A program made the translations under genes and the position numbers. The notes beneath the pieces were generated by a model. That model saw nothing but the letters and a program-made list of their open reading frames with translations, had not been told where the DNA came from and searched no databases. A stretch of DNA of 64,000 bases from Streptomyces cyaneochromogenes. GTDB lineage: Bacteria > Actinomycetota > Actinomycetes > Streptomycetales > Streptomycetaceae. Positions 1 through 64,000 of the stretch are shown one piece after another. Each line of letters starts with the position of its first letter. Positions within the stretch are counted from its first letter, which is position 1. The DNA lies in assembly GCF_003963535.1 (NCBI RefSeq), contig NZ_CP034539.1:868001-932000 (forward strand). Direction: 5' to 3'.

Positions 1-684
1 CAGCCGGTCCTCCGTCAGGCCGTCGGTGGCCGGGGTGCGCCACTCCAGTGCGCTGACGGATCCGGAGCCCTCCAGGGCGGCGGACTCCTCCCGGATCCGG
101 GCCTCCTGCCGCTGGAGTTCGCGCCGGATGTCCACGGTGGCGAGCCGCCCCTCAGCCTCCGCCCGCTCAGCGTCGGCCCACTGCTGGGTGGCGGAGTCGA
201 GCCGGGCACCGTTCGTCGTCATGACGATGTGCCACAGGCCCTTGGCGAGCAGGCTCACGGCCGCCCCGGCAATGCCCACCCACAGGGAGAACTCCACGGC
301 CCCGTGTGCAGCGATCAGGCCCATGGAGAGCACCAGCGCTGCCCACCCCGCCCGGCGCGGCGCACGGGCACGCTGCGGGTTGTACTGATGCACCCACTCC
401 AGGGCGAGGCAGCAGACCCACGCGCCGTCGAACACGGCCGCGATCATGTAGGCAGCCCACGGGGTGAAGGCCATCGACAGCAGGCCCCCGATGGCGAGGG
501 CGGACCACACCACGGCCGCGAGGACGATCAGCGCGGCGAATGCCGTGACGGCCTGCTTCACCTGCGCCTTGCGGTCCGGCGGGGGCACCGGCAGCTCAAC
601 GGTGTACGTCTCCTGCACCTGGTGCGTCTTGCCGTCGATGGTCTTGGGCACCGTGCGCGTACGGGTCTCAGTCCTGGTCTGCAT
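1..684 (-). CDS. SpdB-like membrane spread protein (3' end cut by window edge)
   Basis: The frame is open from the ATG at 684 to base 1 (228 codons, no stop), so the C-terminus lies outside. After about 44 polar residues there are hydrophobic stretches near 45-72, 76-98, 112-131 and 133-155, followed by a charged, Ala/Glu/Arg-rich region (160-205) likely to be helical or coiled coil. This layout fits the Spd proteins that help intramycelial plasmid spreading in Streptomyces; I recognise the topology, not a diagnostic motif. Its start overlaps the end of the preceding 54-aa gene by 17 nt, so it is translationally coupled to the tra operon. Confidence 0.7.
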   Translation of the reverse strand, partial: MQTRTETRTRTVPKTIDGKTHQVQETYTVELPVPPPDRKAQVKQAVTAFAALIVLAAVVWSALAIGGLLSMAFTPWAAYMIAAVFDGAWVCCLALEWVHQYNPQRARAPRRAGWAALVLSMGLIAAHGAVEFSLWVGIAGAAVSLLAKGLWHIVMTTNGARLDSATQQWADAERAEAEGRLATVDIRRELQRQEARIREESAALEGSGSVSALEWRTPATDGLTEDRL

Positions 685-832
685 CGTCCTGGCCTCCCGT
701 CAGGTCGGTGCGGAACGGCTCCAGGACGGCGGCGAGTTCCGCCGTCACGGCCTCGATCACGGGTGCCTGGGCGACGGCATCGGCCAGGGTCTGTTCGGCC
801 CTCTCGCGGGCCTCCACGGCTTCCTGCACCAT
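668..832 (-). CDS. Small acidic helical protein of the transfer operon
   Basis: This 54-residue protein is rich in Ala and Glu, predicted helical and acidic at its end (GGQDDADQD). The start at 832 is chosen because a GAGGAG Shine-Dalgarno, made from the last codons of the tra gene, lies 7 nt upstream; a longer upstream frame would overlap tra. Its 3' end overlaps the spdB-like start. No family is recognised. Its position between tra and spdB suggests an accessory transfer or spread protein, which is inference. Confidence 0.6.
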   Translation of the reverse strand: MVQEAVEARERAEQTLADAVAQAPVIEAVTAELAAVLEPFRTDLTGGQDDADQD

Positions 833-836
833 GGGG

Positions 837-2057
837 TTACTCCTCTTCAGTGGCATGGAGGGGGATCGTGTAGCCGTCGGCGGTGCGGGTGACTGCGCCG
901 TCGGCGGCGAGTGCATTCACGGCCGCGTGCACGGCGGCGGGACTGCGCCCGGTGGCCCGTGCCAGGGCGCGCACGCCCAAGGGCTCGGGCGAGGTCATGA
1001 GCGCGGTGAGCACGTCGTCGGCCACGGGCGGGCGGGTGTTCGTTCGCTGTTCGTTCGGTGCCTGGACGCGCAGGTCAGAGGGCGTGCGAACGGCCGAACG
1101 AACGGGCACGTGCACGGGCGGGATCTTGACCAGGCAGACGCGGTTGCGCGCCCCGGCGAGTGCGGTCTCGCTCGCCCACAGGCCGAAGCACACGCGCGCC
1201 TTCTTGCGCTGCGGCTCCCACACGAGCAGTTGCCCGGCGCGCTCCAGCCGGTCCGGCCGCCAGCCCGCCGCTGCCAGGTCCTTGAAGATCACCTGCGAGT
1301 CCTCGGCCGTGGGCACGAGGTGCGCCAGCCGGGCCGTGAACAGCATGCGGATCTCCGACGGCACCGACGAGGTCTTGAAGTCCTGGAGCCCGGCCCACAC
1401 GTGCACGCCGAGTTCCCGGCCGGTCTGCATGATCGTGACCAGGTCCGCCAGGGCGGCGGCCGACAGTTCGTTGAACAGCCGCGACTCGTCCGCGATGAGC
1501 ACCAGGTGCGGACGGCGGGTCATGCGGCCCCGGGCCGGGAACTCCCGGCGGACCAGGTCCGACAGGAACGCCTCGATCTCGCCCAGGTCGTCAAGGACGC
1601 GGCAGTGCCGCCGGTAAGGCGCCACCGACGCACCCCACTTGCCGTCCAGGGCGACGACCATCCAGTCCGGCCGGGCCAGTGCCCACGCCGCCAGGACGCG
1701 GAGCACGGAGGTCTTGCCGGAGCCGGTGGTGCCTATGGCGGCGATGTGCTGCGCCGGGTCGACGCGGACCGGTCCGCCGAACAGTCCCCGCCGGGCCACG
1801 GTGACCCGGGGCGCGAACCAGCGGTGCCAGAACCGGTCCGGCTGGGGGCTCCAGCGCATGAGGCGCCGTACGGCGGCGTCTGGCAGGTGCGTGTGGAGGC
1901 GCTGGGTGAGCGGCCGGGCCGTGCGGTCACCGGCCTTGGCTGCGGAGTCAGCGCGCAGCGTGAGCCGCTTGGCTCGGGTGGCCTTCCACAGGCGCAACCG
2001 GTACCGGACGTAGAAGAACGCCACGACCGCCAGTCCGAGGGCGACGAGCGTCATCAC
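837..2057 (-). CDS. FtsK/SpoIIIE-type conjugative DNA translocase (TraB-like)
   Basis: A 406-aa ATPase expected to pump double-stranded element DNA between mycelial cells. It has an N-terminal membrane segment (about 3-18), Walker A GTTGSGKT (109-116), Walker B LVLIADES (185-192), a further conserved stretch around GVHVWAGLQDF (217-227) and a winged-helix-like C-terminus (about 345-395), the part that in TraB proteins reads short clt repeats. It is shorter than FtsK and lacks the multi-helix membrane domain. The GTG start at 2057 overlaps the upstream TGA as GTGA; an ATG follows immediately in frame. It is second in an operon with the HTH protein before it and the 54-aa and SpdB-like genes after it. 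Confidence 0.88.
   Translation of the reverse strand: MMTLVALGLAVVAFFYVRYRLRLWKATRAKRLTLRADSAAKAGDRTARPLTQRLHTHLPDAAVRRLMRWSPQPDRFWHRWFAPRVTVARRGLFGGPVRVDPAQHIAAIGTTGSGKTSVLRVLAAWALARPDWMVVALDGKWGASVAPYRRHCRVLDDLGEIEAFLSDLVRREFPARGRMTRRPHLVLIADESRLFNELSAAALADLVTIMQTGRELGVHVWAGLQDFKTSSVPSEIRMLFTARLAHLVPTAEDSQVIFKDLAAAGWRPDRLERAGQLLVWEPQRKKARVCFGLWASETALAGARNRVCLVKIPPVHVPVRSAVRTPSDLRVQAPNEQRTNTRPPVADDVLTALMTSPEPLGVRALARATGRSPAAVHAAVNALAADGAVTRTADGYTIPLHATEEE
1038..1103. repeat. Cluster of GTTCGTTC / GAACGAAC octamers inside tra
   Basis: Two direct GTTCGTTC copies start at 1038 and 1049 (11 bp apart) and one inverted copy lies at 1096-1103, with a partial GAACGG at 1088. They lie in the stretch encoding the linker between the ATPase and winged-helix domains. 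TraB-type translocases bind short repeated 8-mers, so these are candidate recognition sequences; codon repetition is the simple alternative. Confidence 0.4.
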
Positions 2058-2269
2058 GACTCACCCCCGGCCGGGGGTATGCGCCGGGCGGCACGGTCGA
2101 CGTCGCGGGCCGAGACCTTGATGAGGCGGCCGACGCGATAGCCGGGCAGCTCGCCTCGGTTGATCATGCGGCGGACCGTCCAGCGGCTGCTGCCGAGCAG
2201 CCGGGCGGCCTCAGTAAGTCCGATGAGATCGTGGGGAGTTGGAGCCACAGGGGCCTCCGGTCGGGTCAT
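2054..2269 (-). CDS. Excisionase-like helix-turn-helix DNA-binding protein
   Basis: A 71-residue protein of the MerR-like HTH_17/excisionase type, with the typical pattern LTEAARLLGSSRWTVRRMI followed by GELPGYRVGRLIKV and a short basic tail. Such proteins steer recombination directionality or act as small repressors of integrative elements. The ATG at 2269 is chosen because it directly precedes the conserved domain; longer in-frame starts would read through the 14-bp inverted repeat upstream. It ends overlapping the tra GTG start, so it heads the transfer operon. With a serine recombinase, its function as a true directionality factor is not certain. Confidence 0.75.
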   Translation of the reverse strand: MTRPEAPVAPTPHDLIGLTEAARLLGSSRWTVRRMINRGELPGYRVGRLIKVSARDVDRAARRIPPAGGES

Positions 2270-2288
2270 GACCCGGACCAGAACGCGA

Positions 2289-2323
2289 AACGACCACAGA
2301 CCGCGTACTGGTCTGTGGTCGTT
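2289..2323. promoter_or_regulatory. Perfect 14-bp inverted repeat upstream of the xis-tra operon
   Basis: AACGACCACAGACC (2289-2302) is mirrored exactly by GGTCTGTGGTCGTT (2310-2323) with a 7-nt spacer. It lies between the stop of the XRE regulator (2465) and the start of the HTH gene (2269). No T-tract follows in the leftward direction, so an operator for the XRE or HTH protein is at least as likely as a terminator. Confidence 0.6.
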
Positions 2324-2464
2324 GGTCGTCTTGCTGCTGCCAGTCTGCCACAAATCCGGGGCATCTGGAGCACTCGGAGCGTACGGGCGCACCCCGTCTG
2401 ACCTGGTCGAATTCGTTAAATGATCTGGTGTGACTCACGGGGCGCATGGTGAGCCGGCAAAGGG

Positions 2465-3709
2465 TCAGCCGGGCGGGTGCTCGGCCAGCAGCTCCCTCAC
2501 CTCGGGCACGTCGTCGTAGTCGGCCAGGCGGCGCAGCACCACCCGGCCGCGCTCCGAGGTCCGCTCGGAGGCGACGTCGGCGGACAGCTCGAACATGCGG
2601 GCCGCCGTTTCGGCTGCGGCTTCTGGTTCGTTGGCGTCGGCGTAGGCCACGGCCAGCCACGACAGGTACAGGGCCAGCTCACGGGCGTGGGTGGCGTCGT
2701 AGCGCTCCAGGACGGACCGGAGCAGCGGCACGGCCCGCAGCGGCCGGGCCAGCTCGGTGTAGACCCGGGCGTCCATGACCTCCAGCTCCTCCCGGCTGAC
2801 CCAGTAGGCCCACTGCGGCGCGGGGTCGGGGGCCTCCTGGGTCAGGGCTTCGTGCGCCTCGCCGAGGGCGCGCATGGCCTGTTGGGCGTGGGTGCGGCCT
2901 GCCTTGGCGTGGGCCCAGGCGACCCGGTCGAAGAACAGGGCGCGGGTCTGCGGCGGGGCGGAGGGTCCGGCTTCGTCCAGGGCGGCCTGGGCGAGGTCGA
3001 CCGCGTCCAACTCCCTCCCGGTGTTCGCGTGTTGATACGCGAGCGACCCGGCGAGGTTGGCCACGAGGGTGCCGTCACCGGCCTGCCGGGCGGCGGAGAT
3101 GCCGAGCTGGTAGGCATGCTCCGCCTGCGCGTGCTGCCCGGCGTCGCTGGCGATCCACCCGGCGATCTGGGACAGCTCGCCGATCTGGACGAGCAGCGCG
3201 TTGCCGGTCGGCTCGTCGTAGCTGGACTCGCGGTGGAGCTGCACGGCGCGGGACAGCTCGCGGAATGCGCGGTCGATGAGGTCGCCCCCGGCCAGCACGT
3301 CATCCGCCAGGCGCAGGCCGTGCACCCGCCCGGCCAGAGCCGCCACGGTGGAGGCACCGATGCGGCGGCCTGAGTTCCCGTCTCCGGGCTCCAGAGGGTC
3401 CCCGGGTGGCAACAGCTCGGCCAGCGTGGCGAACGCTCCCGGAAGGCGCCCCTCGTCCTCTCCCCGGGCGTAGGCGGCGGCCCGCTCCAGGGTGCCGAGC
3501 GGAACGGCGAGGGCGACCGCCAGCGCGGGCAGCCACGCATCCGGCACCCGGGCGCCCCGCTCCCAGCGGCTGACCTCGTTGCGGGTCAGGGTGGCGACGC
3601 CGGACACCCGGCACAGTCGCTCGGCCAGGCCGCGCTGGGACAGGCGTGCGTCCCGGCGCAGGCGCGCGAGGTACGCGCCGAACTGCCTCTTGCGCTCAGT
3701 GGTGTTCAT
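2465..3709 (-). CDS. XRE-family regulator with tetratricopeptide-like C-terminal region
   Basis: A 414-aa protein with an N-terminal Cro/CI-type HTH (about residues 8-70; SQRGLAERL and TRNEVSRWERG are visible) and a long Ala-rich helical region resembling TPR repeats (HAQAEHAYQLGISAARQAGD, repeated Leu/Ala spacing to about 395). Proteins of this build often sense peptides or small ligands and control mobile-element transfer genes. The start at 3709 is preferred over 3724 because GAGGGGG lies 6 nt before it. It faces the transfer operon in the same orientation and is divergent from two Cys-rich small genes. Its upstream region carries three copies of GGGGCCAG, possible binding half-sites. Confidence 0.8.
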   Translation of the reverse strand: MNTTERKRQFGAYLARLRRDARLSQRGLAERLCRVSGVATLTRNEVSRWERGARVPDAWLPALAVALAVPLGTLERAAAYARGEDEGRLPGAFATLAELLPPGDPLEPGDGNSGRRIGASTVAALAGRVHGLRLADDVLAGGDLIDRAFRELSRAVQLHRESSYDEPTGNALLVQIGELSQIAGWIASDAGQHAQAEHAYQLGISAARQAGDGTLVANLAGSLAYQHANTGRELDAVDLAQAALDEAGPSAPPQTRALFFDRVAWAHAKAGRTHAQQAMRALGEAHEALTQEAPDPAPQWAYWVSREELEVMDARVYTELARPLRAVPLLRSVLERYDATHARELALYLSWLAVAYADANEPEAAAETAARMFELSADVASERTSERGRVVLRRLADYDDVPEVRELLAEHPPG

Positions 3710-3825
3710 CGCTGGCCCCCTCATTTACCTAATTCTGGCCCCTCCCTGGCCCCCTCCGGGGCGCCCCCGGGACATCCGTTGGGCGCGTGAGGCTGAGGTG
3801 ACCTGCGAGGGGACGAGGGATCAGC

Positions 3826-3996
3826 ATGATGACGATCGAGGTCTACAAGATCGACAGGGACGGGAAGCGGACGGAGGTCGTCCCGCGCTACGAGGTGGGG
3901 ACCGGAGACCCCGAACGGCTCCAGCCGCAAGACCTGGGATACCCGCCCTGTAGCTGCCACCGGTGCCGGGCGCGCAGGACGGTGGTCACGCGATGA
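3826..3996 (+). CDS. Small protein with C-terminal CxCxxC motif
   Basis: A 56-aa protein starting with two tandem ATG codons behind GAGGGA, 5-6 nt upstream. The N-terminal half is beta-like (TIEVYKIDRDGKRTEV) and the C-terminus carries PPCSCHRCRARR, a possible metal-binding or redox knuckle. It overlaps the next gene by ATGA. Small Cys proteins like this recur in actinomycete mobile elements, but I do not recognise a named family. It is divergent from the XRE regulator, so may share its control region. Confidence 0.65.
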   Translation: MMTIEVYKIDRDGKRTEVVPRYEVGTGDPERLQPQDLGYPPCSCHRCRARRTVVTR

Positions 3997-4181
3997 CCGC
4001 GCCCACGGAGGAGCAGACGCTGTCGGCGGAGTGCACGCTGGGGCAGCGGCCCGGGTACGAGGACACGCACGACCTGTGCAGGCAGACCAAGGACGTACCG
4101 CTGCCCTACTCCAACGGCGTGCTCCTCGTGCGCCGTTGCAGGTGTGCGTGCCACGTTCACCGGAGCCTGGCGGCGCAGTAG
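3993..4181 (+). CDS. Small Cys-rich protein
   Basis: A 62-aa product whose ATG at 3993 overlaps the previous TGA, arguing for translational coupling; the in-frame upstream ATG at 3963 would lie inside the previous gene and is rejected. Cysteines occur in AECTLG, DLCRQ and CRCACH, with neighbouring His residues, suggesting a metal-binding fold. A strong hairpin follows 12 nt after the stop. The function is unknown. Confidence 0.65.
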   Translation: MTAPTEEQTLSAECTLGQRPGYEDTHDLCRQTKDVPLPYSNGVLLVRRCRCACHVHRSLAAQ

Positions 4182-4193
4182 CCCGGACAGACC

Positions 4194-4228
4194 GAACCCC
4201 CGCCGGTGAAGCGACCCGGCGGGGGTTC
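4194..4228. terminator. Intrinsic terminator, probably bidirectional
   Basis: GAACCCCCGCCGG (4194-4206) pairs perfectly with CCGGCGGGGGTTC (4216-4228) across a 9-nt loop. It lies between the rightward Cys-rich pair and the leftward recombinase operon, where a shared terminator would be expected. Confidence 0.75.
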
Positions 4229-4284
4229 GTCGTGTGCGTGGTGGGGTCAGGTTCGGCGCCTCAGCAGGGCGAGGCGGAACGGCG

Positions 4285-4401
4285 TCAGCACGGGACGCTG
4301 AGGGGCCGTCTCCGGTCGCGCGCCGCTGGCCAGCAACCGGCGAGCTGGGCTCCGAGTTCGGCCGCCTGAGCGCCGTACAGGGGCTCTCGGATGTCGGTCA
4401 T
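4285..4401 (-). CDS. 38-residue protein coupled to the GIY-YIG gene
   Basis: The ATG at 4401 overlaps the GIY-YIG stop as ATGA, and the frame (MTDIREPLYGAQAAELGAQL, then a Trp/Arg-rich tail) ends at 4285. Length is marginal, but coupling and codon use support translation. A second in-frame stretch beginning at a GTG that overlaps this stop would encode only 14 residues (LTPFRLALLRRRT); a frameshift between the two could have split a longer original protein. Function unknown. Confidence 0.4.
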   Translation of the reverse strand: MTDIREPLYGAQAAELGAQLAGCWPAARDRRRPLSVPC

Positions 4402-4703
4402 GACGTCTCGTCCTTCCGGCCGTTAAAGATCACGTTGTAGCGCGGGCGCTCGGTGCGCACGGCTTCGCGTTCGGCCGCCTCGGCGTCGTCGGGGTATTCG
4501 ATGCGGATGGCGAGGACTTGGGACCCCCAGGGCTTCTCCCGCAGATGGGTGCGTATGCGCGTGAGCGGGCTGACCGAGATGCCGATGTAGAGCAGACCTT
4601 CCAGGCCGTACAGGCGGTACAGCGCCGTGCGGCCGTCGGCGAAGAGGCTGCCCCCGTCCTGGTCGAACAGGCCGAGCAGGAACTGTGTGTCGATGGCGGT
4701 CAT
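4398..4703 (-). CDS. GIY-YIG domain protein
   Basis: A 101-aa protein. The segment LYRLYGLEGLLYIGISVSPL matches the GIY-YIG signature (LYRLYG then YIGIS), followed by TRIRTHLREKPW and an Arg/Glu-rich helix with AAEREAVRTERPRYN, in the order seen in compact GIY-YIG nucleases. It may nick or cut DNA, or only bind it. It starts with ATGA overlap on the recombinase stop and ends overlapping a micro-ORF. Its coupling to the integrase suggests a job in integration, excision or exclusion, which is inference. Confidence 0.75.
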   Translation of the reverse strand: MTAIDTQFLLGLFDQDGGSLFADGRTALYRLYGLEGLLYIGISVSPLTRIRTHLREKPWGSQVLAIRIEYPDDAEAAEREAVRTERPRYNVIFNGRKDETS

Positions 4704-6346
4704 GCCGCTGCCCCCTTGATCCAGTCGAGGTCCACGGACGCCGGGTTGAAGTACTTGGACCCCGGGCGCCAACCGGCCGGGCGGCCCTGCTCGGCGGGCA
4801 GGATGGTGACCTTGACCCAGGTGGCGATGATCTTCCGCTTCCGCTCGATGTCGTAGCCGGGCCACGCCTCCTCCGGGGACAGGCTCCAGTCGACCGGGTC
4901 ACTGTCCGCGAGCGTGGCCGTGGCCTGTTCCGCGATCTGCTTCTCGACGGCGGTGATCTTCTCTTTGATCCGCCGGGCCGCCGACCGGTACTCCACAGGG
5001 TCGGCCGTGTCGTCGTCGGCGAAGGCGTCGGCCAGTCCCTTGAGCCGGGCGTTCAACCCCTTGAGCCGGGCCGTCAGGTCTTCGGTGGAGTCCTTGGCCG
5101 GGGCGTCCGGCGCGGCGACCGAGGTGTCCATGGCGCCCACCCGGGTCAGGTGATCGATGAGCTGCCCCTCCACGTACTCGTCCACGGCGGCGACGCTGCG
5201 GGACACGTGCCCTTCGGTGCGGCACGTGTAGACGGAGCCGTTGCGGGCGTTGCCACGGCCCTTGGTCTTCACCGGGGACTGGCAGATGCCGCACAGGTAC
5301 AGGCCGCCGCCCAGGTACTTGCGGGCCGGGCCGGGCGAGGTGCGGCGGGCGGGGTTCTTCAAGATCGCCCGGCAGATGCGCCAGGTGTCCTCGTCCACCA
5401 GGGCGGGCCAGGCACCCTTGCCGGTGATCTCCCCGCCCACCTCCATGAGCCCCGCGTTCCGGGGCCGCAGCAGCAGCTTGAGGAACGTCGTCTCCGTCCA
5501 GTCGCCGGGGGTCGGCTCGGTGCGGGTGCCGTCCGGGAGACGCTTGCGGCGGGCGGGGGTGCGGACTCCTTCCGCGTGCCACTTGCGCAGCTCGGAGCGC
5601 TTGGTGGCGCCCTCGGCGATGGCACGGGTGGCGGCCTCCAGGTGCCATGCCTCGGAGCCGGGAGCGTTGACCGGCTGCGCCGCGCAGCCCCGGGGGCAGG
5701 TGACCGTGACGGCCTCGATTGGACAGGGCGTGTCGTCGTGCTCCGGGTGCTTGTCGTGCTCCTCGCGGACGACGGTGATGATGAAGCCCTCGGTGGTGTC
5801 GCACGCGGGGCAGATCAGGGAGCGCGGCGTGATGCCGTCCGCCTCGAACCCGAACGGACGGCCCCCGCCCCGGAACTCACCGCGCCTGACGTTGTCGGCC
5901 TTGGCGTCGGCCACGCGCTCGCCGATCTCTTCGGACTCCTCCTGCGCGTCGATGGCCTTGCGCCGGGCGATACCGCGCCCCTCGGCGGTGTTCATGTTGA
6001 TCGGGCCGCCCTTGGTGAACTCGACGGCGATGTCCCGTTCCTGGATCAGGTCGAGCAGGGCGAACGCGTTGCGGTAGTTGCGGTTCAGCCGCTTGTCCGA
6101 CACGGCCAGGACGGCGTTCGCGCTGCCGTCGCGGAGCATGTCGAGCAGCCGGTCATAGCCGGGGCGCTGCTTGCGGCCGGTGCCGGTGATGTCGTTGTCG
6201 ACCAGCACGGCGACGACGTGCCAGCCGCGCCGGGCGGCGAGCTTGCGGCAGTGTGCTTCCTGCCGCTCGACGCCGTACTCACGGCCTTCGCGGTCGTCGG
6301 AGATCCGGCAGTAGATGATCGCTTGTCGTGGCTGCTTGGCGGCCAT
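4700..6346 (-). CDS. Large serine recombinase (integrase)
   Basis: A 548-aa site-specific recombinase of the phiC31/resolvase type. The N-terminal catalytic domain shows IIYCRISDDREG with the nucleophilic Ser at 16, then conserved VLAVSDKRLNRN and the RGIARRKAIDAQEESEEIGER helix. A recombinase domain with an unusual inserted Cys/His segment follows (CPACDTTEG, CPRGC), then the zinc ribbon region with CGIC and CRTEGH (near 370-395) and a coiled coil (about 430-490). Length is typical of the family. The ATG at 6346 is preceded by a GGGGGTGGG purine run; a GTG nine bases upstream is an alternative. It lies beside the inferred right attachment site and is coupled to the GIY-YIG gene. Confidence 0.93.
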   Translation of the reverse strand: MAAKQPRQAIIYCRISDDREGREYGVERQEAHCRKLAARRGWHVVAVLVDNDITGTGRKQRPGYDRLLDMLRDGSANAVLAVSDKRLNRNYRNAFALLDLIQERDIAVEFTKGGPINMNTAEGRGIARRKAIDAQEESEEIGERVADAKADNVRRGEFRGGGRPFGFEADGITPRSLICPACDTTEGFIITVVREEHDKHPEHDDTPCPIEAVTVTCPRGCAAQPVNAPGSEAWHLEAATRAIAEGATKRSELRKWHAEGVRTPARRKRLPDGTRTEPTPGDWTETTFLKLLLRPRNAGLMEVGGEITGKGAWPALVDEDTWRICRAILKNPARRTSPGPARKYLGGGLYLCGICQSPVKTKGRGNARNGSVYTCRTEGHVSRSVAAVDEYVEGQLIDHLTRVGAMDTSVAAPDAPAKDSTEDLTARLKGLNARLKGLADAFADDDTADPVEYRSAARRIKEKITAVEKQIAEQATATLADSDPVDWSLSPEEAWPGYDIERKRKIIATWVKVTILPAEQGRPAGWRPGSKYFNPASVDLDWIKGAAA

Positions 6347-6362
6347 GTGACCCACCCCCTGG

Positions 6363-6399
6363 AGGCGCTTCGGTGTGTGCGCCTAAGAGGGTCCTACCC
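6363..6399. other. Candidate right attachment junction (attR)
   Basis: Immediately upstream of the recombinase there is an AGGCGC/GCGCCT inverted repeat (6363-6368, 6379-6384), then GGGTCCTACCC (6389-6399), an odd-spaced palindrome. A host reading frame becomes open only after the TAA at 6384-6386 and shows typical host codon use from about 6402. The crossover is therefore placed within roughly 6385-6402. The matching left junction is outside the window. Confidence 0.5.
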
Positions 6400-6488
6400 A
6401 AATACCCGACGACACCGGTGAGCTTCTGCCGGACGGGCGGGTGGTCGGCCCGCACCGCACCGTCGGCGCCCTGGCCGTGGCCGCCTGA
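6393..6488 (+). pseudogene. 3' end of a host gene interrupted by the element
   Basis: An open frame of 31 codons ends with TGA at 6486-6488, one base short of the convergent sigma-factor stop. Residues such as DDTGELLPDGRVVGPH and the codon use (GAC, GTC, GCC, CTG) look like real Streptomyces coding sequence. There is no start or SD. It is best read as the tail of a gene whose body lies left of the element. I cannot name the product. Confidence 0.55.
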
Positions 6489-6489
6489 C

Positions 6490-7383
6490 TCAGCCGCCGA
6501 GGTCCGGCAGCTCCAGTGCGGCCAGCCGCTCGGCGTCGGCCAGGATGTACATCTCGGTGATCCGGCCGTCGGCGACGGTGACGCCCATGACCGACTGCGG
6601 CCGCCCTTCGGGGGCGCTGAGCACCCCAACCGTGTCGTTGACGAGCACGAGCTGCATGTACCGCGCGAACTGCCGGAACAGCATCGCCTGTTCGGCCACG
6701 GGCTTCGCACCGCGCACCACCTTGGACGCCGCCACACCACGCACCAGCGGCCCGGAGTCGGCCCGCAGCACCACGTCGGGATCGAGGACCGCCAGCAGTG
6801 CCTCGAAGTCACCCGCGCGGGCGGCGGCCATGAACGCCTCGAGGACCTGCCGCTGTCTGCCGAGGTCGGGTTCGCTCGACGGCTCGGCGCCCCGTACCCG
6901 GCGCCGGGCGCGGCTGGCCAGTTGGCGGGTCGCGGCCGAGGAGCGCTCCACGATCGGCGCGATGTCGTCGAACGGCACCGCGAACAGGTCGTGCAGCACG
7001 AACGCGATCCTCTCGGCGGGCTCCAGCGTCTCCAGCACCACGAGCAGGGCCAGCCCCACCGAGTCGGCCTGGAGCACCTCCTGTTCCGGGTCGATCGTCG
7101 ACAGCGGCCGGATCACCGGGTCCGGGACGAAGGCCTCTTCCAGTGACTGCTCGTGGCGCCGGCTGCGTGAGCGCAGCATGTCCAGGCAGACCCTGCCGAC
7201 CACGGTGGTCAGCCAGCCGCCGAGGTTGTCGATGTCGTCGGCGTCGCTGCGGCTCAGCTTCAGCCAGGCCTCCTGGACGGCGTCCTCCGCCTCGGCCAGT
7301 GAGCCGAGCATGCGGTACGCGACCGCCTTGAGGTGGCCGCGGTGCCCCTCGAAGCGGTCCGCCAGCAGGTCTGTCCCGTTCAC
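6490..7383 (-). CDS. SigJ-type ECF RNA polymerase sigma factor with SnoaL-like extension
   Basis: A 297-aa sigma-70 family protein. Region 2 shows AYRMLGSLAEAEDAVQEAWLKL (about 22-44) and GWLTTVVGRVCLDMLRSRSRR; region 4 lies around 115-165 with PAERIAFVLHDLFAVPFDDIA. The C-terminal 120 residues (PDVVLRADSGPLVRG onward) form an NTF2/SnoaL-like domain, as in SigJ-class ECF factors that carry their own regulatory domain in place of a separate anti-sigma. A PIG-L gene lies 32 nt upstream in the same direction, so they may be cotranscribed. Its target promoters cannot be told from this window. Confidence 0.85.
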   Translation of the reverse strand: MNGTDLLADRFEGHRGHLKAVAYRMLGSLAEAEDAVQEAWLKLSRSDADDIDNLGGWLTTVVGRVCLDMLRSRSRRHEQSLEEAFVPDPVIRPLSTIDPEQEVLQADSVGLALLVVLETLEPAERIAFVLHDLFAVPFDDIAPIVERSSAATRQLASRARRRVRGAEPSSEPDLGRQRQVLEAFMAAARAGDFEALLAVLDPDVVLRADSGPLVRGVAASKVVRGAKPVAEQAMLFRQFARYMQLVLVNDTVGVLSAPEGRPQSVMGVTVADGRITEMYILADAERLAALELPDLGG

Positions 7384-7415
7384 GTCTCCCCCTCCGTGCT
7401 GATCTCTTCCGGCCG

Positions 7416-8159
7416 CTAGCGGCTGAACAGTTCGAACGCCACGGCCGGCTTCCCGCCGAACCGCTCCCCCGTCGACTCGGCGTACCCGGTGAGGAAACCG
7501 CGGACGTACGTCTCCGGGTCCTTGTCGGTCAACGCCTCGATGTAGGTGCGGTGTTCGAGCAGCGAGCGCACCCCGCGCTCCAGGCCCGGCGTCGCGTCCA
7601 CCGCGTGCGTGGGCGAACTGGAACCGGCGACGGCGACCCAGCGCACGCCGTTCCAGGGCTCCAGGCCCTGCTCGGTGAGCTCCGGGAAGATCCAGCGGTT
7701 GCCCGCGTCACCGGCCGCGTCCAGTGTGGCGCGGCCGACGGCCACGTGGTCCGGGGTGTTCCAGGCGGTGCCGCCCCAGGTGTCCCGGTGGTTGAGCGTG
7801 ATCACCAGCTCGGGCCGGTGCCGTCGGATCGCGGCGGCGATGTCGCGACGCAGGGCGGTTCCGTACTCGATCACTCCGTCCTTGTGGTCGAGGAACTCCA
7901 CCGCCGTCACGCCGACGACCGCGGCACTGGCCCGCTGCTCACGCTCGCGCAGCGGGCCGCACTGGGCGGGTTCGAGCGTGTCGATGCCGGCCTCGCCGCG
8001 GGTCGCCAGGACGTAGGTGACCTCACGGCCGGCGTCGGTCCAGGCGGCCACCGCCGCCGAGCAGCCGTACTCGAGGTCGTCCGGGTGCGCGACGACGGCG
8101 AGCGCGCGCTGCCAGTCGTCGGGCATGGGCTTCAGCTGAGTGATCGTCGGCTCGGTCAT
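7416..8159 (-). CDS. PIG-L (LmbE-like) zinc-dependent deacetylase
   Basis: A 247-aa protein with the family metal-binding motif AHPDD (24-28), the supporting TRGEAG segment and a distal HRDTWGGTAWNTPDH region supplying the third ligand (PDHVAVG). PIG-L proteins remove N-acetyl groups from GlcNAc-containing small molecules such as mycothiol precursors or natural products; the substrate here is unknown. No signal peptide, so cytoplasmic. It starts with ATG at 8159 and precedes the sigma-factor gene. It is not the mycothiol enzyme by any feature I can verify. Confidence 0.85.
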   Translation of the reverse strand: MTEPTITQLKPMPDDWQRALAVVAHPDDLEYGCSAAVAAWTDAGREVTYVLATRGEAGIDTLEPAQCGPLREREQRASAAVVGVTAVEFLDHKDGVIEYGTALRRDIAAAIRRHRPELVITLNHRDTWGGTAWNTPDHVAVGRATLDAAGDAGNRWIFPELTEQGLEPWNGVRWVAVAGSSSPTHAVDATPGLERGVRSLLEHRTYIEALTDKDPETYVRGFLTGYAESTGERFGGKPAVAFELFSR

Positions 8160-8187
8160 GTCCGCACCCTAACGTGTGACACCGACA

Positions 8188-9537
8188 TCACGCTTCGTCA
8201 CGGGTGAGCGCGAGCAGCCGGTCCAGGACACGGGGACCGCCGGCCCGTACACCGTCGTGCTCGAACTCGTCGGTGACCCAGGTCCGCAGGCCGCGAACGG
8301 CGCGGGCGGTGGCGAGGGAGTGGGCGGTGTCGACGTACATGTCGTCGTGGTAGACGGCCGCCGCGACCGGTACCTCGTTGGCGGCGAGGCGCGCGGAGTC
8401 GTACAGGGGCGTCCAGTCGGTGCGGGCGGCGAGCAGTTCGGCGGTCTCGCGCAGCGGGCGCAGGGAGGGGTCGCAGTCGAACATCCAGGGGTGGATGGTC
8501 TCGCCGGTGAACAGCAGCGGCCCGTCGCCCGCGAGCGTCTTGGCCACGTCGAACTGCGGGAACTCGGCGCGCACCCGCTCGGCGGACCAGGCGGTGGGGC
8601 GGGCGTCCTGGCCGTAGATCGCCTCGTGGACGAGGGCGTACAGCGGGTGGCTCGCGTACGACAGCAGGCCCTGGACCTCCTCCTGGAAGGCGTCCGAGAG
8701 GGCCGGGCCCTGCGGGGTGCGGACGAAGGCGTCCTCCAGCAGGTAGTGCAGGCGGTGGCTGCCCTCGCTGCCGCCGAGGACGATGCCGAGGGACTGGAAG
8801 GCCTCGGCGGTGAGGCGGTAGCCGTTCGGCAGGACCACGTCGTTCGCGAGCAGGTGGTCGGCGATGCTGCGGGCGCGCTCGACGTCCTGCGGGTAGCGGG
8901 CGTAGTGCGCGGCGACCTTGCGCTCGATGCGGGGGAAGGCGGCGCGGTAGACGTCGTCGGCGTGGGCGTCGAGCGAGGGCAGGCCGCCGGTGATGACGGC
9001 TGCGGTCAGGCCCTCGGGGGCGGTGGAGAGGTAGTTGACCGTGCAGAAGCCGCCGAAGCTCTGGCCGAGGACGGTCCAGGGGGCGCCGCCGGTCACCTCC
9101 GGGCGGATCGCCTCGCAGTCCCGGACGATCGCGTCGGCGCGGAAGTGCGTGAGGTAGTCGGCCTGGGCGGCCGGGCCGCCGCGCAGTGGGAGCGTCTGGC
9201 GGTTGGCGGGCGTGGAGTGGCCGGTGCCGCGCTGGTCGAGGAGCAGGACGCGGTACTCCTTGAGCGCGCGGCCGAGCCAGGCGCCCTTGCCGACGAAGCG
9301 GTTCGCGCCGAAGCCGGGGCCGCCCTGGAGGTAGACCAGCCACGGCAGGTCCTGGTGTGCCTTGTCGCTCGCGACGACCTCACGGGCGTAGAGCTCGATC
9401 GTCTCCCCCGTCGGGGCGTCGTGATCGAGGGGCACGGTGAAGTGGCGGTCGGTGAGGACGACGCCGGGCTGGCGGTAGGTCGCGGTCAACAGGGCTCCCG
9501 GGACGGAGGGTTTTCGGGCCGCGTCCCAGTTCAGCAC
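8188..9537 (-). CDS. S33-family alpha/beta hydrolase (prolyl aminopeptidase-like)
   Basis: A 449-aa cytoplasmic serine peptidase-like hydrolase. It shows the oxyanion motif QGGPG (71-75), DQRGTGHS (101-108), the nucleophile elbow GQSFGG with Ser160, and a C-terminal His in TDEFEHDG. Length and motif order fit actinobacterial proline iminopeptidases that remove N-terminal Pro or other residues from peptides. The start is a GTG at 9537; a later internal start cannot be excluded because no clear SD is visible. It stands alone between the PIG-L gene and the rhamnose regulator and is not obviously linked to either. Confidence 0.82.
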   Translation of the reverse strand: MLNWDAARKPSVPGALLTATYRQPGVVLTDRHFTVPLDHDAPTGETIELYAREVVASDKAHQDLPWLVYLQGGPGFGANRFVGKGAWLGRALKEYRVLLLDQRGTGHSTPANRQTLPLRGGPAAQADYLTHFRADAIVRDCEAIRPEVTGGAPWTVLGQSFGGFCTVNYLSTAPEGLTAAVITGGLPSLDAHADDVYRAAFPRIERKVAAHYARYPQDVERARSIADHLLANDVVLPNGYRLTAEAFQSLGIVLGGSEGSHRLHYLLEDAFVRTPQGPALSDAFQEEVQGLLSYASHPLYALVHEAIYGQDARPTAWSAERVRAEFPQFDVAKTLAGDGPLLFTGETIHPWMFDCDPSLRPLRETAELLAARTDWTPLYDSARLAANEVPVAAAVYHDDMYVDTAHSLATARAVRGLRTWVTDEFEHDGVRAGGPRVLDRLLALTRDEA

Positions 9538-9621
9538 ATGTTCGTCCGTCGACCGAGCCCCGGGATCATGAAATCGTACTGAATGGCCGATCAGCGCCTG
9601 CGGATCCGGACCTCCGTCGGA

Positions 9622-10647
9622 TCAGCGTGCCGACAGGCTGGACCGGCGTACCACCAGCTCGGGCTGGAGTACGACCCGTCGGTGCTCGTGTTTGCGGCCC
9701 CCGGTCTCCTCCTCCGTCTCCTCCAGCAGCATCTCCGCCGCGAGGGTTCCCATGGTGACCGCGGGCTGCCGTACGGAGGTCAGGGGGACGGCCGCCGCGG
9801 CCGCGAACTCGATGTCGTCGTAGCCGACGATCGCGAGGTCGCCGGGGACGCCGACGCCCGCGGCGTACATGGCCTGCAGGACGCCGAGGGCGAGCAGGTC
9901 GTTGGCGCAGAAGACGGCGGTCGGGCGCTCGGCGAGGCCGAGCAGGCGGGCGCCGGCGTCCCGGCCGGCGGCGACATCGAGCCGTTCGGTGGGCAGCTCG
10001 CGCAGGTGCTCGGGGCCGAGGCCGGCCTCCTCCAGCGCCTTCAGGGCACCGATGCGGCGGTCGCGGACCTGGTTGAGGCCGGGCGGGCCGCTGACGTACG
10101 CGATGGAGCGGTGCCCGGCGTCGACGAGATGGCGTACGGCGAGCGCGCCGCCCGCGACGTCGTCGACGGAGACCGAGCACTCGGTGGTGCCCTCGGCGAC
10201 CCGGTCCACGAGGACGAAGGGGATGTTGTGGCGCCGGAACGTCTCGATGTTGCGGCCGGTGGCGTCGGCCGGGGTCAGCAGCACGCCGCGCACCCGCTGC
10301 TCGGCGAAGAGCGACAGGTAGTCGGCCTCCTCGCTCGCGCTCTGTGCGCTGTTGCAGACCATGACGCCGAGCCCGGCCTCGCGCGCGGCCCGCTCGGCGC
10401 CGCGCGCCACGTCCACGAAGAAGGGGTTGCCCATGTCGAGGACGAGCAGCCCCATGATCCGGCTGCGGCCCGCGCGCAGTTGGCGCGCGGACTCGCTGCG
10501 GACATAGCCCAGCCGGTCTATCGCGGACTGCACGCGCGCCCGGGTCTCCGTCGCGACCGTGTCCGGACGGTTGATGACGTTCGAGACCGTGCCGACGGAG
10601 ACTCCGGCGGCGCGGGCGACGTCCTTGATACCCACCGACTGGGTCAT
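9622..10647 (-). CDS. LacI-family regulator of the rhamnose region
   Basis: A 341-aa repressor with an N-terminal HTH (GIKDVARAAGVSVGTVSNVIN, split here as IKDVARAAGVS and VGTVSNVIN), the hinge helix SARQLRAGRSR, and a periplasmic-binding-like ligand domain (GLLVLDMGNPFF; FCANDLLALGVLQ; IVGYDDIEF). It is the last leftward gene after the ABC importer, mutarotase and BNR protein, with an 88-nt gap. LacI operators with central CG occur at the rhaT/rhaI divergent promoter and upstream of the GH78 gene, so it probably represses import, catabolism and depolymerisation until rhamnose or a derivative binds. The ligand is inferred from context. Confidence 0.88.
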   Translation of the reverse strand: MTQSVGIKDVARAAGVSVGTVSNVINRPDTVATETRARVQSAIDRLGYVRSESARQLRAGRSRIMGLLVLDMGNPFFVDVARGAERAAREAGLGVMVCNSAQSASEEADYLSLFAEQRVRGVLLTPADATGRNIETFRRHNIPFVLVDRVAEGTTECSVSVDDVAGGALAVRHLVDAGHRSIAYVSGPPGLNQVRDRRIGALKALEEAGLGPEHLRELPTERLDVAAGRDAGARLLGLAERPTAVFCANDLLALGVLQAMYAAGVGVPGDLAIVGYDDIEFAAAAAVPLTSVRQPAVTMGTLAAEMLLEETEEETGGRKHEHRRVVLQPELVVRRSSLSAR

Positions 10648-10735
10648 CGGTCAGGGACCTCCAGAGAGACTCGGTACGACGCGGGGCGGCGGGAAGGCCT
10701 TCACATTACCGTCATGCCGCCCACAACGACTGCGA

Positions 10736-12166
10736 TCAGGCAGGCAGGCGGAAGTTGAGGTTGCGCAGCGCCGAGGGCGTCGTACCGCTGGACTTCTCCT
10801 GGTACATGATCGACAGGAAGTGGTCCTGGCCGACGCGCGTCTCGTCGATCACGACCTCGCCGAAGGCGTTCAGCCCGGCGGTGACACCGTCGTACAGCAC
10901 CGCCCAGTCCGTGTACCCGGAGGCCTTGGAGGCTGCGGCTATGCGACAGAACGGGAAGATCGCGTACGCGTTGTCGTACTTGTCCAGAATCAGCTTGGTG
11001 CGCTGGCTGGAGTTCAGCGGAACCGGGATCTCCGCCTTCTGCCATGCCCCCGAGGAGTTCTTGCGCACGTGGAAGGCGCGGCCGTTGGCGGTGCGGTCGG
11101 CGACGTAGTTGGTGGTGCACTGGCCGAACCGGCCGGGGACGTAGCTGATGATCGCGTGCGGCAGGCCGGCGGAGTCGGTGAACTGGCTCTCCTGGTTCAT
11201 CAGGGAGTGGTCCGGGTTGAGTGCGTCGATCACCAGCCCGCTGTCGGTGACGGCGACCTTGTCGGAGCCGCCGGTGGTGCCGACGACGGAGCCGGCGTTG
11301 TTGCGCCAGGTGCGACCGCGGTCGTCGGAGTAGACGTAACCGGTGTCGTGGTTGGTGATCCCGCCGCTGGAGCACATCACGGCGCCGTTCTGCTCACGCC
11401 AGGTGAAGAACGAGTGCAGGCGGCCGTTCCTGTCGTAGTCGATGCCGTGCAGGTACATGTTGCGGGCGGTCGAGGAGCCGTGCTCGCTGGTGTACGTCCC
11501 GGTGGAGCTGCTCCACTCGCCGAGGTTGGTCCAGGTCGAACCGTCGTACTCGGCGAGGGCGTTGCGGCCGTTGCCGGAGACGGCGACCCGGTAGCTGAGC
11601 TGGAGCCTGCCCTCGGGGGTGGAGACGAACTGCGGGTAGGTGAACTGCGAGGTGAGGGCGAGGCCGTCCATCGTGGACTGCGGGGCGCCGAAGCGGCTCG
11701 CGACCCAGCTCAGGCCGGCCGGGTTGTCCATCAGCCCCGCGACCGACTTGACGTAGGTGAAGCCGTCGCTGTGCGAGTCCATGTTGAGGTGGAGGCGCCC
11801 GTCGACCTTGGACATCCCCATCGAGATGACGTTGTGGGAGTCGTTGTAGCGCAGGGTGTGGCCGACCTTGACCGTGGACCAGGTGGTGGAGCCGAGGACG
11901 CGGCGGCCCACGACGGCGTTGCGGTCGGCGGTGTACCAGACTGCGTACTGGTAGCCCTTGTAGGTCAGCAGGCCGTTCTTCTGGAAGGCGTTGTTGTTGA
12001 CCAGGCCGTCGTACGACACGAAGAAGATGGCCTGGGTGTCGAGGGTGGTGGTGCCCGTCAGGGTGAGGGACGGGCCGGGGTCGGCGGCGCGTGCGGTACC
12101 CGAGGCGAGGGCGGGGGTCATCACGGCTCCTGCGAGGGCGGCGCCCAGCAGCGTACGTCTTTTCAT
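10736..12166 (-). CDS. Tat-exported BNR-repeat protein, candidate polysaccharide lyase or glycosidase
   Basis: A 476-aa protein with a twin-arginine signal (MKRRTLLGAALAGAV, cleavage after about residue 27, ATARA-like) and a BNR_4-type beta-propeller body; an Asp-box is seen as SDDRGRTW. BNR_4 proteins include ulvan lyases and rhamnose-alpha-1,4-glucuronate lyases; the rhamnose operon context makes cleavage of a rhamnose-uronate linkage attractive, but no catalytic residues can be assigned by eye. The ATG at 12166 has AGGAG 8 nt upstream. It lies 23 nt after the mutarotase stop, inside the importer operon, which is unusual for a secreted enzyme. Confidence 0.75.
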   Translation of the reverse strand: MKRRTLLGAALAGAVMTPALASGTARAADPGPSLTLTGTTTLDTQAIFFVSYDGLVNNNAFQKNGLLTYKGYQYAVWYTADRNAVVGRRVLGSTTWSTVKVGHTLRYNDSHNVISMGMSKVDGRLHLNMDSHSDGFTYVKSVAGLMDNPAGLSWVASRFGAPQSTMDGLALTSQFTYPQFVSTPEGRLQLSYRVAVSGNGRNALAEYDGSTWTNLGEWSSSTGTYTSEHGSSTARNMYLHGIDYDRNGRLHSFFTWREQNGAVMCSSGGITNHDTGYVYSDDRGRTWRNNAGSVVGTTGGSDKVAVTDSGLVIDALNPDHSLMNQESQFTDSAGLPHAIISYVPGRFGQCTTNYVADRTANGRAFHVRKNSSGAWQKAEIPVPLNSSQRTKLILDKYDNAYAIFPFCRIAAASKASGYTDWAVLYDGVTAGLNAFGEVVIDETRVGQDHFLSIMYQEKSSGTTPSALRNLNFRLPA

Positions 12167-12189
12167 CGATGCGGCTCCTGAGGGGGCGT

Positions 12190-12510
12190 TCAGGCGAGGT
12201 GGAACACTTCGGTGAGTGGCTTCATGGCCTCGTCGGGGCGGGCGCCGTCCAGCGACTCGAAGAACGGCGCCATCTCCTTCTGCCAGCGGGCGTTGACCTC
12301 CGTGGCCTCCATACCTGCCTGGGCGGCGGCGAAGTCCTCGGTCTCCAGGTAGCCGACCAGGAGTCCGTCCTCGCGCAGGAAGAGCGAGTAGTTGTGCCAG
12401 CCGGTGGCGGAGAGCGCTCGGAGCATCTCCGGCCACACGGCGGCGTGCCGCTCGCGGTACTCGTCCAGGCGGTCCTGACGGACTTTCAGCAGGAAGCACA
12501 CGCGCTGCAT
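12190..12510 (-). CDS. rhaM: L-rhamnose mutarotase
   Basis: A 106-aa protein that interconverts alpha- and beta-L-rhamnopyranose so the isomerase and transporter receive the correct anomer. The family pattern is clear: CFLLKV near the start, YRERHAAVWPEM with the catalytic His, GWHNYSLFL and a C-terminal FHLA. The ATG at 12510 has GGAGGG 6 nt upstream, inside the 17-nt gap after rhaS. It is cytoplasmic and part of the importer operon. Rhizobial homologues are called RhaU. Confidence 0.93.
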   Translation of the reverse strand: MQRVCFLLKVRQDRLDEYRERHAAVWPEMLRALSATGWHNYSLFLREDGLLVGYLETEDFAAAQAGMEATEVNARWQKEMAPFFESLDGARPDEAMKPLTEVFHLA

Positions 12511-12527
12511 CAACGACCCTCCAGGGT

Positions 12528-13607
12528 CTAGAAGTTGAACTGGTCGATGTTCTTGGCGTCGAAGACGGTCGGCTTGCCGAGGCTGATCACGCCGTCCTTG
12601 CCGATGGTGTACGTGGTCTCGCCGGCCTTGAAGGTCTCGCCCTCCTTGCCGGTGATCTGGCCGGAGACCAGGGCGACGGCGGCGCGGGCGGCCAGATCGC
12701 CGAGCTTCGCCGGGTCCCACAGCTCGAACGCCTCGACGGTGCCGTTCTTGACGTACTTGCGCATGTCGTTGGGGGTGCCGAGGCCGGTCAGCTTGACCTT
12801 GCCCTTGTACTTGGAGCCCGACAGGTACTGGGCGGCGGCCTTGATGCCGACGGTGGTCGGGGAGATGATCCCCTTCAGGTCCGGGTACTCCTGGAGCAGG
12901 CCCTGGGTCTGCTGGAAGGACTTCTGGGCGTCGTCGTCACCGTAGGCGACCTTGACGAGCTTGATGTCCTTGTACTTCGGGTCCTTGAGCTCCTCCTTCA
13001 TGAAGTCGATCCAGATGTTCTGGTTCGTCGCGGTCTGTGCGGCGGACAGGATCGCGATCTCGCCCTTGTAGCCGATCTGCTCGGCGAGCAGCTGCACCTC
13101 GGTGCGGCCGAGGTCCTCGGCGGAGGCCTGCGAGACGAAGGCGTTGCGACAGTCGGCGGTGGTGTCGGAGTCGTAGGTGACGACCTTGATGCCGTTCTTC
13201 ATGGCCTGCTTGAGCGCGGTGCACAGGGCGCCCGGGTCCTGCGCGGAGACGGCCATCGCGTCCACCTGCTGCTGGGTGAGCGTGTTGACGTACGACACCT
13301 GCCCGGCGGTGTCCGTGGCGCTGGACGGCCCGACCTCCTTGTAGCTGGAGCCCAGCTCCTTCAGCGCCGCCTCGCCGCCCTTGTCGGCGGAGGTGAAGTA
13401 GGGGTTGTTGACCTGCTTGGGCAGGAAGCCGACGGTCAGCCCCTTCTTCAGCTCGGCGTTCGGGTCGGCCTTGCCGGCGGTGGCCGCCGAGGCACCCTCG
13501 TTCTTGACGTCCTCCTTGGTGGTGCCGCCGCAGGCGGTGGCGGCGAGGGCGAGGGAGGTGACGGCGGCGAGGGTCACGCAGACGCGCCGGAGGGATGACT
13601 TACGCAT
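12528..13607 (-). CDS. rhaS: Rhamnose ABC transporter substrate-binding lipoprotein
   Basis: A 359-aa binding protein of the RbsB/RhaS type. A lipoprotein signal (KSSLRRVCVTLAAVTSLAL with Cys in ATACGG near residue 26) anchors it to the outer face of the membrane. The ligand domain shows NNPYFTSADKGGEAAL, the YDSDTTADCRNAF hinge segment and GLGTPNDMRKYVKNG. The start at 13607 has AAAGGA 6 nt upstream. It follows the two permease genes after a 100-nt gap holding a Streptomyces-type repeat, which may allow differential expression of the binding protein. Confidence 0.92.
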   Translation of the reverse strand: MRKSSLRRVCVTLAAVTSLALAATACGGTTKEDVKNEGASAATAGKADPNAELKKGLTVGFLPKQVNNPYFTSADKGGEAALKELGSSYKEVGPSSATDTAGQVSYVNTLTQQQVDAMAVSAQDPGALCTALKQAMKNGIKVVTYDSDTTADCRNAFVSQASAEDLGRTEVQLLAEQIGYKGEIAILSAAQTATNQNIWIDFMKEELKDPKYKDIKLVKVAYGDDDAQKSFQQTQGLLQEYPDLKGIISPTTVGIKAAAQYLSGSKYKGKVKLTGLGTPNDMRKYVKNGTVEAFELWDPAKLGDLAARAAVALVSGQITGKEGETFKAGETTYTIGKDGVISLGKPTVFDAKNIDQFNF

Positions 13608-13643
13608 GACGGTTCCTTTGAACGAAGGTGATTGGATGCCCTT

Positions 13644-13699
13644 GGGGGCGCGGGGCTGTATCGATGTGCGGCTCCGCCGCGTGGGCGCGACCAGCCACA
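13644..13699. repeat. Streptomyces interspersed intergenic repeat with hairpin
   Basis: The stretch GGGGGCGCGGGGCTG through GCGCGACCAGCCAC is of a kind found between many Streptomyces genes; a GCGGC-TCC-GCCGC hairpin is at 13668-13680. It sits between rhaQ and rhaS. A relative in the opposite orientation is at 18691. Confidence 0.65.
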
Positions 13700-13707
13700 G
13701 ACGACGG

Positions 13708-14682
13708 TCAGCCGGTCGATCGAGCACGCACAACGGCGATTTGCCGCGCAACCCGCGGCCCGAGGACGGAAAGAACGAGCAACACACCGGTGACGACGAT
13801 CTGCGACTGCGCGGAGACGTCCTGGAGGCTCATCACGTTCTGCAGCGCCCCCAGCAGGAACACACCGGCGACGGCACCACCCAACGTGCCCTTGCCGCCG
13901 TCGAAGTCGATACCGCCGAGCAACACGGCGGCCACGACCGAGAGTTCAAGACCGGTCGCGTTGTCATAGCGAGCGCTGGCGTAATGCAGCGCCCAGAAGA
14001 TTCCGGTGAGCGAAGCCATCAGCCCCGTCACGGTGAACAGAATCAGCTTCTGCCGCTTCACGCGGATACCGGCGAACCGCGCGGCCTCCTCGCTCGCGCC
14101 GGTGGCGAAGATGGACCGCCCGAACGGCGTGGCGTGCAGGGTGACCACGGCGATCGCGAGCAGCACGAGGAAGGGCAGGAAGGCGTACGGGATGAAGGTG
14201 TCGCCGATCCGTCCGGCCGCGAAGTCGAGGTACTGGGTGGGGAAGTCGGTCACCGCGTCCGAGCCGAGCACGATCTGTGCGATGCCCCGGTAGGCGGCAA
14301 GGGTGCCGATGGTGACGGCGAGGGACGGCAGGCCCAGCTTGGTCACGAGCAGGCCGTTGACGAGCCCGCACACCACACCGAGCAGCAGACAGATCGGGAT
14401 GATCGTCTCGATCGTCATGCCCTGGTTCCACAGTGCGCCCATCACGGCGCCCGAGAGACCGGCGGTGGAGGCGACCGAGAGATCGATCTCGCCCGAGACG
14501 ACCAGGAGCGTCATCGGCAGGGCGATCAACGCGATCGGAAGGGTGTTGCCGATCAGGAACGACAGGTTGAGAGCGTTTCCGAAACCGTCGACCGTTCCGA
14601 AGGACAGCAGGAGCACGACGATCAGCAGCGCGCCGACGACCGTGTCCCAGCGGACCGCTCGGCTCAGGGAGAAGTCAGCCAT
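13708..14682 (-). CDS. rhaQ: Rhamnose ABC transporter permease
   Basis: A 324-aa inner-membrane permease of the ribose-type (BPD_transp_2) family with eight or more hydrophobic segments and the family motif SGEIDLSVAST near residue 64, plus GGIDFDGGKGTLGGAVAG near 252. It overlaps the end of the other permease by 8 nt, so the two should form the translocation heterodimer. It is shorter at its N-terminus than RhaP. The only caveat is which of the two permeases is named P or Q; the naming follows rhizobial order. Confidence 0.9.
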   Translation of the reverse strand: MADFSLSRAVRWDTVVGALLIVVLLLSFGTVDGFGNALNLSFLIGNTLPIALIALPMTLLVVSGEIDLSVASTAGLSGAVMGALWNQGMTIETIIPICLLLGVVCGLVNGLLVTKLGLPSLAVTIGTLAAYRGIAQIVLGSDAVTDFPTQYLDFAAGRIGDTFIPYAFLPFLVLLAIAVVTLHATPFGRSIFATGASEEAARFAGIRVKRQKLILFTVTGLMASLTGIFWALHYASARYDNATGLELSVVAAVLLGGIDFDGGKGTLGGAVAGVFLLGALQNVMSLQDVSAQSQIVVTGVLLVLSVLGPRVARQIAVVRARSTG

Positions 14683-15715
14683 GGCGGGCGTTCCTCTTCT
14701 TCAGGGCGTTGGCCACACGCAGCGCGACGATCCGGTCGACGGCGATGGCGAGGATGAGCAGGATGCCGTTGATGGCGAGCACCCAGACGGAGCTGACGCC
14801 GAGGGCGGGCAGCACGCTGTTGATGGAGGTCAGCAGCAGCGCGCCGAGCGCCGCGCCGTAGACGCTGCCGGAGCCGCCGGTGAAGACGACGCCGCCGACC
14901 ACGACCGCGCTGACGACGGTGAGTTCGTAGCCGTTGCCGGTCCCGGAGTCGACGTTGCCGAACCGGGCCAGGTACAGCGCGCCCGCGAGTCCGGCCAGCG
15001 CCCCGCAGAAGGTGTACGCGGCCAGGATCCGCTTGCGCACCGGGATGCCGGCGAGGCGGGCGGCCTCCGGGTTGGAGCCGAGGGCGTAGAGCTCGCGGCC
15101 GCTGCCGAAGTGCTTGAGGTAGTACGCGGTCGCGATCAGCACGGCGACGGCGATCAGCGCCAGCCACGGCACCGCGGCAAGGCCGCCGGAGCCGAAGTCG
15201 ACGAATCCGTCCGGGAGGTCGGCCGCGGTGATCTGCCGGGAGCCGACCCAGATGGAGTCGATGCCGCGGATGATGTAGAGCGTGCCGAGCGTGACGACGA
15301 GCGCGGGCACCTGGCCGAGGCTGACGAGCAGGCCGTTGAGCAGACCGAAGCCGACGCCCATCAGAATCGCCAGGAACACGGCGACGACCGGGCTCCCGCC
15401 CCCCTGGAGATACGTACCGGCGGCGAAGGCGCTGATGCCGAGCGTGGAGCCGACCGACAGGTCGACGTTCCTCGTGATCACCACCAGGGACTGGCCGGTG
15501 GCGACCAGGACGAGGATCGTCGCGTTCAGGAGCAGGTCCTTGATGCCCTGCTCGGTGAGGAACTGGCTGTTGCCCAGCTGGGTGACGACGATCATCACCA
15601 CGAAGACGGCCAGGATGGCGAGTTCGCGCATCTTGAAGACACGGTCGACGAGGCGGGTGCCGCTGGACTTCGGTACGTCGGTCACGGGAGCCTCTTTGGG
15701 GGTGGTCACCGTCAT
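14675..15715 (-). CDS. rhaP: Rhamnose ABC transporter permease
   Basis: A 346-aa permease of the same family with a longer hydrophilic N-terminus, [14 protein letters not shown] around 81-94 (the EAA-like signature for this class) and [20 protein letters not shown] near 280. The ATG at 15715 overlaps the ATPase stop as ATGA. A longer in-frame extension to 15982 lies wholly inside the ATPase gene and is rejected. It pairs with rhaQ. Confidence 0.9.
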
Positions 15716-17229
15716 GCGGCGGCCCTCCCGGTGGCTGCGGCCATCACGGTTTCCTCGGTGGCTTCGGAGCGCGGGATCTCGGCGGTGAGGCGGCCCTCGT
15801 GCATCACGAGCACACGGTCGGCCATGCCGAGGATCTCGGGCAGGTCGGAGGAGATCATCAGGACGGCCACGCCGTCGGCGGCCAGTTCGCCGAGCAGCCG
15901 GTGCACCTCGGCCTTGGTGCCGACGTCGATGCCGCGGGTGGGCTCGTCGACGATCAGCACCTTGGGGCCGGTGGCCAGCCACTTGGCGAGGACGACCTTC
16001 TGCTGGTTGCCCCCGGACAGGGTGGAGACGGCGTCGGCGATCCGGGCGTACTTGACCTGGAGCTTGACGGCCCAGTCGAGGGAGCGGCTGCGTTCGGCGC
16101 CGCGGTCCATCAACCCCGCCTTGACGGTCGTACGCAGTCCGGTGAGGCCGATGTTGCGCTCGATGGACATGTCCATCACCAGGCCCTGGGCGCGCCGGTC
16201 CTCGGGAACGAGGGCGAGCCCGCAGGCCATGGCGGTGGACGGGGCGCCGTTGGTCAGGGCCTTGCCGTCGACGGACACGTCACCGGCGTCCCAGCGGTCG
16301 ATGCCGAACACGGCCCGCGCGACCTCCGTACGGCCCGCTCCGACGAGCCCCGCGAGGCCGACGATCTCACCGCGCCGTACATCGAAGGAGACGTCGGTGA
16401 AGACGCCCTCCCGGGTCAGCCGGCGCACGCTCAGGGCGACTTCGCCCGGCTTCACGTCCTGCTTGGGGTACAGCTCGTCGAGGTCGCGGCCGACCATGCG
16501 GCGGACGAGGTCGTCCTCGGTCATGCCGTCGAGGGGCTCGCTGGCGATCCAGGCGCCGTCGCGCAGGGTCGTGACCCGGCGGCAGATCTGGAAGATCTCC
16601 TCCAGGCGGTGGGAGATGAAGAGGACGGCGGCGCCCTGTTCACGCAGGGCGCGGACCACGCCGAAGAGGCGGGCGACCTCGCTGCCGGTGAGGGCGGCGG
16701 TCGGCTCGTCCATGATCAGGACGCGGGCGTCGAAGGAGAGCGCCTTGGCGATCTCGACGATCTGCTGGTCGGCGATGGACAGGCCGCGCGCGGGGCGGTC
16801 GGGGTCGAGTTCGACGCCGAGCCGCCGCATCAGGGCCAGCGTCGCGGTGTGCGTGGCCTTGTGGTCGATGCGGCCGAGGGCGCGCCGTGGCTGGCGGCCC
16901 ATGAAGATGTTCTCGGCGATCGACAAGTCGGGGAAGAGGGTCGGCTCCTGGTAGATCACGGCGATACCGGCGTCGCGGGCGTCGCCGGGGCCGTGGAAGA
17001 CGACGGGCGCACCGTCGAGCAGCACCTGGCCCGCGTCGGGCCGGTGCACGCCGGCGAGCGTCTTGATCAGGGTCGACTTGCCCGCGCCGTTCTCGCCGGC
17101 GAGGGCGTGCACCTCCCCGGGGAACAGCTCCAGGGAGACGTCCCGCAAGGCGCGGACCGCGCCGAAGGACTTCGAGATGTCCCTGAGCGCGAGAACCGGG
17201 GCCGGACCCGTGGTGGACGGGTGGGTCAT
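15712..17229 (-). CDS. rhaT: Rhamnose ABC transporter ATPase (two nucleotide-binding domains)
   Basis: A 505-aa ATPase of the RbsA/AraG class with two fused ABC domains. Walker A of the first is GENGAGKST (near 45-53) and its signature LSIADQQ; the second half contains LSGGNQQK and [11 protein letters not shown]. The degenerate second domain is usual in this class. It is the first leftward gene, read from the divergent rha promoter with a LacI operator just downstream of the start site. The symbol follows Rhizobium, not the E. coli RhaT symporter. Confidence 0.92.
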
Positions 17230-17273
17230 GGGGGCTCCTCGACGACGCCGGCGGGACGGCCCTCACGGCGTCG

Positions 17274-17285
17274 TGAAAGGTTTCA
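17274..17285. promoter_or_regulatory. LacI-type operator for the rhaT-P-Q-S-M operon
   Basis: TGAAAGGTTTCA forms half-sites TGAAA/TTTCA. It lies just downstream of the inferred leftward -10 (17300-17305), a position suited to repression. Its centre is GG rather than the CG usual for LacI operators. Confidence 0.6.
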
Positions 17286-17299
17286 ACTTGGTTGCCGGG

Positions 17300-17329
17300 A
17301 CGTTAGGCACGGAGCGCATGTCACGTCAA
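17300..17329 (-). promoter_or_regulatory. Leftward rha promoter
   Basis: On the minus strand, TTGACG (17324-17329) and TAACGT (17300-17305) are separated by 18 nt. They lead into the operator at 17274 and the rhaT start at 17229. Confidence 0.6.
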
Positions 17330-17339
17330 TGGGTCCGTG

Positions 17340-17354
17340 TCGAAAAAATTTCGA
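17340..17354. promoter_or_regulatory. AT-rich palindrome between the divergent rha promoters
   Basis: TCGAAA and TTTCGA flank an AAA centre, an AT-rich island in GC-rich DNA. It lies upstream of both -35 boxes and could bind an activator or a second repressor. No protein can be assigned. Confidence 0.4.
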
Positions 17355-17403
17355 TGGACGAAGGTCGCGGTAGGGCTACGGGAAACAGCCTTGACCCCGG
17401 GGC

Positions 17404-17432
17404 TTGACACCCATTCGGAGGGCTCATACGTT
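17404..17432 (+). promoter_or_regulatory. Rightward rhaI promoter
   Basis: TTGACA (17404-17409) and TACGTT (17427-17432) are separated by 17 nt. The expected start point, about 17439, falls right at the LacI operator. Confidence 0.65.
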
Positions 17433-17439
17433 CCCGTCT

Positions 17440-17451
17440 TGAATCGTTTCA
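17440..17451. promoter_or_regulatory. LacI-type operator at the rhaI start site
   Basis: TGAATCGTTTCA has the central CG of LacI-family operators and lies at the predicted transcription start of rhaI. Its complement TGAAACGATTCA differs by one base from the site upstream of the GH78 gene. Confidence 0.7.
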
Positions 17452-17502
17452 CAGCGTAGCCGTTCAGCTGACTTTCCGTCCCTACGTCACAGGAGCCCTC
17501 AA

Positions 17503-18663
17503 GTGACCGAGCTCGCCGCGGTGAAGGCCGCACTCAAGACGCAGGCAGTCGAAACGCCGTCGTGGGCGTACGGGAACTCGGGGACGCGGTTCAAGGTGTT
17601 CACGCAGTCCGGTGTTCCGCGCACGCCGCGGGAGAAGTTGGAGGACGCGGCTCAGGTGCACGCGATCACCGGCGTGGCGCCGACCGTTGCGCTGCACATC
17701 CCCTGGGACAGGGTCGATGACTACGGCGCGCTGGCCAAGTTCGCCGAGGAGCACGGCGTCAGGCTCGGCGCGATCAACTCCAACACCTTCCAGGACGACG
17801 ACTACAAGCTGGGCAGCATCTGCCATCCCGAGGCCTCGGTGCGGCGGAAGGCTCTTGATCATCTGCTGGAGTGCGTCGACATCATGGACGCGACGGGCTC
17901 CGCCGATCTGAAGCTGTGGTTCGCGGACGGTACGAACTATCCGGGTCAGGACGACATCCGGGCGCGGCAGGACCGGCTCGCCGAGGGGCTGGCCGAGGTG
18001 TACGAGCGACTCGGGGACGGGCAGCGGATGCTGCTGGAGTACAAGTTCTTCGAGCCGGCGTTCTACACGACCGATGTGCCGGACTGGGGGACGGCGTATG
18101 CGCACTGTCTGAAGCTCGGGCCCAAGGCGCAGGTTGTCGTCGACACCGGGCATCACGCTCCCGGTACCAACATCGAGTTCATCGTCGCCACGCTGCTGCG
18201 GGAGGGGAAGCTCGGTGGGTTCGACTTCAACTCGCGGTTCTATGCCGACGACGACCTGATGGTCGGGGCCGCCGATCCGTTCCAGCTGTTCCGGATCATG
18301 TACGAAGTCGTGCGTGGGGGTGGGTTCACGCCTGACGTGGCGTTCATGCTCGATCAGTGCCACAACATCGAGGCGAAGATTCCGGCGATCATCCGGTCGG
18401 TGATGAACGTGCAGGAAGCGACGGCCAAGGCGCTGCTCGTGGATCGGTCGGCGTTGGCTGAGGCGCAGGCCTCGGGTGATGTGCTGGGCGCGAATGCCGT
18501 GGTCATGGATGCGTACAACACGGATGTGCGGCCGTTGCTGGCCGAGATGCGGGAAGAGATGGGGCTCGACGCTGACCCCATTGCCGCGTACCGGCGGTCC
18601 GGGTGGGCCGAGAAGATCGTGGCTGAGCGGGTTGGTGGGGAGCAGGCCGGATGGGGCGCATAA
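17503..18663 (+). CDS. rhaI: L-rhamnose isomerase
   Basis: A 386-aa cytoplasmic metal-dependent isomerase converting L-rhamnose to L-rhamnulose. The sequence matches the Pseudomonas stutzeri-type enzyme: [13 protein letters not shown] near the start, [53 protein letters not shown] and [18 protein letters not shown] provide the metal and substrate residues. The GTG start at 17503 is preceded by AGGAG about 10 nt away. It heads the catabolic operon and is under the LacI operator at 17440. Confidence 0.95.
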
Positions 18664-18690
18664 GCGTCTGCCGAGTTCTGTCTTGTTGCG

Positions 18691-18735
18691 GACTGCGGGT
18701 TCGTTGTGGCTGATCGCGCAGTTCCCCGCGCCCCC
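18691..18735. repeat. Streptomyces interspersed intergenic repeat
   Basis: The region reads GACTGCGGGTTCGTTGTGG followed by CTGATCGCGCAGTTCCCCG, a sequence type very common between Streptomyces genes. It lies in the 113-nt gap between rhaI and rhaD. It may act in mRNA processing or attenuation, but no function is established here. Confidence 0.7.
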
Positions 18736-18776
18736 AGGTAAGTGCACTCCCCCTCTCTCATAAGGACTGGAAGTTC

Positions 18777-20816
18777 ATGGCAATCCATCCCGAAGCCGCC
18801 GCCCTCCTCGCCCGGTCCCACCGGCTCGGCTCCGATCCCCGTAACACCAACTACGCCGGCGGCAATGCCTCCGCCAAGGGCACCGACACCGACCCCGTCA
18901 CCGGTGGTGACGTCGAGCTGATGTGGGTCAAGGGGTCCGGTGGTGACCTCGGCACGCTCACCGACGCCGGGCTGGCGGTGTTGCGGCTGGACCGGATGCG
19001 GGCGCTCGTCGATGTCTACCCGGGTGTCGAGCGGGAGGACGAGATGGTCGCCGCGTTCGACTACTGCCTGCACGGCAAGGGCGGGGCCGCTCCCTCCATC
19101 GACACCGCCATGCACGGGCTCGTCGAGGCAGCACATGTCGATCATCTGCATCCGGACTCGGGTATCGCGCTGGCCTGTGCCGCCGACGGGGAGAAGCTGA
19201 CCGCCGAGTGTTTCGGGGACACCGTCGCGTGGGTGCCCTGGCGGCGGCCCGGGTTCCAGCTGGGGCTGGACATCGCCGCCATCAAGGCGGCCAACCCGCA
19301 GGCGATCGGCGTCGTCCTCGGCGGGCACGGGATCACCGCCTGGGGTGACACCGCCGAGGAGTGCGAGCGGAACTCGCTGCACATCATCCGGACCGCCGAG
19401 GCGTTCCTGGCCAAGAAGGGCAAGGCTGAGCCCTTCGGGGCCGTCATCGAGGGGTACGAGGCGCTGCCCGAGGCCGAGCGGCGGGAGCGGGCCGCGGCGC
19501 TGGCACCGTATGTGCGTGCCGTCGCCTCGCAGGACAAGGCCCAGGTCGGGCACTTCGACGACGCCGATGTCGTACTCGAGTTCCTGGCCCGGGCCGAGCA
19601 TCCGCGGCTCGCCGCCCTGGGGACCTCGTGCCCCGATCACTTCCTGCGCACCAAGGTCCGGCCCCTGGTCCTGGATCTGCCGCCGACCGCTCCGCTCGAC
19701 GAGGCCGTCGCCCGGCTCAAGGAGCTGCACGCCGAGTACCGGGAGGAGTACGCCGCCTACTATCAGCGGCATGCTCTGCCCGACTCCCCCGCCATGCGCG
19801 GCGCCGACCCGGCGATCGTGCTGGTCCCGGGTGTGGGCATGTTCAGCTTCGGCAAGGACAAGCAGACCGCGCGGGTCGCGGGTGAGTTCTATGTCAACGC
19901 CGTCAACGTGATGCGGGGGGCCGAGGCCGTCTCGACGTACTCGCCCATCGAGGAGTCCGAGAAGTTCCGGATCGAGTACTGGGCGCTCGAAGAGGCCAAG
20001 CTTCAGCGGATGCCGAAGCCCAAGCCGCTCGCGACGCGGGTCGCCCTGGTGACGGGTGCGGGCAGCGGGATCGGGAAGGCCATCGCGCATCGGCTGGTCG
20101 CCGAGGGCGCGTGTGTCGTGGTCGCCGATCTCAATGCCGAGAACGCCGCCGCGGTGGCGCAGGAGCTCGGCGGGCCCGACAAGGCCGTCGCCGTGAGCGT
20201 CGATGTGACCTCGGAGGAGCAGATCGCCGACGCCTTCAAGGCGGCCGTGCTCGCCTTCGGCGGTGTCGATCTCGTCGTCAACAACGCCGGTATCTCCGTC
20301 TCCAAGCCGCTGCTGGAGACCTCGGCCAAGGACTGGGACCTGCAGCACGACATCATGGCGCGCGGTTCCTTCCTGGTGTCGAGGGAGGCGGCGCGCGTGA
20401 TGATCGCTCAGCAGGTGGGCGGCGACATCGTGTACATCGCCTCGAAGAACGCCGTGTTCGCCGGGCCGAACAACATCGCCTACTCCGCCACCAAGGCCGA
20501 CCAGGCACACCAGGTGCGGCTGCTGGCCGCCGAGCTCGGGGAGCACAGCATCCGCGTCAACGGGATCAACCCGGACGGTGTCGTGCGCGGGTCGGGGATC
20601 TTCGCCGGTGGCTGGGGGGCCGAGCGGGCGGCCGTGTACGGGGTCGAGGAGGAGAAGCTGGGTGAGTTCTACGCCCAGCGGACCATCCTCAAGCGCGAGG
20701 TGCTGCCCGAGCATGTCGCGAACGCCGTCTTCGCGCTGACCGGCGGGGACCTGACCCACACCACCGGGCTGCACATCCCGGTCGACGCCGGCGTCGCGGC
20801 CGCCTTCCTGCGGTGA
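18777..20816 (+). CDS. rhaD: Rhamnulose-1-phosphate aldolase/lactaldehyde dehydrogenase fusion
   Basis: A 679-aa bifunctional enzyme. The N-terminal class II aldolase domain (about 1-400) has HVDHLHPDSG near residue 120 with the zinc-binding His residues; the C-terminal short-chain dehydrogenase (about 415-679) has the Rossmann motif TGAGSGIGKA (near 425) and YSATK near 569. The aldolase half should cleave L-rhamnulose-1-phosphate to DHAP and L-lactaldehyde, and the SDR half oxidise lactaldehyde to L-lactate with NAD+. That product is the substrate of the lutABC genes downstream. AAGGA precedes the ATG. Its TGA overlaps the rhaB GTG. Confidence 0.93.
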   Translation: MAIHPEAAALLARSHRLGSDPRNTNYAGGNASAKGTDTDPVTGGDVELMWVKGSGGDLGTLTDAGLAVLRLDRMRALVDVYPGVEREDEMVAAFDYCLHGKGGAAPSIDTAMHGLVEAAHVDHLHPDSGIALACAADGEKLTAECFGDTVAWVPWRRPGFQLGLDIAAIKAANPQAIGVVLGGHGITAWGDTAEECERNSLHIIRTAEAFLAKKGKAEPFGAVIEGYEALPEAERRERAAALAPYVRAVASQDKAQVGHFDDADVVLEFLARAEHPRLAALGTSCPDHFLRTKVRPLVLDLPPTAPLDEAVARLKELHAEYREEYAAYYQRHALPDSPAMRGADPAIVLVPGVGMFSFGKDKQTARVAGEFYVNAVNVMRGAEAVSTYSPIEESEKFRIEYWALEEAKLQRMPKPKPLATRVALVTGAGSGIGKAIAHRLVAEGACVVVADLNAENAAAVAQELGGPDKAVAVSVDVTSEEQIADAFKAAVLAFGGVDLVVNNAGISVSKPLLETSAKDWDLQHDIMARGSFLVSREAARVMIAQQVGGDIVYIASKNAVFAGPNNIAYSATKADQAHQVRLLAAELGEHSIRVNGINPDGVVRGSGIFAGGWGAERAAVYGVEEEKLGEFYAQRTILKREVLPEHVANAVFALTGGDLTHTTGLHIPVDAGVAAAFLR

Positions 20817-22264
20817 GCGCGGCCGTGAAGTCGTACGCCGCGGTCGATCTCGGCGCGTCCAGCGGGCGTGTCATGGTCGGCCGGGTCGGGCCGGACAGCC
20901 TGGAGCTGGCCGAGGCGCACCGGTTCCCGAACCGGCCCGTGCGGGTGCCCGAAGGGCTGCGCTGGGATGTCCTCGCGCTGTATGCGGGGGTGCTGGACGG
21001 GCTGCGGGCGGTCGGTCAGGTGGACTCCGTCGGGATCGACAGCTGGGCCGTGGACTACGGGCTGCTGGACGCGGGCGGGGCGCTGCTCGGTAATCCCGTG
21101 CACTACCGGGACTCCCGGACGGAAGGCGTCGCGGAGAAGGTGTGGGCGACCGTTCCGGCGGAGGAGCTGTATGCCGCCACCGGGTTGCAGTACGCACCGT
21201 TCAACACCCTGTACCAGCTGACGGCCGCGCAAGTCTCGGCCCAACTGTCGTATGCCGAACGGCTGTTGCTCATCCCCGACCTCCTGACGTACTGGCTCAC
21301 CGGCGAGCAGGGCACCGAGCTCACCAACGCCTCCACCACCCAGCTCATCGATCCCCGCACGCGCGACTGGTCGTACTCCATCGCCTCCCGGCTCGGCATC
21401 GACCTGTCGTTGTTCGCGCCGCTGCGGCAGCCCGGCGATCCGGCGGGCGTCCTGCGACCGGAGGTGCTGGAGGAGACCGGGCTCGCCGGTCCGGTGCCGG
21501 TGACGGCCGTCGGGTCGCACGACACCGCCTCCGCCGTGGCCGCCGTCCCGGCCGAGGGCGGCGAGCGCTTCGCCTACATCTGCACCGGGACCTGGTCGCT
21601 GGCGGGGCTGGAGCTGGACGCGCCCGTGCTGAGCGAGGAGAGCCGGGCCGCCAACTTCACCAACGAGCTCGGGCTGGACGGCACGGTCCGCTATCTGCGG
21701 AACATCATGGGGCTGTGGCTGCTCCAGGAGTGCGTACGGGCCTGGGAGGACCCGGAGCTGGGTGCGTTGCTGCTCGACGCCGCCAAGGTTCCGGCGCTGC
21801 GGTCGGTCGTGGACGCGGGGGACGCGGCGTTCCTGGCGCCTGGGCGGATGCCGGAGCGGATCGCCGAGGCGTGCCGGGCCACGGGGCAGCCGGTGCCCGC
21901 CTCGCCCGCCGAGGTCACGCGCTGCATCCTCGACTCGCTCGCCCTCGCCCATCGCAGGGCCGTCGCGGACGCCCAGCGGCTGGCCGGCCATTCCGTGGAC
22001 GTCGTCCATGTCGTCGGCGGTGGGACGCGCAATGCCCTGCTGTGCCAATTGACCGCCGATGCCTGCGGGCTGCCGGTGGTGGCCGGTCCGACCGAGGCCG
22101 CGGCGCTCGGGAACGTCCTGGTCCAGGCGCGGGCGCACGGGCTGGTCGGCGACCTCGCGGACGGGCGGCGCCTGCTCACCCGTACGCAGCCGTTGACCCG
22201 CTACGAGCCGCAGGGGGACGCGGCGCGCTGGAGCGAGGCGGAGGCCCGGCTCACCCGGGGGTGA
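20813..22264 (+). CDS. rhaB: Rhamnulokinase
   Basis: A 483-aa FGGY-type sugar kinase phosphorylating L-rhamnulose at O1. It begins AAVDLGASSGRVMVG (phosphate loop), has GIDSWAVDYGLLD around residue 65, YRDSRTEG, GSHDTASAV and the ATP-binding VVGGGTRNALLCQ near 405. It starts GTG at 20813, overlapping the rhaD stop (GTGA), so expression is coupled. Functionally it acts before RhaD although encoded after it. No unusual features. Confidence 0.94.
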   Translation: MSAAVKSYAAVDLGASSGRVMVGRVGPDSLELAEAHRFPNRPVRVPEGLRWDVLALYAGVLDGLRAVGQVDSVGIDSWAVDYGLLDAGGALLGNPVHYRDSRTEGVAEKVWATVPAEELYAATGLQYAPFNTLYQLTAAQVSAQLSYAERLLLIPDLLTYWLTGEQGTELTNASTTQLIDPRTRDWSYSIASRLGIDLSLFAPLRQPGDPAGVLRPEVLEETGLAGPVPVTAVGSHDTASAVAAVPAEGGERFAYICTGTWSLAGLELDAPVLSEESRAANFTNELGLDGTVRYLRNIMGLWLLQECVRAWEDPELGALLLDAAKVPALRSVVDAGDAAFLAPGRMPERIAEACRATGQPVPASPAEVTRCILDSLALAHRRAVADAQRLAGHSVDVVHVVGGGTRNALLCQLTADACGLPVVAGPTEAAALGNVLVQARAHGLVGDLADGRRLLTRTQPLTRYEPQGDAARWSEAEARLTRG

Positions 22265-22335
22265 GCGGGGTCTCCCCCGGGACGCACGCCCGGACTACCC
22301 TTCACTCATCCGATGATCGATCACAAGGAGCCGCG

Positions 22336-23091
22336 ATGCGTGTCGCCCTGTTCCTGACCTGTGTCAACGACACGCTCTATCCGGACACCGGGCGCGCCGT
22401 GGTGAAACTGCTGACCAGGCTGGGCGTCGAGGTCGACTTCCCGATGGCCCAGACCTGCTGCGGGCAGGCGCACTACAACACCGGATACCGGCACGAGGCC
22501 GAGCCGCTGGCCCGGCATTTCTCCGATGTCTTCGGGGAGTACGAGGCGATCGTCACCCCGTCCGGCTCGTGCGGGGCGATGGTGCGGGAGCTGTATCCGC
22601 GGATGGGTGAGCGGGCGCGGGCCGAGGGGCGCGGGAACTCGCTGGCCACGACGCTGGCGCCCGTGGTGCCGAAGACGTACGAACTCACGGAGTTCCTGGT
22701 CGACGTGCTGGGGGTGACGGACGTCGGCGCCTACTACCCGCACAAGGTGACCTACCACCCGACGTGTCACGGACTGCGCGGGCTGGGGCTCGGTGACCGG
22801 CCCCGGCGGCTGCTCCAGGCCGTCAAGGGGCTGGAGTTGGCCGAGTTGCCGGGTGCCGAGGAGTGCTGCGGGTTCGGCGGCACCTTCGCGCTGAAGAACT
22901 CCGATGTCTCGGCGGCGATGGGTGCGGACAAGGTGCGCAACGCCGCCTCGACGGGCGCCGAGGTGCTGTGCGCGGCCGACAACTCCTGTCTGATGCACAT
23001 CGGCGGCACGATGGCGCGACTGAGCACGGGCATGCGGCCGGTGCACATCGCGGAGATCCTGGCGAGCACGGAGGAGGAACCGGCGGTATGA
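22336..23091 (+). CDS. lutA: L-lactate oxidation complex subunit A (Fe-S protein)
   Basis: A 251-aa protein with two CCG-type cysteine motifs, AQTCCGQAHY near 39-48 and AEECCGFGG near 175, diagnostic of LutA/LldE. It is expected to bind a [4Fe-4S] cluster and pass electrons in oxidation of L-lactate to pyruvate. AAGGAG lies 5 nt before the ATG at 22336, 71 nt after rhaB, so it may have its own promoter or be read through. It overlaps lutB by ATGA. Confidence 0.92.
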   Translation: MRVALFLTCVNDTLYPDTGRAVVKLLTRLGVEVDFPMAQTCCGQAHYNTGYRHEAEPLARHFSDVFGEYEAIVTPSGSCGAMVRELYPRMGERARAEGRGNSLATTLAPVVPKTYELTEFLVDVLGVTDVGAYYPHKVTYHPTCHGLRGLGLGDRPRRLLQAVKGLELAELPGAEECCGFGGTFALKNSDVSAAMGADKVRNAASTGAEVLCAADNSCLMHIGGTMARLSTGMRPVHIAEILASTEEEPAV

Positions 23092-24575
23092 GCGGGACGT
23101 ATCTCGGAATGCCGGCGTTCCCGAAGGCCGCGCACGAGGCCGTGCACGACGCGACCCTGCGCGGCAATCTGCGCCACGCCACGCACACCATCCGCGCCAA
23201 GCGGGCGAAGGCCGTCGCCGAAGTGTCCGACTGGGACGCGCTCCGGGAGGCGGGCAAGCGGATCAAGGACCACACGCTGCGTCATCTCGACCGGTATCTC
23301 GTGCAGTTGGAGGCGTCGGTCACGGCGGCGGGCGGTACGGTCCACTGGGCGGCCGACGCCGACGAGGCCAACAGGATCGTGGCGGACCTCGTCAGGGCGA
23401 CCGGCGAATCCGAGGTCGTCAAGGTCAAGTCGATGACCACGCAGGAGATCGGGCTCAACGAGGCGCTGGAGGCCGAGGGCATCCGCGCCTACGAGACCGA
23501 TCTCGCCGAGCTGATCGTGCAGTTGGGCAGGGACCGGCCCTCGCACATCCTCGTCCCGGCGATCCACCGCAACCGGGGTGAGATCCGGGACATCTTCCGC
23601 AAGGAGATGAGCGAGTGGGGCCGCCCGGCGCCCGAGGGTCTGACGGACACGCCCGCCGAACTCGCCGAGGCGGCCCGCCTCCACCTGCGCGAGAAGTTCC
23701 TGCGGGCCAAGGTCGGCATCTCCGGCGCCAACTTCATGGTCGCCGAGACCGGCACGCTGGTCGTCGTGGAGTCCGAGGGCAACGGGCGGATGTGCCTGAC
23801 CCTGCCGGAGACGCTGATCTCGGTCGTCGGCATCGAGAAGATCCTGCCGACCTGGCAGGACCTGGAGGTGTTTCTGCAGACACTCCCCCGCTCCTCGACC
23901 GCCGAGCGCATGAACCCGTACACGACCATGTGGACCGGTACGACGGACGGCGACGGACCGAGCACCTTCCACCTGGTCCTGCTCGACAACGGCCGTACCG
24001 ACACGCTCGCCGACGAGGTCGGCCGCCAGGCCCTGCGCTGCATCCGCTGCTCGGCGTGTCTCAATGTGTGCCCGGTGTACGAGCGGGCGGGCGGGCACGC
24101 GTACGGCTCGGTCTACCCGGGCCCGATCGGCGCCATCCTCAGCCCTCAACTGCGGGGCGTGACCAGCGAGATCGACGCCTCGCTGCCGTACGCGTCGTCG
24201 CTGTGCGGCGCCTGCTACGAGGTGTGCCCGGTGGCCATCGACATCCCCGAGGTGCTGGTGCATCTGCGGGAGCGGGTCGTGGAGGGCGGTCAGGTGACCT
24301 CGAACGGCAACAAGGTGGTGCTCAAGCCCGCGAAGGGACATGCCGCCGAGCGGGCCGCGATGCGGGCGGCGCGCTGGGCGTTCAGCCGGCCGGGAGCCCT
24401 GCGGGCCGGTCAGCGGCTCGTGTCGCGCTCCCGCCGTCTGCATCCGCGGTCGCTGCCGGGGCCCGGCAAGGCGTGGAGCGGTACCCGGGACCTGCCGGCG
24501 GTGCCCAAGGAGCCCTTCCGGGACTGGTGGCAGCGGACGAACGGCGGGATGGACGGCAAGGGGGCGGCGAAGTGA
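23088..24575 (+). CDS. lutB: L-lactate oxidation complex subunit B (Fe-S protein)
   Basis: A 495-aa iron-sulfur protein with an N-terminal LUD domain (KVKSMTTQEIGLNEAL; GISGANFMVAETGTL) and two ferredoxin-like motifs, CIRCSACLNVCPVY (near 325) and CGACYEVCPVAIDIP (near 374). It forms the lactate dehydrogenase complex with LutA and LutC. The ATG at 23088 is fixed by its overlap with the lutA stop. Its stop overlaps the lutC GTG. Confidence 0.93.
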   Translation: MSGTYLGMPAFPKAAHEAVHDATLRGNLRHATHTIRAKRAKAVAEVSDWDALREAGKRIKDHTLRHLDRYLVQLEASVTAAGGTVHWAADADEANRIVADLVRATGESEVVKVKSMTTQEIGLNEALEAEGIRAYETDLAELIVQLGRDRPSHILVPAIHRNRGEIRDIFRKEMSEWGRPAPEGLTDTPAELAEAARLHLREKFLRAKVGISGANFMVAETGTLVVVESEGNGRMCLTLPETLISVVGIEKILPTWQDLEVFLQTLPRSSTAERMNPYTTMWTGTTDGDGPSTFHLVLLDNGRTDTLADEVGRQALRCIRCSACLNVCPVYERAGGHAYGSVYPGPIGAILSPQLRGVTSEIDASLPYASSLCGACYEVCPVAIDIPEVLVHLRERVVEGGQVTSNGNKVVLKPAKGHAAERAAMRAARWAFSRPGALRAGQRLVSRSRRLHPRSLPGPGKAWSGTRDLPAVPKEPFRDWWQRTNGGMDGKGAAK

Positions 24576-25240
24576 GCAGCAGGGAACGGATCCTGGGCCG
24601 GGTGCGGCGCGCGCTCGCCGACGTACGCCAGGACGAGCCGTCGTACGACCAGGCGGTTCCCCGCGACTATCTGCGCGAGCACGGGGACCGGAGCGTCGGG
24701 GAGACGGTCGACCTGCTGGCCGAGAACCTGGCGGACTACCGGGCCGTCGTGCATCGGTGCACGGCCGAGGACCTGGCGGCGACGATCGCCGGGATGCTGG
24801 CCGCGCGGGGCGCGAAGACCGTGCTCGTGCCGCGCGGCCTGGACCTGGAGTGGCTTCAGGCCACCGACGCCGAGCGGATTGCGGACCGGGCGGAGAGCAC
24901 CGCGCACGAGCTGGACCAGGTCGACAGCGTGGTCACGGCGTGCGCGGTGGCGGTCGCCGAGACCGGCACCATCGTGCTGGACGGCGGCCCCGACCAGGGC
25001 CGTCGCCGCATCACGCTCGTCCCCGACCACCACATCTGTGTCGTACGGGTCCCGGACCAGGTCGTCTCCTCCGTCCCGCAGGCCCTCGAACGCCTCGACC
25101 CGGGCCTCCCATTGACGTGGATCTCCGGTCCGTCGGCGACCAGCGACATCGAGCTGGACCGGGTCGAGGGGGTGCACGGTCCGCGCACCCTGGAAGTGGT
25201 GCTGGTGGGCGGTCAGTCGAGCGCGGACGTCACCTCGTAG
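24572..25240 (+). CDS. lutC: L-lactate oxidation complex subunit C
   Basis: A 222-aa LUD-domain protein (VAETGTIVLDGGPDQGRR; LVPDHHICVV; ISGPSATSDIE) typical of LutC. The GTG start overlaps the lutB stop. Its 3' end overlaps the convergent GH78 gene by 28 nt. Placing lutABC right after rhaB allows L-lactate made by RhaD to enter pyruvate metabolism. Confidence 0.92.
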   Translation: MSSRERILGRVRRALADVRQDEPSYDQAVPRDYLREHGDRSVGETVDLLAENLADYRAVVHRCTAEDLAATIAGMLAARGAKTVLVPRGLDLEWLQATDAERIADRAESTAHELDQVDSVVTACAVAVAETGTIVLDGGPDQGRRRITLVPDHHICVVRVPDQVVSSVPQALERLDPGLPLTWISGPSATSDIELDRVEGVHGPRTLEVVLVGGQSSADVTS

Positions 25241-28200
25241 CGGCCGGACGGGAGTCGGTAGGCGGCGATGCCGTCCGCGAAGCCCAGGTACTCGACTCCC
25301 TCGACCCGGGAGAGGGGGGTGCGGCCCTCGCGGACCGTCGACGGGTCGGCGGTGGGGATGCTCAGGGTCGCGGTCGTGTTCGCGGGTACCACGGCCCGGT
25401 AGGTCAGCTTCCGGTCGTCCGTCTGCCACTTGCTGACGATCTCGCCGTACGGCGAGAGATGCGAGCCGGCCACCCGCGTGACCTTGCCGGTCGGGTCGAG
25501 GTGGGGCCTGAGGAAGAAGTGCCGGAAGCCCGGGTGTTCCGGGTCCTTGGCGATGCCGGCCATGCCCTCGTACATCCACTCCATGATCGCGCCGTAGGAG
25601 TAGTGGTTGAACGAGTTCATGTCGACCGGGCCGAAGCCGTCCTCCTTCGAGTACGAGTTCCACCGCTCCCAGATGGTGGTGGCGCCGTTGCGTACCGAGT
25701 ACAGCCAGGACGGCATGGCGTCCTGGTGGAGCAGCCTGTACGCCAGGTCGGCGCGGCCCTCGTCGGTGAGCACCGGGGCGAGGACGTTCACGCCGAGGAA
25801 GCCGACGGAGAGGGTGTTCTCGGCGTACTTCACGCGGGTGCTGTCGGGGTGGGCCTGCTTGTAGGCCTCGTCGTTGCCGATGTTCTCGGCGAGTGACAGC
25901 ACGAGCCGGCGGCGCTGGGCCTCGGTGTCGTAGAGGCCGAGCTTGAGGACCCAGAGCAGGGCGGTCTGGCTGTTGTCCTCGGGCTTGCCGCCGGTCCACG
26001 GCGGTGCCTCGCCCAGGCTGGAGCGGACCGTGACCTCGCCCGTGGCGGGGTCGGTGACGAGGTACTTGGCGACGAAGGCGCGCTTGATGCGGGAGAAGAG
26101 CTCGTCGTAGTCGCGGGCCTCGTCTTCGCGGCCGGTGGCGCGGGCCATGCCGGCCATGAGGCGGGTGCTGTAGCCGTAGTAGGCGTCGCTGATGAGCTGG
26201 GTGCTGGTGACCTGGAACGCCAGCCAGTCGCCGAAGATCGCGCCCTGTCCGGCGTAGCTGTCGCCGGTGCGCCGGCGTATCCAGTCCAGGTACTTCTTCA
26301 TCGCGGCCCAGCTGCGGTCGATGATCGTGGTGTCGCCGGACATCTGCCACACCGTCCACGGCACGACCACGCCGCAGTCGGCCCAACCGCTCGCCGGAAC
26401 CGGCTGGTTGTAGCGGGAGCCGGGGGCCACCCAGGTGAACTGGGCGCCGTCCTGTCCGTATGTCTTCTGTGAATCGATCAGCATGTCCTCGAAGTGGCTG
26501 AGGAAATTGACCGTATCGGCGTTGTAGAGGCCGGTGTTGCAGAACAGCTGGGTGTCGCCCGTCCAGCCGAGGCGTTCGTCGCGCTGGGGGCAGTCGGTGG
26601 GGGCCCAGAGATAGTTGCCGCGCTGGCCCCAACGGACGTTGCTGATCAGCTGGTTGATGTCGGCGTCGTCCGTGGTGATCGTGCCGATGTCGCGGAGGGC
26701 GGAGGTGGCGACCCTGCCGGTGAACCCGGTGAGGGTGACGGTGTCGGTCGCGGTGGCGGAGACGTAGCGGAAGCCGTAGAAGGTCAGCGAGTCCTCGTGG
26801 GTCTCGCCGTCGGGGTCGCCCCTGAGGATGTAGGTGCTGGTGGCCTTGGCGGCGCGGAGGTTGGCGCGGTAGACCGAGCCGACGGGGCCGTCGGCGCCCG
26901 CGCTGGCGTCGTTGAGCATCTCGCCGGGCTTGAAGGTGACTTGGGCGCCCGCCGGGCCGCGCAGCGTGTAGCGGGGAACGCCGACCATGTTCTGGCCGAG
27001 GTCGATCACGGCGGTGTCACCGGGGCGCAGGGTCACGGCGGCGGTGGCCGCGGCGGCCGGGTCGGTGACCGTGCGGGCGGTGTCGACGACGATGCGACCC
27101 TTGTCGTTGGGGCTGCCCTCCTGGCCGCTCACGCCGGTGTAGACGGTGAGGGAGTGCGGCTTGCGGTCCCAGTCCGGCACCAGTCGGGCGCTCTCACCGG
27201 GGTGGGCGACCAGCTTCGCGTCGGGGAACCTGGAGGTGTGGTCGTGTGTGGTCACGCCCGCCCAGGCTGACGTGTCGAAGCCGTTCGCCGTCCAGCCCGG
27301 GAGTTCCGCGCGGGCGTCGTAGGTCTGCCCGTCGTAGATGTCGTCGGCGCGGTAGGGGCCGGTGTCGGTGGCCTTCCACTCGTCGCCGGGTGCGGTGACG
27401 ATCGTCTGCTCGGATCCGTCGGCGTACCGGACGAGGAGCTTGGCCTTGAGGGCCAGGCGGTTGCCGTCGGCGGAGTAGTAGGTGCTGTTGTCGGAGACAC
27501 GGCCGTTGTACCAGCCGTTGCCGAGTACGGCGGCCATGGTGACCTGGTCTTGGTGCCGCTCCCCCGCGACCAGGTCCGTGACGTCGTAGGTGAAGTAGTC
27601 GACGGTGCTGTCGTAGTTGGTCCAGCCCGGCGTGAGCAGCTCGTGGGTGGCCGCGTCGCCCTGCGGGACCGTGACCCGGTGGCCGTTGATGTGGGCCTCG
27701 TACACGCCGAGGGCGGAGATGTAGAGCCGGGCGTCGCGCACTCGGCGTCCCGTCAGCCGGGTCTGCCGGCGCAGCAGCGGGGCGCCGGGGGTGTTGGGCC
27801 GCTTGCCGGCCATGGCGATCCACTGGGCGCCGTCCCAGCCGGTGACGCCGTCGGTGGAGAGGAGGCCGGTCTCGAAGTGGGCGGTCGCGGCGGCGGGGAC
27901 GGGGCGGCCGGTCTCGTCCCAGGCCGTCACCGTCCAGTGGTAACGGGTGGACGCTTCGAGGGCGGGGCCCTTGTAGCGCAGGGCGATCGAGTCCGGTGAA
28001 GTGACGCGGCCGCTGTTCCAGACGTCCGCCCGGGAGGGCGTCAGGCGGTCGGGTGCGGTGGCGACGAGGATCCGGTACGCCGACTGGCGGCGGCCGCGTA
28101 CCGAGGACGCCATGCGCCAGCCGAACCTCGGGTGAGCGGCGTCCACGCCAAGGGGGTTCGTTCTGTGCTCGACCGTCAGGCCCTCGACGGCGGTGCGGTG

Positions 28201-28338
28201 CGGGGCCGGTGCCGCCGAGGTGGGCCCGCCGCCCGCGATCCCGGCCGCCATGGCCAGGGGCGCGACGCCCAGTGCCGTGGTGAGCACCGTCCTGCGAGGC
28301 ACCCCGTCGCCCTTCGTGCTGTCGACTCCGTCATTCAT
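25213..28338 (-). CDS. Tat-exported alpha-L-rhamnosidase, GH78
   Basis: A 1041-aa secreted enzyme with a twin-arginine signal (VPRRTVLTT, then an Ala/Gly-rich core ending near residue 43). Order: N-terminal beta domains (NPLGVDAAHPRFGWRM is the GH78 start hallmark), then the rhamnosidase catalytic (alpha/alpha)6 domain with CPQRDERLGWTGD near 580-595 containing the catalytic Glu, and a C-terminal beta domain. It should release terminal alpha-L-rhamnose outside the cell. It is convergent with lutC and has a LacI-type operator upstream, tying it to the rhamnose regulon. Confidence 0.93.
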   Translation of the reverse strand: MNDGVDSTKGDGVPRRTVLTTALGVAPLAMAAGIAGGGPTSAAPAPHRTAVEGLTVEHRTNPLGVDAAHPRFGWRMASSVRGRRQSAYRILVATAPDRLTPSRADVWNSGRVTSPDSIALRYKGPALEASTRYHWTVTAWDETGRPVPAAATAHFETGLLSTDGVTGWDGAQWIAMAGKRPNTPGAPLLRRQTRLTGRRVRDARLYISALGVYEAHINGHRVTVPQGDAATHELLTPGWTNYDSTVDYFTYDVTDLVAGERHQDQVTMAAVLGNGWYNGRVSDNSTYYSADGNRLALKAKLLVRYADGSEQTIVTAPGDEWKATDTGPYRADDIYDGQTYDARAELPGWTANGFDTSAWAGVTTHDHTSRFPDAKLVAHPGESARLVPDWDRKPHSLTVYTGVSGQEGSPNDKGRIVVDTARTVTDPAAAATAAVTLRPGDTAVIDLGQNMVGVPRYTLRGPAGAQVTFKPGEMLNDASAGADGPVGSVYRANLRAAKATSTYILRGDPDGETHEDSLTFYGFRYVSATATDTVTLTGFTGRVATSALRDIGTITTDDADINQLISNVRWGQRGNYLWAPTDCPQRDERLGWTGDTQLFCNTGLYNADTVNFLSHFEDMLIDSQKTYGQDGAQFTWVAPGSRYNQPVPASGWADCGVVVPWTVWQMSGDTTIIDRSWAAMKKYLDWIRRRTGDSYAGQGAIFGDWLAFQVTSTQLISDAYYGYSTRLMAGMARATGREDEARDYDELFSRIKRAFVAKYLVTDPATGEVTVRSSLGEAPPWTGGKPEDNSQTALLWVLKLGLYDTEAQRRRLVLSLAENIGNDEAYKQAHPDSTRVKYAENTLSVGFLGVNVLAPVLTDEGRADLAYRLLHQDAMPSWLYSVRNGATTIWERWNSYSKEDGFGPVDMNSFNHYSYGAIMEWMYEGMAGIAKDPEHPGFRHFFLRPHLDPTGKVTRVAGSHLSPYGEIVSKWQTDDRKLTYRAVVPANTTATLSIPTADPSTVREGRTPLSRVEGVEYLGFADGIAAYRLPSGRYEVTSALD

Positions 28339-28366
28339 GCCGTAGTCCCTTTCGGCTGTTCGGAGT

Positions 28367-28378
28367 TGGAACGATTCA
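28367..28378. promoter_or_regulatory. LacI-type operator upstream of the GH78 gene
   Basis: TGGAACGATTCA has a central CG and differs by one base from TGAAACGATTCA, the complement of the rhaI operator. It lies 29 nt before the GH78 ATG. Confidence 0.6.
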
Positions 28379-28495
28379 GCTCGGACGACGGTTGAAGCTA
28401 GTGGCAGAAGTGAAAGGTGTCCATGGTTCGATCAGGACGAATACACTGCAGAATTCAACAGAACTCACCAGCAACAGAGGAGTAGTTGGGGAGGG

Positions 28496-28509
28496 TTGAA
28501 ACAGTTCAA
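28496..28509. promoter_or_regulatory. TTGAA-ACAG-TTCAA inverted repeat
   Basis: Perfect 5-bp arms separated by 4 nt, in the gap between the GH78 start and the 3' end of the next leftward gene. Half-site similarity to the rha operators (TGAA/TTCA) suggests a second, weaker binding site. A processing signal is an alternative. Confidence 0.35.
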
Positions 28510-28517
28510 AAACGGAG

Positions 28518-29447
28518 TCAGGCGTTCTTACCCGGCCGCCTCGTCGAGTCACGGCTCAGGATGCCGAAGGCCCACCGCTCGTTGAAGCCCGCCACGAAGC
28601 CGATGGCGCACCAGAAACCCCAGAACTCGGTGCCCGCGGCGGCCGATCCCGGGCTCCCCGGCGTCGGGCAGATCTCGGCCGTGGTGGCGGGCGGCTCGAA
28701 GACGGTCACGATGCCGCCGCTGAGCAGGAAGTAGACGGCGAGGGCGAGGATCCAGCCGACGAACACCCGGTACACGCCCTCGTGGCGCATGCTGCGGGCC
28801 ATCTGCCCGGGGACCACGATGCCCTCCCGGCCGTTGGACTGCCGGCGCGCCAGTTGGTCCGCGCTCCCGCGCAGCCGTACCAGCACGCTGAGCACGGCAC
28901 CGAACGCGCCGACGCCGCCGCACACGAACGCGCCCAGCAGGCTCCAGCGGTTGGTGCAGTTCAACGCCACGCCGAGAGCCCCGAGCAGGTCGACGCCCCA
29001 GAGCAGCGGTACGGCGAGCAGGGCCAGACTGGCGGCCGAGCCCATGGCGAGACCGATGTTGAGGCCCCGGCTGACGGCGGTCGCACTGTCCTGCGCCAGC
29101 CTTCCCCTCAAGTCGGCGATCTCCTGGTCGAGATACTCGGCCAGATGCTCGTTCGGCTTGGCGTCGCCGAGCCGTGGGTCGCTCAGCGCGTTGCCGAGCA
29201 CCCGCACCACGGTGACCCGCGCCGACACCCTCGTCCGGCGCTCGAAGGCGCGCTGCGAAGCGCTGTAGAGGAGCTGTAACTGCAGCTGCTGTTCAGGATA
29301 GAGATCACCGAACTGCACATAGACCGAATGAAAACCGCCCGGCACGACGTCCGCCAGCCCGTCGGGCCACAACTCGGTGTCCGCGCCCTGGACCGACTCC
29401 CGCACACCCCGCTGCCACGCATGGCGGCGTCCCCCGTTGTCCGTCAT
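28518..29447 (-). CDS. Uncharacterised membrane protein
   Basis: A 309-aa protein with an N-terminal soluble part (PEQQLQLQLLYSASQRAFERR; heptad-like) to about residue 115, then hydrophobic segments near 127-147, 157-180 and 238-262, with a last one near 275-295. I do not recognise the family. The ATG at 29447 lacks a strong SD, and an in-frame upstream ATG at 29492 is possible. It is separated by 127 nt from the next leftward gene. Confidence 0.65.
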   Translation of the reverse strand: MTDNGGRRHAWQRGVRESVQGADTELWPDGLADVVPGGFHSVYVQFGDLYPEQQLQLQLLYSASQRAFERRTRVSARVTVVRVLGNALSDPRLGDAKPNEHLAEYLDQEIADLRGRLAQDSATAVSRGLNIGLAMGSAASLALLAVPLLWGVDLLGALGVALNCTNRWSLLGAFVCGGVGAFGAVLSVLVRLRGSADQLARRQSNGREGIVVPGQMARSMRHEGVYRVFVGWILALAVYFLLSGGIVTVFEPPATTAEICPTPGSPGSAAAGTEFWGFWCAIGFVAGFNERWAFGILSRDSTRRPGKNA

Positions 29448-29574
29448 GAGCAAGCTGTATCGCCGTGGGAGCCCTGCGGGGAAGCCTCCCACGGCACCAG
29501 TACGGTCACCGATTTCACGGAGCGGTGACGTCCGACCCGGCCTCCCGAGATCCAGCGCTCCAGCCCTGCACCCC

Positions 29575-30165
29575 TCAGGAGTAGACGATCGGGCAGCCGC
29601 GCCGTATCGAGTGCTGGGCGGCGCGCAGATACACCGCCACGTAGAAGGCCGTATCGAGGTCGTCTCCCCACCGCCCCGGCCGGGCCGCCGCGGTCCGCTT
29701 CGCCTGTCCGTCCAGGAACCACGAGGTCAGCTCCAGGTTGTCCGACGTCGCCGGTAGCGCGTCGGACGGCAGCTCGACGGCCTCGGCCAGCCGCTCCGCG
29801 AGGGCGAGGATCTGCGGGGCGCCGGCGATGGTCGTCGTCAGGTCGTGGGCGGACTCGACGGGCAGCTCGATCTCCTCGTCGAGCGACACCGGTACGAGCA
29901 CCGTCCAGCCGCAGAGCATTTCCTCCTCCTCCCGCGACAGATGCGCCCGGCACAGCGCGGTGAAGCCGTCCATGGGCGGGACGAGTTTCTCCTCGAAGGC
30001 CGTCCCGGACCCGGGAGCGAACGACGCCTCCTCGGGAACGCTCGCGTACGGCGGCAACCCGCGCCGCCCCAACTCCTCGTTCAGCCCGGCGGCGACGTCC
30101 CCCCGTCCGTCCTCCTCCTCGCCGAACCACTCCTGCGCCCCGACGCTCACCAGATAGATCCCCAT
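29575..30165 (-). CDS. Uncharacterised acidic cytoplasmic protein
   Basis: A 196-aa protein starting MGIYLVSVGAQEWFGEEEDG, rich in Glu/Asp and with no signal or membrane segment. No motif is recognised; similar short GIYLVS-beginning proteins appear in Streptomyces as conserved hypotheticals. It is divergent from the ABC/FtsX pair with a 176-nt gap. Confidence 0.65.
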   Translation of the reverse strand: MGIYLVSVGAQEWFGEEEDGRGDVAAGLNEELGRRGLPPYASVPEEASFAPGSGTAFEEKLVPPMDGFTALCRAHLSREEEEMLCGWTVLVPVSLDEEIELPVESAHDLTTTIAGAPQILALAERLAEAVELPSDALPATSDNLELTSWFLDGQAKRTAAARPGRWGDDLDTAFYVAVYLRAAQHSIRRGCPIVYS

Positions 30166-30341
30166 GCCCGCAACGTACCGCCCACCACGGACATCGCCCC
30201 GGGTCACCGGCTACCGACCCCCCGTCCATGGTGTCGCTGAGTACACCCGGCAATACGGGTTCTGCGCCCAATGTGGCCGAGCCGCCGGCTCCGTAGCTTC
30301 GTCGGCAGGGCACAGGGAGTGCCGGACGGGGAGTGATGACG

Positions 30342-31127
30342 ATGTTTCGCGCAGGCTCGCGACGTACGCACGACAAGGGACCCGCCGCCGAAGCGCTCCG
30401 GCTGGTCAAGGTCACCAAGACCTATGGTTCGCACGACAGCGCCGTGACCGCTCTGGACGGGGTCACCCTCGGTCTCGGGCGGGGCACCTTCACCGCGGTG
30501 ATGGGGCCCTCGGGTTCCGGCAAGACCACGCTGCTGCACTGCGCGGCCGGTCTCGACCGGCCCGACAGCGGCATCGTGCGCGTGGACGGCACCGAGCTTA
30601 CTGGGGGCGGCGAGGCGGAGCTGACGAAGTTCCGGCGCGGCCGGATCGGTTTCGTGTTCCAGCAGTACAACCTGCTGGAAACACTGACCGTCGCCCAGAA
30701 CACGGTGCTGCCGCTCAAACTCGCCGGGCAGCGCGTCGACCGGCAGCGGGCGAAGGAGGTCCTGGCCTCCGTGGGCCTCGGCGACCGGCTCGGGCACCGC
30801 CCCGACCAGTTGTCCGGCGGTCAGCGGCAGCGGGTGGCCATCGCCCGCGCCCTGGTCACCGAGCCCCGGGTGATCTTCGCGGACGAGCCGACGGGCGCCC
30901 TGGACACGCGCAGTGCGCGCGAGGTGCTGCGGTTGCTCCAGCAGGCGGTGCGTGTGCACGGCCGGACGCTGGTCATGGTGACCCACGACCCGGTGGCCGC
31001 CTCCTACGCCGACTCGGTGCTGTTCCTGGCCGACGGCCGTTTGGCGGGCCGGCTGGACGCGCCGACCCCGGACGCGGTGGCCGAACGCCTCGCGCACCTG
31101 GGCGACAACGTGGCGATGGGGGTGTGA
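30342..31127 (+). CDS. MacB/LolD-type ABC transporter ATPase
   Basis: A 261-aa ATPase with Walker A GPSGSGKT (55-62), Q-loop [16 protein letters not shown], signature [15 protein letters not shown] and Walker [16 protein letters not shown]. This pattern belongs to the exporter/mechanotransmission group that pairs with FtsX-like permeases. The ATG at 30342 is chosen because GGGGAG is 8 nt upstream; GTG/ATG codons at 30333 and 30336 are too close. It precedes its permease by 3 nt. Confidence 0.9.
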
Positions 31128-31130
31128 GCG

Positions 31131-32441
31131 ATGTTCATGCTGGCCATGCGGTCGATTCGGCACCGCCCCGGACGGTTCCTCGCCACCTTGCTGTGCGCGT
31201 TCCTGGGCGCGGCGATCATCATGACGTTCAACTCGATGCACGACACGGCCGCTCAGGACGGTGTCGACTCGACCAGCTCGGAAACGCTGTCCACGGCCGC
31301 GGGCGTCGTCGGAGGCTACGGCACCCTGCTGGTCTTCTTCGCCGTCGCCTCGGCCCTGACCGTCAACGTCCGTCAGCGCACCGCCGAGTTGACGCTGCTG
31401 CGCTGCTCGGGGGCGACTCCGGCGCAGCTGAAGCGGATGGTCGTGGGCGAGGCGGTGGTCGTGGGCCTGGTGGGCGCGGTCCTGGCGATCGGTCCGGCGA
31501 TGCTGGGCGGCCGGGCGCTGTTGGAGGTGTTCCAGGACAGCGGCCAGGTCGCGGGGTCCGTCGACCACTCCTTCGGCCCGATCGCGCTCATGACGGGCAT
31601 CGACATCACGCTGCTCGCGTCGGCGGGCGCCGCCTTCCTCGCCGTACGGCGCGCGACCCGCGGGCACGAGAAGCGGGGCGGGGCACGAAGGTTCCTCGCG
31701 TACGCCGCGCTGGTCGCCGGTGCGGTGTCGGCGTCGTCCACCTTCGTGTTCTCAGCGACGGACGCTGCTCTGATGGCGCCGCCCGCCTACGGGGCGATCC
31801 TGCTGTCGGTGGGGTTCGCGCTGATGGCACCGCGGCTGCTGGAAGGCGTGCTGGACCGGCTGCGGTTGAGTGGGGCGAGCGGCTGGCTGGCCGTACGGAA
31901 TCTGCGGGAGCGGGCGGGGCAGCCGGCCGGGATCCTGATGTCGCTGATCCTGTTCACGGCGGTGGCCACGGCCACGCTCACCATGCAGGCGGTGGAGAGC
32001 GACGCCGTCGAGGCCTCGGGTCTGACGAAGTCGGTCGACGCCAAGAACCTGGAGACGCTCAACTTCACGGTCGTCGGCATCATCGTGGTGTTCGTCTGCG
32101 TGATGCTGGTCAACTCGCTCTACGCGGCGACGAGTTACCGGGGCCGGGAGTTCGGACAGCAGCGCCTGGCCGGGGCGACCCCGGGTCAGGTGCTCGGGGC
32201 GGTCGGCACCGAGACGGCGATCCTCACCGTCACCGGAGTCCTGTTCGGGGTGCTCGCCGCGCTGGCCGGGATCGTCCCGTTCACCGTGGTCCGCAGCGAC
32301 GGGGTGCTGCCGGGTGCGGTCTACGGCATCGGAGCCGCCGTCGTCGCGATCGGGGCAGCGGTGACGTTGGGGACGAGCCTGGTCACGGCCCGGCGCGTGC
32401 TGCGCACTCCGGCGGTCGGGGCGGTCGCGGTGGCCTCGTGA
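31131..32441 (+). CDS. FtsX-like ABC permease
   Basis: A 436-aa membrane protein with an N-terminal membrane segment, two FtsX-like blocks (about 55-175 with RQRTAELTLLRCSGATPAQLKRM and 255-436 with GREFGQQRLAGATPGQVLG) and a repeated architecture typical of these permeases. It partners the ATPase immediately upstream. Substrate unknown; in Streptomyces such pairs export antimicrobial peptides or act in cell-wall stress. No two-component system sits beside it. Confidence 0.87.
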   Translation: MFMLAMRSIRHRPGRFLATLLCAFLGAAIIMTFNSMHDTAAQDGVDSTSSETLSTAAGVVGGYGTLLVFFAVASALTVNVRQRTAELTLLRCSGATPAQLKRMVVGEAVVVGLVGAVLAIGPAMLGGRALLEVFQDSGQVAGSVDHSFGPIALMTGIDITLLASAGAAFLAVRRATRGHEKRGGARRFLAYAALVAGAVSASSTFVFSATDAALMAPPAYGAILLSVGFALMAPRLLEGVLDRLRLSGASGWLAVRNLRERAGQPAGILMSLILFTAVATATLTMQAVESDAVEASGLTKSVDAKNLETLNFTVVGIIVVFVCVMLVNSLYAATSYRGREFGQQRLAGATPGQVLGAVGTETAILTVTGVLFGVLAALAGIVPFTVVRSDGVLPGAVYGIGAAVVAIGAAVTLGTSLVTARRVLRTPAVGAVAVAS

Positions 32442-32481
32442 CCACAGGTGGGGCGAGGGGCGGTCACCGCGGTGGCCGCCT

Positions 32482-32544
32482 CTTCCCGTGTGGCTCATTC
32501 AGTTCCCGTATCAGCTCATTCGGGTTCCCGTGTCAGCTCATTCC
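32482..32544. repeat. Three imperfect tandem copies of a 20-22 bp unit at the tetR 3' end
   Basis: TTCCCGT-CTCATTC is repeated at 32483, 32503 and 32525 (unit spacing 20 and 22 bp). The third copy includes the tetR stop codon, so the duplications extend outwards from the gene end. Likely replication slippage. Confidence 0.55.
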
Positions 32545-33102
32545 GGCCGCGTCCAGCAGCGCCGTCGCCGTCGGCACCGCCAGCCCGTCCAGCGTCTCGA
32601 TCCCGGCCCCCGCTCGCGCGCTGGCCCCGTCGAAGACCAGCATCAGCTGGCGGGCGAGCAGCTGCGGATCCCGCGCCCCGCCCTCCGCGGCCCGCTCACG
32701 GAAGACACCTTGCAGCCGCTCCTTCGCGACGCGGGCGACCACACTCGCCGGGTGCTGCGGATCCTTCAGCTCGACCAGCGCGGCGAGATACGGGCAGCCC
32801 TGGTAGGCGGGTTCGGTGGACGCCTTCTCCAGCCGTTCGAAGACATGCAGGATCCGCTCGCGGGGCGTGCCGGCGTCCTGCGCGCCGGACGCCAGCCGGG
32901 CTTCGTAGGCCGGCAGCCGTCGCTCCAGGCTCGCCGCGAGGACCTCGTCCTTGCTCGCGAAGAGCTGGTACATGGACCGCTTCGAGACCCCGGCCGTCCG
33001 GCACAGCGCCTCGACGCCGATGGAGACACCCTCTCGGTAGAAGAGTTCGGCCGCCGCGTCGAGGAGACGGTCCCTGGTGGACGCCTTGTCTGTTGTGGCC
33101 AT
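32533..33102 (-). CDS. TetR-family regulator
   Basis: A 189-aa repressor with the N-terminal HTH RDRLLDAAAELFYREGVS, then ALCRTAGVSKRSMYQLFASKDE (near 28-55). The C-terminal domain is variable and has a Cys in YQGCPYLAAL. The ATG at 33102 is chosen because the HTH starts at a normal distance; a longer frame to 33231 would run through the operator. GGAAACCGATCGGTATAT lies 31 nt upstream and nearly the same palindrome flanks the 35448/36332 genes, so this protein probably represses itself and those two oxidoreductases. Confidence 0.87.
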   Translation of the reverse strand: MATTDKASTRDRLLDAAAELFYREGVSIGVEALCRTAGVSKRSMYQLFASKDEVLAASLERRLPAYEARLASGAQDAGTPRERILHVFERLEKASTEPAYQGCPYLAALVELKDPQHPASVVARVAKERLQGVFRERAAEGGARDPQLLARQLMLVFDGASARAGAGIETLDGLAVPTATALLDAAGMS

Positions 33103-33133
33103 GCACGCGAGGTTACCTCGCCGGCAAGCGGGA

Positions 33134-33151
33134 GGAAACCGATCGGTATAT
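33134..33151. promoter_or_regulatory. TetR operator copy 1 (autoregulatory)
   Basis: GGAAACCGATCGGTATAT matches the perfect palindrome at 36181 in its left arm and centre. It lies just upstream of the tetR ATG at 33102 and also upstream of the MoxR gene. Confidence 0.6.
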
Positions 33152-33223
33152 CGCCTTCCGGTCGACCGGCCGCTCGTGACATCATCGCTGAACAAGCGCT
33201 TAGACATTGAGCTGGAGGCCCCG

Positions 33224-34081
33224 TTGTTCACATCCGTCGACGACGTCTCCGCACGTCTGGCCGAGACCGGCTACCTCGCCTCGCCCGCCGTGGCCACCAC
33301 CGTCTTCCTCGCCGACCGCCTCGGCAAGCCGCTCCTGGTGGAGGGCCCGGCCGGGGTCGGCAAGACCGAGCTGGCCAAGGCCGTAGCCGAGGTCGCCGGG
33401 GCGCGGCTCGTCCGGCTGCAGTGCTACGAGGGGGTCGACGAGTCCCGCGCGCTGTACGAGTGGAACCACGCCAAGCAGCTCCTGCGCATCAGCGCGGGCC
33501 GCGACGAGTCCTGGGACGAGACGCGCACGGACATCTTCAGCGAGGAGTTCCTGCTCACCCGGCCGCTGCTGACGGCCATCCGGGGCGACGACCCCAAGGT
33601 GCTGCTGATCGACGAGACCGACAAGGCGGACGTCGAGGTGGAGGGCCTGCTGCTGGAGGTGCTCAGCGACTTCCAGGTCACGGTCCCCGAGCTGGGCACC
33701 ATCACCGCGACGCGCCGCCCGTTCGTCGTGCTCACCTCCAACGCGAGCCGCGAACTGTCCGAGGCGCTGCGCCGCCGCTGCCTGTTCCTCCACATCGGCT
33801 TCCCGGAGGAGGAGCTGGAGCGCCGGATCGTACGCCTGAAGGTGCCGGGGCTCGACGAGACGCTGGCCCGTTCGGTCGTCCGGGTCGTGGGCGCGCTGCG
33901 GGCGATGGACCTGCGCAAGGTGCCGTCGGTCGCGGAGACCATCGACTGGGCCCGCACGCTGCTCGCGCTCGGCGCGGACACGCTGGACGAGACGGTCGTA
34001 CGGGACACCCTCGGCGCTCTCCTCAAGCACCAGGACGACGTCCTGAAAGCGACCGCCAAGCTCGACCTGGACGCCCTGTGA
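33224..34081 (+). CDS. MoxR-family AAA+ ATPase
   Basis: A 285-aa AAA+ chaperone-like ATPase with Walker A GPAGVGKT (41-48), Walker B VLLIDETDKA (near 128) and sensor-1 VLTSNASREL, plus the C-terminal lid. The TTG at 33224 is chosen as start because GGAGG lies 5 nt upstream; earlier in-frame codons would run through the divergent tetR promoter. It overlaps the VWA gene as GTGA. MoxR/VWA pairs act in protein-complex maturation or metal insertion; the client is unknown here. Confidence 0.87.
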   Translation: MFTSVDDVSARLAETGYLASPAVATTVFLADRLGKPLLVEGPAGVGKTELAKAVAEVAGARLVRLQCYEGVDESRALYEWNHAKQLLRISAGRDESWDETRTDIFSEEFLLTRPLLTAIRGDDPKVLLIDETDKADVEVEGLLLEVLSDFQVTVPELGTITATRRPFVVLTSNASRELSEALRRRCLFLHIGFPEEELERRIVRLKVPGLDETLARSVVRVVGALRAMDLRKVPSVAETIDWARTLLALGADTLDETVVRDTLGALLKHQDDVLKATAKLDLDAL

Positions 34082-35436
34082 CCACGCCCGCGGGCGTCGC
34101 GGAGCGGCTGACCTCGCTCGTCGGGGCGCTGCGCGCGCACGGCATCCGGATCGGCACGAGCGAGACGGTGGACGCGGGGCGGGCCATCGAGGTGCTCGGC
34201 CTCGCCGACCGGGAGCAGCTGCGCGAGGGCCTGGCGGCGACGCTGTTGCACGGCACCGGCGTACGGCAGGTGTTCGACCCGGTCTTCGACCTGTACTTTC
34301 CGCGCGGTGTCGGCGCGCCGGAGCGAGAGTCGGCGGGGCGGGAGAACCTGCGTGACCGGCTCGCCGCCGCGCTGGCCGTCAACGACCAGGCCATGATGGG
34401 TCAGTTGGCGGTCGAGGCCGTCGACGGCTTCGGCGGCTACGGTTCCTCGCCGGAGTCGGACGGCTGGTCGTCGTACCAGGCGCTCGAACGGCTGCGCCCG
34501 CAGACCCTGCTGGCCCGCGTCCGTGACGAGGTCCGCGCGCGGGGCGGGAGTTCGGGGTTCGCCGACCGGCTGCTGGAGGACGAGATCCGGCAGCGTATCG
34601 AGGCGTTCCGGGCGCTGGTGGCCCTGGAGGCGCGGCGCCGGGTCGCGGAGCGGCGGGGGCGGGACGAGATCGCCCGGCGGGCGGTGCGGCCGACCGCCGA
34701 CCGGGTCGACTTCCTGTTCGCCGGGAAGGCCCAACTGGCCGAGCTGCGCAGGGCGGTGCAGCCGCTCGCCCGCAAACTCGCGACCCGGCTCGCGGCCCGT
34801 CGTCGCCGTGCCTCCCGGGGGTCGATCGATCTGCGGCGGACCCTGCGCGGGTCGCTGTCGACGGGCGGGGTGCCCATGAAGCCGGTGTTGCGCAGACGGC
34901 GTCCCGTGCGCCCCGAACTGGTGCTGCTGTGCGATGTGTCGGGCTCGGTGTCCGGCTTCTCGGACTTCACGATGCTGCTGGTGCAGGCGCTGCACGACCA
35001 GTTCAGCAAGGTGCGCGTCTTCGCCTTCGTCAACCGGATCGACGAGGTGACCGGGCTGCTCGAACGCGGCACCGCCGACCCGGAGGGGCTCAGCGCCCGC
35101 ATCGAGGCGGATGCCACGGTCACGGGCTATCACGGCAGCAGTGACTACGGCATGGCGCTGGGCGAGTTCGCGGAACGGTACGCCGAGGCGGTCGGCCCGC
35201 GCACGACCGTGTTCGTCCTCGGGGACGCCCGTACCAACATGAGCGACCCGAACCTCCCGGCGGTACGCCAGATCGCCGAACGGGCCCGTCGCGTCTACTG
35301 GTTGAACCCCGAGCAGCACTCCCGCTGGGGCACGGGCGACTCCGCCGCGCCCGCCTACGCCGAGCTGGTCGAGATGCACGAGTGCCGCACCGCCCGGCAG
35401 CTCAGCGCGCTGGTGGCGCGCCTGCTGCCGGTGTGA
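34078..35436 (+). CDS. VWA domain (CoxE-like) protein
   Basis: A 452-aa protein with a C-terminal von Willebrand factor A domain carrying the MIDAS sequence DVSGSVSG (near 286-293) and a later GDARTN. The N-terminal half is highly charged with Arg-rich helical stretches (ARRRRASRG). The GTG start overlaps the MoxR stop, so the two are coupled. Such pairs resemble CoxD/CoxE; no CO dehydrogenase genes are in the window. It ends 11 nt from the convergent SDR stop. Confidence 0.87.
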   Translation: MTTPAGVAERLTSLVGALRAHGIRIGTSETVDAGRAIEVLGLADREQLREGLAATLLHGTGVRQVFDPVFDLYFPRGVGAPERESAGRENLRDRLAAALAVNDQAMMGQLAVEAVDGFGGYGSSPESDGWSSYQALERLRPQTLLARVRDEVRARGGSSGFADRLLEDEIRQRIEAFRALVALEARRRVAERRGRDEIARRAVRPTADRVDFLFAGKAQLAELRRAVQPLARKLATRLAARRRRASRGSIDLRRTLRGSLSTGGVPMKPVLRRRRPVRPELVLLCDVSGSVSGFSDFTMLLVQALHDQFSKVRVFAFVNRIDEVTGLLERGTADPEGLSARIEADATVTGYHGSSDYGMALGEFAERYAEAVGPRTTVFVLGDARTNMSDPNLPAVRQIAERARRVYWLNPEQHSRWGTGDSAAPAYAELVEMHECRTARQLSALVARLLPV

Positions 35437-35447
35437 TCGGTGAGTGA

Positions 35448-36152
35448 TCAGGCGGCGGCGAGCTGCGGGTAGAGGGCGGCCGGATCGGCGGCCAGCCCGG
35501 CCTTGACCTGCCGGGTGAGGTCGTCGGCCAGCACCTCGAAGGCACCCGTGGCGATCCCGTCGAGGGCCTGGTCCGCGACGCCCTCGGCCGTGGACTTGGG
35601 CGCGTCGATACCGGCGGTCAGGTCCGTGTCGACGTACCCGACGTGCAGGCCGGTGACGTCGATGCCGCGCGGCTTCAGGTCGAGGCGCAGCGAGTTGGTC
35701 TGCGACCAGAAGGCGGCCTTGGACGCGCTGTAGGAGCCGGCGAGGCCGATCCAGGACAGCACGGAGTGGACGTTGAGGATGTGGCCGCCGCCGTTGCGTT
35801 CGATGACGGGGACGAAGGCCCTGGTGACCAGGAGCGGTCCGTAGAAGTTGGTCTCGAACTCGCGGCGGACGTCGTCGACGGGCGAGTCGAGGAAGTTCGC
35901 GTTCACCGAGGCACCCGCGTTGTTGATCAGCAGGGTGACGTCCTGGGCCTGCTCGGCGGCGGCCGCCACGGACGCGGGGTCGGTCACCTCCAGGGCGAGC
36001 GGCACGGCGTCGGGGTGGGTGACCGTGCGCGGGTCGCGGGCGGTGGCGTACACCTTCTTCGCGCCCCGCTCGTAGAGCGCGGCGACCAGGGCGCGGCCGA
36101 TGCCGCGGCTGCCGCCGGTGACCAGGGCTACGGAACCTTCGATGGCGGTCAT
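35448..36152 (-). CDS. Short-chain dehydrogenase/reductase
   Basis: A 234-aa SDR with the nucleotide motif TGGSRGIGRAL (12-22), NNAGAS (near 77) and the catalytic Ser-Tyr-Lys around SYSASKAA (near 138-145). It should oxidise or reduce a small carbonyl or alcohol with NAD(P). GAGGGG precedes the ATG at 36152. Two TetR-type operators lie between it and the rightward MDR gene. The substrate is unknown. Confidence 0.9.
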   Translation of the reverse strand: MTAIEGSVALVTGGSRGIGRALVAALYERGAKKVYATARDPRTVTHPDAVPLALEVTDPASVAAAAEQAQDVTLLINNAGASVNANFLDSPVDDVRREFETNFYGPLLVTRAFVPVIERNGGGHILNVHSVLSWIGLAGSYSASKAAFWSQTNSLRLDLKPRGIDVTGLHVGYVDTDLTAGIDAPKSTAEGVADQALDGIATGAFEVLADDLTRQVKAGLAADPAALYPQLAAA

Positions 36153-36180
36153 GGGGGACCCCTCGACAATCTCGACTTTC

Positions 36181-36198
36181 GGAAACCGATCGGTTTCC
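36181..36198. promoter_or_regulatory. TetR operator copy 2 (perfect palindrome)
   Basis: GGAAACCGATCGGTTTCC is an exact 18-bp palindrome. It lies 28 nt before the SDR ATG and matches the site upstream of the tetR gene at 32533. Confidence 0.7.
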
Positions 36199-36211
36199 CA
36201 TGACGAGGAGC

Positions 36212-36229
36212 GTAAACCGTTCGGTTTCC
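36212..36229. promoter_or_regulatory. TetR operator copy 3
   Basis: GTAAACCGTTCGGTTTCC differs slightly from copy 2 and is 31 bp away, three helical turns. It lies toward the MDR gene at 36332. Confidence 0.6.
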
Positions 36230-36331
36230 TCCGGGCAAGGGGAGGGCCGGACCCCGGAGAAAATCAGGGTTCATCCCTGATGGTCCGCTCGAGGGGGATT
36301 TCCTAGGCTCGTCGAGAGCGGAGGGGGTCTC

Positions 36332-37309
36332 ATGAAGGCAGTGGTGCAGGACCGGTACGGCTCGGCGGACACGCTGGAGTTCGCGGACATCGACAGGCCG
36401 GTGCCGGGTGCCGGCGAGGTGCTGGTGCGGGTCCACGCGGCCTCGGTCAACGCGTACGACTGGCACTTCATGCGCGGCGACCCCCTGCTCGGCCGCGGCA
36501 TGATGGGCCTGCGCAGGCCGAGGACACGTGTGCGGGGCCGGGACTTCGCCGGCCGGGTGGAGGCGGTGGGCTCCGGGGTCACGGGGCTCGAGCCGGGCGA
36601 CGAGGTGTACGGGGAGGCCGACGGCGCGTTCGCGGAGTACGTGTGCGCGCGGGACGGCGAGGTGGGACCGAAGCCGGCCAACCTCACCTTCGAACAGGCG
36701 GCGGCGATACCCCTGGCGGGAAACACCGCGCTCATCGGCCTGCGGGACGTCGCCCGGGTGCGGAAGGGCCAGACGGTCCTGGTCAACGGGGCCTCGGGCG
36801 GCGTGGGCACGTTCGCGGTGCAGCTCGGCAAGGCGTACGGCGCCGAGGTGACGGCCGTGTGCAGCACACGGAACCTGGACCTGGTCCGGTCACTGGGCGC
36901 GGACCGGGTCGTCGACTACACGCGGGAGGACTTCACCCGGGGCGCGGAGCGGTACGACGTGGTGCTGGACCTGGTGGGCAACCGCTCGCTCGGGGAGTTC
37001 CGGCGCGTGCTGACACCCACGGGGACGCTGGTGCTCTCCGGCGGAGGGGTGTACGAGGGCGGCAGCTTCGTCGGGCCGATGGGACTGTTCCTCAAGCGGC
37101 GGCTGGTGGCGCCCTTCGCCCGCCACCAGCGGCTGCTCGAGATCTCGGCGCTGCAGAGCAGGGCGAACCTCGCGGCGCTGCGGGAGCTGGCCGAGTCCGG
37201 GAAGATCGCCCCGGTCGTCGAGCGGACGTATCCGCTGAGCGAGGCGGCCGAGGCCATCCGGTACCTGGAGGTGGAGCACGCGCGCGCGAAGGTCGTCGTC
37301 ACCGTCTGA
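36332..37309 (+). CDS. Zinc-independent MDR oxidoreductase (quinone reductase-like)
   Basis: A 325-aa NAD(P)H-dependent medium-chain dehydrogenase/reductase. It has the GroES-like fold at the N-terminus (VLVRVHAASVNAYDWH; GRDFAGRVEAVG), a Rossmann motif VNGASGGVGTFAVQLGKA near 146-163 and no structural-zinc Cys quartet, so it belongs to the quinone-oxidoreductase group. GGAGGGGG is 6 nt before the ATG. It is divergent from the SDR, sharing the TetR operators. Confidence 0.88.
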   Translation: MKAVVQDRYGSADTLEFADIDRPVPGAGEVLVRVHAASVNAYDWHFMRGDPLLGRGMMGLRRPRTRVRGRDFAGRVEAVGSGVTGLEPGDEVYGEADGAFAEYVCARDGEVGPKPANLTFEQAAAIPLAGNTALIGLRDVARVRKGQTVLVNGASGGVGTFAVQLGKAYGAEVTAVCSTRNLDLVRSLGADRVVDYTREDFTRGAERYDVVLDLVGNRSLGEFRRVLTPTGTLVLSGGGVYEGGSFVGPMGLFLKRRLVAPFARHQRLLEISALQSRANLAALRELAESGKIAPVVERTYPLSEAAEAIRYLEVEHARAKVVVTV

Positions 37310-37354
37310 GAGCCGGTTCACAGGCTCTGAGGTGGTGGCGCGGGTCGACCGGCG

Positions 37355-37714
37355 CTACTTCTGCTTCGCGTACTCCCTCGCCGTCTGGCCCTGGAAGTCA
37401 TAGACCACGACCTGCTCGTCGCCCACGACCCAGGCGTCATGCCCGGGTGAGCAGACGAAGACGTCGCCGGGGCCGACTTCCTGTTCGCCGCCGTCGTTCA
37501 TGCGGATGTGCATACGGCCCTGGACCATGTAGCAGTTGTGGTGCATCTGACAGCTCTCGGTGCCCGCGATCGGGCCCACGGACTCGGACCAGCGCCAGCC
37601 GGGCTCGAAGGTCGCCACGGCGAAGTCGAGATCCGTCATGTGGACGGCTTCCAGGTGGCCGCGGGGGAAATCACGCCGCTCGTCCGGCTTTTCGAGGGGC
37701 TTCACTTCCAACAT
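37355..37714 (-). CDS. Cupin-domain protein
   Basis: A 119-aa single-domain cupin. HHNCYMVQGRMHIRMNDG and PGDVFVCSPGHDAWV carry the two cupin motifs with the metal-binding His/Glu pattern. It lies in a small operon-like position by itself, convergent with the MDR gene. Possible roles include isomerase, dioxygenase or storage of a small ligand; nothing here distinguishes these. Confidence 0.8.
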   Translation of the reverse strand: MLEVKPLEKPDERRDFPRGHLEAVHMTDLDFAVATFEPGWRWSESVGPIAGTESCQMHHNCYMVQGRMHIRMNDGGEQEVGPGDVFVCSPGHDAWVVGDEQVVVYDFQGQTAREYAKQK

Positions 37715-37853
37715 GACGCGCTCCCTTCCGGCCGCGGTTCACCGCGACCGGGGCCGGCCCCCCGGCGGCCCTGGGCACCGCCGTCGGCGGCCGACCCCCT
37801 ACCCCTCCATCGTCCGCCCGGCCACCTGGGGACGCCATTCGGTCGACGCCCGC

Positions 37854-38831
37854 TCAGGTCCGCTTCCCGCAGAGTTCGGCGAACCGCTCGGTGTCCACGT
37901 TGCCGCCGGAGATGATGACGCCGACCCGGCGCGGAAGGGGACCCGCCCGGCCGGTGAGCAGAGCGGCCAGCGGGGTGGCGCCGCTCGGCTCGACCACGAT
38001 CTTCAGGCGTTCGAAGGCGAACCGCATCGCCTCCCGGATCTCGTCGTCGCTGACCAGCGCGATCGCGTCGACGAGCCGCCGGTTGACGGAGAAGGTGAGC
38101 TCGCCGGGTGTGTGCAGGGCCTGACCGTCGGCGATGGTGCGTGGCACCGGGATGCTGATGCGCCGCCCAGCCTCCAGGGAGCGCTTGGTGTCGTCGCCGG
38201 CCTCCGGTTCGACGCCGATCATCCGGGTCTCCGGGTGCAGGCCCTTGGCCACCGTGGCACTGCCGGCCATGAGCCCGCCCCCGCCGACAGGGGTGATCAG
38301 CGCGCCCAACTCCCCCACCTCTTCCAGGAGTTCGAGAGCGGCGGTGCCCTGCCCCGCGATGACGTGCGGATGCTCGTAGGGAGGGATGAGGGCGAGGCCG
38401 CGCTCGGCGGCGAGGGCCTGCCCGATCGCGATGCGGTCGCCGGAGTAGCGGTCGTACGTGACGATCTCGGCGCCGTAGCCGACGGTCGCCGCCCGCTTCG
38501 ACGGCGGGGCGTCCTCGGGCATGACGATCACGGCGCTGGTGCCGAGCTCCCGGGCGGCCAGCGCGACGGCCTGGGCGTGGTTGCCGGAGGAATAGGCGGC
38601 GATGCCCCGGGCGAGCTGCTCCGGGCCCAGCCGGGACGCCGCGTTGTAGGCGCCGCGGAACTTGAAGGCGCCGACGCGCTGGAAGTTCTCGCACTTGAGG
38701 AAGACCTCGGCGCCGACGAGTCCGTCGAGGGTCCGCGAGCGCAGTACCGGGGTGCGGTGTGCGACGCCCTTGAGCCGTGTGGCGGCGTCGCGGACGTCGT
38801 CGAGGGTGATCGGCGGGGTGGTGGTCGTCAC
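37854..38831 (-). CDS. PLP-dependent threonine/serine dehydratase-like enzyme
   Basis: A 325-aa fold-type II PLP enzyme. The Schiff-base Lys57 is in VGAFKFRGAYNA, SSGNHAQAVA (near 85-94) and the glycine loop TPVGGGGLMAG (near 180) bind cofactor phosphate. It is catabolic-type (no ACT domain), so likely a serine/threonine dehydratase, hydroxyaspartate ammonia-lyase or racemase. The GTG at 38831 with GGAGGA upstream overlaps the regulator stop (GTGA), so the two are co-translated. Confidence 0.87.
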   Translation of the reverse strand: MTTTTPPITLDDVRDAATRLKGVAHRTPVLRSRTLDGLVGAEVFLKCENFQRVGAFKFRGAYNAASRLGPEQLARGIAAYSSGNHAQAVALAARELGTSAVIVMPEDAPPSKRAATVGYGAEIVTYDRYSGDRIAIGQALAAERGLALIPPYEHPHVIAGQGTAALELLEEVGELGALITPVGGGGLMAGSATVAKGLHPETRMIGVEPEAGDDTKRSLEAGRRISIPVPRTIADGQALHTPGELTFSVNRRLVDAIALVSDDEIREAMRFAFERLKIVVEPSGATPLAALLTGRAGPLPRRVGVIISGGNVDTERFAELCGKRT

Positions 38832-39544
38832 GCGTGTCCTCCAGGAGATGTCGTGTCGGTCGTGGCCCGGTCCGTCATCGCCCGGGCCTCGGCGCGCGCC
38901 TGCGACAGATAGCTGTAGGCGGAGGCGCGGGAGATACCGAGCCGCGCCGCGACCTGCTCGATCGCGCGCCGCACGGCGAAGACGCCCTGCTCGTCCAGGC
39001 CGCGGAACAGCTCCAGTCGCTGCGCGCGGTCGAGAGCGGACCAGCTGCCGTTCTGCCGGAGCCGGTGGGCGTCGAGGATGGCGTCGACGACGGAGTCGAT
39101 GTCGTTGCCGAAGGTGGTGACCGGCACGTCGGCCGGGGTGCCGCCGATGCCGGCGAGGGCGCCGAGCAGGGCGTGCGCGTCGCCCACGGCGGTGACGTCC
39201 AGGTTGACGCACAGGGCGCCGAACACCGTTCCCGTGGAGTCCCGCAGCACCATCGTGGACGCCTTGACCAGCTTGCCGCCGCGGGTCCGGGTGACGTAGT
39301 TCAGCTCGTCGCCCGCCTCGTCGCCGCGCGCGACGATCCGCATGCCGATCTCGCTCATCGCCCCGCCCACGGCCCGTCCGGTCACCGAACCGGCCACGGC
39401 GACCACGGACTCCTCCGGCCGCCGGTAATCATGCAGGACGACCTCGCACATCGGCCCGAACGTCGCCACGAGCCCGTCGACGACCGGCGCCAGCGCGGCG
39501 ACGATCGCGTCCCGCTCGGATTCCCGGGCCTGCTCGGCCGCCAT
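38828..39544 (-). CDS. YheO/DauR-type PAS-HTH regulator
   Basis: A 238-aa regulator with an N-terminal PAS-like YheO domain (VATFGPMCEVVLHDYRRPEE; NYVTRTRGGKLVKASTMVLRD) and a C-terminal HTH_22 (IEQVAARLGISRASAYSYLSQ). Members include DauR, which controls D-amino acid use. Here it is coupled to a PLP dehydratase, so control of amino-acid breakdown is likely. Its promoter region contains TCTAGA near 39598. Confidence 0.83.
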   Translation of the reverse strand: MAAEQARESERDAIVAALAPVVDGLVATFGPMCEVVLHDYRRPEESVVAVAGSVTGRAVGGAMSEIGMRIVARGDEAGDELNYVTRTRGGKLVKASTMVLRDSTGTVFGALCVNLDVTAVGDAHALLGALAGIGGTPADVPVTTFGNDIDSVVDAILDAHRLRQNGSWSALDRAQRLELFRGLDEQGVFAVRRAIEQVAARLGISRASAYSYLSQARAEARAMTDRATTDTTSPGGHA

Positions 39545-39700
39545 CGCACACTCCCCGTCCGCTCAGGCTTCGGCGATCCGTTCACCGAAGCCGACTTCTA
39601 GACTACATGTCCAGCGTCTGTACTGGCAGTCCAGAAATTCCAGATACTCGTCACCCTCCCCAACGCCGGTGTCTCACCACCGAAGAGCGGCGCACAGATC

Positions 39701-39731
39701 TTGACGGGGCGCGCGATGTTACCGGTAACAT
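39701..39731 (+). promoter_or_regulatory. Promoter with LacI operator for the GH35 operon
   Basis: TTGACG (39701) and TAACAT (39726-39731) are separated by 19 nt. ATGTTACCGGTAACAT (39716-39731) is a perfect 16-bp palindrome with a central CG and covers the -10. The start point would fall near 39738, only two bases before the MFS ATG. Confidence 0.65.
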
Positions 39732-39739
39732 CCAGCCTC

Positions 39740-40933
39740 ATGACAGTGACGTCGGCACCCCCGCACCCACGGGTCTTCAGCCCCGCCGCCGTGGTCGCCT
39801 CCTGCGTCGGCTTCATGCTCATCGGCGCCCTCCAGGCCCTGTACGGCCCGGCGATCCCGGGCTTCCGCGAGGAGTTCGGCCTGTCCCCGTCGGCCGCCGG
39901 CCTCGGGCTGAGCGCGCACTTCGTGGGCGGCGTGGCCGGCGTGCTGCTCTTCGACCGCCTCTACGGCCGGGCCGGCAACCGGCGGATCCTGGGCTCCTCG
40001 TATCTGCTGATGGCCGTCGGCGCGGCCGGCTTCGCGCTGGCCCCGAACTGGCCGGTCGCCTTGACCATGGCCCTGCTGGCCGGGCTCGGCTTCGGCGGCA
40101 TCGACTACGGCCTCAACCAGCTGTTCGCCGTGGGCTTCGGCCACCGCTCGACCGCCATGCTGAACATCCTCAACGCCCACTTCGGCATCGGCGCGATCCT
40201 CGGCCCGGCCGTCATCGGCTTGGTCGGCTCCGCGCACTACCCCGCCGTGTTCCTGAGCTTCGCGCTGGCCGACCTGCCGCTGCTGCTGTGCCTGCGCGGC
40301 GTGCGCGACCGGGCCCCGCAGCCGTCCGAGACGCACGCCGAGTCCTACGGCGGCCAGGTCCTCGCCCGCAGTCTCGGCTCCGTACTCGCCGTGTTCGTCG
40401 CCCTGTACGTGCTGCACGTCGGTATCGAGGCCGGTGTCGGCGGCTGGGAGCCGACCCATCTGGAGACCGTCGGCTACGGCGCCGGATTCGCGGCCACCGC
40501 GACATCCGTGTACTGGCTGATGATGACCGTGGGCCGCTTCCTGGTCGCCCCGATCGCACTGCGCTTCTCGGCGCAGGCCATCATCACCGTTTCGTGCGCG
40601 GGCATGACGGTGTGTCTGCTGCTCGCGGCGATTCCGGGGCCGGCCCCGTACGCCTACGCCGGTGTCGGTCTGTTCATCGCGCCGATCTTCCCGACCGGCC
40701 TGCCCTGGCTCCATCGGGCCGCCCTGCGGGCCCGTCGGGCCGGCGCCCTCGTCATCGCCGCCTCCATGGTCGGCGGGGTGGTGGCGGGCCCCGCGCTGGG
40801 CAAGGCCATCGAGTGGTCCGGCGTCCGCAGCGTCCCGCTCGTGCTGGGCACCGTCTCGGCCCTGTGCCTGGCAGCGGTCCTGTGGCTGATCCGGGCCACC
40901 CGATCCCGAGGGCCACATCACCGATCCCGGTGA
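39740..40933 (+). CDS. MFS transporter, probable sugar importer
   Basis: A 397-aa major-facilitator protein with about twelve membrane segments; the loop motif DRLYGRAGNRRILG follows segment 2. The ATG at 39740 lacks an SD and lies 8 nt after the -10, so the transcript may be leaderless; an upstream ATG at 39701 is contrary to the promoter. It is followed by two GH35 genes and the LacI regulator in the same direction. Substrate likely a galactoside or its hydrolysis product, by context only. Confidence 0.85.
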   Translation: MTVTSAPPHPRVFSPAAVVASCVGFMLIGALQALYGPAIPGFREEFGLSPSAAGLGLSAHFVGGVAGVLLFDRLYGRAGNRRILGSSYLLMAVGAAGFALAPNWPVALTMALLAGLGFGGIDYGLNQLFAVGFGHRSTAMLNILNAHFGIGAILGPAVIGLVGSAHYPAVFLSFALADLPLLLCLRGVRDRAPQPSETHAESYGGQVLARSLGSVLAVFVALYVLHVGIEAGVGGWEPTHLETVGYGAGFAATATSVYWLMMTVGRFLVAPIALRFSAQAIITVSCAGMTVCLLLAAIPGPAPYAYAGVGLFIAPIFPTGLPWLHRAALRARRAGALVIAASMVGGVVAGPALGKAIEWSGVRSVPLVLGTVSALCLAAVLWLIRATRSRGPHHRSR

Positions 40934-41060
40934 GCCCCACCGCCCGCCCCGCTGAGCCGCACCATCGAGCCCGCGAACCGCACCCCCCGACCCCCGCCGA
41001 GCCGCACCACCAAACCCACAAGCCGCACCCCCATACGCCAGAACCGAAGGGAACTCCCGC
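40934..41060 (+). repeat. C-rich spacer with degenerate CCGAGCCGCACCAC repeats
   Basis: The 127-nt gap between the MFS and GH35 genes has strong C over G bias and four loose copies of a GAGCCGCACC-like unit. No gene, hairpin or promoter is visible. A run of pyrimidines of this kind is common between co-transcribed Streptomyces genes. Confidence 0.4.
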
Positions 41061-42827
41061 GTGTCCGCTCTGACTGCGTCCTCCGACGGTTTCCTGCTCC
41101 ACGGCGAGCCGTTCCGGATCGTCTCCGGCGCCATGCACTACTTCCGGATCCACCCCGACCAGTGGGCCGACCGGCTGCGCAAGGCCCGTCTGATGGGGCT
41201 CAACTCGGTGGAGACGTATGTGCCGTGGAACCTTCACCAGCCCGATCCCGAGGGGCCCCTCGTCCTGGACGGCTTCCTGGACCTGCCCCGCTATCTGAGC
41301 CTCGCCCGTGACGAGGGCCTGCACGTCCTGCTGCGCCCGGGGCCGTTCATCTGCGCCGAGTGGGACGACGGCGGCCTGCCCTCCTGGCTGATCGCGGACC
41401 CCGACATCCGGCTGCGCTCCAGCGACCCGCGCTTCACCGACGCGTTCGACCGCTACCTCGACCTCCTGCTGCCTCCGCTGCTGCCGTATCTGGCCGCGGC
41501 GGGCGGGCCGGTGATCGCGGTGCAGGTGGAGAACGAGTACGGCGCCTACGGAAACGACAAGGCCTACATGATCCACGTCGAACAGGCCTTCCGGGCCAGG
41601 GGCGTCGAGGAGCTGCTCTTCACCTGCGACCAGGCCAACCCCGAGCACCTGGCCGCCGGAACCCTCCCCGGTGTCCTGGCGACCGCCACCTTCGGCAGCC
41701 GCGTCGACCAGAACCTGGCGGAGCTGCGCCGGCACCGGCCCGAAGGCCCGCTGATGTGCGCGGAGTTCTGGATCGGCTGGTTCGACCACTGGGGCGGACC
41801 CCACCATGTGCGGGACGCCGCCGACGCGGCCGCCGACCTGGACCGTCTGCTGTCCGCGGGTGCCTCGGTCAACATCTACATGTTCCACGGCGGCACCAAC
41901 TTCGGCTTCACCAACGGCGCCAACCACAAGCACGCCTACGAGCCCACCATCACGTCCTACGACTACGACGCCGCCCTCACCGAGTGCGGCGACCCCGGCC
42001 CCAAGTACCACGCCTTCCGCGAGGTCATCGCCCGCCACGTACCGGTCCCCGAGGAGCCCGCACCCGCACCGGCTGCCAAACTCCCGCCCCGCGCCGTCGA
42101 GTTGAACCGCCGGGCGCCGCTGCTGACCCATGTGAAGGCCCTCTCCGAACCCGTCCGCACCGAGCACCCGGCGACGATGAACGACCTGGACGTGCAGACC
42201 GGTTACGCCCTCTACCGCACGACCTTCGACGCGGCGGGCGACGGCCTTCTGCACTTCGCCGGCGGTGTCGGCGACCGCGCGCAGGTCTTCGTCGACGGCG
42301 CCCCCGTCGGCGTACTGGAACGCGAACGCCACGACGAGACCCTGCCCGTCCGCGTCCCGCACCCCGGGGCCACGCTGGAGGTCCTCGTCGAGAACATGGG
42401 CGGCGTCAACTACGGCCCGCGCATCGGTGCCCCCAAGGGCCTGCTCGGCCCCGTCGCGTTCAACGGCACCGCCCTGTACGGCTGGGACTGCCACCCCCTG
42501 CCCCTGGACGACCTGAGCGCGCTGCCGTACGCCCCGTCCGACACACCCACGGCCGCCGAACCCGCCTTCCATCACGGCACGTTCGACGTCGACACCCCGG
42601 CCGACGCCTTCCTCGCCCTGCCCGGCTGGACCAAGGGACAGGCCTGGGTCAACGGCTTCCACCTGGGCCGCTACTGGAACCGCGGCCCGCAGCGCACCCT
42701 CTACGTCCCCGCCCCGGTGCTGCGTCCGGGCACCAACGACCTGGTCCTCCTGGAGCTCCACGGCACCACCGCGGCCCGGATCCAGCTCACCGACGCCCCC
42801 GACCTCGGCCCGGAGAACACCTGGTGA
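41061..42827 (+). CDS. GH35 beta-galactosidase
   Basis: A 588-aa intracellular-type enzyme without signal peptide. The TIM barrel starts FRIVSGAMHYFRIHP, acid/base Glu159 is in VENEYG and nucleophile Glu235 in CAEFWIGWFDHWGG, with FHGGTNFGFTNGA following. C-terminal jelly-roll domains (QVFVDGAPVG; GQAWVNGFHLGRYWNRGPQ) complete the family's order. It should release terminal beta-galactose from imported oligosaccharides. The GTG start at 41061 is preceded by AAGGGA. Its stop overlaps the next gene. Confidence 0.93.
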   Translation: MSALTASSDGFLLHGEPFRIVSGAMHYFRIHPDQWADRLRKARLMGLNSVETYVPWNLHQPDPEGPLVLDGFLDLPRYLSLARDEGLHVLLRPGPFICAEWDDGGLPSWLIADPDIRLRSSDPRFTDAFDRYLDLLLPPLLPYLAAAGGPVIAVQVENEYGAYGNDKAYMIHVEQAFRARGVEELLFTCDQANPEHLAAGTLPGVLATATFGSRVDQNLAELRRHRPEGPLMCAEFWIGWFDHWGGPHHVRDAADAAADLDRLLSAGASVNIYMFHGGTNFGFTNGANHKHAYEPTITSYDYDAALTECGDPGPKYHAFREVIARHVPVPEEPAPAPAAKLPPRAVELNRRAPLLTHVKALSEPVRTEHPATMNDLDVQTGYALYRTTFDAAGDGLLHFAGGVGDRAQVFVDGAPVGVLERERHDETLPVRVPHPGATLEVLVENMGGVNYGPRIGAPKGLLGPVAFNGTALYGWDCHPLPLDDLSALPYAPSDTPTAAEPAFHHGTFDVDTPADAFLALPGWTKGQAWVNGFHLGRYWNRGPQRTLYVPAPVLRPGTNDLVLLELHGTTAARIQLTDAPDLGPENTW

Positions 42828-45181
42828 TGCACGTGCTGCGCGCTCCCACTCCCGCCGCCCCTCCGCTGACGGGCCACCTCCCCTTCACCGACGCGCCCGG
42901 CGTCCGCGACCCGGTCGAGGTCACCAGCCGCTGGCTCACCCGAGGGGGCGGTCCCTGGTTCCCGGTCTCCGGCGAGTTCCACTACTCCCGCTGCCCCGAA
43001 GGCGAGTGGGAGGAGGAACTGCTGAAGATGAAGGCGGGCGGGGTCAACGCCGTCGCCAGCTACGTCATCTGGATCCACCACGAGGAGATCGAGGGCCGCG
43101 TCCGCTTCGACGGCAACCGCGACCTGCGCCGCTTCGCCGAGCTGTGCGCGCGTCACGGCCTGGACTTCATCCCCCGCATCGGACCGTGGTCCCACGCCGA
43201 GGTGCGGGGCGGCGGCCTGCCCGACTGGCTCCTGGCCCGCGACTGCACCCCCCGCACCGACGACCCGGCGTATCTGGAGCCCGTGCGCGCCTGGTTCGCC
43301 GCCATCGCCGAGCAGTTGCACGGCCTCGACCGCGGCCACGGCGGCCCGATCATCGCCATCCAGATCGAGAACGAGCTCTACGACCAGCCCGGTCACCTGC
43401 TCACGCTGAAGCGGATGGCGAAGGAGGCCGGACTGAGCGCGCCCATGTGGACGTCGACCGCGTGGGGCGGCGTCCAGCTCCCGCCCGACGAACTGCTCCC
43501 CCTGTACGGCGGCTACCCCGAGGCCTTCTGGACCGAGGCGGACGGCGGCTGGCCCGACACCTGTCGCAAGCACTTCTTCTTCACCCACCAGCGCGACGAC
43601 GAGGGCATCGGCGCCGATCTGCGCCCGACCACCGTCCGGGGCGGTGACCCGGACGCCCTGGCGGACCGATTCCCGTGGGCCACCTGCGAGCTGGGCGGCG
43701 GCATGGCGGTGGCCTACCACCGGCGGCCGCACCTGGACGCCGCCGACATCGGCGCGCTCGGCCTCACCAAGATCGGCTGTGGCACGGTGTGGCAGGGCTA
43801 CTACATGTTCCACGGCGGCACGAATCCGCTCGGCGAGCGGACCACCCTCCAGGAGTCCCACGCCACCGCCTACCCGAACGACCTGCCCGTCCTGACGTAC
43901 GACTTCCAGTCGCCGCTCGGCGAGTACGGCCAGTACCGGCCTTCGTACGACGAACTCCGCCTCCAGCACCTGATGCTGGCCGACTTCGGCCACCTCCTCG
44001 CCCCGATGGAGTCGGTACTTCCGGAGCGTCTCCCCGACGGACAGCACGACCGGGAGACCCTGCGCTGGGCCGTGCGCGGCGACGGCACCACCGGGTTCCT
44101 CTTCGTCAACAACCACCAGCCGCACGAGCCCCTGCCGGATCACCCGGACACCTCCTTCACGGTCGAACTCCCGGGCGGTTCCCCGGCGTTGACGCTGCCC
44201 AGTGCACCGGTGACCGTGCCCGCGGGTGCGTACTTCTGCTGGCCGCTGCGGCTCGACGTCGCAGGTGTCCGGCTGGAGTGGGCGACCGCACAGCCGGTGT
44301 GCACGGTCGACCTGGACGGACGCACGGTCCTGGTACTTGCCGCCACCGACGACATCGCGCCCGAACTCGCCCTGGCCGCGGGCACGGTGGCGTCCGTCAG
44401 CGCGCCGACCGGGGACATCGTCGACCTCGACGGCCGGATCCTGGTGAGCGGTCTGCGGCCGGGCACCGACGCGCTGGTCGAGGTCGAGACGGCGGACGGC
44501 GGGCGGGTCGGGCTGCTGGTGCTGGACGCGGCGACGGCTCGTACCGTCTACCGGGGCGCGGCATGGGGCGCCGAGCGGCTCGTGCTGTGCGCGGACGGGG
44601 TCGTGTTCGACGGCGACGAGGTACGGGTGCACAGCGCTGCCGAACGGTCGTCGTTCGCCGTGCTGCCCGCGCCGGAGCAGCCGTTGGTGGTGGACGGGGA
44701 GACGGTGGCCGGCGAGACGGACGGGGTGGTCGTCCGCTACGGCGTCGGGACCGGCGGCGGTGCCGCTCCCGAGGCGGCGGTGACCTTGGGCCGGCCCGCG
44801 GGTCCGGCGCCCGGGCCCGCGACGGGTGTGCTCGGGCGCGCGAGCGCGCCGGCGGACAAGTGGTTCGACACGGTGGCCGCCGAGTACCTCGTCGAGGTAC
44901 CGGAGGATCTCCCGGCGGGGAGTGTGCTGCGGCTGCGGTGGAGCGGGGACGTGGGGCGGGCGTACGTGGGAGACAGGCTGGTCGCCGACCAGTTCTTCTC
45001 GGGGCGGGTCTGGGACATCGGACGGCTCCCGGCGGGGGCGACGCTGCGGGTGCGGGTGCTGCCGCTGCACGCCGATGCCGAGGTGTACGTGCCGCGGGGC
45101 GCCGGTGACGCGGCGCGGACGGCCGCCGTGACGCATGCCGAGTGGGTCGTCGGCCGTACCTGGTCGGTCCGGTCGGGCTGA
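42827..45181 (+). CDS. Second, divergent GH35-like glycoside hydrolase
   Basis: A 784-aa enzyme with the GH35 pattern in diverged form: FPVSGEFHYSRCPEGEW (46-61), acid/base Glu183 in IENELYDQ, nucleophile Glu288 in TCELGGGMA, and FHGGTNPLGERT. The C-terminal half is beta-rich and ends with a jelly-roll resembling bGal domains (DKWFDTVAAEYLVEV; VGDRLVADQFFSG). The ATG at 42827 overlaps the first GH35 stop (TGATG). It has no signal peptide. The two enzymes probably attack different linkages of the same imported glycan. Confidence 0.87.
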   Translation: MHVLRAPTPAAPPLTGHLPFTDAPGVRDPVEVTSRWLTRGGGPWFPVSGEFHYSRCPEGEWEEELLKMKAGGVNAVASYVIWIHHEEIEGRVRFDGNRDLRRFAELCARHGLDFIPRIGPWSHAEVRGGGLPDWLLARDCTPRTDDPAYLEPVRAWFAAIAEQLHGLDRGHGGPIIAIQIENELYDQPGHLLTLKRMAKEAGLSAPMWTSTAWGGVQLPPDELLPLYGGYPEAFWTEADGGWPDTCRKHFFFTHQRDDEGIGADLRPTTVRGGDPDALADRFPWATCELGGGMAVAYHRRPHLDAADIGALGLTKIGCGTVWQGYYMFHGGTNPLGERTTLQESHATAYPNDLPVLTYDFQSPLGEYGQYRPSYDELRLQHLMLADFGHLLAPMESVLPERLPDGQHDRETLRWAVRGDGTTGFLFVNNHQPHEPLPDHPDTSFTVELPGGSPALTLPSAPVTVPAGAYFCWPLRLDVAGVRLEWATAQPVCTVDLDGRTVLVLAATDDIAPELALAAGTVASVSAPTGDIVDLDGRILVSGLRPGTDALVEVETADGGRVGLLVLDAATARTVYRGAAWGAERLVLCADGVVFDGDEVRVHSAAERSSFAVLPAPEQPLVVDGETVAGETDGVVVRYGVGTGGGAAPEAAVTLGRPAGPAPGPATGVLGRASAPADKWFDTVAAEYLVEVPEDLPAGSVLRLRWSGDVGRAYVGDRLVADQFFSGRVWDIGRLPAGATLRVRVLPLHADAEVYVPRGAGDAARTAAVTHAEWVVGRTWSVRSG

Positions 45182-45281
45182 GGCGGCGCCTGTGCGGGAT
45201 CCCGCCCCGTGCGCCTGCCTATGCTGGGCATCTGCCGGGGCGGGATGCCACCGCCGTGCCGACGTCGAGGAAGCAGCCATC

Positions 45282-46349
45282 ATGACCCGAAGCTCCGCCG
45301 ACGGCTCCGCTCCGAGAGGGCGCAGCAGACGGAACTTCGCGGGCGCGCGGCCCGTGATGGACGACGTGGCGCGGCTGGCCGGGGTCTCCAAGCAGACCGT
45401 CTCCCGCGTCCTCAACGACCATCCGTCGGTGCGGCCGGAGACCCGCGAGACGGTCCTGACGGCCATGCGGACGCTGGGCTACCGGCCGAGCCGCAGCGCC
45501 CGGTCGCTGGCCAGCGGGCGGACCCGGATGCTCGGCGTGATCTCCTTCGACGCCGCCCGCTACGGCCCCGCCAGCATCCTGACCGCGATCAACACCGCGG
45601 CCCAGGAGGCCGGTTACCTGCTGAGCTCGATCGCGCTGGACACGGCCGAGCCCGACACGGTGGTCGAGGCGGTGAACCGGCTGTCGGCCGAGGGCGCGGA
45701 CGGCGTGATCGCCATCGCCCCGCAGTTGTGGGTGGGCAAGACGCTGGCGGACACGCGCCTCGACACCCCGCTGGTCGTGCTGGAGAACGGCCTCGACACC
45801 GACGCCCAGCAGGTCACCGGCGACTCGCGAACCGGAGCCCGCAAGGCCGTCGAGTATCTGCTGGGACTGGGCCACCGCACCGTGTGGCACATCGCGGGTC
45901 CCACCGGCTGGACCTCGGCCGATCACCGGACGGGCAGCTGGCAGGCGTGTCTGGAGGCGGCCGGGGTCGAGGTCCCGGCCCCGCTGATCGGCGACTGGAG
46001 CGCCGACTCCGGCTACGAGCTGGGGCGGCAACTGGCAGGACACCCGGACGTCACGGCCGTGTTCGCCTCCAACGACCAGATGGCCCTCGGCCTGCTGCAC
46101 GCCCTGCACGAGGCCGGACGCTCCGTCCCCGGCGACGTCAGCGTCGTGGGCTACGACGACATCCCCGAGGCCGCGCACTTCCTGCCCCCGCTGACCACCG
46201 TCCGTACGGACTTCGCCGAGATCGGCACCCGTTCGCTGCGCCTGCTGCTGGACCGGCTCGACGGCACCGACGAGCCGCTGCGGGTCGACTCGCTGGTCCC
46301 GGTCGACCTGGTGGTCCGCCGCAGCAGCGGCCCGGCGCCGGGGCACTGA
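45282..46349 (+). CDS. LacI-family regulator of the GH35 operon
   Basis: A 355-aa LacI repressor with HTH MDDVARLAGVSKQTVSRVLN at about residue 26-45, hinge SARSLASGRTR, and a ligand domain (VFASNDQMALG; VVGYDDIPEAA). The ATG at 45282 is chosen because the HTH begins about 25 residues later and GAGGAAG is upstream. It is last in the operon. The perfect palindrome at 39716 is the likely operator. A GCGGGATCCCGC palindrome (45194-45205) sits just before it. Confidence 0.88.
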   Translation: MTRSSADGSAPRGRSRRNFAGARPVMDDVARLAGVSKQTVSRVLNDHPSVRPETRETVLTAMRTLGYRPSRSARSLASGRTRMLGVISFDAARYGPASILTAINTAAQEAGYLLSSIALDTAEPDTVVEAVNRLSAEGADGVIAIAPQLWVGKTLADTRLDTPLVVLENGLDTDAQQVTGDSRTGARKAVEYLLGLGHRTVWHIAGPTGWTSADHRTGSWQACLEAAGVEVPAPLIGDWSADSGYELGRQLAGHPDVTAVFASNDQMALGLLHALHEAGRSVPGDVSVVGYDDIPEAAHFLPPLTTVRTDFAEIGTRSLRLLLDRLDGTDEPLRVDSLVPVDLVVRRSSGPAPGH

Positions 46350-46399
46350 CGACACGCTCCTGGCCAAGGGGGTTGGGGAGACCGCACGTCACCCCGGAT

Positions 46400-46447
46400 G
46401 AGCCCGGGCCCCGTCAGCCTCCCCCTTGAGCCCGCGTCCCGTCAGCC
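46400..46447. repeat. 20-bp direct repeat at the P-ATPase 3' end
   Basis: GAGCCCGGGCCCCGTCAGCC (46400-46419) and GAGCCCGCGTCCCGTCAGCC (46428-46447) match at 18 of 20 positions, 28 bp apart. The second copy overlaps the last codons of the P-type ATPase. Confidence 0.5.
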
Positions 46448-48421
46448 GGTCCCGTCGGTCGCCGCCCGCTGCCAGGCCGCGTCCCGCAGCAACCGCAGCC
46501 CGTTCAGGCCGACGAGGACCGTGGAGCCCTCGTGGCCCGCGACACCGAGCGGCAGGGGCAGGGTGCCGAGCAGGTCCCAGGTGACGAGGCCGGCGATGAA
46601 CACCCCGGCGATGACGAGGTTCTGCACGACCAGTTTCCGGGCGTGGCGTGAGAGGGCGACGGTGGTGGGGACGGCGGCGAGTTCGTCGCGGACGATCACC
46701 GCGTCGGCGGTCTCCAGGGCCAGGTCGGAGCCCGCCCGGCCCATGGCGACGCCGATGTGGGCGGCGGCCAGGGCGGGCGCGTCGTTGACGCCGTCCCCGA
46801 CGACCATCACCTTGCGGCCCGCGCCCTCCAGCTCCTGCACCGCGCCCATCTTGTCCTGCGGCAGCAGCCCGGCACGTACGTCCTCGATGCCGGCCTCGGC
46901 CGCCAGGTGGGCGGCGGCGCGCGGGTTGTCGCCGGTGAGCAGGACCGGGGCGGTGCCGGTGAGCGTGGTGAGGGCTGCGACCGTGGCGGCGGCGTCGGGG
47001 CGCAGCCGGTCCGCGACGGCAAGCAGTCCGGCGGGGGTGCCGTCGACGACCACGAGGACGGCGGTACGGCCGGACGCCTCGAGTTCCCCGGCCGGTTCCA
47101 CGACCGCGCCGTCGGGGTCGTCCAGCAGCCGGGCCGGGGCACCGACCTCGACCGTCCGGCCTTGGACGACGGCCTTCACGCCGACGCCGGGCGCGGAGGT
47201 GAAGTCGTGCGCGACGGGCAGGCCGAGGCGCCTCTCGCGTGCGGCGTCCACCACCGCCCTGGCCAGCGGGTGTTCGCTGGGGTGCTCGGCGGCCGCGGCG
47301 AGCGTCAGGAGCTGGTCCTCGTCCAGGCCGCCTGCGGGCAGCGGCCGTACGGCGACGACCCTCGGCGTGCCCTCGGTCAGCGTGCCGGTCTTGTCCAGGG
47401 CGACCGTGTCGACCTGGCCGAGGCGTTCCATCACGACCGCCGACTTCACCAGCACACCGTGCCGGCCGGCGTTGGCGATGGCCGACAGCAGGGGCGGCAT
47501 CGTGGCCAGGACCACCGCGCACGGCGAGGCCACGATCATGAACGTCATGGCACGCAGCAGCGCCTCGGAGAACTCCTCGCCGAACGCGAGCGGGACCCCG
47601 AAGACGGCGAGGGTCGCGGCCACCATGCCGAGCGAGTAGCGCTGTTCGACCTTCTCGATGAAGAGCTGGGTGGGCGCCTTGGTCTCGGACGCCTCCTCGA
47701 CCATCCGGACGATCCGGGCGATCACGGAGTCGGAGGCATCGCGTTCGACGCGGACGCGCAGTGCGCCGGTGCCGTTCAGGGTGCCCGCGAAGACCTCGTC
47801 ACCGGGCTCCTTGGGCGCGGGCAGCGGTTCACCGGTGATGCTCGCCTGGTCGACCTCACTGGCTCCGGCCAGCACCCGGCCGTCGGCTCCGACGCGTTCG
47901 CCGGGCCGGACCAGGACGGTGTCGCCGATCACCAACTCCTCGACGGTGACGGCCTGTTCGGTGCCGTCGGGGGCGAGTCGGGTGGCCGTGGCGGGGGCCA
48001 GGTCGAGCAGGCCGCGCACCGAGTCGGCGGTGCGGGCGGTGGCGAGGGCCTCCAGGGCGCCCGAGGTCGCGAAGATCACGATCAGCAGGGCGCCGTCCAT
48101 CACCTGCCCGATCGAGGCGGCGCCGAGCGCGGCGACGACCATCAGCAGATCGACGTCCAGGGTCCGCTCCTTGAGCGCCTTGAGCCCTTCCCAGCCCGGT
48201 TCCCAGCCACCGGTGGCGTACGACAGCGCATACAGCGGGCCCCAGGTCCAGGCGGGTGCCCCGGCGAGCTGCAGGGGCAGCGCGAGCAGGAACAGCGCGG
48301 TGGCCGCGAGAGCCCAGCGGACCTCCGGCAGCGCGAGGAGCCTGGTGCGCCGCCGGGGCACGGAGCCGGCACGCGCGGACGTGGCCCGGCCGGCCGAGGG
48401 CGGGGTGAGCGTGGAAGTCAT
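46442..48421 (-). CDS. P1B-4-type heavy-metal translocating ATPase
   Basis: A 659-aa membrane ATPase. No N-terminal CxxC metal domain. It has the actuator TGEPLP (196-201), the transmembrane SPC motif (299-301), DKTGTLT (343-349) and a C-terminal HEGST in the last membrane helix. SPC with HEG(G/S)T marks the P1B-4 group, which exports cobalt, zinc or iron. The ATG at 48421 is preceded 23 nt away by an SmtB-like inverted repeat at 48444-48459. The ZnuABC import operon is upstream in the same direction. Confidence 0.9.
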   Translation of the reverse strand: MTSTLTPPSAGRATSARAGSVPRRRTRLLALPEVRWALAATALFLLALPLQLAGAPAWTWGPLYALSYATGGWEPGWEGLKALKERTLDVDLLMVVAALGAASIGQVMDGALLIVIFATSGALEALATARTADSVRGLLDLAPATATRLAPDGTEQAVTVEELVIGDTVLVRPGERVGADGRVLAGASEVDQASITGEPLPAPKEPGDEVFAGTLNGTGALRVRVERDASDSVIARIVRMVEEASETKAPTQLFIEKVEQRYSLGMVAATLAVFGVPLAFGEEFSEALLRAMTFMIVASPCAVVLATMPPLLSAIANAGRHGVLVKSAVVMERLGQVDTVALDKTGTLTEGTPRVVAVRPLPAGGLDEDQLLTLAAAAEHPSEHPLARAVVDAARERRLGLPVAHDFTSAPGVGVKAVVQGRTVEVGAPARLLDDPDGAVVEPAGELEASGRTAVLVVVDGTPAGLLAVADRLRPDAAATVAALTTLTGTAPVLLTGDNPRAAAHLAAEAGIEDVRAGLLPQDKMGAVQELEGAGRKVMVVGDGVNDAPALAAAHIGVAMGRAGSDLALETADAVIVRDELAAVPTTVALSRHARKLVVQNLVIAGVFIAGLVTWDLLGTLPLPLGVAGHEGSTVLVGLNGLRLLRDAAWQRAATDGTG

Positions 48422-48443
48422 GCGCGGCACGATACAGGAACGA

Positions 48444-48459
48444 ATGAATACTCATTCAT
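48444..48459. promoter_or_regulatory. ArsR/SmtB-type operator
   Basis: ATGAAT-ACTC-ATTCAT is a perfect 6-4-6 inverted repeat and the most AT-rich stretch nearby. ATGAA/TTCAT halves match operators of metal-sensing ArsR/SmtB repressors. It lies directly upstream of the P-type ATPase; no ArsR gene is in the window. Confidence 0.65.
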
Positions 48460-48504
48460 GTCTTCATGTCGCGTGAGGAAGGAGGCCGGCCTCGTGGCCG
48501 CACG

Positions 48505-49377
48505 TCAGGCGGTGGCTCGTGCCGCTCCCCACCGCCGGATCCGGTGGCGGCCCACCCATCGGCAGACCACGTAGATCGTGAACGAGATGGTGGTGACATA
48601 CGGGCTGATGGGGATGCTGCCGCCCAGGGCCAGCAGGATGCCGCCCTCGATGGACACCACCGCGAAGAGCACGCTCAGCGCGGGCAGCAGCACGGGCGAG
48701 GCGGTGACCCGGGCCGCGGCGGCCGCGGGCGTGACGACGAGGGTGAGGACCAGCAGCGCTCCGACGACCTGCACGGACAGCGCGACCGCGAGGCCCAGCA
48801 CGAGCATGAACGCGAACGACAGCGCCCGCACCGGCACGCCCCGCGCCTCGGCCACCTCCGGGTCGGCGCTTGCGAAGGCGAGCGGTCGCCACATGGCCGC
48901 CAGCGCCACGAGCACCACCGCCGACGTGCCGAGCAGCCAGGACATCTGCGGGGTGTCGACGGCGACGATCTGCCCGGTGAGGATGCCGAACTTGTTCGCG
49001 GCCCGGCCCTTGTACAGCGCGAGGAAGAGCACACCGAGGCCGAGACCGAACGGCATGACGACGCCGATGACCGAATTGCGGTCCCGAGCACGCGCACCGA
49101 GCAGGCCGATGGCGCCGGCGGCGATCAGCGAGCCGACGATCGAGCCGCCCACGATGTTCACGCCCAGCAGCAGAGCGGCCGAGGCTCCGGCGAACGACAT
49201 CTCGCTGATCCCATGCACCGCGAAGGGCAGGTCCCGCATGAGGACGAAGACCCCGACCAGGCCGCCGACCAGGCCGAGCGCGGCGCCGGCGACGAGGGAG
49301 TTGCGGACCAGGGCGAGCAGTTCGCCGTAGTGGTCGAAGTTGAAGATCTGCTGCCAGATCCCGTCGGCGATGGTCAT
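48505..49377 (-). CDS. znuB: Zinc ABC transporter permease
   Basis: A 290-aa ABC-3 family permease with about eight hydrophobic segments; the family's cytoplasmic loop is near ADPEVAEARGVPVRAL (about 170-185) and helices follow LLVLTLVVTPAAAAA. It starts ATG at 49377 overlapping the ATPase stop (ATGA). It forms the channel of the znu importer. A manganese role cannot be excluded from sequence alone. Confidence 0.9.
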   Translation of the reverse strand: MTIADGIWQQIFNFDHYGELLALVRNSLVAGAALGLVGGLVGVFVLMRDLPFAVHGISEMSFAGASAALLLGVNIVGGSIVGSLIAAGAIGLLGARARDRNSVIGVVMPFGLGLGVLFLALYKGRAANKFGILTGQIVAVDTPQMSWLLGTSAVVLVALAAMWRPLAFASADPEVAEARGVPVRALSFAFMLVLGLAVALSVQVVGALLVLTLVVTPAAAAARVTASPVLLPALSVLFAVVSIEGGILLALGGSIPISPYVTTISFTIYVVCRWVGRHRIRRWGAARATA

Positions 49378-50201
49378 GGCCGTGCTCCGTGCGGCAGTTC
49401 GGGGTGGTGCGGCGACTGGGCGGCCTCGTCGGGCACGCCCACCACCGTGACGCGGTCCCGGACACGGATGACATCGACCTGGGTGCCATAGAGCCGCGAC
49501 AGGGCCTCCGAGGTCAGCACCTCGTCGGGGGCGCCGACCCGGAAGCCGCCGCGGGCGAGGTACAGCACGCGGTCCACGAGTCCCAGTACGGGGTTGATCT
49601 CGTGGGTCACGAACACGACAGCCGTGCCGTGGGAGCGACGCCGGGCGTCCACCAGTTCCGTCACGGCCCGCTGGTGGTGCAGGTCGAGGGAGAGCAGCGG
49701 TTCGTCGCACAGCAGGATCCGCGGGTCGGTCGCGAGCGCCTGCCCGATGCGTACACGCTGCCGTTCGCCGCCGGAGAGCAGGCCGACGGGGACGTCCGCG
49801 TAGGCGGCGGCGCCGACCGAGATGAGGATCTCGTCGACGCGGCGGCGTACGGCGCCCGTGCGCGGCCGGGGTCCGAAGCGGTGTCCGTCGATGCCGAGGC
49901 GGACCAGGTCCCGGGCGCGCAGTGTCGCGTGCGTGGACAGCGTTCCCTGCTGGGGGACGTAGCCGATGTCCCGGCTGCCGCGCCGGGGCGGGCGGCCCAG
50001 GACCGTCAACGTGCCGTCGGACAGCGGTCGCTGCCCCAGCAGGGCGCGTACGAAGCTGGTCTTGCCCGATCCGTTGGGGCCGAGCACGGCCAGGAACTCG
50101 CCCGGCGCCACGTCGAGATCGAGGCCCTGCCACAAAACGCGCTCGCCGTAGGAGAGGGCCGCGCCGCGCAGGCTGACCGCGGCTGCGGGGGTCGGCCTCA
50201 C
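49374..50201 (-). CDS. znuC: Zinc ABC transporter ATPase
   Basis: A 275-aa ATPase with Walker A GPNGSGKT (41-48), signature LSGGERQRVRIGQAL and Walker B ILLCDEPLLSLDLHHQ. The GTG at 50201 overlaps the binding-protein stop. A frame running further upstream passes through that gene and is not real coding. Confidence 0.9.
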   Translation of the reverse strand: MRPTPAAAVSLRGAALSYGERVLWQGLDLDVAPGEFLAVLGPNGSGKTSFVRALLGQRPLSDGTLTVLGRPPRRGSRDIGYVPQQGTLSTHATLRARDLVRLGIDGHRFGPRPRTGAVRRRVDEILISVGAAAYADVPVGLLSGGERQRVRIGQALATDPRILLCDEPLLSLDLHHQRAVTELVDARRRSHGTAVVFVTHEINPVLGLVDRVLYLARGGFRVGAPDEVLTSEALSRLYGTQVDVIRVRDRVTVVGVPDEAAQSPHHPELPHGARP

Positions 50202-51151
50202 TTGGCGAGCGCGCTCGCGAGCGCGTCGACATTGGCGGTCATCCAGCCGACGTAGTCCTTGCCCTTGGGGAGGGTTTCGGTCACGGGGACCACCGGGATG
50301 CCGGCTGCCTTCGCCGCCTGCTCGGCCTTCTCGGTCTGCGGGCCGGAGGTCTGCCCGTTGTAGACCAGCGCCTTGACTTTCCTGGTGCTGAACAGCGCCA
50401 GTGTGTCCCGCAGGGTCCTCGCGGAGACGTCGTCGCCCTCCTCGATGGCTTCGCTGAACGCCTCGGGGGTCGCGTTCCTGAGCCCACTGGCCTGAAGCAT
50501 GTACAGCGGCACGGGCTCGGTGATGGCCACCGCCTCGCCGCCGTGGCCGGCCTTGATGCGGGCTTCCTTCCGCTCCAGCGGCGTCAGCTTCGCCTTGAAG
50601 GCCTTCGCCTTGTCGGTGAAGGTGGCGGCGTCGTCCGGGTCGGCCTTGGCGAGGGCGGCGGCGATGCGGTCGGCGAGCTTGGCGGCCGTGGGGAAGTCGT
50701 ACCAGACGTGCTCGTTGAGCTCCCCGCCCGCCGGGGCGGTCTTGCCGGAGACGTCGACCGCGTTGATCACCTGCGGGGACGAGCCACCGCTCCCCAGCAT
50801 GCGGTCGATGAAGTCGTCGTAACCGCCGCCGTTCTCGATGACGACCTTCGCCTTGGAGAGCGCCAACTGGTTCTGCGTACTGGCCTCGTAGGAGTGCGGG
50901 TCCTGGTCGGGGTCGCTGATGATCGAGGTGACCGCCACCTTCCCGCCGCCTATCCGCTCGGCCATGTCCCCGTAGACGTTCGTCGAGGCCACGACCGGGA
51001 TGACGGAGTCCGCGGCGGGACTCTGCGAGGCTGCGCTGCCGCCGCCGGAGTCGGACGAACTGCCGCAGCCCGCAAGGAGAATGAGGCAGGCGCCGGTCAT
51101 CAGCGGCGGCGCGAGACGTCGGTACGAGGACAGGGACGCGGGCATGGGCAT
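50198..51151 (-). CDS. znuA: Zinc-binding lipoprotein of the ABC importer
   Basis: A 317-aa cluster A-I solute-binding protein. The signal ends in ILLAGC (Cys near 29), so it is membrane-anchored. Metal ligand regions are visible at DPDQDPHSYE and NEHVWYDFPTA. A third His common in this family is replaced around AVAITEPVPLYML. A YVGWMTANVDAL end is typical. A Zur-box candidate lies upstream of the ATG at 51151. Confidence 0.88.
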   Translation of the reverse strand: MPMPASLSSYRRLAPPLMTGACLILLAGCGSSSDSGGGSAASQSPAADSVIPVVASTNVYGDMAERIGGGKVAVTSIISDPDQDPHSYEASTQNQLALSKAKVVIENGGGYDDFIDRMLGSGGSSPQVINAVDVSGKTAPAGGELNEHVWYDFPTAAKLADRIAAALAKADPDDAATFTDKAKAFKAKLTPLERKEARIKAGHGGEAVAITEPVPLYMLQASGLRNATPEAFSEAIEEGDDVSARTLRDTLALFSTRKVKALVYNGQTSGPQTEKAEQAAKAAGIPVVPVTETLPKGKDYVGWMTANVDALASALAK

Positions 51152-51218
51152 GGAACCCTCCGGGCAGGGCGAAACGGTCCGCCGAGCTCCATCCGTCCCG
51201 GCTTCGGCCCACGCTAGA

Positions 51219-51233
51219 TGAAAACGGATGTCA
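51219..51233. promoter_or_regulatory. Zur-box candidate upstream of znuA
   Basis: TGAAAACGGATGTCA approximates the actinomycete 7-1-7 Zur site (TGAAAAC centre G, then GATGTCA for GTTTTCA, 5 of 7). On the minus strand a TTGACA overlaps it. Zinc repression is likely. Confidence 0.5.
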
Positions 51234-51290
51234 AGAACGCCCCCCGGCCACTCACCTGGGCAACGCTTACCGAGAACTCACCTTCCGGGG

Positions 51291-52037
51291 TCAGGGAGCG
51301 GCGACCTCGTCCAGGAGCTGGGGACCGTTGTTGCGGACGCTGTTGACGGCCGACGAGACGGGCCGGGCGTCCAGGTGGCCGCCCGCCGGCGGGGTGAGCA
51401 GGGTGCGCAGGTCGTCGGTGCTCTGGTGCCGGGGATCGAGCCAGGCGTCGTAGTGCTCGGGGGTGAGCGCGAGGGGCATGCGGGGGTGGATGCGGCCGGC
51501 CGCGTCGGTGGCCTCGGTGGTGATGATGGTGCAGGTCATCAGCCAGGCGGCGGGGTCGTCGGCATCCTTGATCCCCGGATCGCGCCAGTACTCGTACAGC
51601 CCGGCCAGGGCCATGACCTGCCCGTCCTCCGGGTGGATGTAGTACGGCTGCTTGCGCGCCTTGCCCGACTTGGCGTCCTTGACCTGCTCCCACTCGTAGA
51701 AGCCGTCGGCGGGCAGCAGGCAGCGGCGCTTGACGAACGCCCGGCGGAAGGCGGGCTTCTCGTGCACGGTCTCCACGCGCGCGTTGATCAGCCGTGCTCC
51801 GGTCTTCGCGTCCTTCGCCCACGAGGGGACCAGACCCCATCGCAGCGGCCGCAGCTTGCGGCGCGCCGGGGCGTCCTCGCCGGCGCCGCGCGGGGTGCGC
51901 TCCAGGACGGCCCACACCTCGTCGGTCGGGGCGACGTTCCAGCTCGGCGCCAGGGTCTCCGCCGGATACCAGTCGGCGACCTGGAACATCTGGGCGAGGT
52001 CCTGGGGGCTGCGGGTGGAGGCGTAGCGGCCGCACAT
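51291..52037 (-). CDS. SRAP/YedK-type abasic-site processing protein
   Basis: A 248-aa protein of the HMCES/YedK family, which crosslinks to abasic sites in single-stranded DNA through Cys2. MCGRYAS begins the protein; WNVAPTDEVW (near 33), RLINARVETV, RRCLLPADGFYEWE and the TTEA segment are family hallmarks. The ATG at 52037 follows from Cys at position 2; a longer frame would displace it. It is divergent from the MHS transporter. No SOS box is obvious. Confidence 0.92.
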   Translation of the reverse strand: MCGRYASTRSPQDLAQMFQVADWYPAETLAPSWNVAPTDEVWAVLERTPRGAGEDAPARRKLRPLRWGLVPSWAKDAKTGARLINARVETVHEKPAFRRAFVKRRCLLPADGFYEWEQVKDAKSGKARKQPYYIHPEDGQVMALAGLYEYWRDPGIKDADDPAAWLMTCTIITTEATDAAGRIHPRMPLALTPEHYDAWLDPRHQSTDDLRTLLTPPAGGHLDARPVSSAVNSVRNNGPQLLDEVAAP

Positions 52038-52095
52038 ACGGCCACTGTGCCACGGCGCGGCGGGCGGGACCCAGCTGTCAATGTTGTGCACTTTC

Positions 52096-52124
52096 TTGAC
52101 GATGGTAATCAGAGAGCCTACCTT
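52096..52124 (+). promoter_or_regulatory. Promoter for the MHS transporter
   Basis: TTGACG (52096-52101) and TACCTT (52119-52124) are separated by 17 nt, leading to the ATG at 52159 with AAGGGAG before it. Confidence 0.55.
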
Positions 52125-52158
52125 CACGGTGTCCTTCCCCCGGTCAAGGGAGACCGCG

Positions 52159-53526
52159 ATGCCCCCGTCCCCCGCCGCATCACCGTCACCGTCACCCTCC
52201 GCGCGCCCCGAACACACCCGCCAACTCCGCCGCGTCGCCCTCTCCGGGCTGCTCGGCACCGCCGTGGAGTTCTACGACTTCCTCGTGTACGGCACCGTCG
52301 CCGCCCTTGTCTTCGGCGAGTTGTTCTTCCCCGGCGCCGATCCCGCCGTCGGCACCATCGCCGCGTTCGGCACCTTCGCCGCCGGCTACGTCGCCCGGCC
52401 GATCGGCGGCATCCTCTTCGGGCACTTCGGCGACCGGCTCGGCCGCAAGTCGATGCTGCTGCTCACCATGGGCCTGATGGGCGGCGCGAGCTTCCTCATC
52501 GGTCTGCTGCCCACGTACGACACGATCGGTGTCTGGGCGCCGGTCCTGCTGATCACCCTGCGCGTCGTCCAGGGCATCGCCATCGGCGGTGAGTGGGGCG
52601 GCGCCACCCTGATGGTCGTCGAACACGCCGGGGAGCGGCGTCGCGGACTGTGGTCCAGCTTCACGCAGATGGGCGCCCCGCTCGGCTCCCTGATCTCCGC
52701 GGCCGTCGTCGCCCTCGTCTCGACCCTCCCCAAGGACCAGTTCGCGGCCTGGGGCTGGCGCGTGCCGTTCCTGCTGAGCGTCGCCCTGCTCGGCGTCGGG
52801 CTCTTCGTCCGGCTCAAGGTGGTGGAGAGCCCGCTGTTCGCCGAGGTGAAGAAGGACCGTGCCGAGGCGCGGCTGCCGATCGTCGACGTGCTGCGGCGCC
52901 CACGTCCGGTGCTGCTGGCCTGCTGCGTCGGCATCGGCGCCTTCACCGCCCAGTCCCTGCTGACCAGTTACCTCATCGCGTACGCCACCGGCATCGGGTA
53001 CCCCCGCCCGCAGGTGCTGACCGCGCTCACGGTCTCCGCCGCCGTCGCCCTGGTCGTGCTGCCCTGCGCCTCGGCGCTCTCCGACCGCGTCGGCCGCCGT
53101 CCGGTCGTGCTCGCCGGAGCCCTGCTGTCGGCCGCGACCGCCTTCCCGGTCCTCGCGCTGGTCGACTCGAAGTCATCGGGCGCGCTGATCCTGGCCGTCG
53201 TCCTCGGCCACGGCATCGCCCAGTCCCTGATGTACGGGCCGCTGGGCGCTCTGTTCAGCGAGATGTTCGGCACCCGGGTCCGCTACACCGGCGCCTCCCT
53301 CGGCTACCAGGGCGCCACCCTCGTCGGTGCCGGCTTCTCCCCCATGATCGCCGGAAGCCTGGTCGCCGGCAGCGGCAACAGCACCCCCGTCGCCCTGCTG
53401 CTGTGCGGCGGCTCGCTCATCACCGCGCTGACCGTCTGGTTCGTGCGCGAGACCAGTCGTACGTCCCTCTCCGGCGCCGACAGCGAAGCCGCCGCTGCTC
53501 CCCGCACGGAGGAGATCACCGCATGA
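52159..53526 (+). CDS. MHS-family (metabolite:H+ symporter) MFS transporter
   Basis: A 455-aa transporter with twelve predicted membrane segments. EFYDFLVYGTVAALVF (near 38-53) and GHFGDRLGRKSMLL are hallmarks of MHS proteins such as ShiA and proline/betaine porters. Loop EVKKDRAEARLP precedes segment 7. It overlaps the following hydrolase gene by ATGA. Substrate unknown; coupling to an exported hydrolase and nearby PaaX hints at uptake of that enzyme's product. Confidence 0.87.
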   Translation: MPPSPAASPSPSPSARPEHTRQLRRVALSGLLGTAVEFYDFLVYGTVAALVFGELFFPGADPAVGTIAAFGTFAAGYVARPIGGILFGHFGDRLGRKSMLLLTMGLMGGASFLIGLLPTYDTIGVWAPVLLITLRVVQGIAIGGEWGGATLMVVEHAGERRRGLWSSFTQMGAPLGSLISAAVVALVSTLPKDQFAAWGWRVPFLLSVALLGVGLFVRLKVVESPLFAEVKKDRAEARLPIVDVLRRPRPVLLACCVGIGAFTAQSLLTSYLIAYATGIGYPRPQVLTALTVSAAVALVVLPCASALSDRVGRRPVVLAGALLSAATAFPVLALVDSKSSGALILAVVLGHGIAQSLMYGPLGALFSEMFGTRVRYTGASLGYQGATLVGAGFSPMIAGSLVAGSGNSTPVALLLCGGSLITALTVWFVRETSRTSLSGADSEAAAAPRTEEITA

Positions 53527-54908
53527 CGACCGGCACCCGCGCCCGTACGTCCCTGGTGGCCGCCCTCCTGCTCGCGGCCACCGCGCTGCCCGCCTCGGCC
53601 GTCGCCGCCACCGCGCTCACCACCCGCGTGGACGGCCGACTCCCCTCGGGCGCCACGTACGTCATGGAAGAGCCCGCCACCTGGAACGGCGCCGTCCTGC
53701 TCTTCAGCCACGGCTACGCGAGCGGCCCGGCCAACCCCGCCCAGAACGCCCCGGACGACGCCACGAAGGCGCTCCTCCTCCAGCGGGGCTACGCCCTCGT
53801 CGGGTCCTCCTACGCCGGCACCGGCTGGGCGGTGACGGACGCGGTGCCCGACCAGCTCGCCACCCTGTCCGTGTTCACCGAACGCTTCGGTGCGGCCTCC
53901 CGGACCATCGCCTGGGGACGGTCGTACGGCGCACTGGTCACCACGGCCATCGCCGAACGCGACCCCGACCGCATCGACGGTTCGCTCTCCCTGTGCGGCC
54001 TGGTCCACGGCGGCGTCGCCAACTGGAACAACACGCTCGATCCGGTCTTCGCCATCAAGAGGCTCCTCGCGCCGGACTCCGACGTCCCGCTGGTGGACAT
54101 CGCGGACCAGGCGGCCGCCGACGCGGCGGCGAACACCCTGACGGCCGCGGTCGACTCGGCGCAGACGACGGCCGCGGGGCGGGCCCGCATCGCCCTCGCG
54201 GCGGCCCTGCACAACATCCCGGTCTGGAACCAGCCCACGCAGACCCGGCCCGCCGCGACCGACTGGGACGCACAGCAGGCCAACCAGTTCGAGGCCGTCA
54301 AGAGCCTGCTGAAGATCGCCGCATTCAACCGGCGGCAGGAGGCCGAGGCCCGGGCGGGCGGCAACATGTCCTGGAACACCGGTGTCGACTACGCGAAGCT
54401 GCTCGGCCGTTCCTCCGTCCGCAAGGAGGTCACCGAGCTGTACAGGAAGGCCGGCCTGTCGCTGCGCGCCGACCTCGCCACCCTCGACCGCGCCCCGCGC
54501 ATCGGCGCCGACCCGGCCGCCGTGGCGTGGATGAGCGGCACGAGTTCCTTCACGGGCAGGCTGACCAAGCCCCAGTTCTCCGTCCACACCATCGGCGACG
54601 CTCTCGTCCCCGTCCAGACGGAGAGTGCCCTGAAGCGGGCGGTCACGGCCGCGGGGTCAGGGTCCCTGCTGCGGCAGGCCTACACCGACAACGCCGGCCA
54701 CTGCACCTTCAGTCCCGCCGAGCAACTCGCCGCCCTGCACACCCTGGAGGACCGCCTCACCACCGGCAGCTGGGCCGGCACCGACCCGGCGTCCCTCAAC
54801 TCCCGTGCCACGAAGGCCGATCCGACCACACCGACCCGCTATGTGCCCTACCGACCGACCCCGTACCTGCGCCCTTACGACCTTGCCCACCCCGCCGACG
54901 GCCGGTGA
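53523..54908 (+). CDS. Secreted alpha/beta hydrolase
   Basis: A 461-aa exported protein with a Sec-type signal (TSLVAALLLAATALPASAVA, near 8-28). The nucleophile elbow is WGRSYGALV near residue 131, with SHGYASGP earlier as the oxyanion-region His. A GHCTFSP near the end likely supplies the catalytic His. I do not recognise the substrate; esterase or peptidase activity is possible. It is translationally coupled to the MHS gene by ATGA overlap and followed by a strong terminator. Confidence 0.78.
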   Translation: MTTGTRARTSLVAALLLAATALPASAVAATALTTRVDGRLPSGATYVMEEPATWNGAVLLFSHGYASGPANPAQNAPDDATKALLLQRGYALVGSSYAGTGWAVTDAVPDQLATLSVFTERFGAASRTIAWGRSYGALVTTAIAERDPDRIDGSLSLCGLVHGGVANWNNTLDPVFAIKRLLAPDSDVPLVDIADQAAADAAANTLTAAVDSAQTTAAGRARIALAAALHNIPVWNQPTQTRPAATDWDAQQANQFEAVKSLLKIAAFNRRQEAEARAGGNMSWNTGVDYAKLLGRSSVRKEVTELYRKAGLSLRADLATLDRAPRIGADPAAVAWMSGTSSFTGRLTKPQFSVHTIGDALVPVQTESALKRAVTAAGSGSLLRQAYTDNAGHCTFSPAEQLAALHTLEDRLTTGSWAGTDPASLNSRATKADPTTPTRYVPYRPTPYLRPYDLAHPADGR

Positions 54909-54912
54909 AGCC

Positions 54913-54950
54913 GTACGACCGCCCGCCGCGCCCTCGGCGGGCGGTCGTAC
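54913..54950. terminator. Strong 16-bp hairpin after the secreted hydrolase
   Basis: GTACGACCGCCCGCCG (54913-54928) pairs perfectly with CGGCGGGCGGTCGTAC (54935-54950) across 6 nt. It starts 4 nt after the stop codon. No T-run. It abuts the paaX GTG at 54961, so it may also bind a regulator. Confidence 0.7.
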
Positions 54951-54960
54951 GCTTGCCTCC

Positions 54961-55821
54961 GTGGAGGACGACGACATCCTGGACAGCCAGGACACCCAGG
55001 ACAGCTCGGAGGGCCCGCAGCAGCGCCCCCAGTCGCTCATGCTCGCCTTCTTCGGCAACCACGTCCTGGAGGAAGGCGACCTGTGCGTCTACTCCGGCAG
55101 CATCATCGACGTGCTCGGCCGGGTCGGGGTCGGTGAACAGGCCGTCCGCTCCACCCTCACCCGCATGGTCAACCGCGGTCTGCTGATGCGCCAGCGCGAG
55201 GGCCGCAAGATGTTCTTCGGTCTGACCCCGCAGGCGACGCGCGTCCTGCAGGACGGCCGTACCCGCATCTGGCGGCAGGGCGCGGTCAACGACGACTGGG
55301 ACGGCTCCTGGACCCTGCTCGCCTTCTCCCTCCCCGACTCCTGGAAGCGCCAGCGCCACGACCTGCGCTCCCGGCTCACCTGGTCCGGGTTCGGCGCGCT
55401 GTACAGCGGGCTGTGGATCGCTCCGGGGAACGTGGACGTCGCCGCCGTCGTGTCGGACCTGGGGTTGGCCTCCCACGTCAAGATCTTCCACGCCCAGGCG
55501 GACGTGGCCACCGACATCGAGCTCATGATCCGCGACACCTGGGACCTGGAGAGCATCGCCGCCCGCTACGTCACCTTCGACAAGCGCTGGACCGCCCACC
55601 TCGACGCCGGATCCGGGGACGACCCGATCGGCACCCGTCTGCGGCTGGTCAGCGAGTGGCTCTGGACCATCCGCACGGACCCCCGGCTGCCCGCCCGCCA
55701 CCTCCCCCCGGACTGGCCGGCCCACACCGCCCAGGAGACCTTCCGCCGCGTCGCCGACCAGACCGCCCGGCCCGCGCACCGGATGGCCGGCGACCTGCTG
55801 GAGACCACCCGACTGCGGTAG
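54961..55821 (+). CDS. PaaX-family transcriptional regulator
   Basis: A 286-aa regulator with an N-terminal winged helix (SLMLAFFGNHVL; VGEQAVRSTLTRMVNRGLL) and the PaaX C-terminal domain (WTLLAFSLPDSWKRQRHDLRS; WIAPGNVDV). PaaX-type proteins repress aromatic acid genes, but no phenylacetate genes are in view. The GTG at 54961 is assigned as start because upstream sequence is a terminator hairpin; the transcript may be leaderless. The gap after it (to 56015) has no gene. Confidence 0.83.
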   Translation: MEDDDILDSQDTQDSSEGPQQRPQSLMLAFFGNHVLEEGDLCVYSGSIIDVLGRVGVGEQAVRSTLTRMVNRGLLMRQREGRKMFFGLTPQATRVLQDGRTRIWRQGAVNDDWDGSWTLLAFSLPDSWKRQRHDLRSRLTWSGFGALYSGLWIAPGNVDVAAVVSDLGLASHVKIFHAQADVATDIELMIRDTWDLESIAARYVTFDKRWTAHLDAGSGDDPIGTRLRLVSEWLWTIRTDPRLPARHLPPDWPAHTAQETFRRVADQTARPAHRMAGDLLETTRLR

Positions 55822-56015
55822 ACGCGGTTTCAGCGGCCTCGGCATAGTCGACTGGAACAGCCTTCCTGGCGGTCCCGGACGCACGCTATGTGACGGGCGC
55901 TCAGATTCCAGTTGAGGGAGGCCTCGGCCCCACGAGCGGGCAGCCTCGCAGAGACCTGCGCCTCGCCGCGATGTGATCGTGGATCTGCCTGGCCGCGAGT
56001 GGGTCGTGGACCCGC

Positions 56016-56582
56016 CTAGCCCCCAGCCGTCACGGCCTTGAGCTCCTCCAGTGACTCCCGCATCACCTGCGACAGGGTGCGCTCCTCGGCCGCCGCGGTC
56101 CACCGCTCGAAGCCGACCTTGAAGACGGCGACCCCGGCTTCGGCGGTGAGGCTGGCGGCGGGCTCCGTGACGCCGCGTCTGCGCAGGGCGTCGGCGAGCG
56201 CGGCCGACAGGGAGGCGAGCTTGATCAGTTCGCGCTCCTGGAGTTCGGTGTTCGCCGCGATGACGGCCTGCCGCTGCCGGGAGTGTTCGCGGCGACCGTC
56301 GAACACCGCCGCTGCCGCCTCGAGCCCCGCCGCTGCCGCGTCGATCGGCGCCGCGGGCCCCGGAGCCTCGGCGACGGCGTTCACGAACAGGTCCTGCAAG
56401 GCGACCGAGCCACCGAAGAGCACCTCGCGCTTGTCGGCGTAGTGCCGGAAGAAGGTCCGTTCGGTGAGACCGGCCCGTTTGGCGATCTCCGCGACCGTCG
56501 TCTGCTCGTAGCCGCGCTCGCTGTAGAGCTCCAACGCCGCCTTCGCCAGACGTTCACGCGCGTTCGGCTCCCATCTGCCCAT
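56016..56582 (-). CDS. TetR-family regulator
   Basis: A 188-aa repressor. The HTH is AALELYSERGYEQTTVAEIA then RAGLTERTFFRHYADKRE. The C-terminal ligand domain is variable. It is divergent from the SDR-like gene, with two nearly identical 19-bp operators between (56598 and 56630), so it probably represses both. Confidence 0.88.
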   Translation of the reverse strand: MGRWEPNARERLAKAALELYSERGYEQTTVAEIAKRAGLTERTFFRHYADKREVLFGGSVALQDLFVNAVAEAPGPAAPIDAAAAGLEAAAAVFDGRREHSRQRQAVIAANTELQERELIKLASLSAALADALRRRGVTEPAASLTAEAGVAVFKVGFERWTAAAEERTLSQVMRESLEELKAVTAGG

Positions 56583-56597
56583 GTGCAGATCCTACGC

Positions 56598-56648
56598 GAT
56601 GACAGTCACTGACATCACATGTTAGCGTCGATGACAGTCACTGACATC
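56598..56648. promoter_or_regulatory. Two identical TetR operators
   Basis: GATGACAGTCACTGACATC occurs at 56598-56616 and again at 56630-56648, exactly 32 bp apart. Each is a near-palindrome around a central C. One covers a possible -35 and the other lies beyond a TAGCGT -10 (56623-56628) for the rightward gene. Confidence 0.7.
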
Positions 56649-56667
56649 GACAGTTTGGGGCTCATCC

Positions 56668-57591
56668 ATGCGCATCTTCGTGACCGGCGCGTCCGGCTGG
56701 CTCGGCTCCGCCCTCGTTCCCGAACTCATCGACGCGGGCCACCAGGTCGTGGGGCTCGCCCGCTCCGACGCCTCCGCCGCCACCCTCACCTCCGTCGGGG
56801 CCGAGGTGGTGCGCGGCACGGTCGACGACCTCGACGTCCTCGGCAGCACCGCCGCCGTGTCGGACGGGGTGGTCCACCTCGCCTTCAAGCACGACCTCGC
56901 CTTCACCGGCGACTACCGGGGCGCCGCGGAGGCCGACCGCCGCGTCGTCGACACCTTCGGCGACGCGCTCGCCGGCACCGACCGCCCGTTCGTCGTCGCC
57001 TCCGGCCTGATCGGCATGAAGCCGGGGCAGGTGGCGACCGAGCGGGACATGCCCACCATCGACGGCTCACCGACATCCATCCGCTCGGCCACCGCCACGG
57101 CGGCCCTCGCACTGGCCGCGCGCGGTGTGCGCTCGGCCGTGGTGCGGCTCGCTCCGACCTGCCACGGCGAAGGCGACAACGGATTCATGGCGACCCTCGT
57201 CGCCATCGCCCGCGCCAAGGGTGTCTCCGGTTATCTCCGCGACGGCGCGAACCGCTGGCCCACCCTCCACCGCCTCGACGCCGCACGGCTGTTCCGCCTG
57301 GCGGTCGAGAAGGCCCCCGCGGGATCCGTACTGCACGGAGCCGCGGAGGAGGGTGTCGCGATCCGCGACATCGCCGAGGCGATAGGCCGTCACCTCGGTG
57401 TACCGGTCACCTCGGTGGCCCCCGAGGCCGCCGCCGAACACTTCACCTGGCTGGGCGCCCTCCTCGGACTCGACACCCCGGCATCGAGCGCGCTGACCCG
57501 CGAGCTGCTCGACTGGCACCCGACCAACCCTGGCCTCCTGGAAGATCTGGACAAGGGCCACTACTTCGCCACGGCTGCCGACGCCCACTGA
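56668..57591 (+). CDS. NAD-dependent epimerase/SDR-type oxidoreductase
   Basis: A 307-aa extended or atypical SDR. MRIFVTGASGWLGSALVPEL holds the dinucleotide-binding loop. There is no clear YxxxK; ATATAALALAARGVRSAVV occupies that region, as in atypical SDRs. The ATG at 56668 directly follows the second operator. Probably induced when the TetR ligand is present. Substrate unknown. Confidence 0.82.
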   Translation: MRIFVTGASGWLGSALVPELIDAGHQVVGLARSDASAATLTSVGAEVVRGTVDDLDVLGSTAAVSDGVVHLAFKHDLAFTGDYRGAAEADRRVVDTFGDALAGTDRPFVVASGLIGMKPGQVATERDMPTIDGSPTSIRSATATAALALAARGVRSAVVRLAPTCHGEGDNGFMATLVAIARAKGVSGYLRDGANRWPTLHRLDAARLFRLAVEKAPAGSVLHGAAEEGVAIRDIAEAIGRHLGVPVTSVAPEAAAEHFTWLGALLGLDTPASSALTRELLDWHPTNPGLLEDLDKGHYFATAADAH

Positions 57592-57613
57592 CCGTCAGCG
57601 GACGGCTCGTCGG

Positions 57614-57703
57614 TCAGGGGCTGATCCAGTAGGTGCGCGTGTTGGCGAGCTCGCGGATACCGGCCCTGGAGGCCACGAGCCCGAACCGGGCTCTACCCGG
57701 AAG
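57614..57703 (-). pseudogene. C-terminal remnant of a lost leftward gene
   Basis: Between two stops, this frame reads ARFGLVASRAGIRELANTRT then YWISP and stop, with coding-like GC3. There is no start codon with an SD. It lies between the SDR and NmrA genes where a regulator gene might once have been. I cannot identify the family. Confidence 0.3.
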
Positions 57704-57745
57704 CTAATGGGCACGCCGTGCGTATGGAAGCTTCCCCTTCCGGGA

Positions 57746-57770
57746 CTTGCGGACAGAAACTGTCCGCAAG
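57746..57770. promoter_or_regulatory. Operator-like perfect inverted repeat
   Basis: CTTGCGGACAG (57746-57756) and CTGTCCGCAAG (57760-57770) flank AAA. It lies just upstream of the NmrA-like gene, over its -35 region. HxlR- or MarR-type repressors bind sites like this, but no such gene is near. Confidence 0.65.
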
Positions 57771-57788
57771 CCCCCCTACGTTCGCCCC

Positions 57789-58640
57789 ATGACCCAGACA
57801 CAGGCACAGGCACAGAAGATCCTTGTCACCGGCGCCACCGGAACCGTCGGCCACCAGGTCGTCGTCGAACTGCTCGCCCGCGGCCACGCCGTCCGCGCCC
57901 TCACCCGGGATCCGGCGAAGGCCGACCTCCCGGCCGGCGTCGAGGTCGTCCAGGGCGACCTGACCGAACCCGACAGCCTGATTCCGGCCCTGGACGGCGT
58001 CACCGGCCTCCACCTGATCACCTTCGGCGGCCCCTACTTCGCCCCGCTGGAGGCCGGCCCGCGGATCCTCCAGCTGGCCCGCGCGGCCGGCGTACGCCGG
58101 GTCACCGTGCTGCACGGTGGCGGGCCGTCGCTCCTGGAGGACGCCGTACGGGCGGACGACGGGGTGGACTGGACCGTACTCATGCCGGTCGAGTTCATGG
58201 CCAACGCCTTGGAGTGGACGGAAGGGATCCTGACGTCGGGCGAGGTCCGCGAGCCGTTCGTCTCCCGGCTCAGCGCCATGGTCCACGAGGGCGACATCGG
58301 CGCGGTCGCCGCGGTCGCGCTCACCGAGGAGGGGCACGGGGGTCAGGAGTACGTGATCACCGGACCCGAACTGCTCACCGTCGCCGACAAGGTGACCACG
58401 ATCGCCGACGCCCGCGGCCGGGAGATCTCCCTGGTCGAACTGACCGAGGAGCAGGCCGTCGAGCAGTGGCGGGCGGCGGGTCACCCGGAGGACGTGATCG
58501 GCTTCCTGCTCGAGGCGTACGGCAACACCCCGGAGGTGGGCCGCACGGTGGTCGACACCGTTGAGAAGATCACCGGCCGACCGGCCCGCACTTTCGGCCA
58601 GTGGGCCGCGGAGCACGCGGGTGCCTTCAAGGCCCAGTAG
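57789..58640 (+). CDS. NmrA-like NAD(P)H-binding oxidoreductase
   Basis: A 283-aa protein with the Rossmann loop VTGATGTVGHQVV (about 12-24) and NmrA features (ALTRDPAKADLP, VEVVQGDLTEPDSL). It may be an azo/quinone reductase or redox sensor. The ATG at 57789 lies 7 nt after TACGTT (57777-57782), so it is probably a leaderless transcript; no SD is present and an upstream ATG is not plausible. The inverted repeat at 57746 controls it. Confidence 0.83.
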   Translation: MTQTQAQAQKILVTGATGTVGHQVVVELLARGHAVRALTRDPAKADLPAGVEVVQGDLTEPDSLIPALDGVTGLHLITFGGPYFAPLEAGPRILQLARAAGVRRVTVLHGGGPSLLEDAVRADDGVDWTVLMPVEFMANALEWTEGILTSGEVREPFVSRLSAMVHEGDIGAVAAVALTEEGHGGQEYVITGPELLTVADKVTTIADARGREISLVELTEEQAVEQWRAAGHPEDVIGFLLEAYGNTPEVGRTVVDTVEKITGRPARTFGQWAAEHAGAFKAQ

Positions 58641-58795
58641 GGCAGGGTCACGCCGAAGTCCCGGTGCGCGGCGGCGGGGGCGGACGCGGAAGGTCCACAA
58701 CAGGTGACCACCGCGTCCGCCGGCCACGAACGGGAGACGTTCGGTGATCATTCGCATACCCTGCGGAGTTGTCGCCGACGCGTAGGGAGAAGCGT

Positions 58796-59455
58796 ATGGA
58801 CTCGGGCAGGCGTCAGTTCCTCGGCAGGTGGGGCGCGGTGGTGACGGGAGTCGCGGCGCCGTTCGCCCTCCCTGGCCAGGCATTCCCACAGAGCCATACC
58901 CACCCGGACCTCGAAGCCGGTGCGACGACCACTGCCCCGGACCCGCAGTCCGGCAGCGGCACCCGCACCGGCTCCGGTCACGAAAGGTTCATGTGGCTGG
59001 CCATCGCGCAGGCCCGACGCAACCCCAAGTGGCCGTTCGGCGCGGTGATCGTCGGCACCCGCGGCGGCGAGGTGCTGGGGAGCGGGGTCAACACCGGGGC
59101 GGACAGCCCACTGCTGCACGGGGAAGTGGTCGCGATGAACGACTACGTCCGCCGGCAGGGCAACCAGGGCTGGGCCGACACCACGCTCTACACGACGGGT
59201 GAGCCCTGTTCGATGTGCATGAGCGCGCTGGCGTGGGCCAATGTGCGGCGCGTCGTCTGGGCAAGCTCGATCGACGAGATCCGCAGCACCGACATCATCC
59301 AGATCGACCTGACCGCACGGGAGGTGGCCGCCGCGGCCCGGTCCTTCTACACCCCGCAGCTGCTCCTGGGCGGCGTGCTGGCCGAGCACACGAACCACCT
59401 CTTCCGAGAGGCCCAACGGCTGCGTGAGAGGTTCCCGGACGCGTCAGCGGTCTAG
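58796..59455 (+). CDS. Tat-exported nucleoside/cytidine-deaminase-like protein
   Basis: A 219-aa zinc deaminase of the CDA/guanine-deaminase superfamily with a twin-arginine signal (SGRRQFLGRWGAVVTGVAAP, residues 3-22). The zinc motifs are HGE (108-110) and PCSMC (137-141); the first is HGE, not the usual HAE. The TGEPCSMCMSALAWANVRRV block resembles GuaD-type deaminases. Exporting a folded zinc enzyme by Tat is plausible; substrate outside the cell might be a purine base. AGGGAG is upstream of the ATG. It stands alone. Confidence 0.83.
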   Translation: MDSGRRQFLGRWGAVVTGVAAPFALPGQAFPQSHTHPDLEAGATTTAPDPQSGSGTRTGSGHERFMWLAIAQARRNPKWPFGAVIVGTRGGEVLGSGVNTGADSPLLHGEVVAMNDYVRRQGNQGWADTTLYTTGEPCSMCMSALAWANVRRVVWASSIDEIRSTDIIQIDLTAREVAAAARSFYTPQLLLGGVLAEHTNHLFREAQRLRERFPDASAV

Positions 59456-59492
59456 TTCGCCCACGCACCTCAGCCCACCGTCGCCGTCATCG

Positions 59493-60335
59493 TCACCGGT
59501 CGGCGTGAACGTCACCCTGAGCCGTGAGTACGACAGACTCCCGCTGCGGGAGAACGCCGGGCGGGATGCCGGGGATGGACCCCGTCGGGGTCGATCGCTC
59601 GGGACCGGTCGACCGGTCCAGGGTCAGGCGGGTGACGATGCGGTAGCGGTCGCCCCGGTAGATGGAGTGGACGTATTCGACGGCCCGGCCTTCGACGTCG
59701 GTGGTGAGGCGCTCGAAAAGGAGCGCGGGAGACAGGTGGGGCACGTCCAGGATCTTGGCCTCGGCCTGGCTGACGACGGTGGGTTCGATCGTCTGGACGG
59801 CCTCGCTCACCTCGACTCCGTGCTGCTCGTGGAGATGCTCGTACAGGTCGCCCGCCTCCAGTTCCTGTGCGCTGAGCGCGGGCACCAGGTCGGCCGGAAT
59901 GTGCAGGTGCTCGATGGCCATGGGAGCGCCGTCGACGAGCCGCAGTCGCGCCACGTAGACGATGTCGGCGGCAGGTGACAGGCGGAGTTTGCGGCCGACG
60001 CGGGCGCCGGCGGCGAGCGTGATGAACTCCAGCAGACGGCTCGTCCAGACGCCCGACGCTCGTGGCAGGACCATCGCCTGGTGGTCGGACACGAGTTCCT
60101 GGGTGATCTTCTCCGGCGCCACGAACATTCCGCGGCCGTGTTCGCGCACGAGGAGCCCCGCCGCGACGAGTTCGTCGACGGCCGCTCGCAGGGTCGGCCT
60201 GGAGACGTGCAGGGCGGCGCAGAGGGATCTCTCGGAGGGGATGGCGTCGCCGGGACTGAGCGACTCCATGAGTTCGAGGATGTGATCGCGGACGCGTTCC
60301 CGCTTCAGGACCGCGCCCGACCCGCCACCGTTCAT
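59493..60335 (-). CDS. HutC/DasR-type GntR regulator
   Basis: A 280-aa regulator with a GntR winged helix (RVRDHILELMESLSPGDAIP; SERSLCAALHVSRPTLRAAV) and a UTRA ligand domain (PADLVPALSAQELEAGDLYE; AEAKILDVPHLSPALLFERL) ending with a DasR-like EYVHSIYRGDRYRIVTRL. The close resemblance to DasR suggests it senses glucosamine-6-phosphate or a related sugar phosphate. It is divergent from the transporter genes. It is longer than DasR by a C-terminal tail. Confidence 0.87.
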   Translation of the reverse strand: MNGGGSGAVLKRERVRDHILELMESLSPGDAIPSERSLCAALHVSRPTLRAAVDELVAAGLLVREHGRGMFVAPEKITQELVSDHQAMVLPRASGVWTSRLLEFITLAAGARVGRKLRLSPAADIVYVARLRLVDGAPMAIEHLHIPADLVPALSAQELEAGDLYEHLHEQHGVEVSEAVQTIEPTVVSQAEAKILDVPHLSPALLFERLTTDVEGRAVEYVHSIYRGDRYRIVTRLTLDRSTGPERSTPTGSIPGIPPGVLPQRESVVLTAQGDVHADR

Positions 60336-60374
60336 GTCGCTGCTCCCGCCCCGCCGTCCGCGAATCCATCCGAC

Positions 60375-60419
60375 CTGACCAGTCCCCGTTTTTCTTACCA
60401 CTGGTCGACCACTGGTCAG
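60375..60419. promoter_or_regulatory. Cluster of DasR-like half-sites upstream of the GntR gene
   Basis: CTGACCAGT (60375-60383), ACTGGTCGACCACT (60400-60413) and ACTGGTCAG (60411-60419) repeat the TGGTC/GACCA half-sites of DasR responsive elements. Confidence 0.6.
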
Positions 60420-60510
60420 CTTCAGTGTAGCCAGCATCCGCCCACCACGGCAGGGACCGACGCGAAGCCCGCGGCCAAAGCCCAGTTGAGCATGGAGGGT
60501 TGACGCCTCG

Positions 60511-60526
60511 ATTGGTCTATGCCACC
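60511..60526. promoter_or_regulatory. dre-like DasR site
   Basis: ATTGGTCTATGCCACC matches the ACTGGTCTAGACCACT consensus at 12 of 16 positions. It lies behind TTGACG (60500-60505). Confidence 0.5.
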
Positions 60527-60549
60527 TTCATCGACCAACAAGAGGTCAC

Positions 60550-60573
60550 CTGACCAGTCACCCAACTGGTCAG
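60550..60573. promoter_or_regulatory. Inverted operator upstream of the binding-protein gene
   Basis: CTGACCAGT (60550-60558) and ACTGGTCAG (60565-60573) are perfectly inverted with 6 nt between. It lies 33 nt before the binding-protein start codon. Confidence 0.65.
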
Positions 60574-60605
60574 ATACCAGGGCGCTTTCCTCCCGGGGGT
60601 GAACT

Positions 60606-61874
60606 GTGAAACTCCGCGTGCTTGCGGGTGTTCTCGCGCTGGTGGTCGCTGGAGGTCTCGGTGCCTGCAGCGGCGGTCCGTCATCGTCCGGTGACTCCGC
60701 CGACGGCAGGACGACGATCGACGTCTGGCTCATGCGCGACAGCGTGTCGACGCGGTTCCAGAAGGAGTTCGTCGCGGGCTTCGAGGCGGCTCACCCGGAC
60801 ATCGAGGTGAAGGTCCAGATCCAGGAGTGGGACGGGATCGGTGAGAAGGTGACCGCCGCGCTCGCCGGCAACGACGCCCCGGACGTCATCGAGACGGGCA
60901 ACACCCAGGTCGCCCAGTTCGCGCAGAGCGGCGGCCTGTTGGACCTCAGCGACAAGGTCGCCGAGCTCGGGGGCGGCGACTGGCTCAAGGGGCTGGCCGA
61001 GCCGGGAGCGTACGAGGGCAGGCAGTACGGCATCCCGTACTACGCGGCCAACCGTGTCGTGATCTACCGGACCGATCTCTTCGAGAAGGCCGGCATCGAC
61101 GCCGCCGCCATCAAGACCCGTGATCAGTGGCTCGCCGCGACCAGGAAGCTCAACTCGTCCGGCACACAGGGGATCTACCTGCCGGGCCAGATGTGGTACG
61201 CGCTGGCCGGGTTCATCTGGGACGAGGGCGGCGACCTCGCCACGCGGTCCGGCAGTACGTGGAAGGGCGCACTCGACAGCCCACAGGCGCTGCGCGGCAT
61301 GGACTTCTACAAGCAGCTCCAGGCCCTGGGGAAGGGGCCCAAGGACGCCGACGAAGCGCAGCCGCCGCAGGCCGAGGTCATGGCCAAGGGGCAGGTGGCT
61401 CAGATCATCTCCACGCCTGGCGGGGCCAACGTGGTCACCGAGAACAACCCGGACCTCAAGGGCAGGCTCGGTTTCTTCCCCGTCCCGGGCAAGACCGCCG
61501 CGCAGCCGGGTTCGGTGTTCATCGGCGGCTCCGACCTCGTCGTCCCGGCGGCGTCCGGGAAGCAGGACGCCGCCTGCACGTTCATCAAGGAGCTCACCGG
61601 TGACGCCTGGCAGCGCAAGTTGGCGGCGGCCATGAGCTACGTCCCGAACAAGACGACCCTGGCCGACGCGGTCGCCGCCGACCCGGGCGCCTCCGCGATG
61701 GCAGCGGGCGCCGCCGTCGGCCGGGCGACACCCAACACCCCGGGCTGGGCCGCTGTCGAGGCGAAGAACCCCATCAAGGACTACATGACCGCCGTGCTCA
61801 CCGGCGCCGACGCCAAGAACGCGGCGGCGAACGCGTCCATGGCGATCACCGAGGCCATGAAGACCGGCTCCTGA
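60606..61874 (+). CDS. DasA-like sugar-binding lipoprotein
   Basis: A 422-aa family-1 solute-binding protein, lipidated at Cys21 (GGLGAC). EVKVQIQEWDGIGEKVTAAL (near 75), APDVIETGNTQVAQFAQSGG and IYLPGQMWYALAGF match DasA well; GGSDLVVPAASGK also conserved. The GTG start has GGGGGTGAA upstream. It should bind chitobiose or GlcNAc-oligomers. It leads the transporter operon under the DasR-like operators. Confidence 0.9.
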   Translation: MKLRVLAGVLALVVAGGLGACSGGPSSSGDSADGRTTIDVWLMRDSVSTRFQKEFVAGFEAAHPDIEVKVQIQEWDGIGEKVTAALAGNDAPDVIETGNTQVAQFAQSGGLLDLSDKVAELGGGDWLKGLAEPGAYEGRQYGIPYYAANRVVIYRTDLFEKAGIDAAAIKTRDQWLAATRKLNSSGTQGIYLPGQMWYALAGFIWDEGGDLATRSGSTWKGALDSPQALRGMDFYKQLQALGKGPKDADEAQPPQAEVMAKGQVAQIISTPGGANVVTENNPDLKGRLGFFPVPGKTAAQPGSVFIGGSDLVVPAASGKQDAACTFIKELTGDAWQRKLAAAMSYVPNKTTLADAVAADPGASAMAAGAAVGRATPNTPGWAAVEAKNPIKDYMTAVLTGADAKNAAANASMAITEAMKTGS

Positions 61875-61952
61875 GCCTTCCGCGCCGCCACCGCACCCAC
61901 GCGCCCCCGCATACGCCGCACGTTCCGCCCCCCATCGAGAGGAGTCGAGGTC

Positions 61953-62969
61953 GTGACGGTCACCCGCGAACCCGGCGCGCCATCCGGTACGCCACCCGCC
62001 CCGCTCCGCCGGCCGGCGAAGGGCCCCGCCCGGCCGGGCCACGGCAGCGTGCGCCGACGCGGCGTGCTCGGCGTGCCCAGCGCCGAAACCGCCTGGCCGT
62101 ACCTGCTGATCGCACCCACGGTCCTGGGCATGCTGTATCTGCTGGTGTACCCCCTGACACGCACGGTCCTGATATCGCTGCAGGACTTCCAGCTGCGCCA
62201 ACTCATCCTGGGCGACGCCCGGTTCGTGGGCCTGCGGAACTACGGGACCCTGCTGACGGACGACCGCTTCTGGCAGGTCGTCCGACGCACCTTCCTGTTC
62301 ATGGCCGTCAACGTCACCCTGATCATGGTGCTCGCCACACTGGTCGCCCTGCTGATCGAGCGGTTGGGCCGGCTGGGGCGTATCGCCGTACTCAGCTCGC
62401 TCGTTCTGACCTGGGCCATGCCGGTCATCGCCGCCACCACGGTCTTCCAGTGGCTGTTCCACTCGGAGTTCGGCATCGTCAACTGGGCTTTGGGGCGGCT
62501 GGGTTTCACCTCGTTCGACCGCTACCCCTGGTTCGCCCACGGCCCGGCGGCCTTCACGATCCTGGTCCTGCTGATCGTCTGGCAGTCGGTGCCGTTCGCG
62601 GCCATCACCCTGTACTCGGCCCTGGTCACCGTCCCCGCGGAGCTGTACGAGTCGGCGCGCATCGACGGTGCCTCGGCGCGGCGTATCTTCCGTGCCGTCA
62701 CGTTTCCCATGATCCGGCCGATCTTCATGCTGGTGTTCTCGCTGGAGGTCATCTGGACCTTCAAGGCGTTCGTGCAGATCTGGGTGATGACCAACGGCGG
62801 ACCGGGCGACGCCACCACCATTCTGCCCGTCTACGCGGTACAGACCGCCCTGTCGAGCCAGCGCTACGACCTCGGCTCGGCGGCCTCGATCGTCACCGTG
62901 CTGATGCTTGCCGCCGTGCTCGTCCTCTACTTCCGCCAGATGCTCCGCCAGGAGGACGAGGCCCTATGA
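61953..62969 (+). CDS. Sugar ABC transporter permease, DasB-like
   Basis: A 338-aa permease of the MalF/UgpA type. After a Pro/Arg-rich cytoplasmic N-terminus there are six membrane segments, with the EAA loop ELYESARIDGASARRIFRAV (near 229-248). The GTG start is preceded by GAGAGGAG. It is 78 nt after the binding protein and overlaps the next permease by ATGA. No ATPase is encoded, so the shared MsiK-type ATPase is presumably used. Confidence 0.9.
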   Translation: MTVTREPGAPSGTPPAPLRRPAKGPARPGHGSVRRRGVLGVPSAETAWPYLLIAPTVLGMLYLLVYPLTRTVLISLQDFQLRQLILGDARFVGLRNYGTLLTDDRFWQVVRRTFLFMAVNVTLIMVLATLVALLIERLGRLGRIAVLSSLVLTWAMPVIAATTVFQWLFHSEFGIVNWALGRLGFTSFDRYPWFAHGPAAFTILVLLIVWQSVPFAAITLYSALVTVPAELYESARIDGASARRIFRAVTFPMIRPIFMLVFSLEVIWTFKAFVQIWVMTNGGPGDATTILPVYAVQTALSSQRYDLGSAASIVTVLMLAAVLVLYFRQMLRQEDEAL

Positions 62970-63826
62970 GCACGGCACGAGGCACCATGAGCACGGCGCG
63001 CCGGCACTTTCGCCGTGTCCCGGCACAGCTCGCCGCCGGTGTGACGATCGCGATCTGCCTCTTCCCCGTGTACTGGATGGTGGCCACCGCGTTCAAGCCC
63101 AATCGGGACATCCAGTCCGACAGTCCCCAACTGCTGCCGCGGACCTGGACGTTGGACCACTTCCGGGCCGCTGTGGACGCCGACGGCTTCGGGCTGTTCT
63201 GGCGCAACAGCATCCTGGTGACCCTGGGCGCCGTCCTGCTGTCCCTGGTCGTGGCACTCGGGGCGTCGTTCGCCGTGGCCCGGATGCGCTGGCGCGGCAG
63301 GCGGCAGTTCATGCTGATGGTGTTCATCGCGCAGATGGCGCCGTGGGAGGCGCTGATCATCCCGGTGTACATCATCTCCCGGGACACCGGCATGCTCGAC
63401 CGGCTGCCCACGCTGACGCTCGTCTACTTCATGATGACGCTGCCGTTCACGATCGTGGTGCTGCGCGGGTTCATCGCCGCCATTCCGCCGGAGCTGGAGG
63501 AGGCGGCGCAGGTCGACGGCTGCACCCGCCCGCAGGCCTTTCGCCACATCGCCTTTCCGCTGCTCGCCCCCGGTCTGATGGCCACCTCGCTGTTCGGCTG
63601 CATCACCGCCTGGAACGAGTTCACCTACGCCAACTTCCTGATCATCAAACATCAGGACAGCCGCACCCTGCCCGTCTGGCTGTCCTCCTTCCAGAACGTC
63701 TTCGGCACCGACTGGGGCGCCACCATGGCCGCCTCCACTCTCTTCGCCCTCCCGGCGCTGGCCGTGTTCCTGCTGCTCCAGCGCCATGTGACGGCCGGCT
63801 TCGCCGCCGGCGCCGTCAAGGGCTGA
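62966..63826 (+). CDS. Sugar ABC transporter permease, DasC-like
   Basis: A 286-aa permease of the MalG type with six segments and the EAA loop PPELEEAAQVDGCTRPQAFR near residue 174. It starts ATG at 62966, overlapping the dasB-like stop; a second ATG lies 7 codons later within a repeated MSTARGT/MSTARRH sequence, so the true start could be either. It partners the upstream permease. The GH20 gene follows 65 nt later. Confidence 0.9.
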   Translation: MSTARGTMSTARRHFRRVPAQLAAGVTIAICLFPVYWMVATAFKPNRDIQSDSPQLLPRTWTLDHFRAAVDADGFGLFWRNSILVTLGAVLLSLVVALGASFAVARMRWRGRRQFMLMVFIAQMAPWEALIIPVYIISRDTGMLDRLPTLTLVYFMMTLPFTIVVLRGFIAAIPPELEEAAQVDGCTRPQAFRHIAFPLLAPGLMATSLFGCITAWNEFTYANFLIIKHQDSRTLPVWLSSFQNVFGTDWGATMAASTLFALPALAVFLLLQRHVTAGFAAGAVKG

Positions 63827-63891
63827 CCTTCCCCGCCCTCTGGGTTCCCTCCTCCCCCGCCCTGTCCCGCACCCGGCCCCCGGAGACAGCC

Positions 63892-64000
63892 GTGCCCACA
63901 CCCCCGCCTCTGGCGTCGTCGCTGTTGCCCCGCCCCACCAAGGCCCATGCCAGAGCAGGCCACTTCACGTTCGGTCCCCGTACCTGTCTGCGCATCAGCA
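63892..64000 (+). CDS. Start of a GH20 beta-N-acetylhexosaminidase (cut by window edge)
   Basis: A GTG at 63892 with GGAG 6 nt upstream opens 36 codons to the window end. SSLLPRPTKAHARAGHFTFG then PRTCLRI is the N-terminal GH20b beta-strand pattern (LLPRP ... GxF) of hexosaminidases. No signal peptide. Gene order regulator-binding protein-permeases-hexosaminidase copies the dasRABCD cluster. Only the N-terminus is visible. Confidence 0.75.
   Translation, partial: MPTPPPLASSLLPRPTKAHARAGHFTFGPRTCLRIS

Follow-up and report, generated by a model that had tools for sequence, protein, structure and literature searches.

To our knowledge, most characterised deaminases of the CDA superfamily act either cytoplasmically or within target cells. 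A gene in a 64,000-nucleotide stretch of the Streptomyces cyaneochromogenes chromosome (hereafter the window; 868001-932000 of a one-contig 10.68 Mb genome) encodes a protein of this superfamily that begins with an apparent twin-arginine signal, and it raises the question of whether such an enzyme is exported and, if so, on what it would act. The reading frame with its coordinates, the RRQFLG motif and the HGE zinc motif, on which the original prediction of a nucleoside deaminase exported by the Tat pathway was built, are all present in the sequence. In the protein, an N-terminal MDSGRRQFLGRWGAVVTGVAAPFALPGQAF region is joined by a loose linker to a deaminase domain of ~150 residues (Table 1). 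Automated ORF listing places the first codon of the frame at a TTG at 58769; the ATG is the start common to the orthologs, and GAGG-type sites are found at about the same position upstream of 14 further Streptomyces loci.

Table 1. Features of the deaminase gene, in positions of the window. Exported rows are the 36 signal-bearing rows of the tree described in the text.
Feature	Positions	Strand	Remarks
Exported deaminase gene (predicted export)	58796..59455	+	219 aa plus stop; ATG at 58796, stop 59453-59455
AGGGAG ribosome-binding site	58784..58789	+	Read in the sequence; 6 bases before the ATG
Twin-arginine signal region, residues 1-36	58796..58903	+	RR at 58808-58813; hydrophobic part from residue 12
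Low-complexity linker, residues 37-59	58904..58972	+	Length varies in orthologs; pLDDT block means 43-50
Catalytic deaminase domain, residues 60-212	58973..59431	+	PF00383; confident model
Asn99, expected substrate-binding Asn	59090..59092	+	N in 33/36 exported rows, V in 3 HSE rows
H108-G109-E110	59117..59125	+	H and E in 36/36 exported rows; G in 33, S in 3
P137-C138-S-M-C141 (PCSMC)	59204..59218	+	C138 and C141 in 36/36 exported rows

The sequence GRRQFLG is followed, from position 12, by 26 residues free of D, E, K and R, in agreement with a Tat motif; the cleavage site is uncertain, GQA-F at residue 29 being one candidate. The Tat system suits proteins that fold and take up a cofactor such as zinc in the cytoplasm, and a TatC gene is present in the genome. 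A simple Tat rule is passed by 22 of 20000 shuffles of residues 2-45. The RR motif says little by itself, since the same rule is passed by 5 of the 55 called genes of the window, the deaminase included, when any start codon may supply the N-terminus; the case is carried by the orthologs. Two more genes of the window, at 10739-12166 and 25216-28338 (both on the minus strand), have Tat-like N-termini. The deaminase does not reach the cut-off of the NCBIfam model TAT_signal_seq (TIGR01409; 12.1 vs 16.7 bits), and 10 of 27 family members are matched by this model when E values up to 1 are admitted.

Among 15 Streptomyces copies, 13 begin with MD[SA][GCD]RR and one with VDSSRR; the remaining copy (L061), from a S. 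chartreusis megaplasmid, begins with MDSDGR and has lost the first Arg. RR is therefore kept in 14 copies, as is Phe8, Leu9 is kept in all 15, and between 41 and 64 residues precede the HE motif. In these copies the signal codons are under purifying selection: codons 2-12 have a pN/pS of 0.34, close to that of the catalytic domain (0.29), and the hydrophobic codons 13-22 one of 0.67. A true start downstream of the Arg pair had been named as a danger to the prediction, and in-frame GTG codons at residues 15-16 could serve in principle. Such a start is disfavoured by the conserved Arg pair ahead of it, the conservation of which would then have no reason.

The signal recurs in distant relatives. 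A search with short patterns taken from the window protein, which favours close relatives, gave 30 loci: 14 from Streptomyces (one of them, L013, frameshifted), 3 distant ones, and 13 other signal-bearing members from Photorhabdus, Erwinia mallotivora, Pseudomonas, Reyranella, other alphaproteobacterial MAGs, Tsukamurella and a Chitinophagia MAG, whose N-terminal signals were judged by eye on start codons that we chose. The Reyranella family (61 genomes) contributed 17 matches, i.e. 7 repeats, 9 new members and 1 fragment. With the labels ‘exported’ and ‘noSP’ assigned from the N-termini prior to the tree, a phylogeny of 55 domains, rooted by midpoint only, contains a 37-row group (support 97/90) made up of all 36 signal-bearing rows and the signal-less L056, which sits on a long branch. 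Thirty of the signals have RR, five have KR (L076, L078, L079, L080 and L081) and one (L026) has a Sec-like stretch with neither pair; automated scoring gave 31/4/1, because in L079 it counted a later pair. A Glu interrupts the hydrophobic stretch of L083. AxA cleavage sites are seen in several distant members (e.g. ARA-A in Reyranella), and none is clear in the window copy.

Kept off the tree were the frameshifted L013 and L059, the broken or partial frame L028, two fragments (L052 and the G1489 match), the very long branches L029 and L034, a near-copy of L057 (L058), further Streptomyces copies (L037, L060 and L061), other paralogs or loci that were not parsed (L066-L069), and repeats (L031, L035, L036, L050, L053-L055, L062-L064, L070-L075 and L085-L087).

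The export label changes twice on the tree, which fits one origin and one loss in L056. A single origin is not proved by this, because the exported rows stand alone on one side in only 6% of 200 bootstrap trees. Export seems to be an ancient property that has been kept. The nearest outgroup is signal-less and consists of 12 proteins of an actinobacterial family (f18) together with L051, the joining of L051 with f18 being weakly supported (81/35). For f18, the signal was scored as absent from the frames of all 12 proteins and from gene calls for 7 of them. At three of these loci (L040, 1489-2840; L041; L043) the deaminase gene begins within the 3′ end of an epimerase-like gene upstream of it, presumably TIGR01777/YfcH-like, so that there is no room for a signal.

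PF00383 matches the catalytic domain at 69.4 bits (cut-off 25, E 2.6e-19) and places the protein in the CDA superfamily; PF14437 (MafB19-deam) is also above its cut-off (41.8 vs 27 bits), with PF00383 scoring higher over the same region. H108, E110, C138 and C141 are invariant in the exported rows. We take H108, C138 and C141 to be the zinc ligands, E110 to be the proton-shuttle Glu and Asn99 to be the substrate-binding Asn. Judged on these residues, the protein should be a working hydrolytic deaminase, without the known marks of guanine or cytosine enzymes.

HGE in place of HAE, which the original prediction had singled out, turns out not to distinguish this protein. It is found in 11 of the 12 signal-less f18 cousins, in one paralog of the same genome (the GuaD-like L063) and, by alignment with the PDB sequence, in yeast cytosine deaminase; its presence in L063 also means that it is not diagnostic of the yeast type. 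Conversely, three signal-bearing members (L082, L083 and L084) have HSE for HGE and Val for Asn99, and this branch perhaps reflects a substrate switch. The prediction is thus supported in part: Tat export is backed by a signal conserved across groups and by the TatC gene of this genome, and a special meaning of HGE is not. Other positions separate the exported rows from f18: residue 135 (G in 30 of 36 vs A in 12 of 12), residue 139 (S in 27 of 36 vs P in 12), residues 142-143 (mostly MS vs [SA]G), and N115, Y117 and G122. Relative to the TadA-like and GuaD-like paralogs, the loop from Asn99 to His108 lacks two residues in the window and L021 rows and likewise in the one f18 row compared.

An AlphaFold2 model was built from 27 aligned sequences (mean pLDDT 80.4, pTM 0.71). 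Block means of pLDDT are at least 90 (90-97) for residues 61-100, 111-160 and 171-210, and lower for residues 101-110, which hold HGE (77), for residues 161-170 (85) and for the first 60 residues (43-51). The top Foldseek match is TadA (2nx8, E 9.3e-11) and so is that of VIA-align (2b3j, Z 21.0, rmsd 1.8, 143 aligned), followed by guanosine deaminase (20.0), NE0047 (19.6), yeast cytosine deaminase (19.2) and Msd (18.5). Since these Z values differ by only about 2.5, the fold does not choose the substrate. Sequence comparisons with the PDB are similarly divided, the best profile match being the guanine deaminase 1wkq (E 1.4e-18) and the best single-sequence match TadA 2nx8 (E 1.9e-12).

None of these enzymes provides an identity for the window protein. 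It shares with TadA, the tRNA adenosine(34) deaminase, the fold and the HxE and PCxxC zinc site, and differs in having an export signal; a signal-less TadA-like protein (L062) is also encoded in the genome, and the score against NF008113 (44.3 bits vs an equivalog cut-off of 150) rejects the assignment. With yeast cytosine deaminase (FCY1) it shares HGE and similar LYTT..PCxMC surroundings, and it departs from that enzyme in its shorter loop before HGE and its export signal. GuaD enzymes have a substrate-binding Asp after strand 4, and yeast cytosine deaminase has a C-terminal Trp..Asp clamp. This clamp is absent (window, L021 and L040 rows; 27 aligned C-termini), which rejects a yeast-type cytosine deaminase. 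The GuaD guanine deaminase and the plant guanosine deaminase resemble the protein as the best PDB profile match and by the second-ranked Z value, respectively; residue 161, at the GuaD-Asp position, is variable, mostly G or E, with Asp in 2 of 36 exported rows, and GuaD was rejected as well. The GuaD-type Asp is present in the GuaD-like L032 and L057, in an alignment by sequence only. Because neither the GuaD Asp nor the yeast clamp has a conserved counterpart, no known substrate can be assigned. Both yeast cytosine deaminase and BsGD are dimers, according to an excerpt of PMC8256712. Defence models of the dCTP-deaminase type give weak matches only (24.5 bits vs a cut-off of 400, and another of 21.3 bits), and a defence system was set aside.

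PF00383 detects 8 loci in the genome, one of which (L066) escaped the motif pattern. The 7 that were read have HAE, HGE, HPE or CAE motifs, and only the window protein has a signal by eye. The paralogs include L063, with a guanine-deaminase-type look, and L065, with a yeast-cytosine-deaminase-type look and W-N-E-D at the clamp position. As these two are signal-less, the cytoplasm seems already served.

The gene neighbourhoods were for the most part assessed by eye; Pfam scans covered five proteins, two deaminases among them. Among genes called by a simple script, few of which were scanned, no neighbour is common to all Streptomyces loci, and the gene neighbours gave no hint of the substrate. 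Flanks are shared by subsets (L003, L006 and L010; L007 and L011). In the window, two NAD-binding epimerase/NmrA-type genes (56668-57591 and 57747-58640) lie upstream on the same strand as the deaminase gene; the NmrA-like one recurs directly upstream in L009 and clusters with those in L004 and L011. In Reyranella relatives, a gene for a DUF2165 membrane protein (PF09933) precedes the deaminase gene in 8 of 39 loci, a count in which L073 repeats L023 and the L022 match is partial. It lies just upstream in L018, L020, L021, L023, L077 and L081, with stop/start overlap in several. Beside the Photorhabdus member (L015:4577-5740, minus strand) is a gene for a two-cupin protein with a Tat-like start, oxalate decarboxylase-like by eye. 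Near the signal-less L056 (2226-2999, minus strand), a gene product resembles by eye the enzymatic chain of ADP-ribosylating toxins.

To determine how widely the gene occurs, we sampled genomes by group and scored the best first-look candidates (9 to 15 per genome), with the centre genome included in each count. In Streptomyces, 6 of 199 genomes have a match at E values up to 1e-30, one of them broken (G007, L059). Across the phylum the count is 14 of 246 at 1e-25, and 12 of the 14 are of the signal-less f18 type. Three of 321 genomes in the class of Erwinia match, two of them through the signal-less L051 and the fragment L052; the class of Reyranella (1 of 289) and the family of Pseudomonas spelaei (1 of 198) yielded the centre genome itself, and the family of Photorhabdus (2 of 198) added L056 to its centre genome. 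Outside the Reyranella family the gene is rare and patchily distributed. Frameshifted copies in two Streptomyces genomes (L013, about 4001-4620, and L059) indicate that it can be lost. Horizontal transfer is suggested by the tree, in which the Streptomyces rows join Reyranellaceae (96/92) rather than Tsukamurella. Carriage by phages or plasmids was considered and rejected, with just one plasmid record (S. chartreusis, 75%) and distant viral matches (one phage at 36.8% and two viral contigs at 32-33%). The member genera are soil and host-associated bacteria.

We consider the protein to be, with a probability of roughly 0.57, a zinc-dependent hydrolytic deaminase that is exported by Tat and acts, for salvage or detoxification, on a free base, nucleoside or similar small amino-heterocycle. 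An enzyme from the TadA/guanine deaminase/yeast cytosine deaminase side of the superfamily would fold with its zinc in the cytoplasm, and the Tat system would carry it across the membrane in this state. On the outer side, the zinc would be held by H108, C138 and C141 and the proton moved by E110, while Asn99 and the backbone at G109 would hold the ring, and the substrate would lose its amino group as ammonia. The likely benefit would be salvage of, or protection from, exogenous bases or their analogues in soil and hosts, and the ammonia set free may be of use as well. The purifying selection on the signal codons, the TatC gene and a cytoplasm that seems served by other deaminases speak for this reading. 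It is preferred because the conserved signal and the zinc site coincide in one clade of 97/90 support, and because the protein is a single small domain with neither a delivery domain nor a common Streptomyces neighbour. A small-molecule substrate is favoured since the model fits small-molecule deaminases nearly as well as TadA. Counted against it are the fact that TadA, the best fold match, is an RNA enzyme, the TAT_signal_seq score, the lost Arg of L061, the two frameshifted copies, the signal-less L056 and the absence of an Arg pair in L026.

The same exported enzyme might instead act outside the cell to disarm an antibiotic or secondary metabolite that neighbouring organisms make and that bears an exocyclic amino group. 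The scattered, rare distribution with broken copies, the soil and host-associated habitats, the lack of a match to the substrate residues of known enzymes and the divergent HSE/Val99 branch, which suggests a change of substrate, all speak for this. The zinc motif and Asn99 are nevertheless those of ordinary base deaminases, and by eye none of the inspected neighbours looks like a resistance or biosynthesis gene; we regard an antibiotic or other metabolite as a rather unlikely target. Nucleic acids, attacked outside the cell or in a target cell by a stand-alone effector resembling polymorphic toxins, are a still more doubtful one. Polymorphic toxins evolve fast, unlike the slowly evolving catalytic domain here (pN/pS as above); PF00383 outscores the MafB19-deam model, Pfam finds overlapping deaminase models only in the 219 aa, and no immunity-like neighbour is common to the Streptomyces loci as far as these were called and scanned. 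A nucleic-acid target is made less likely by the conserved domain and the missing delivery domain, against which stand the above-cut-off match to MafB19-deam, the TadA-like fold and the use of deaminases as toxin modules described in parts of PMC3482391.

Finally, the protein could be an ordinary cytoplasmic deaminase whose N-terminus has been extended by chance or forms a signal that does not function, as might be argued from the sub-threshold TAT_signal_seq score, the 5 in 55 window genes with a Tat-like start, the lack of a clear AxA site in the window copy and the signal-less L056. This is very improbable given that RR persists in nearly all Streptomyces copies beside a linker of varying length, and that distant members have signals too, several of them with AxA sites.

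An extracellular AMP deaminase is reported from Streptomyces murinus. Among the matches listed in a literature search that covered few subscription journals, no title or abstract opening dealt with a Tat-exported or stand-alone secreted bacterial deaminase of this kind, and in the available portion of a S. scabiei secretome study (PMC4098958) ‘deaminase’ occurs once, for arginine deaminase. The secreted AID/APOBEC-like deaminases of fish (SNADs) likewise combine a deaminase fold with a signal peptide, which 26 of 38 SNAD1 proteins have according to extracts of PMC11004436; they are eukaryotic, belong to the AID/APOBEC branch and do not use Tat. Polymorphic toxins carry deaminase domains out of the producing cell (PMC3482391, in part), whereas the window protein is a lone domain behind a signal, with no delivery domain and no immunity partner seen.

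That the export signal is retained in different phyla suggests selective worth in a deamination that takes place outside the membrane. A more speculative and rather unlikely extension is a dedicated extracytoplasmic deaminase family spread horizontally among soil and host-associated bacteria of two phyla, perhaps a third (one MAG), that would disarm or harvest amino-bearing base analogues, including nucleoside-type antibiotics, before their entry, the HSE/Val99 branch acting on another substrate. The clade offers a small set of enzymes, of HGE/Asn99 and HSE/Val99 types, for a substrate search, and the protein is a concrete candidate for an enzyme that inactivates drugs or bases extracellularly in soil.
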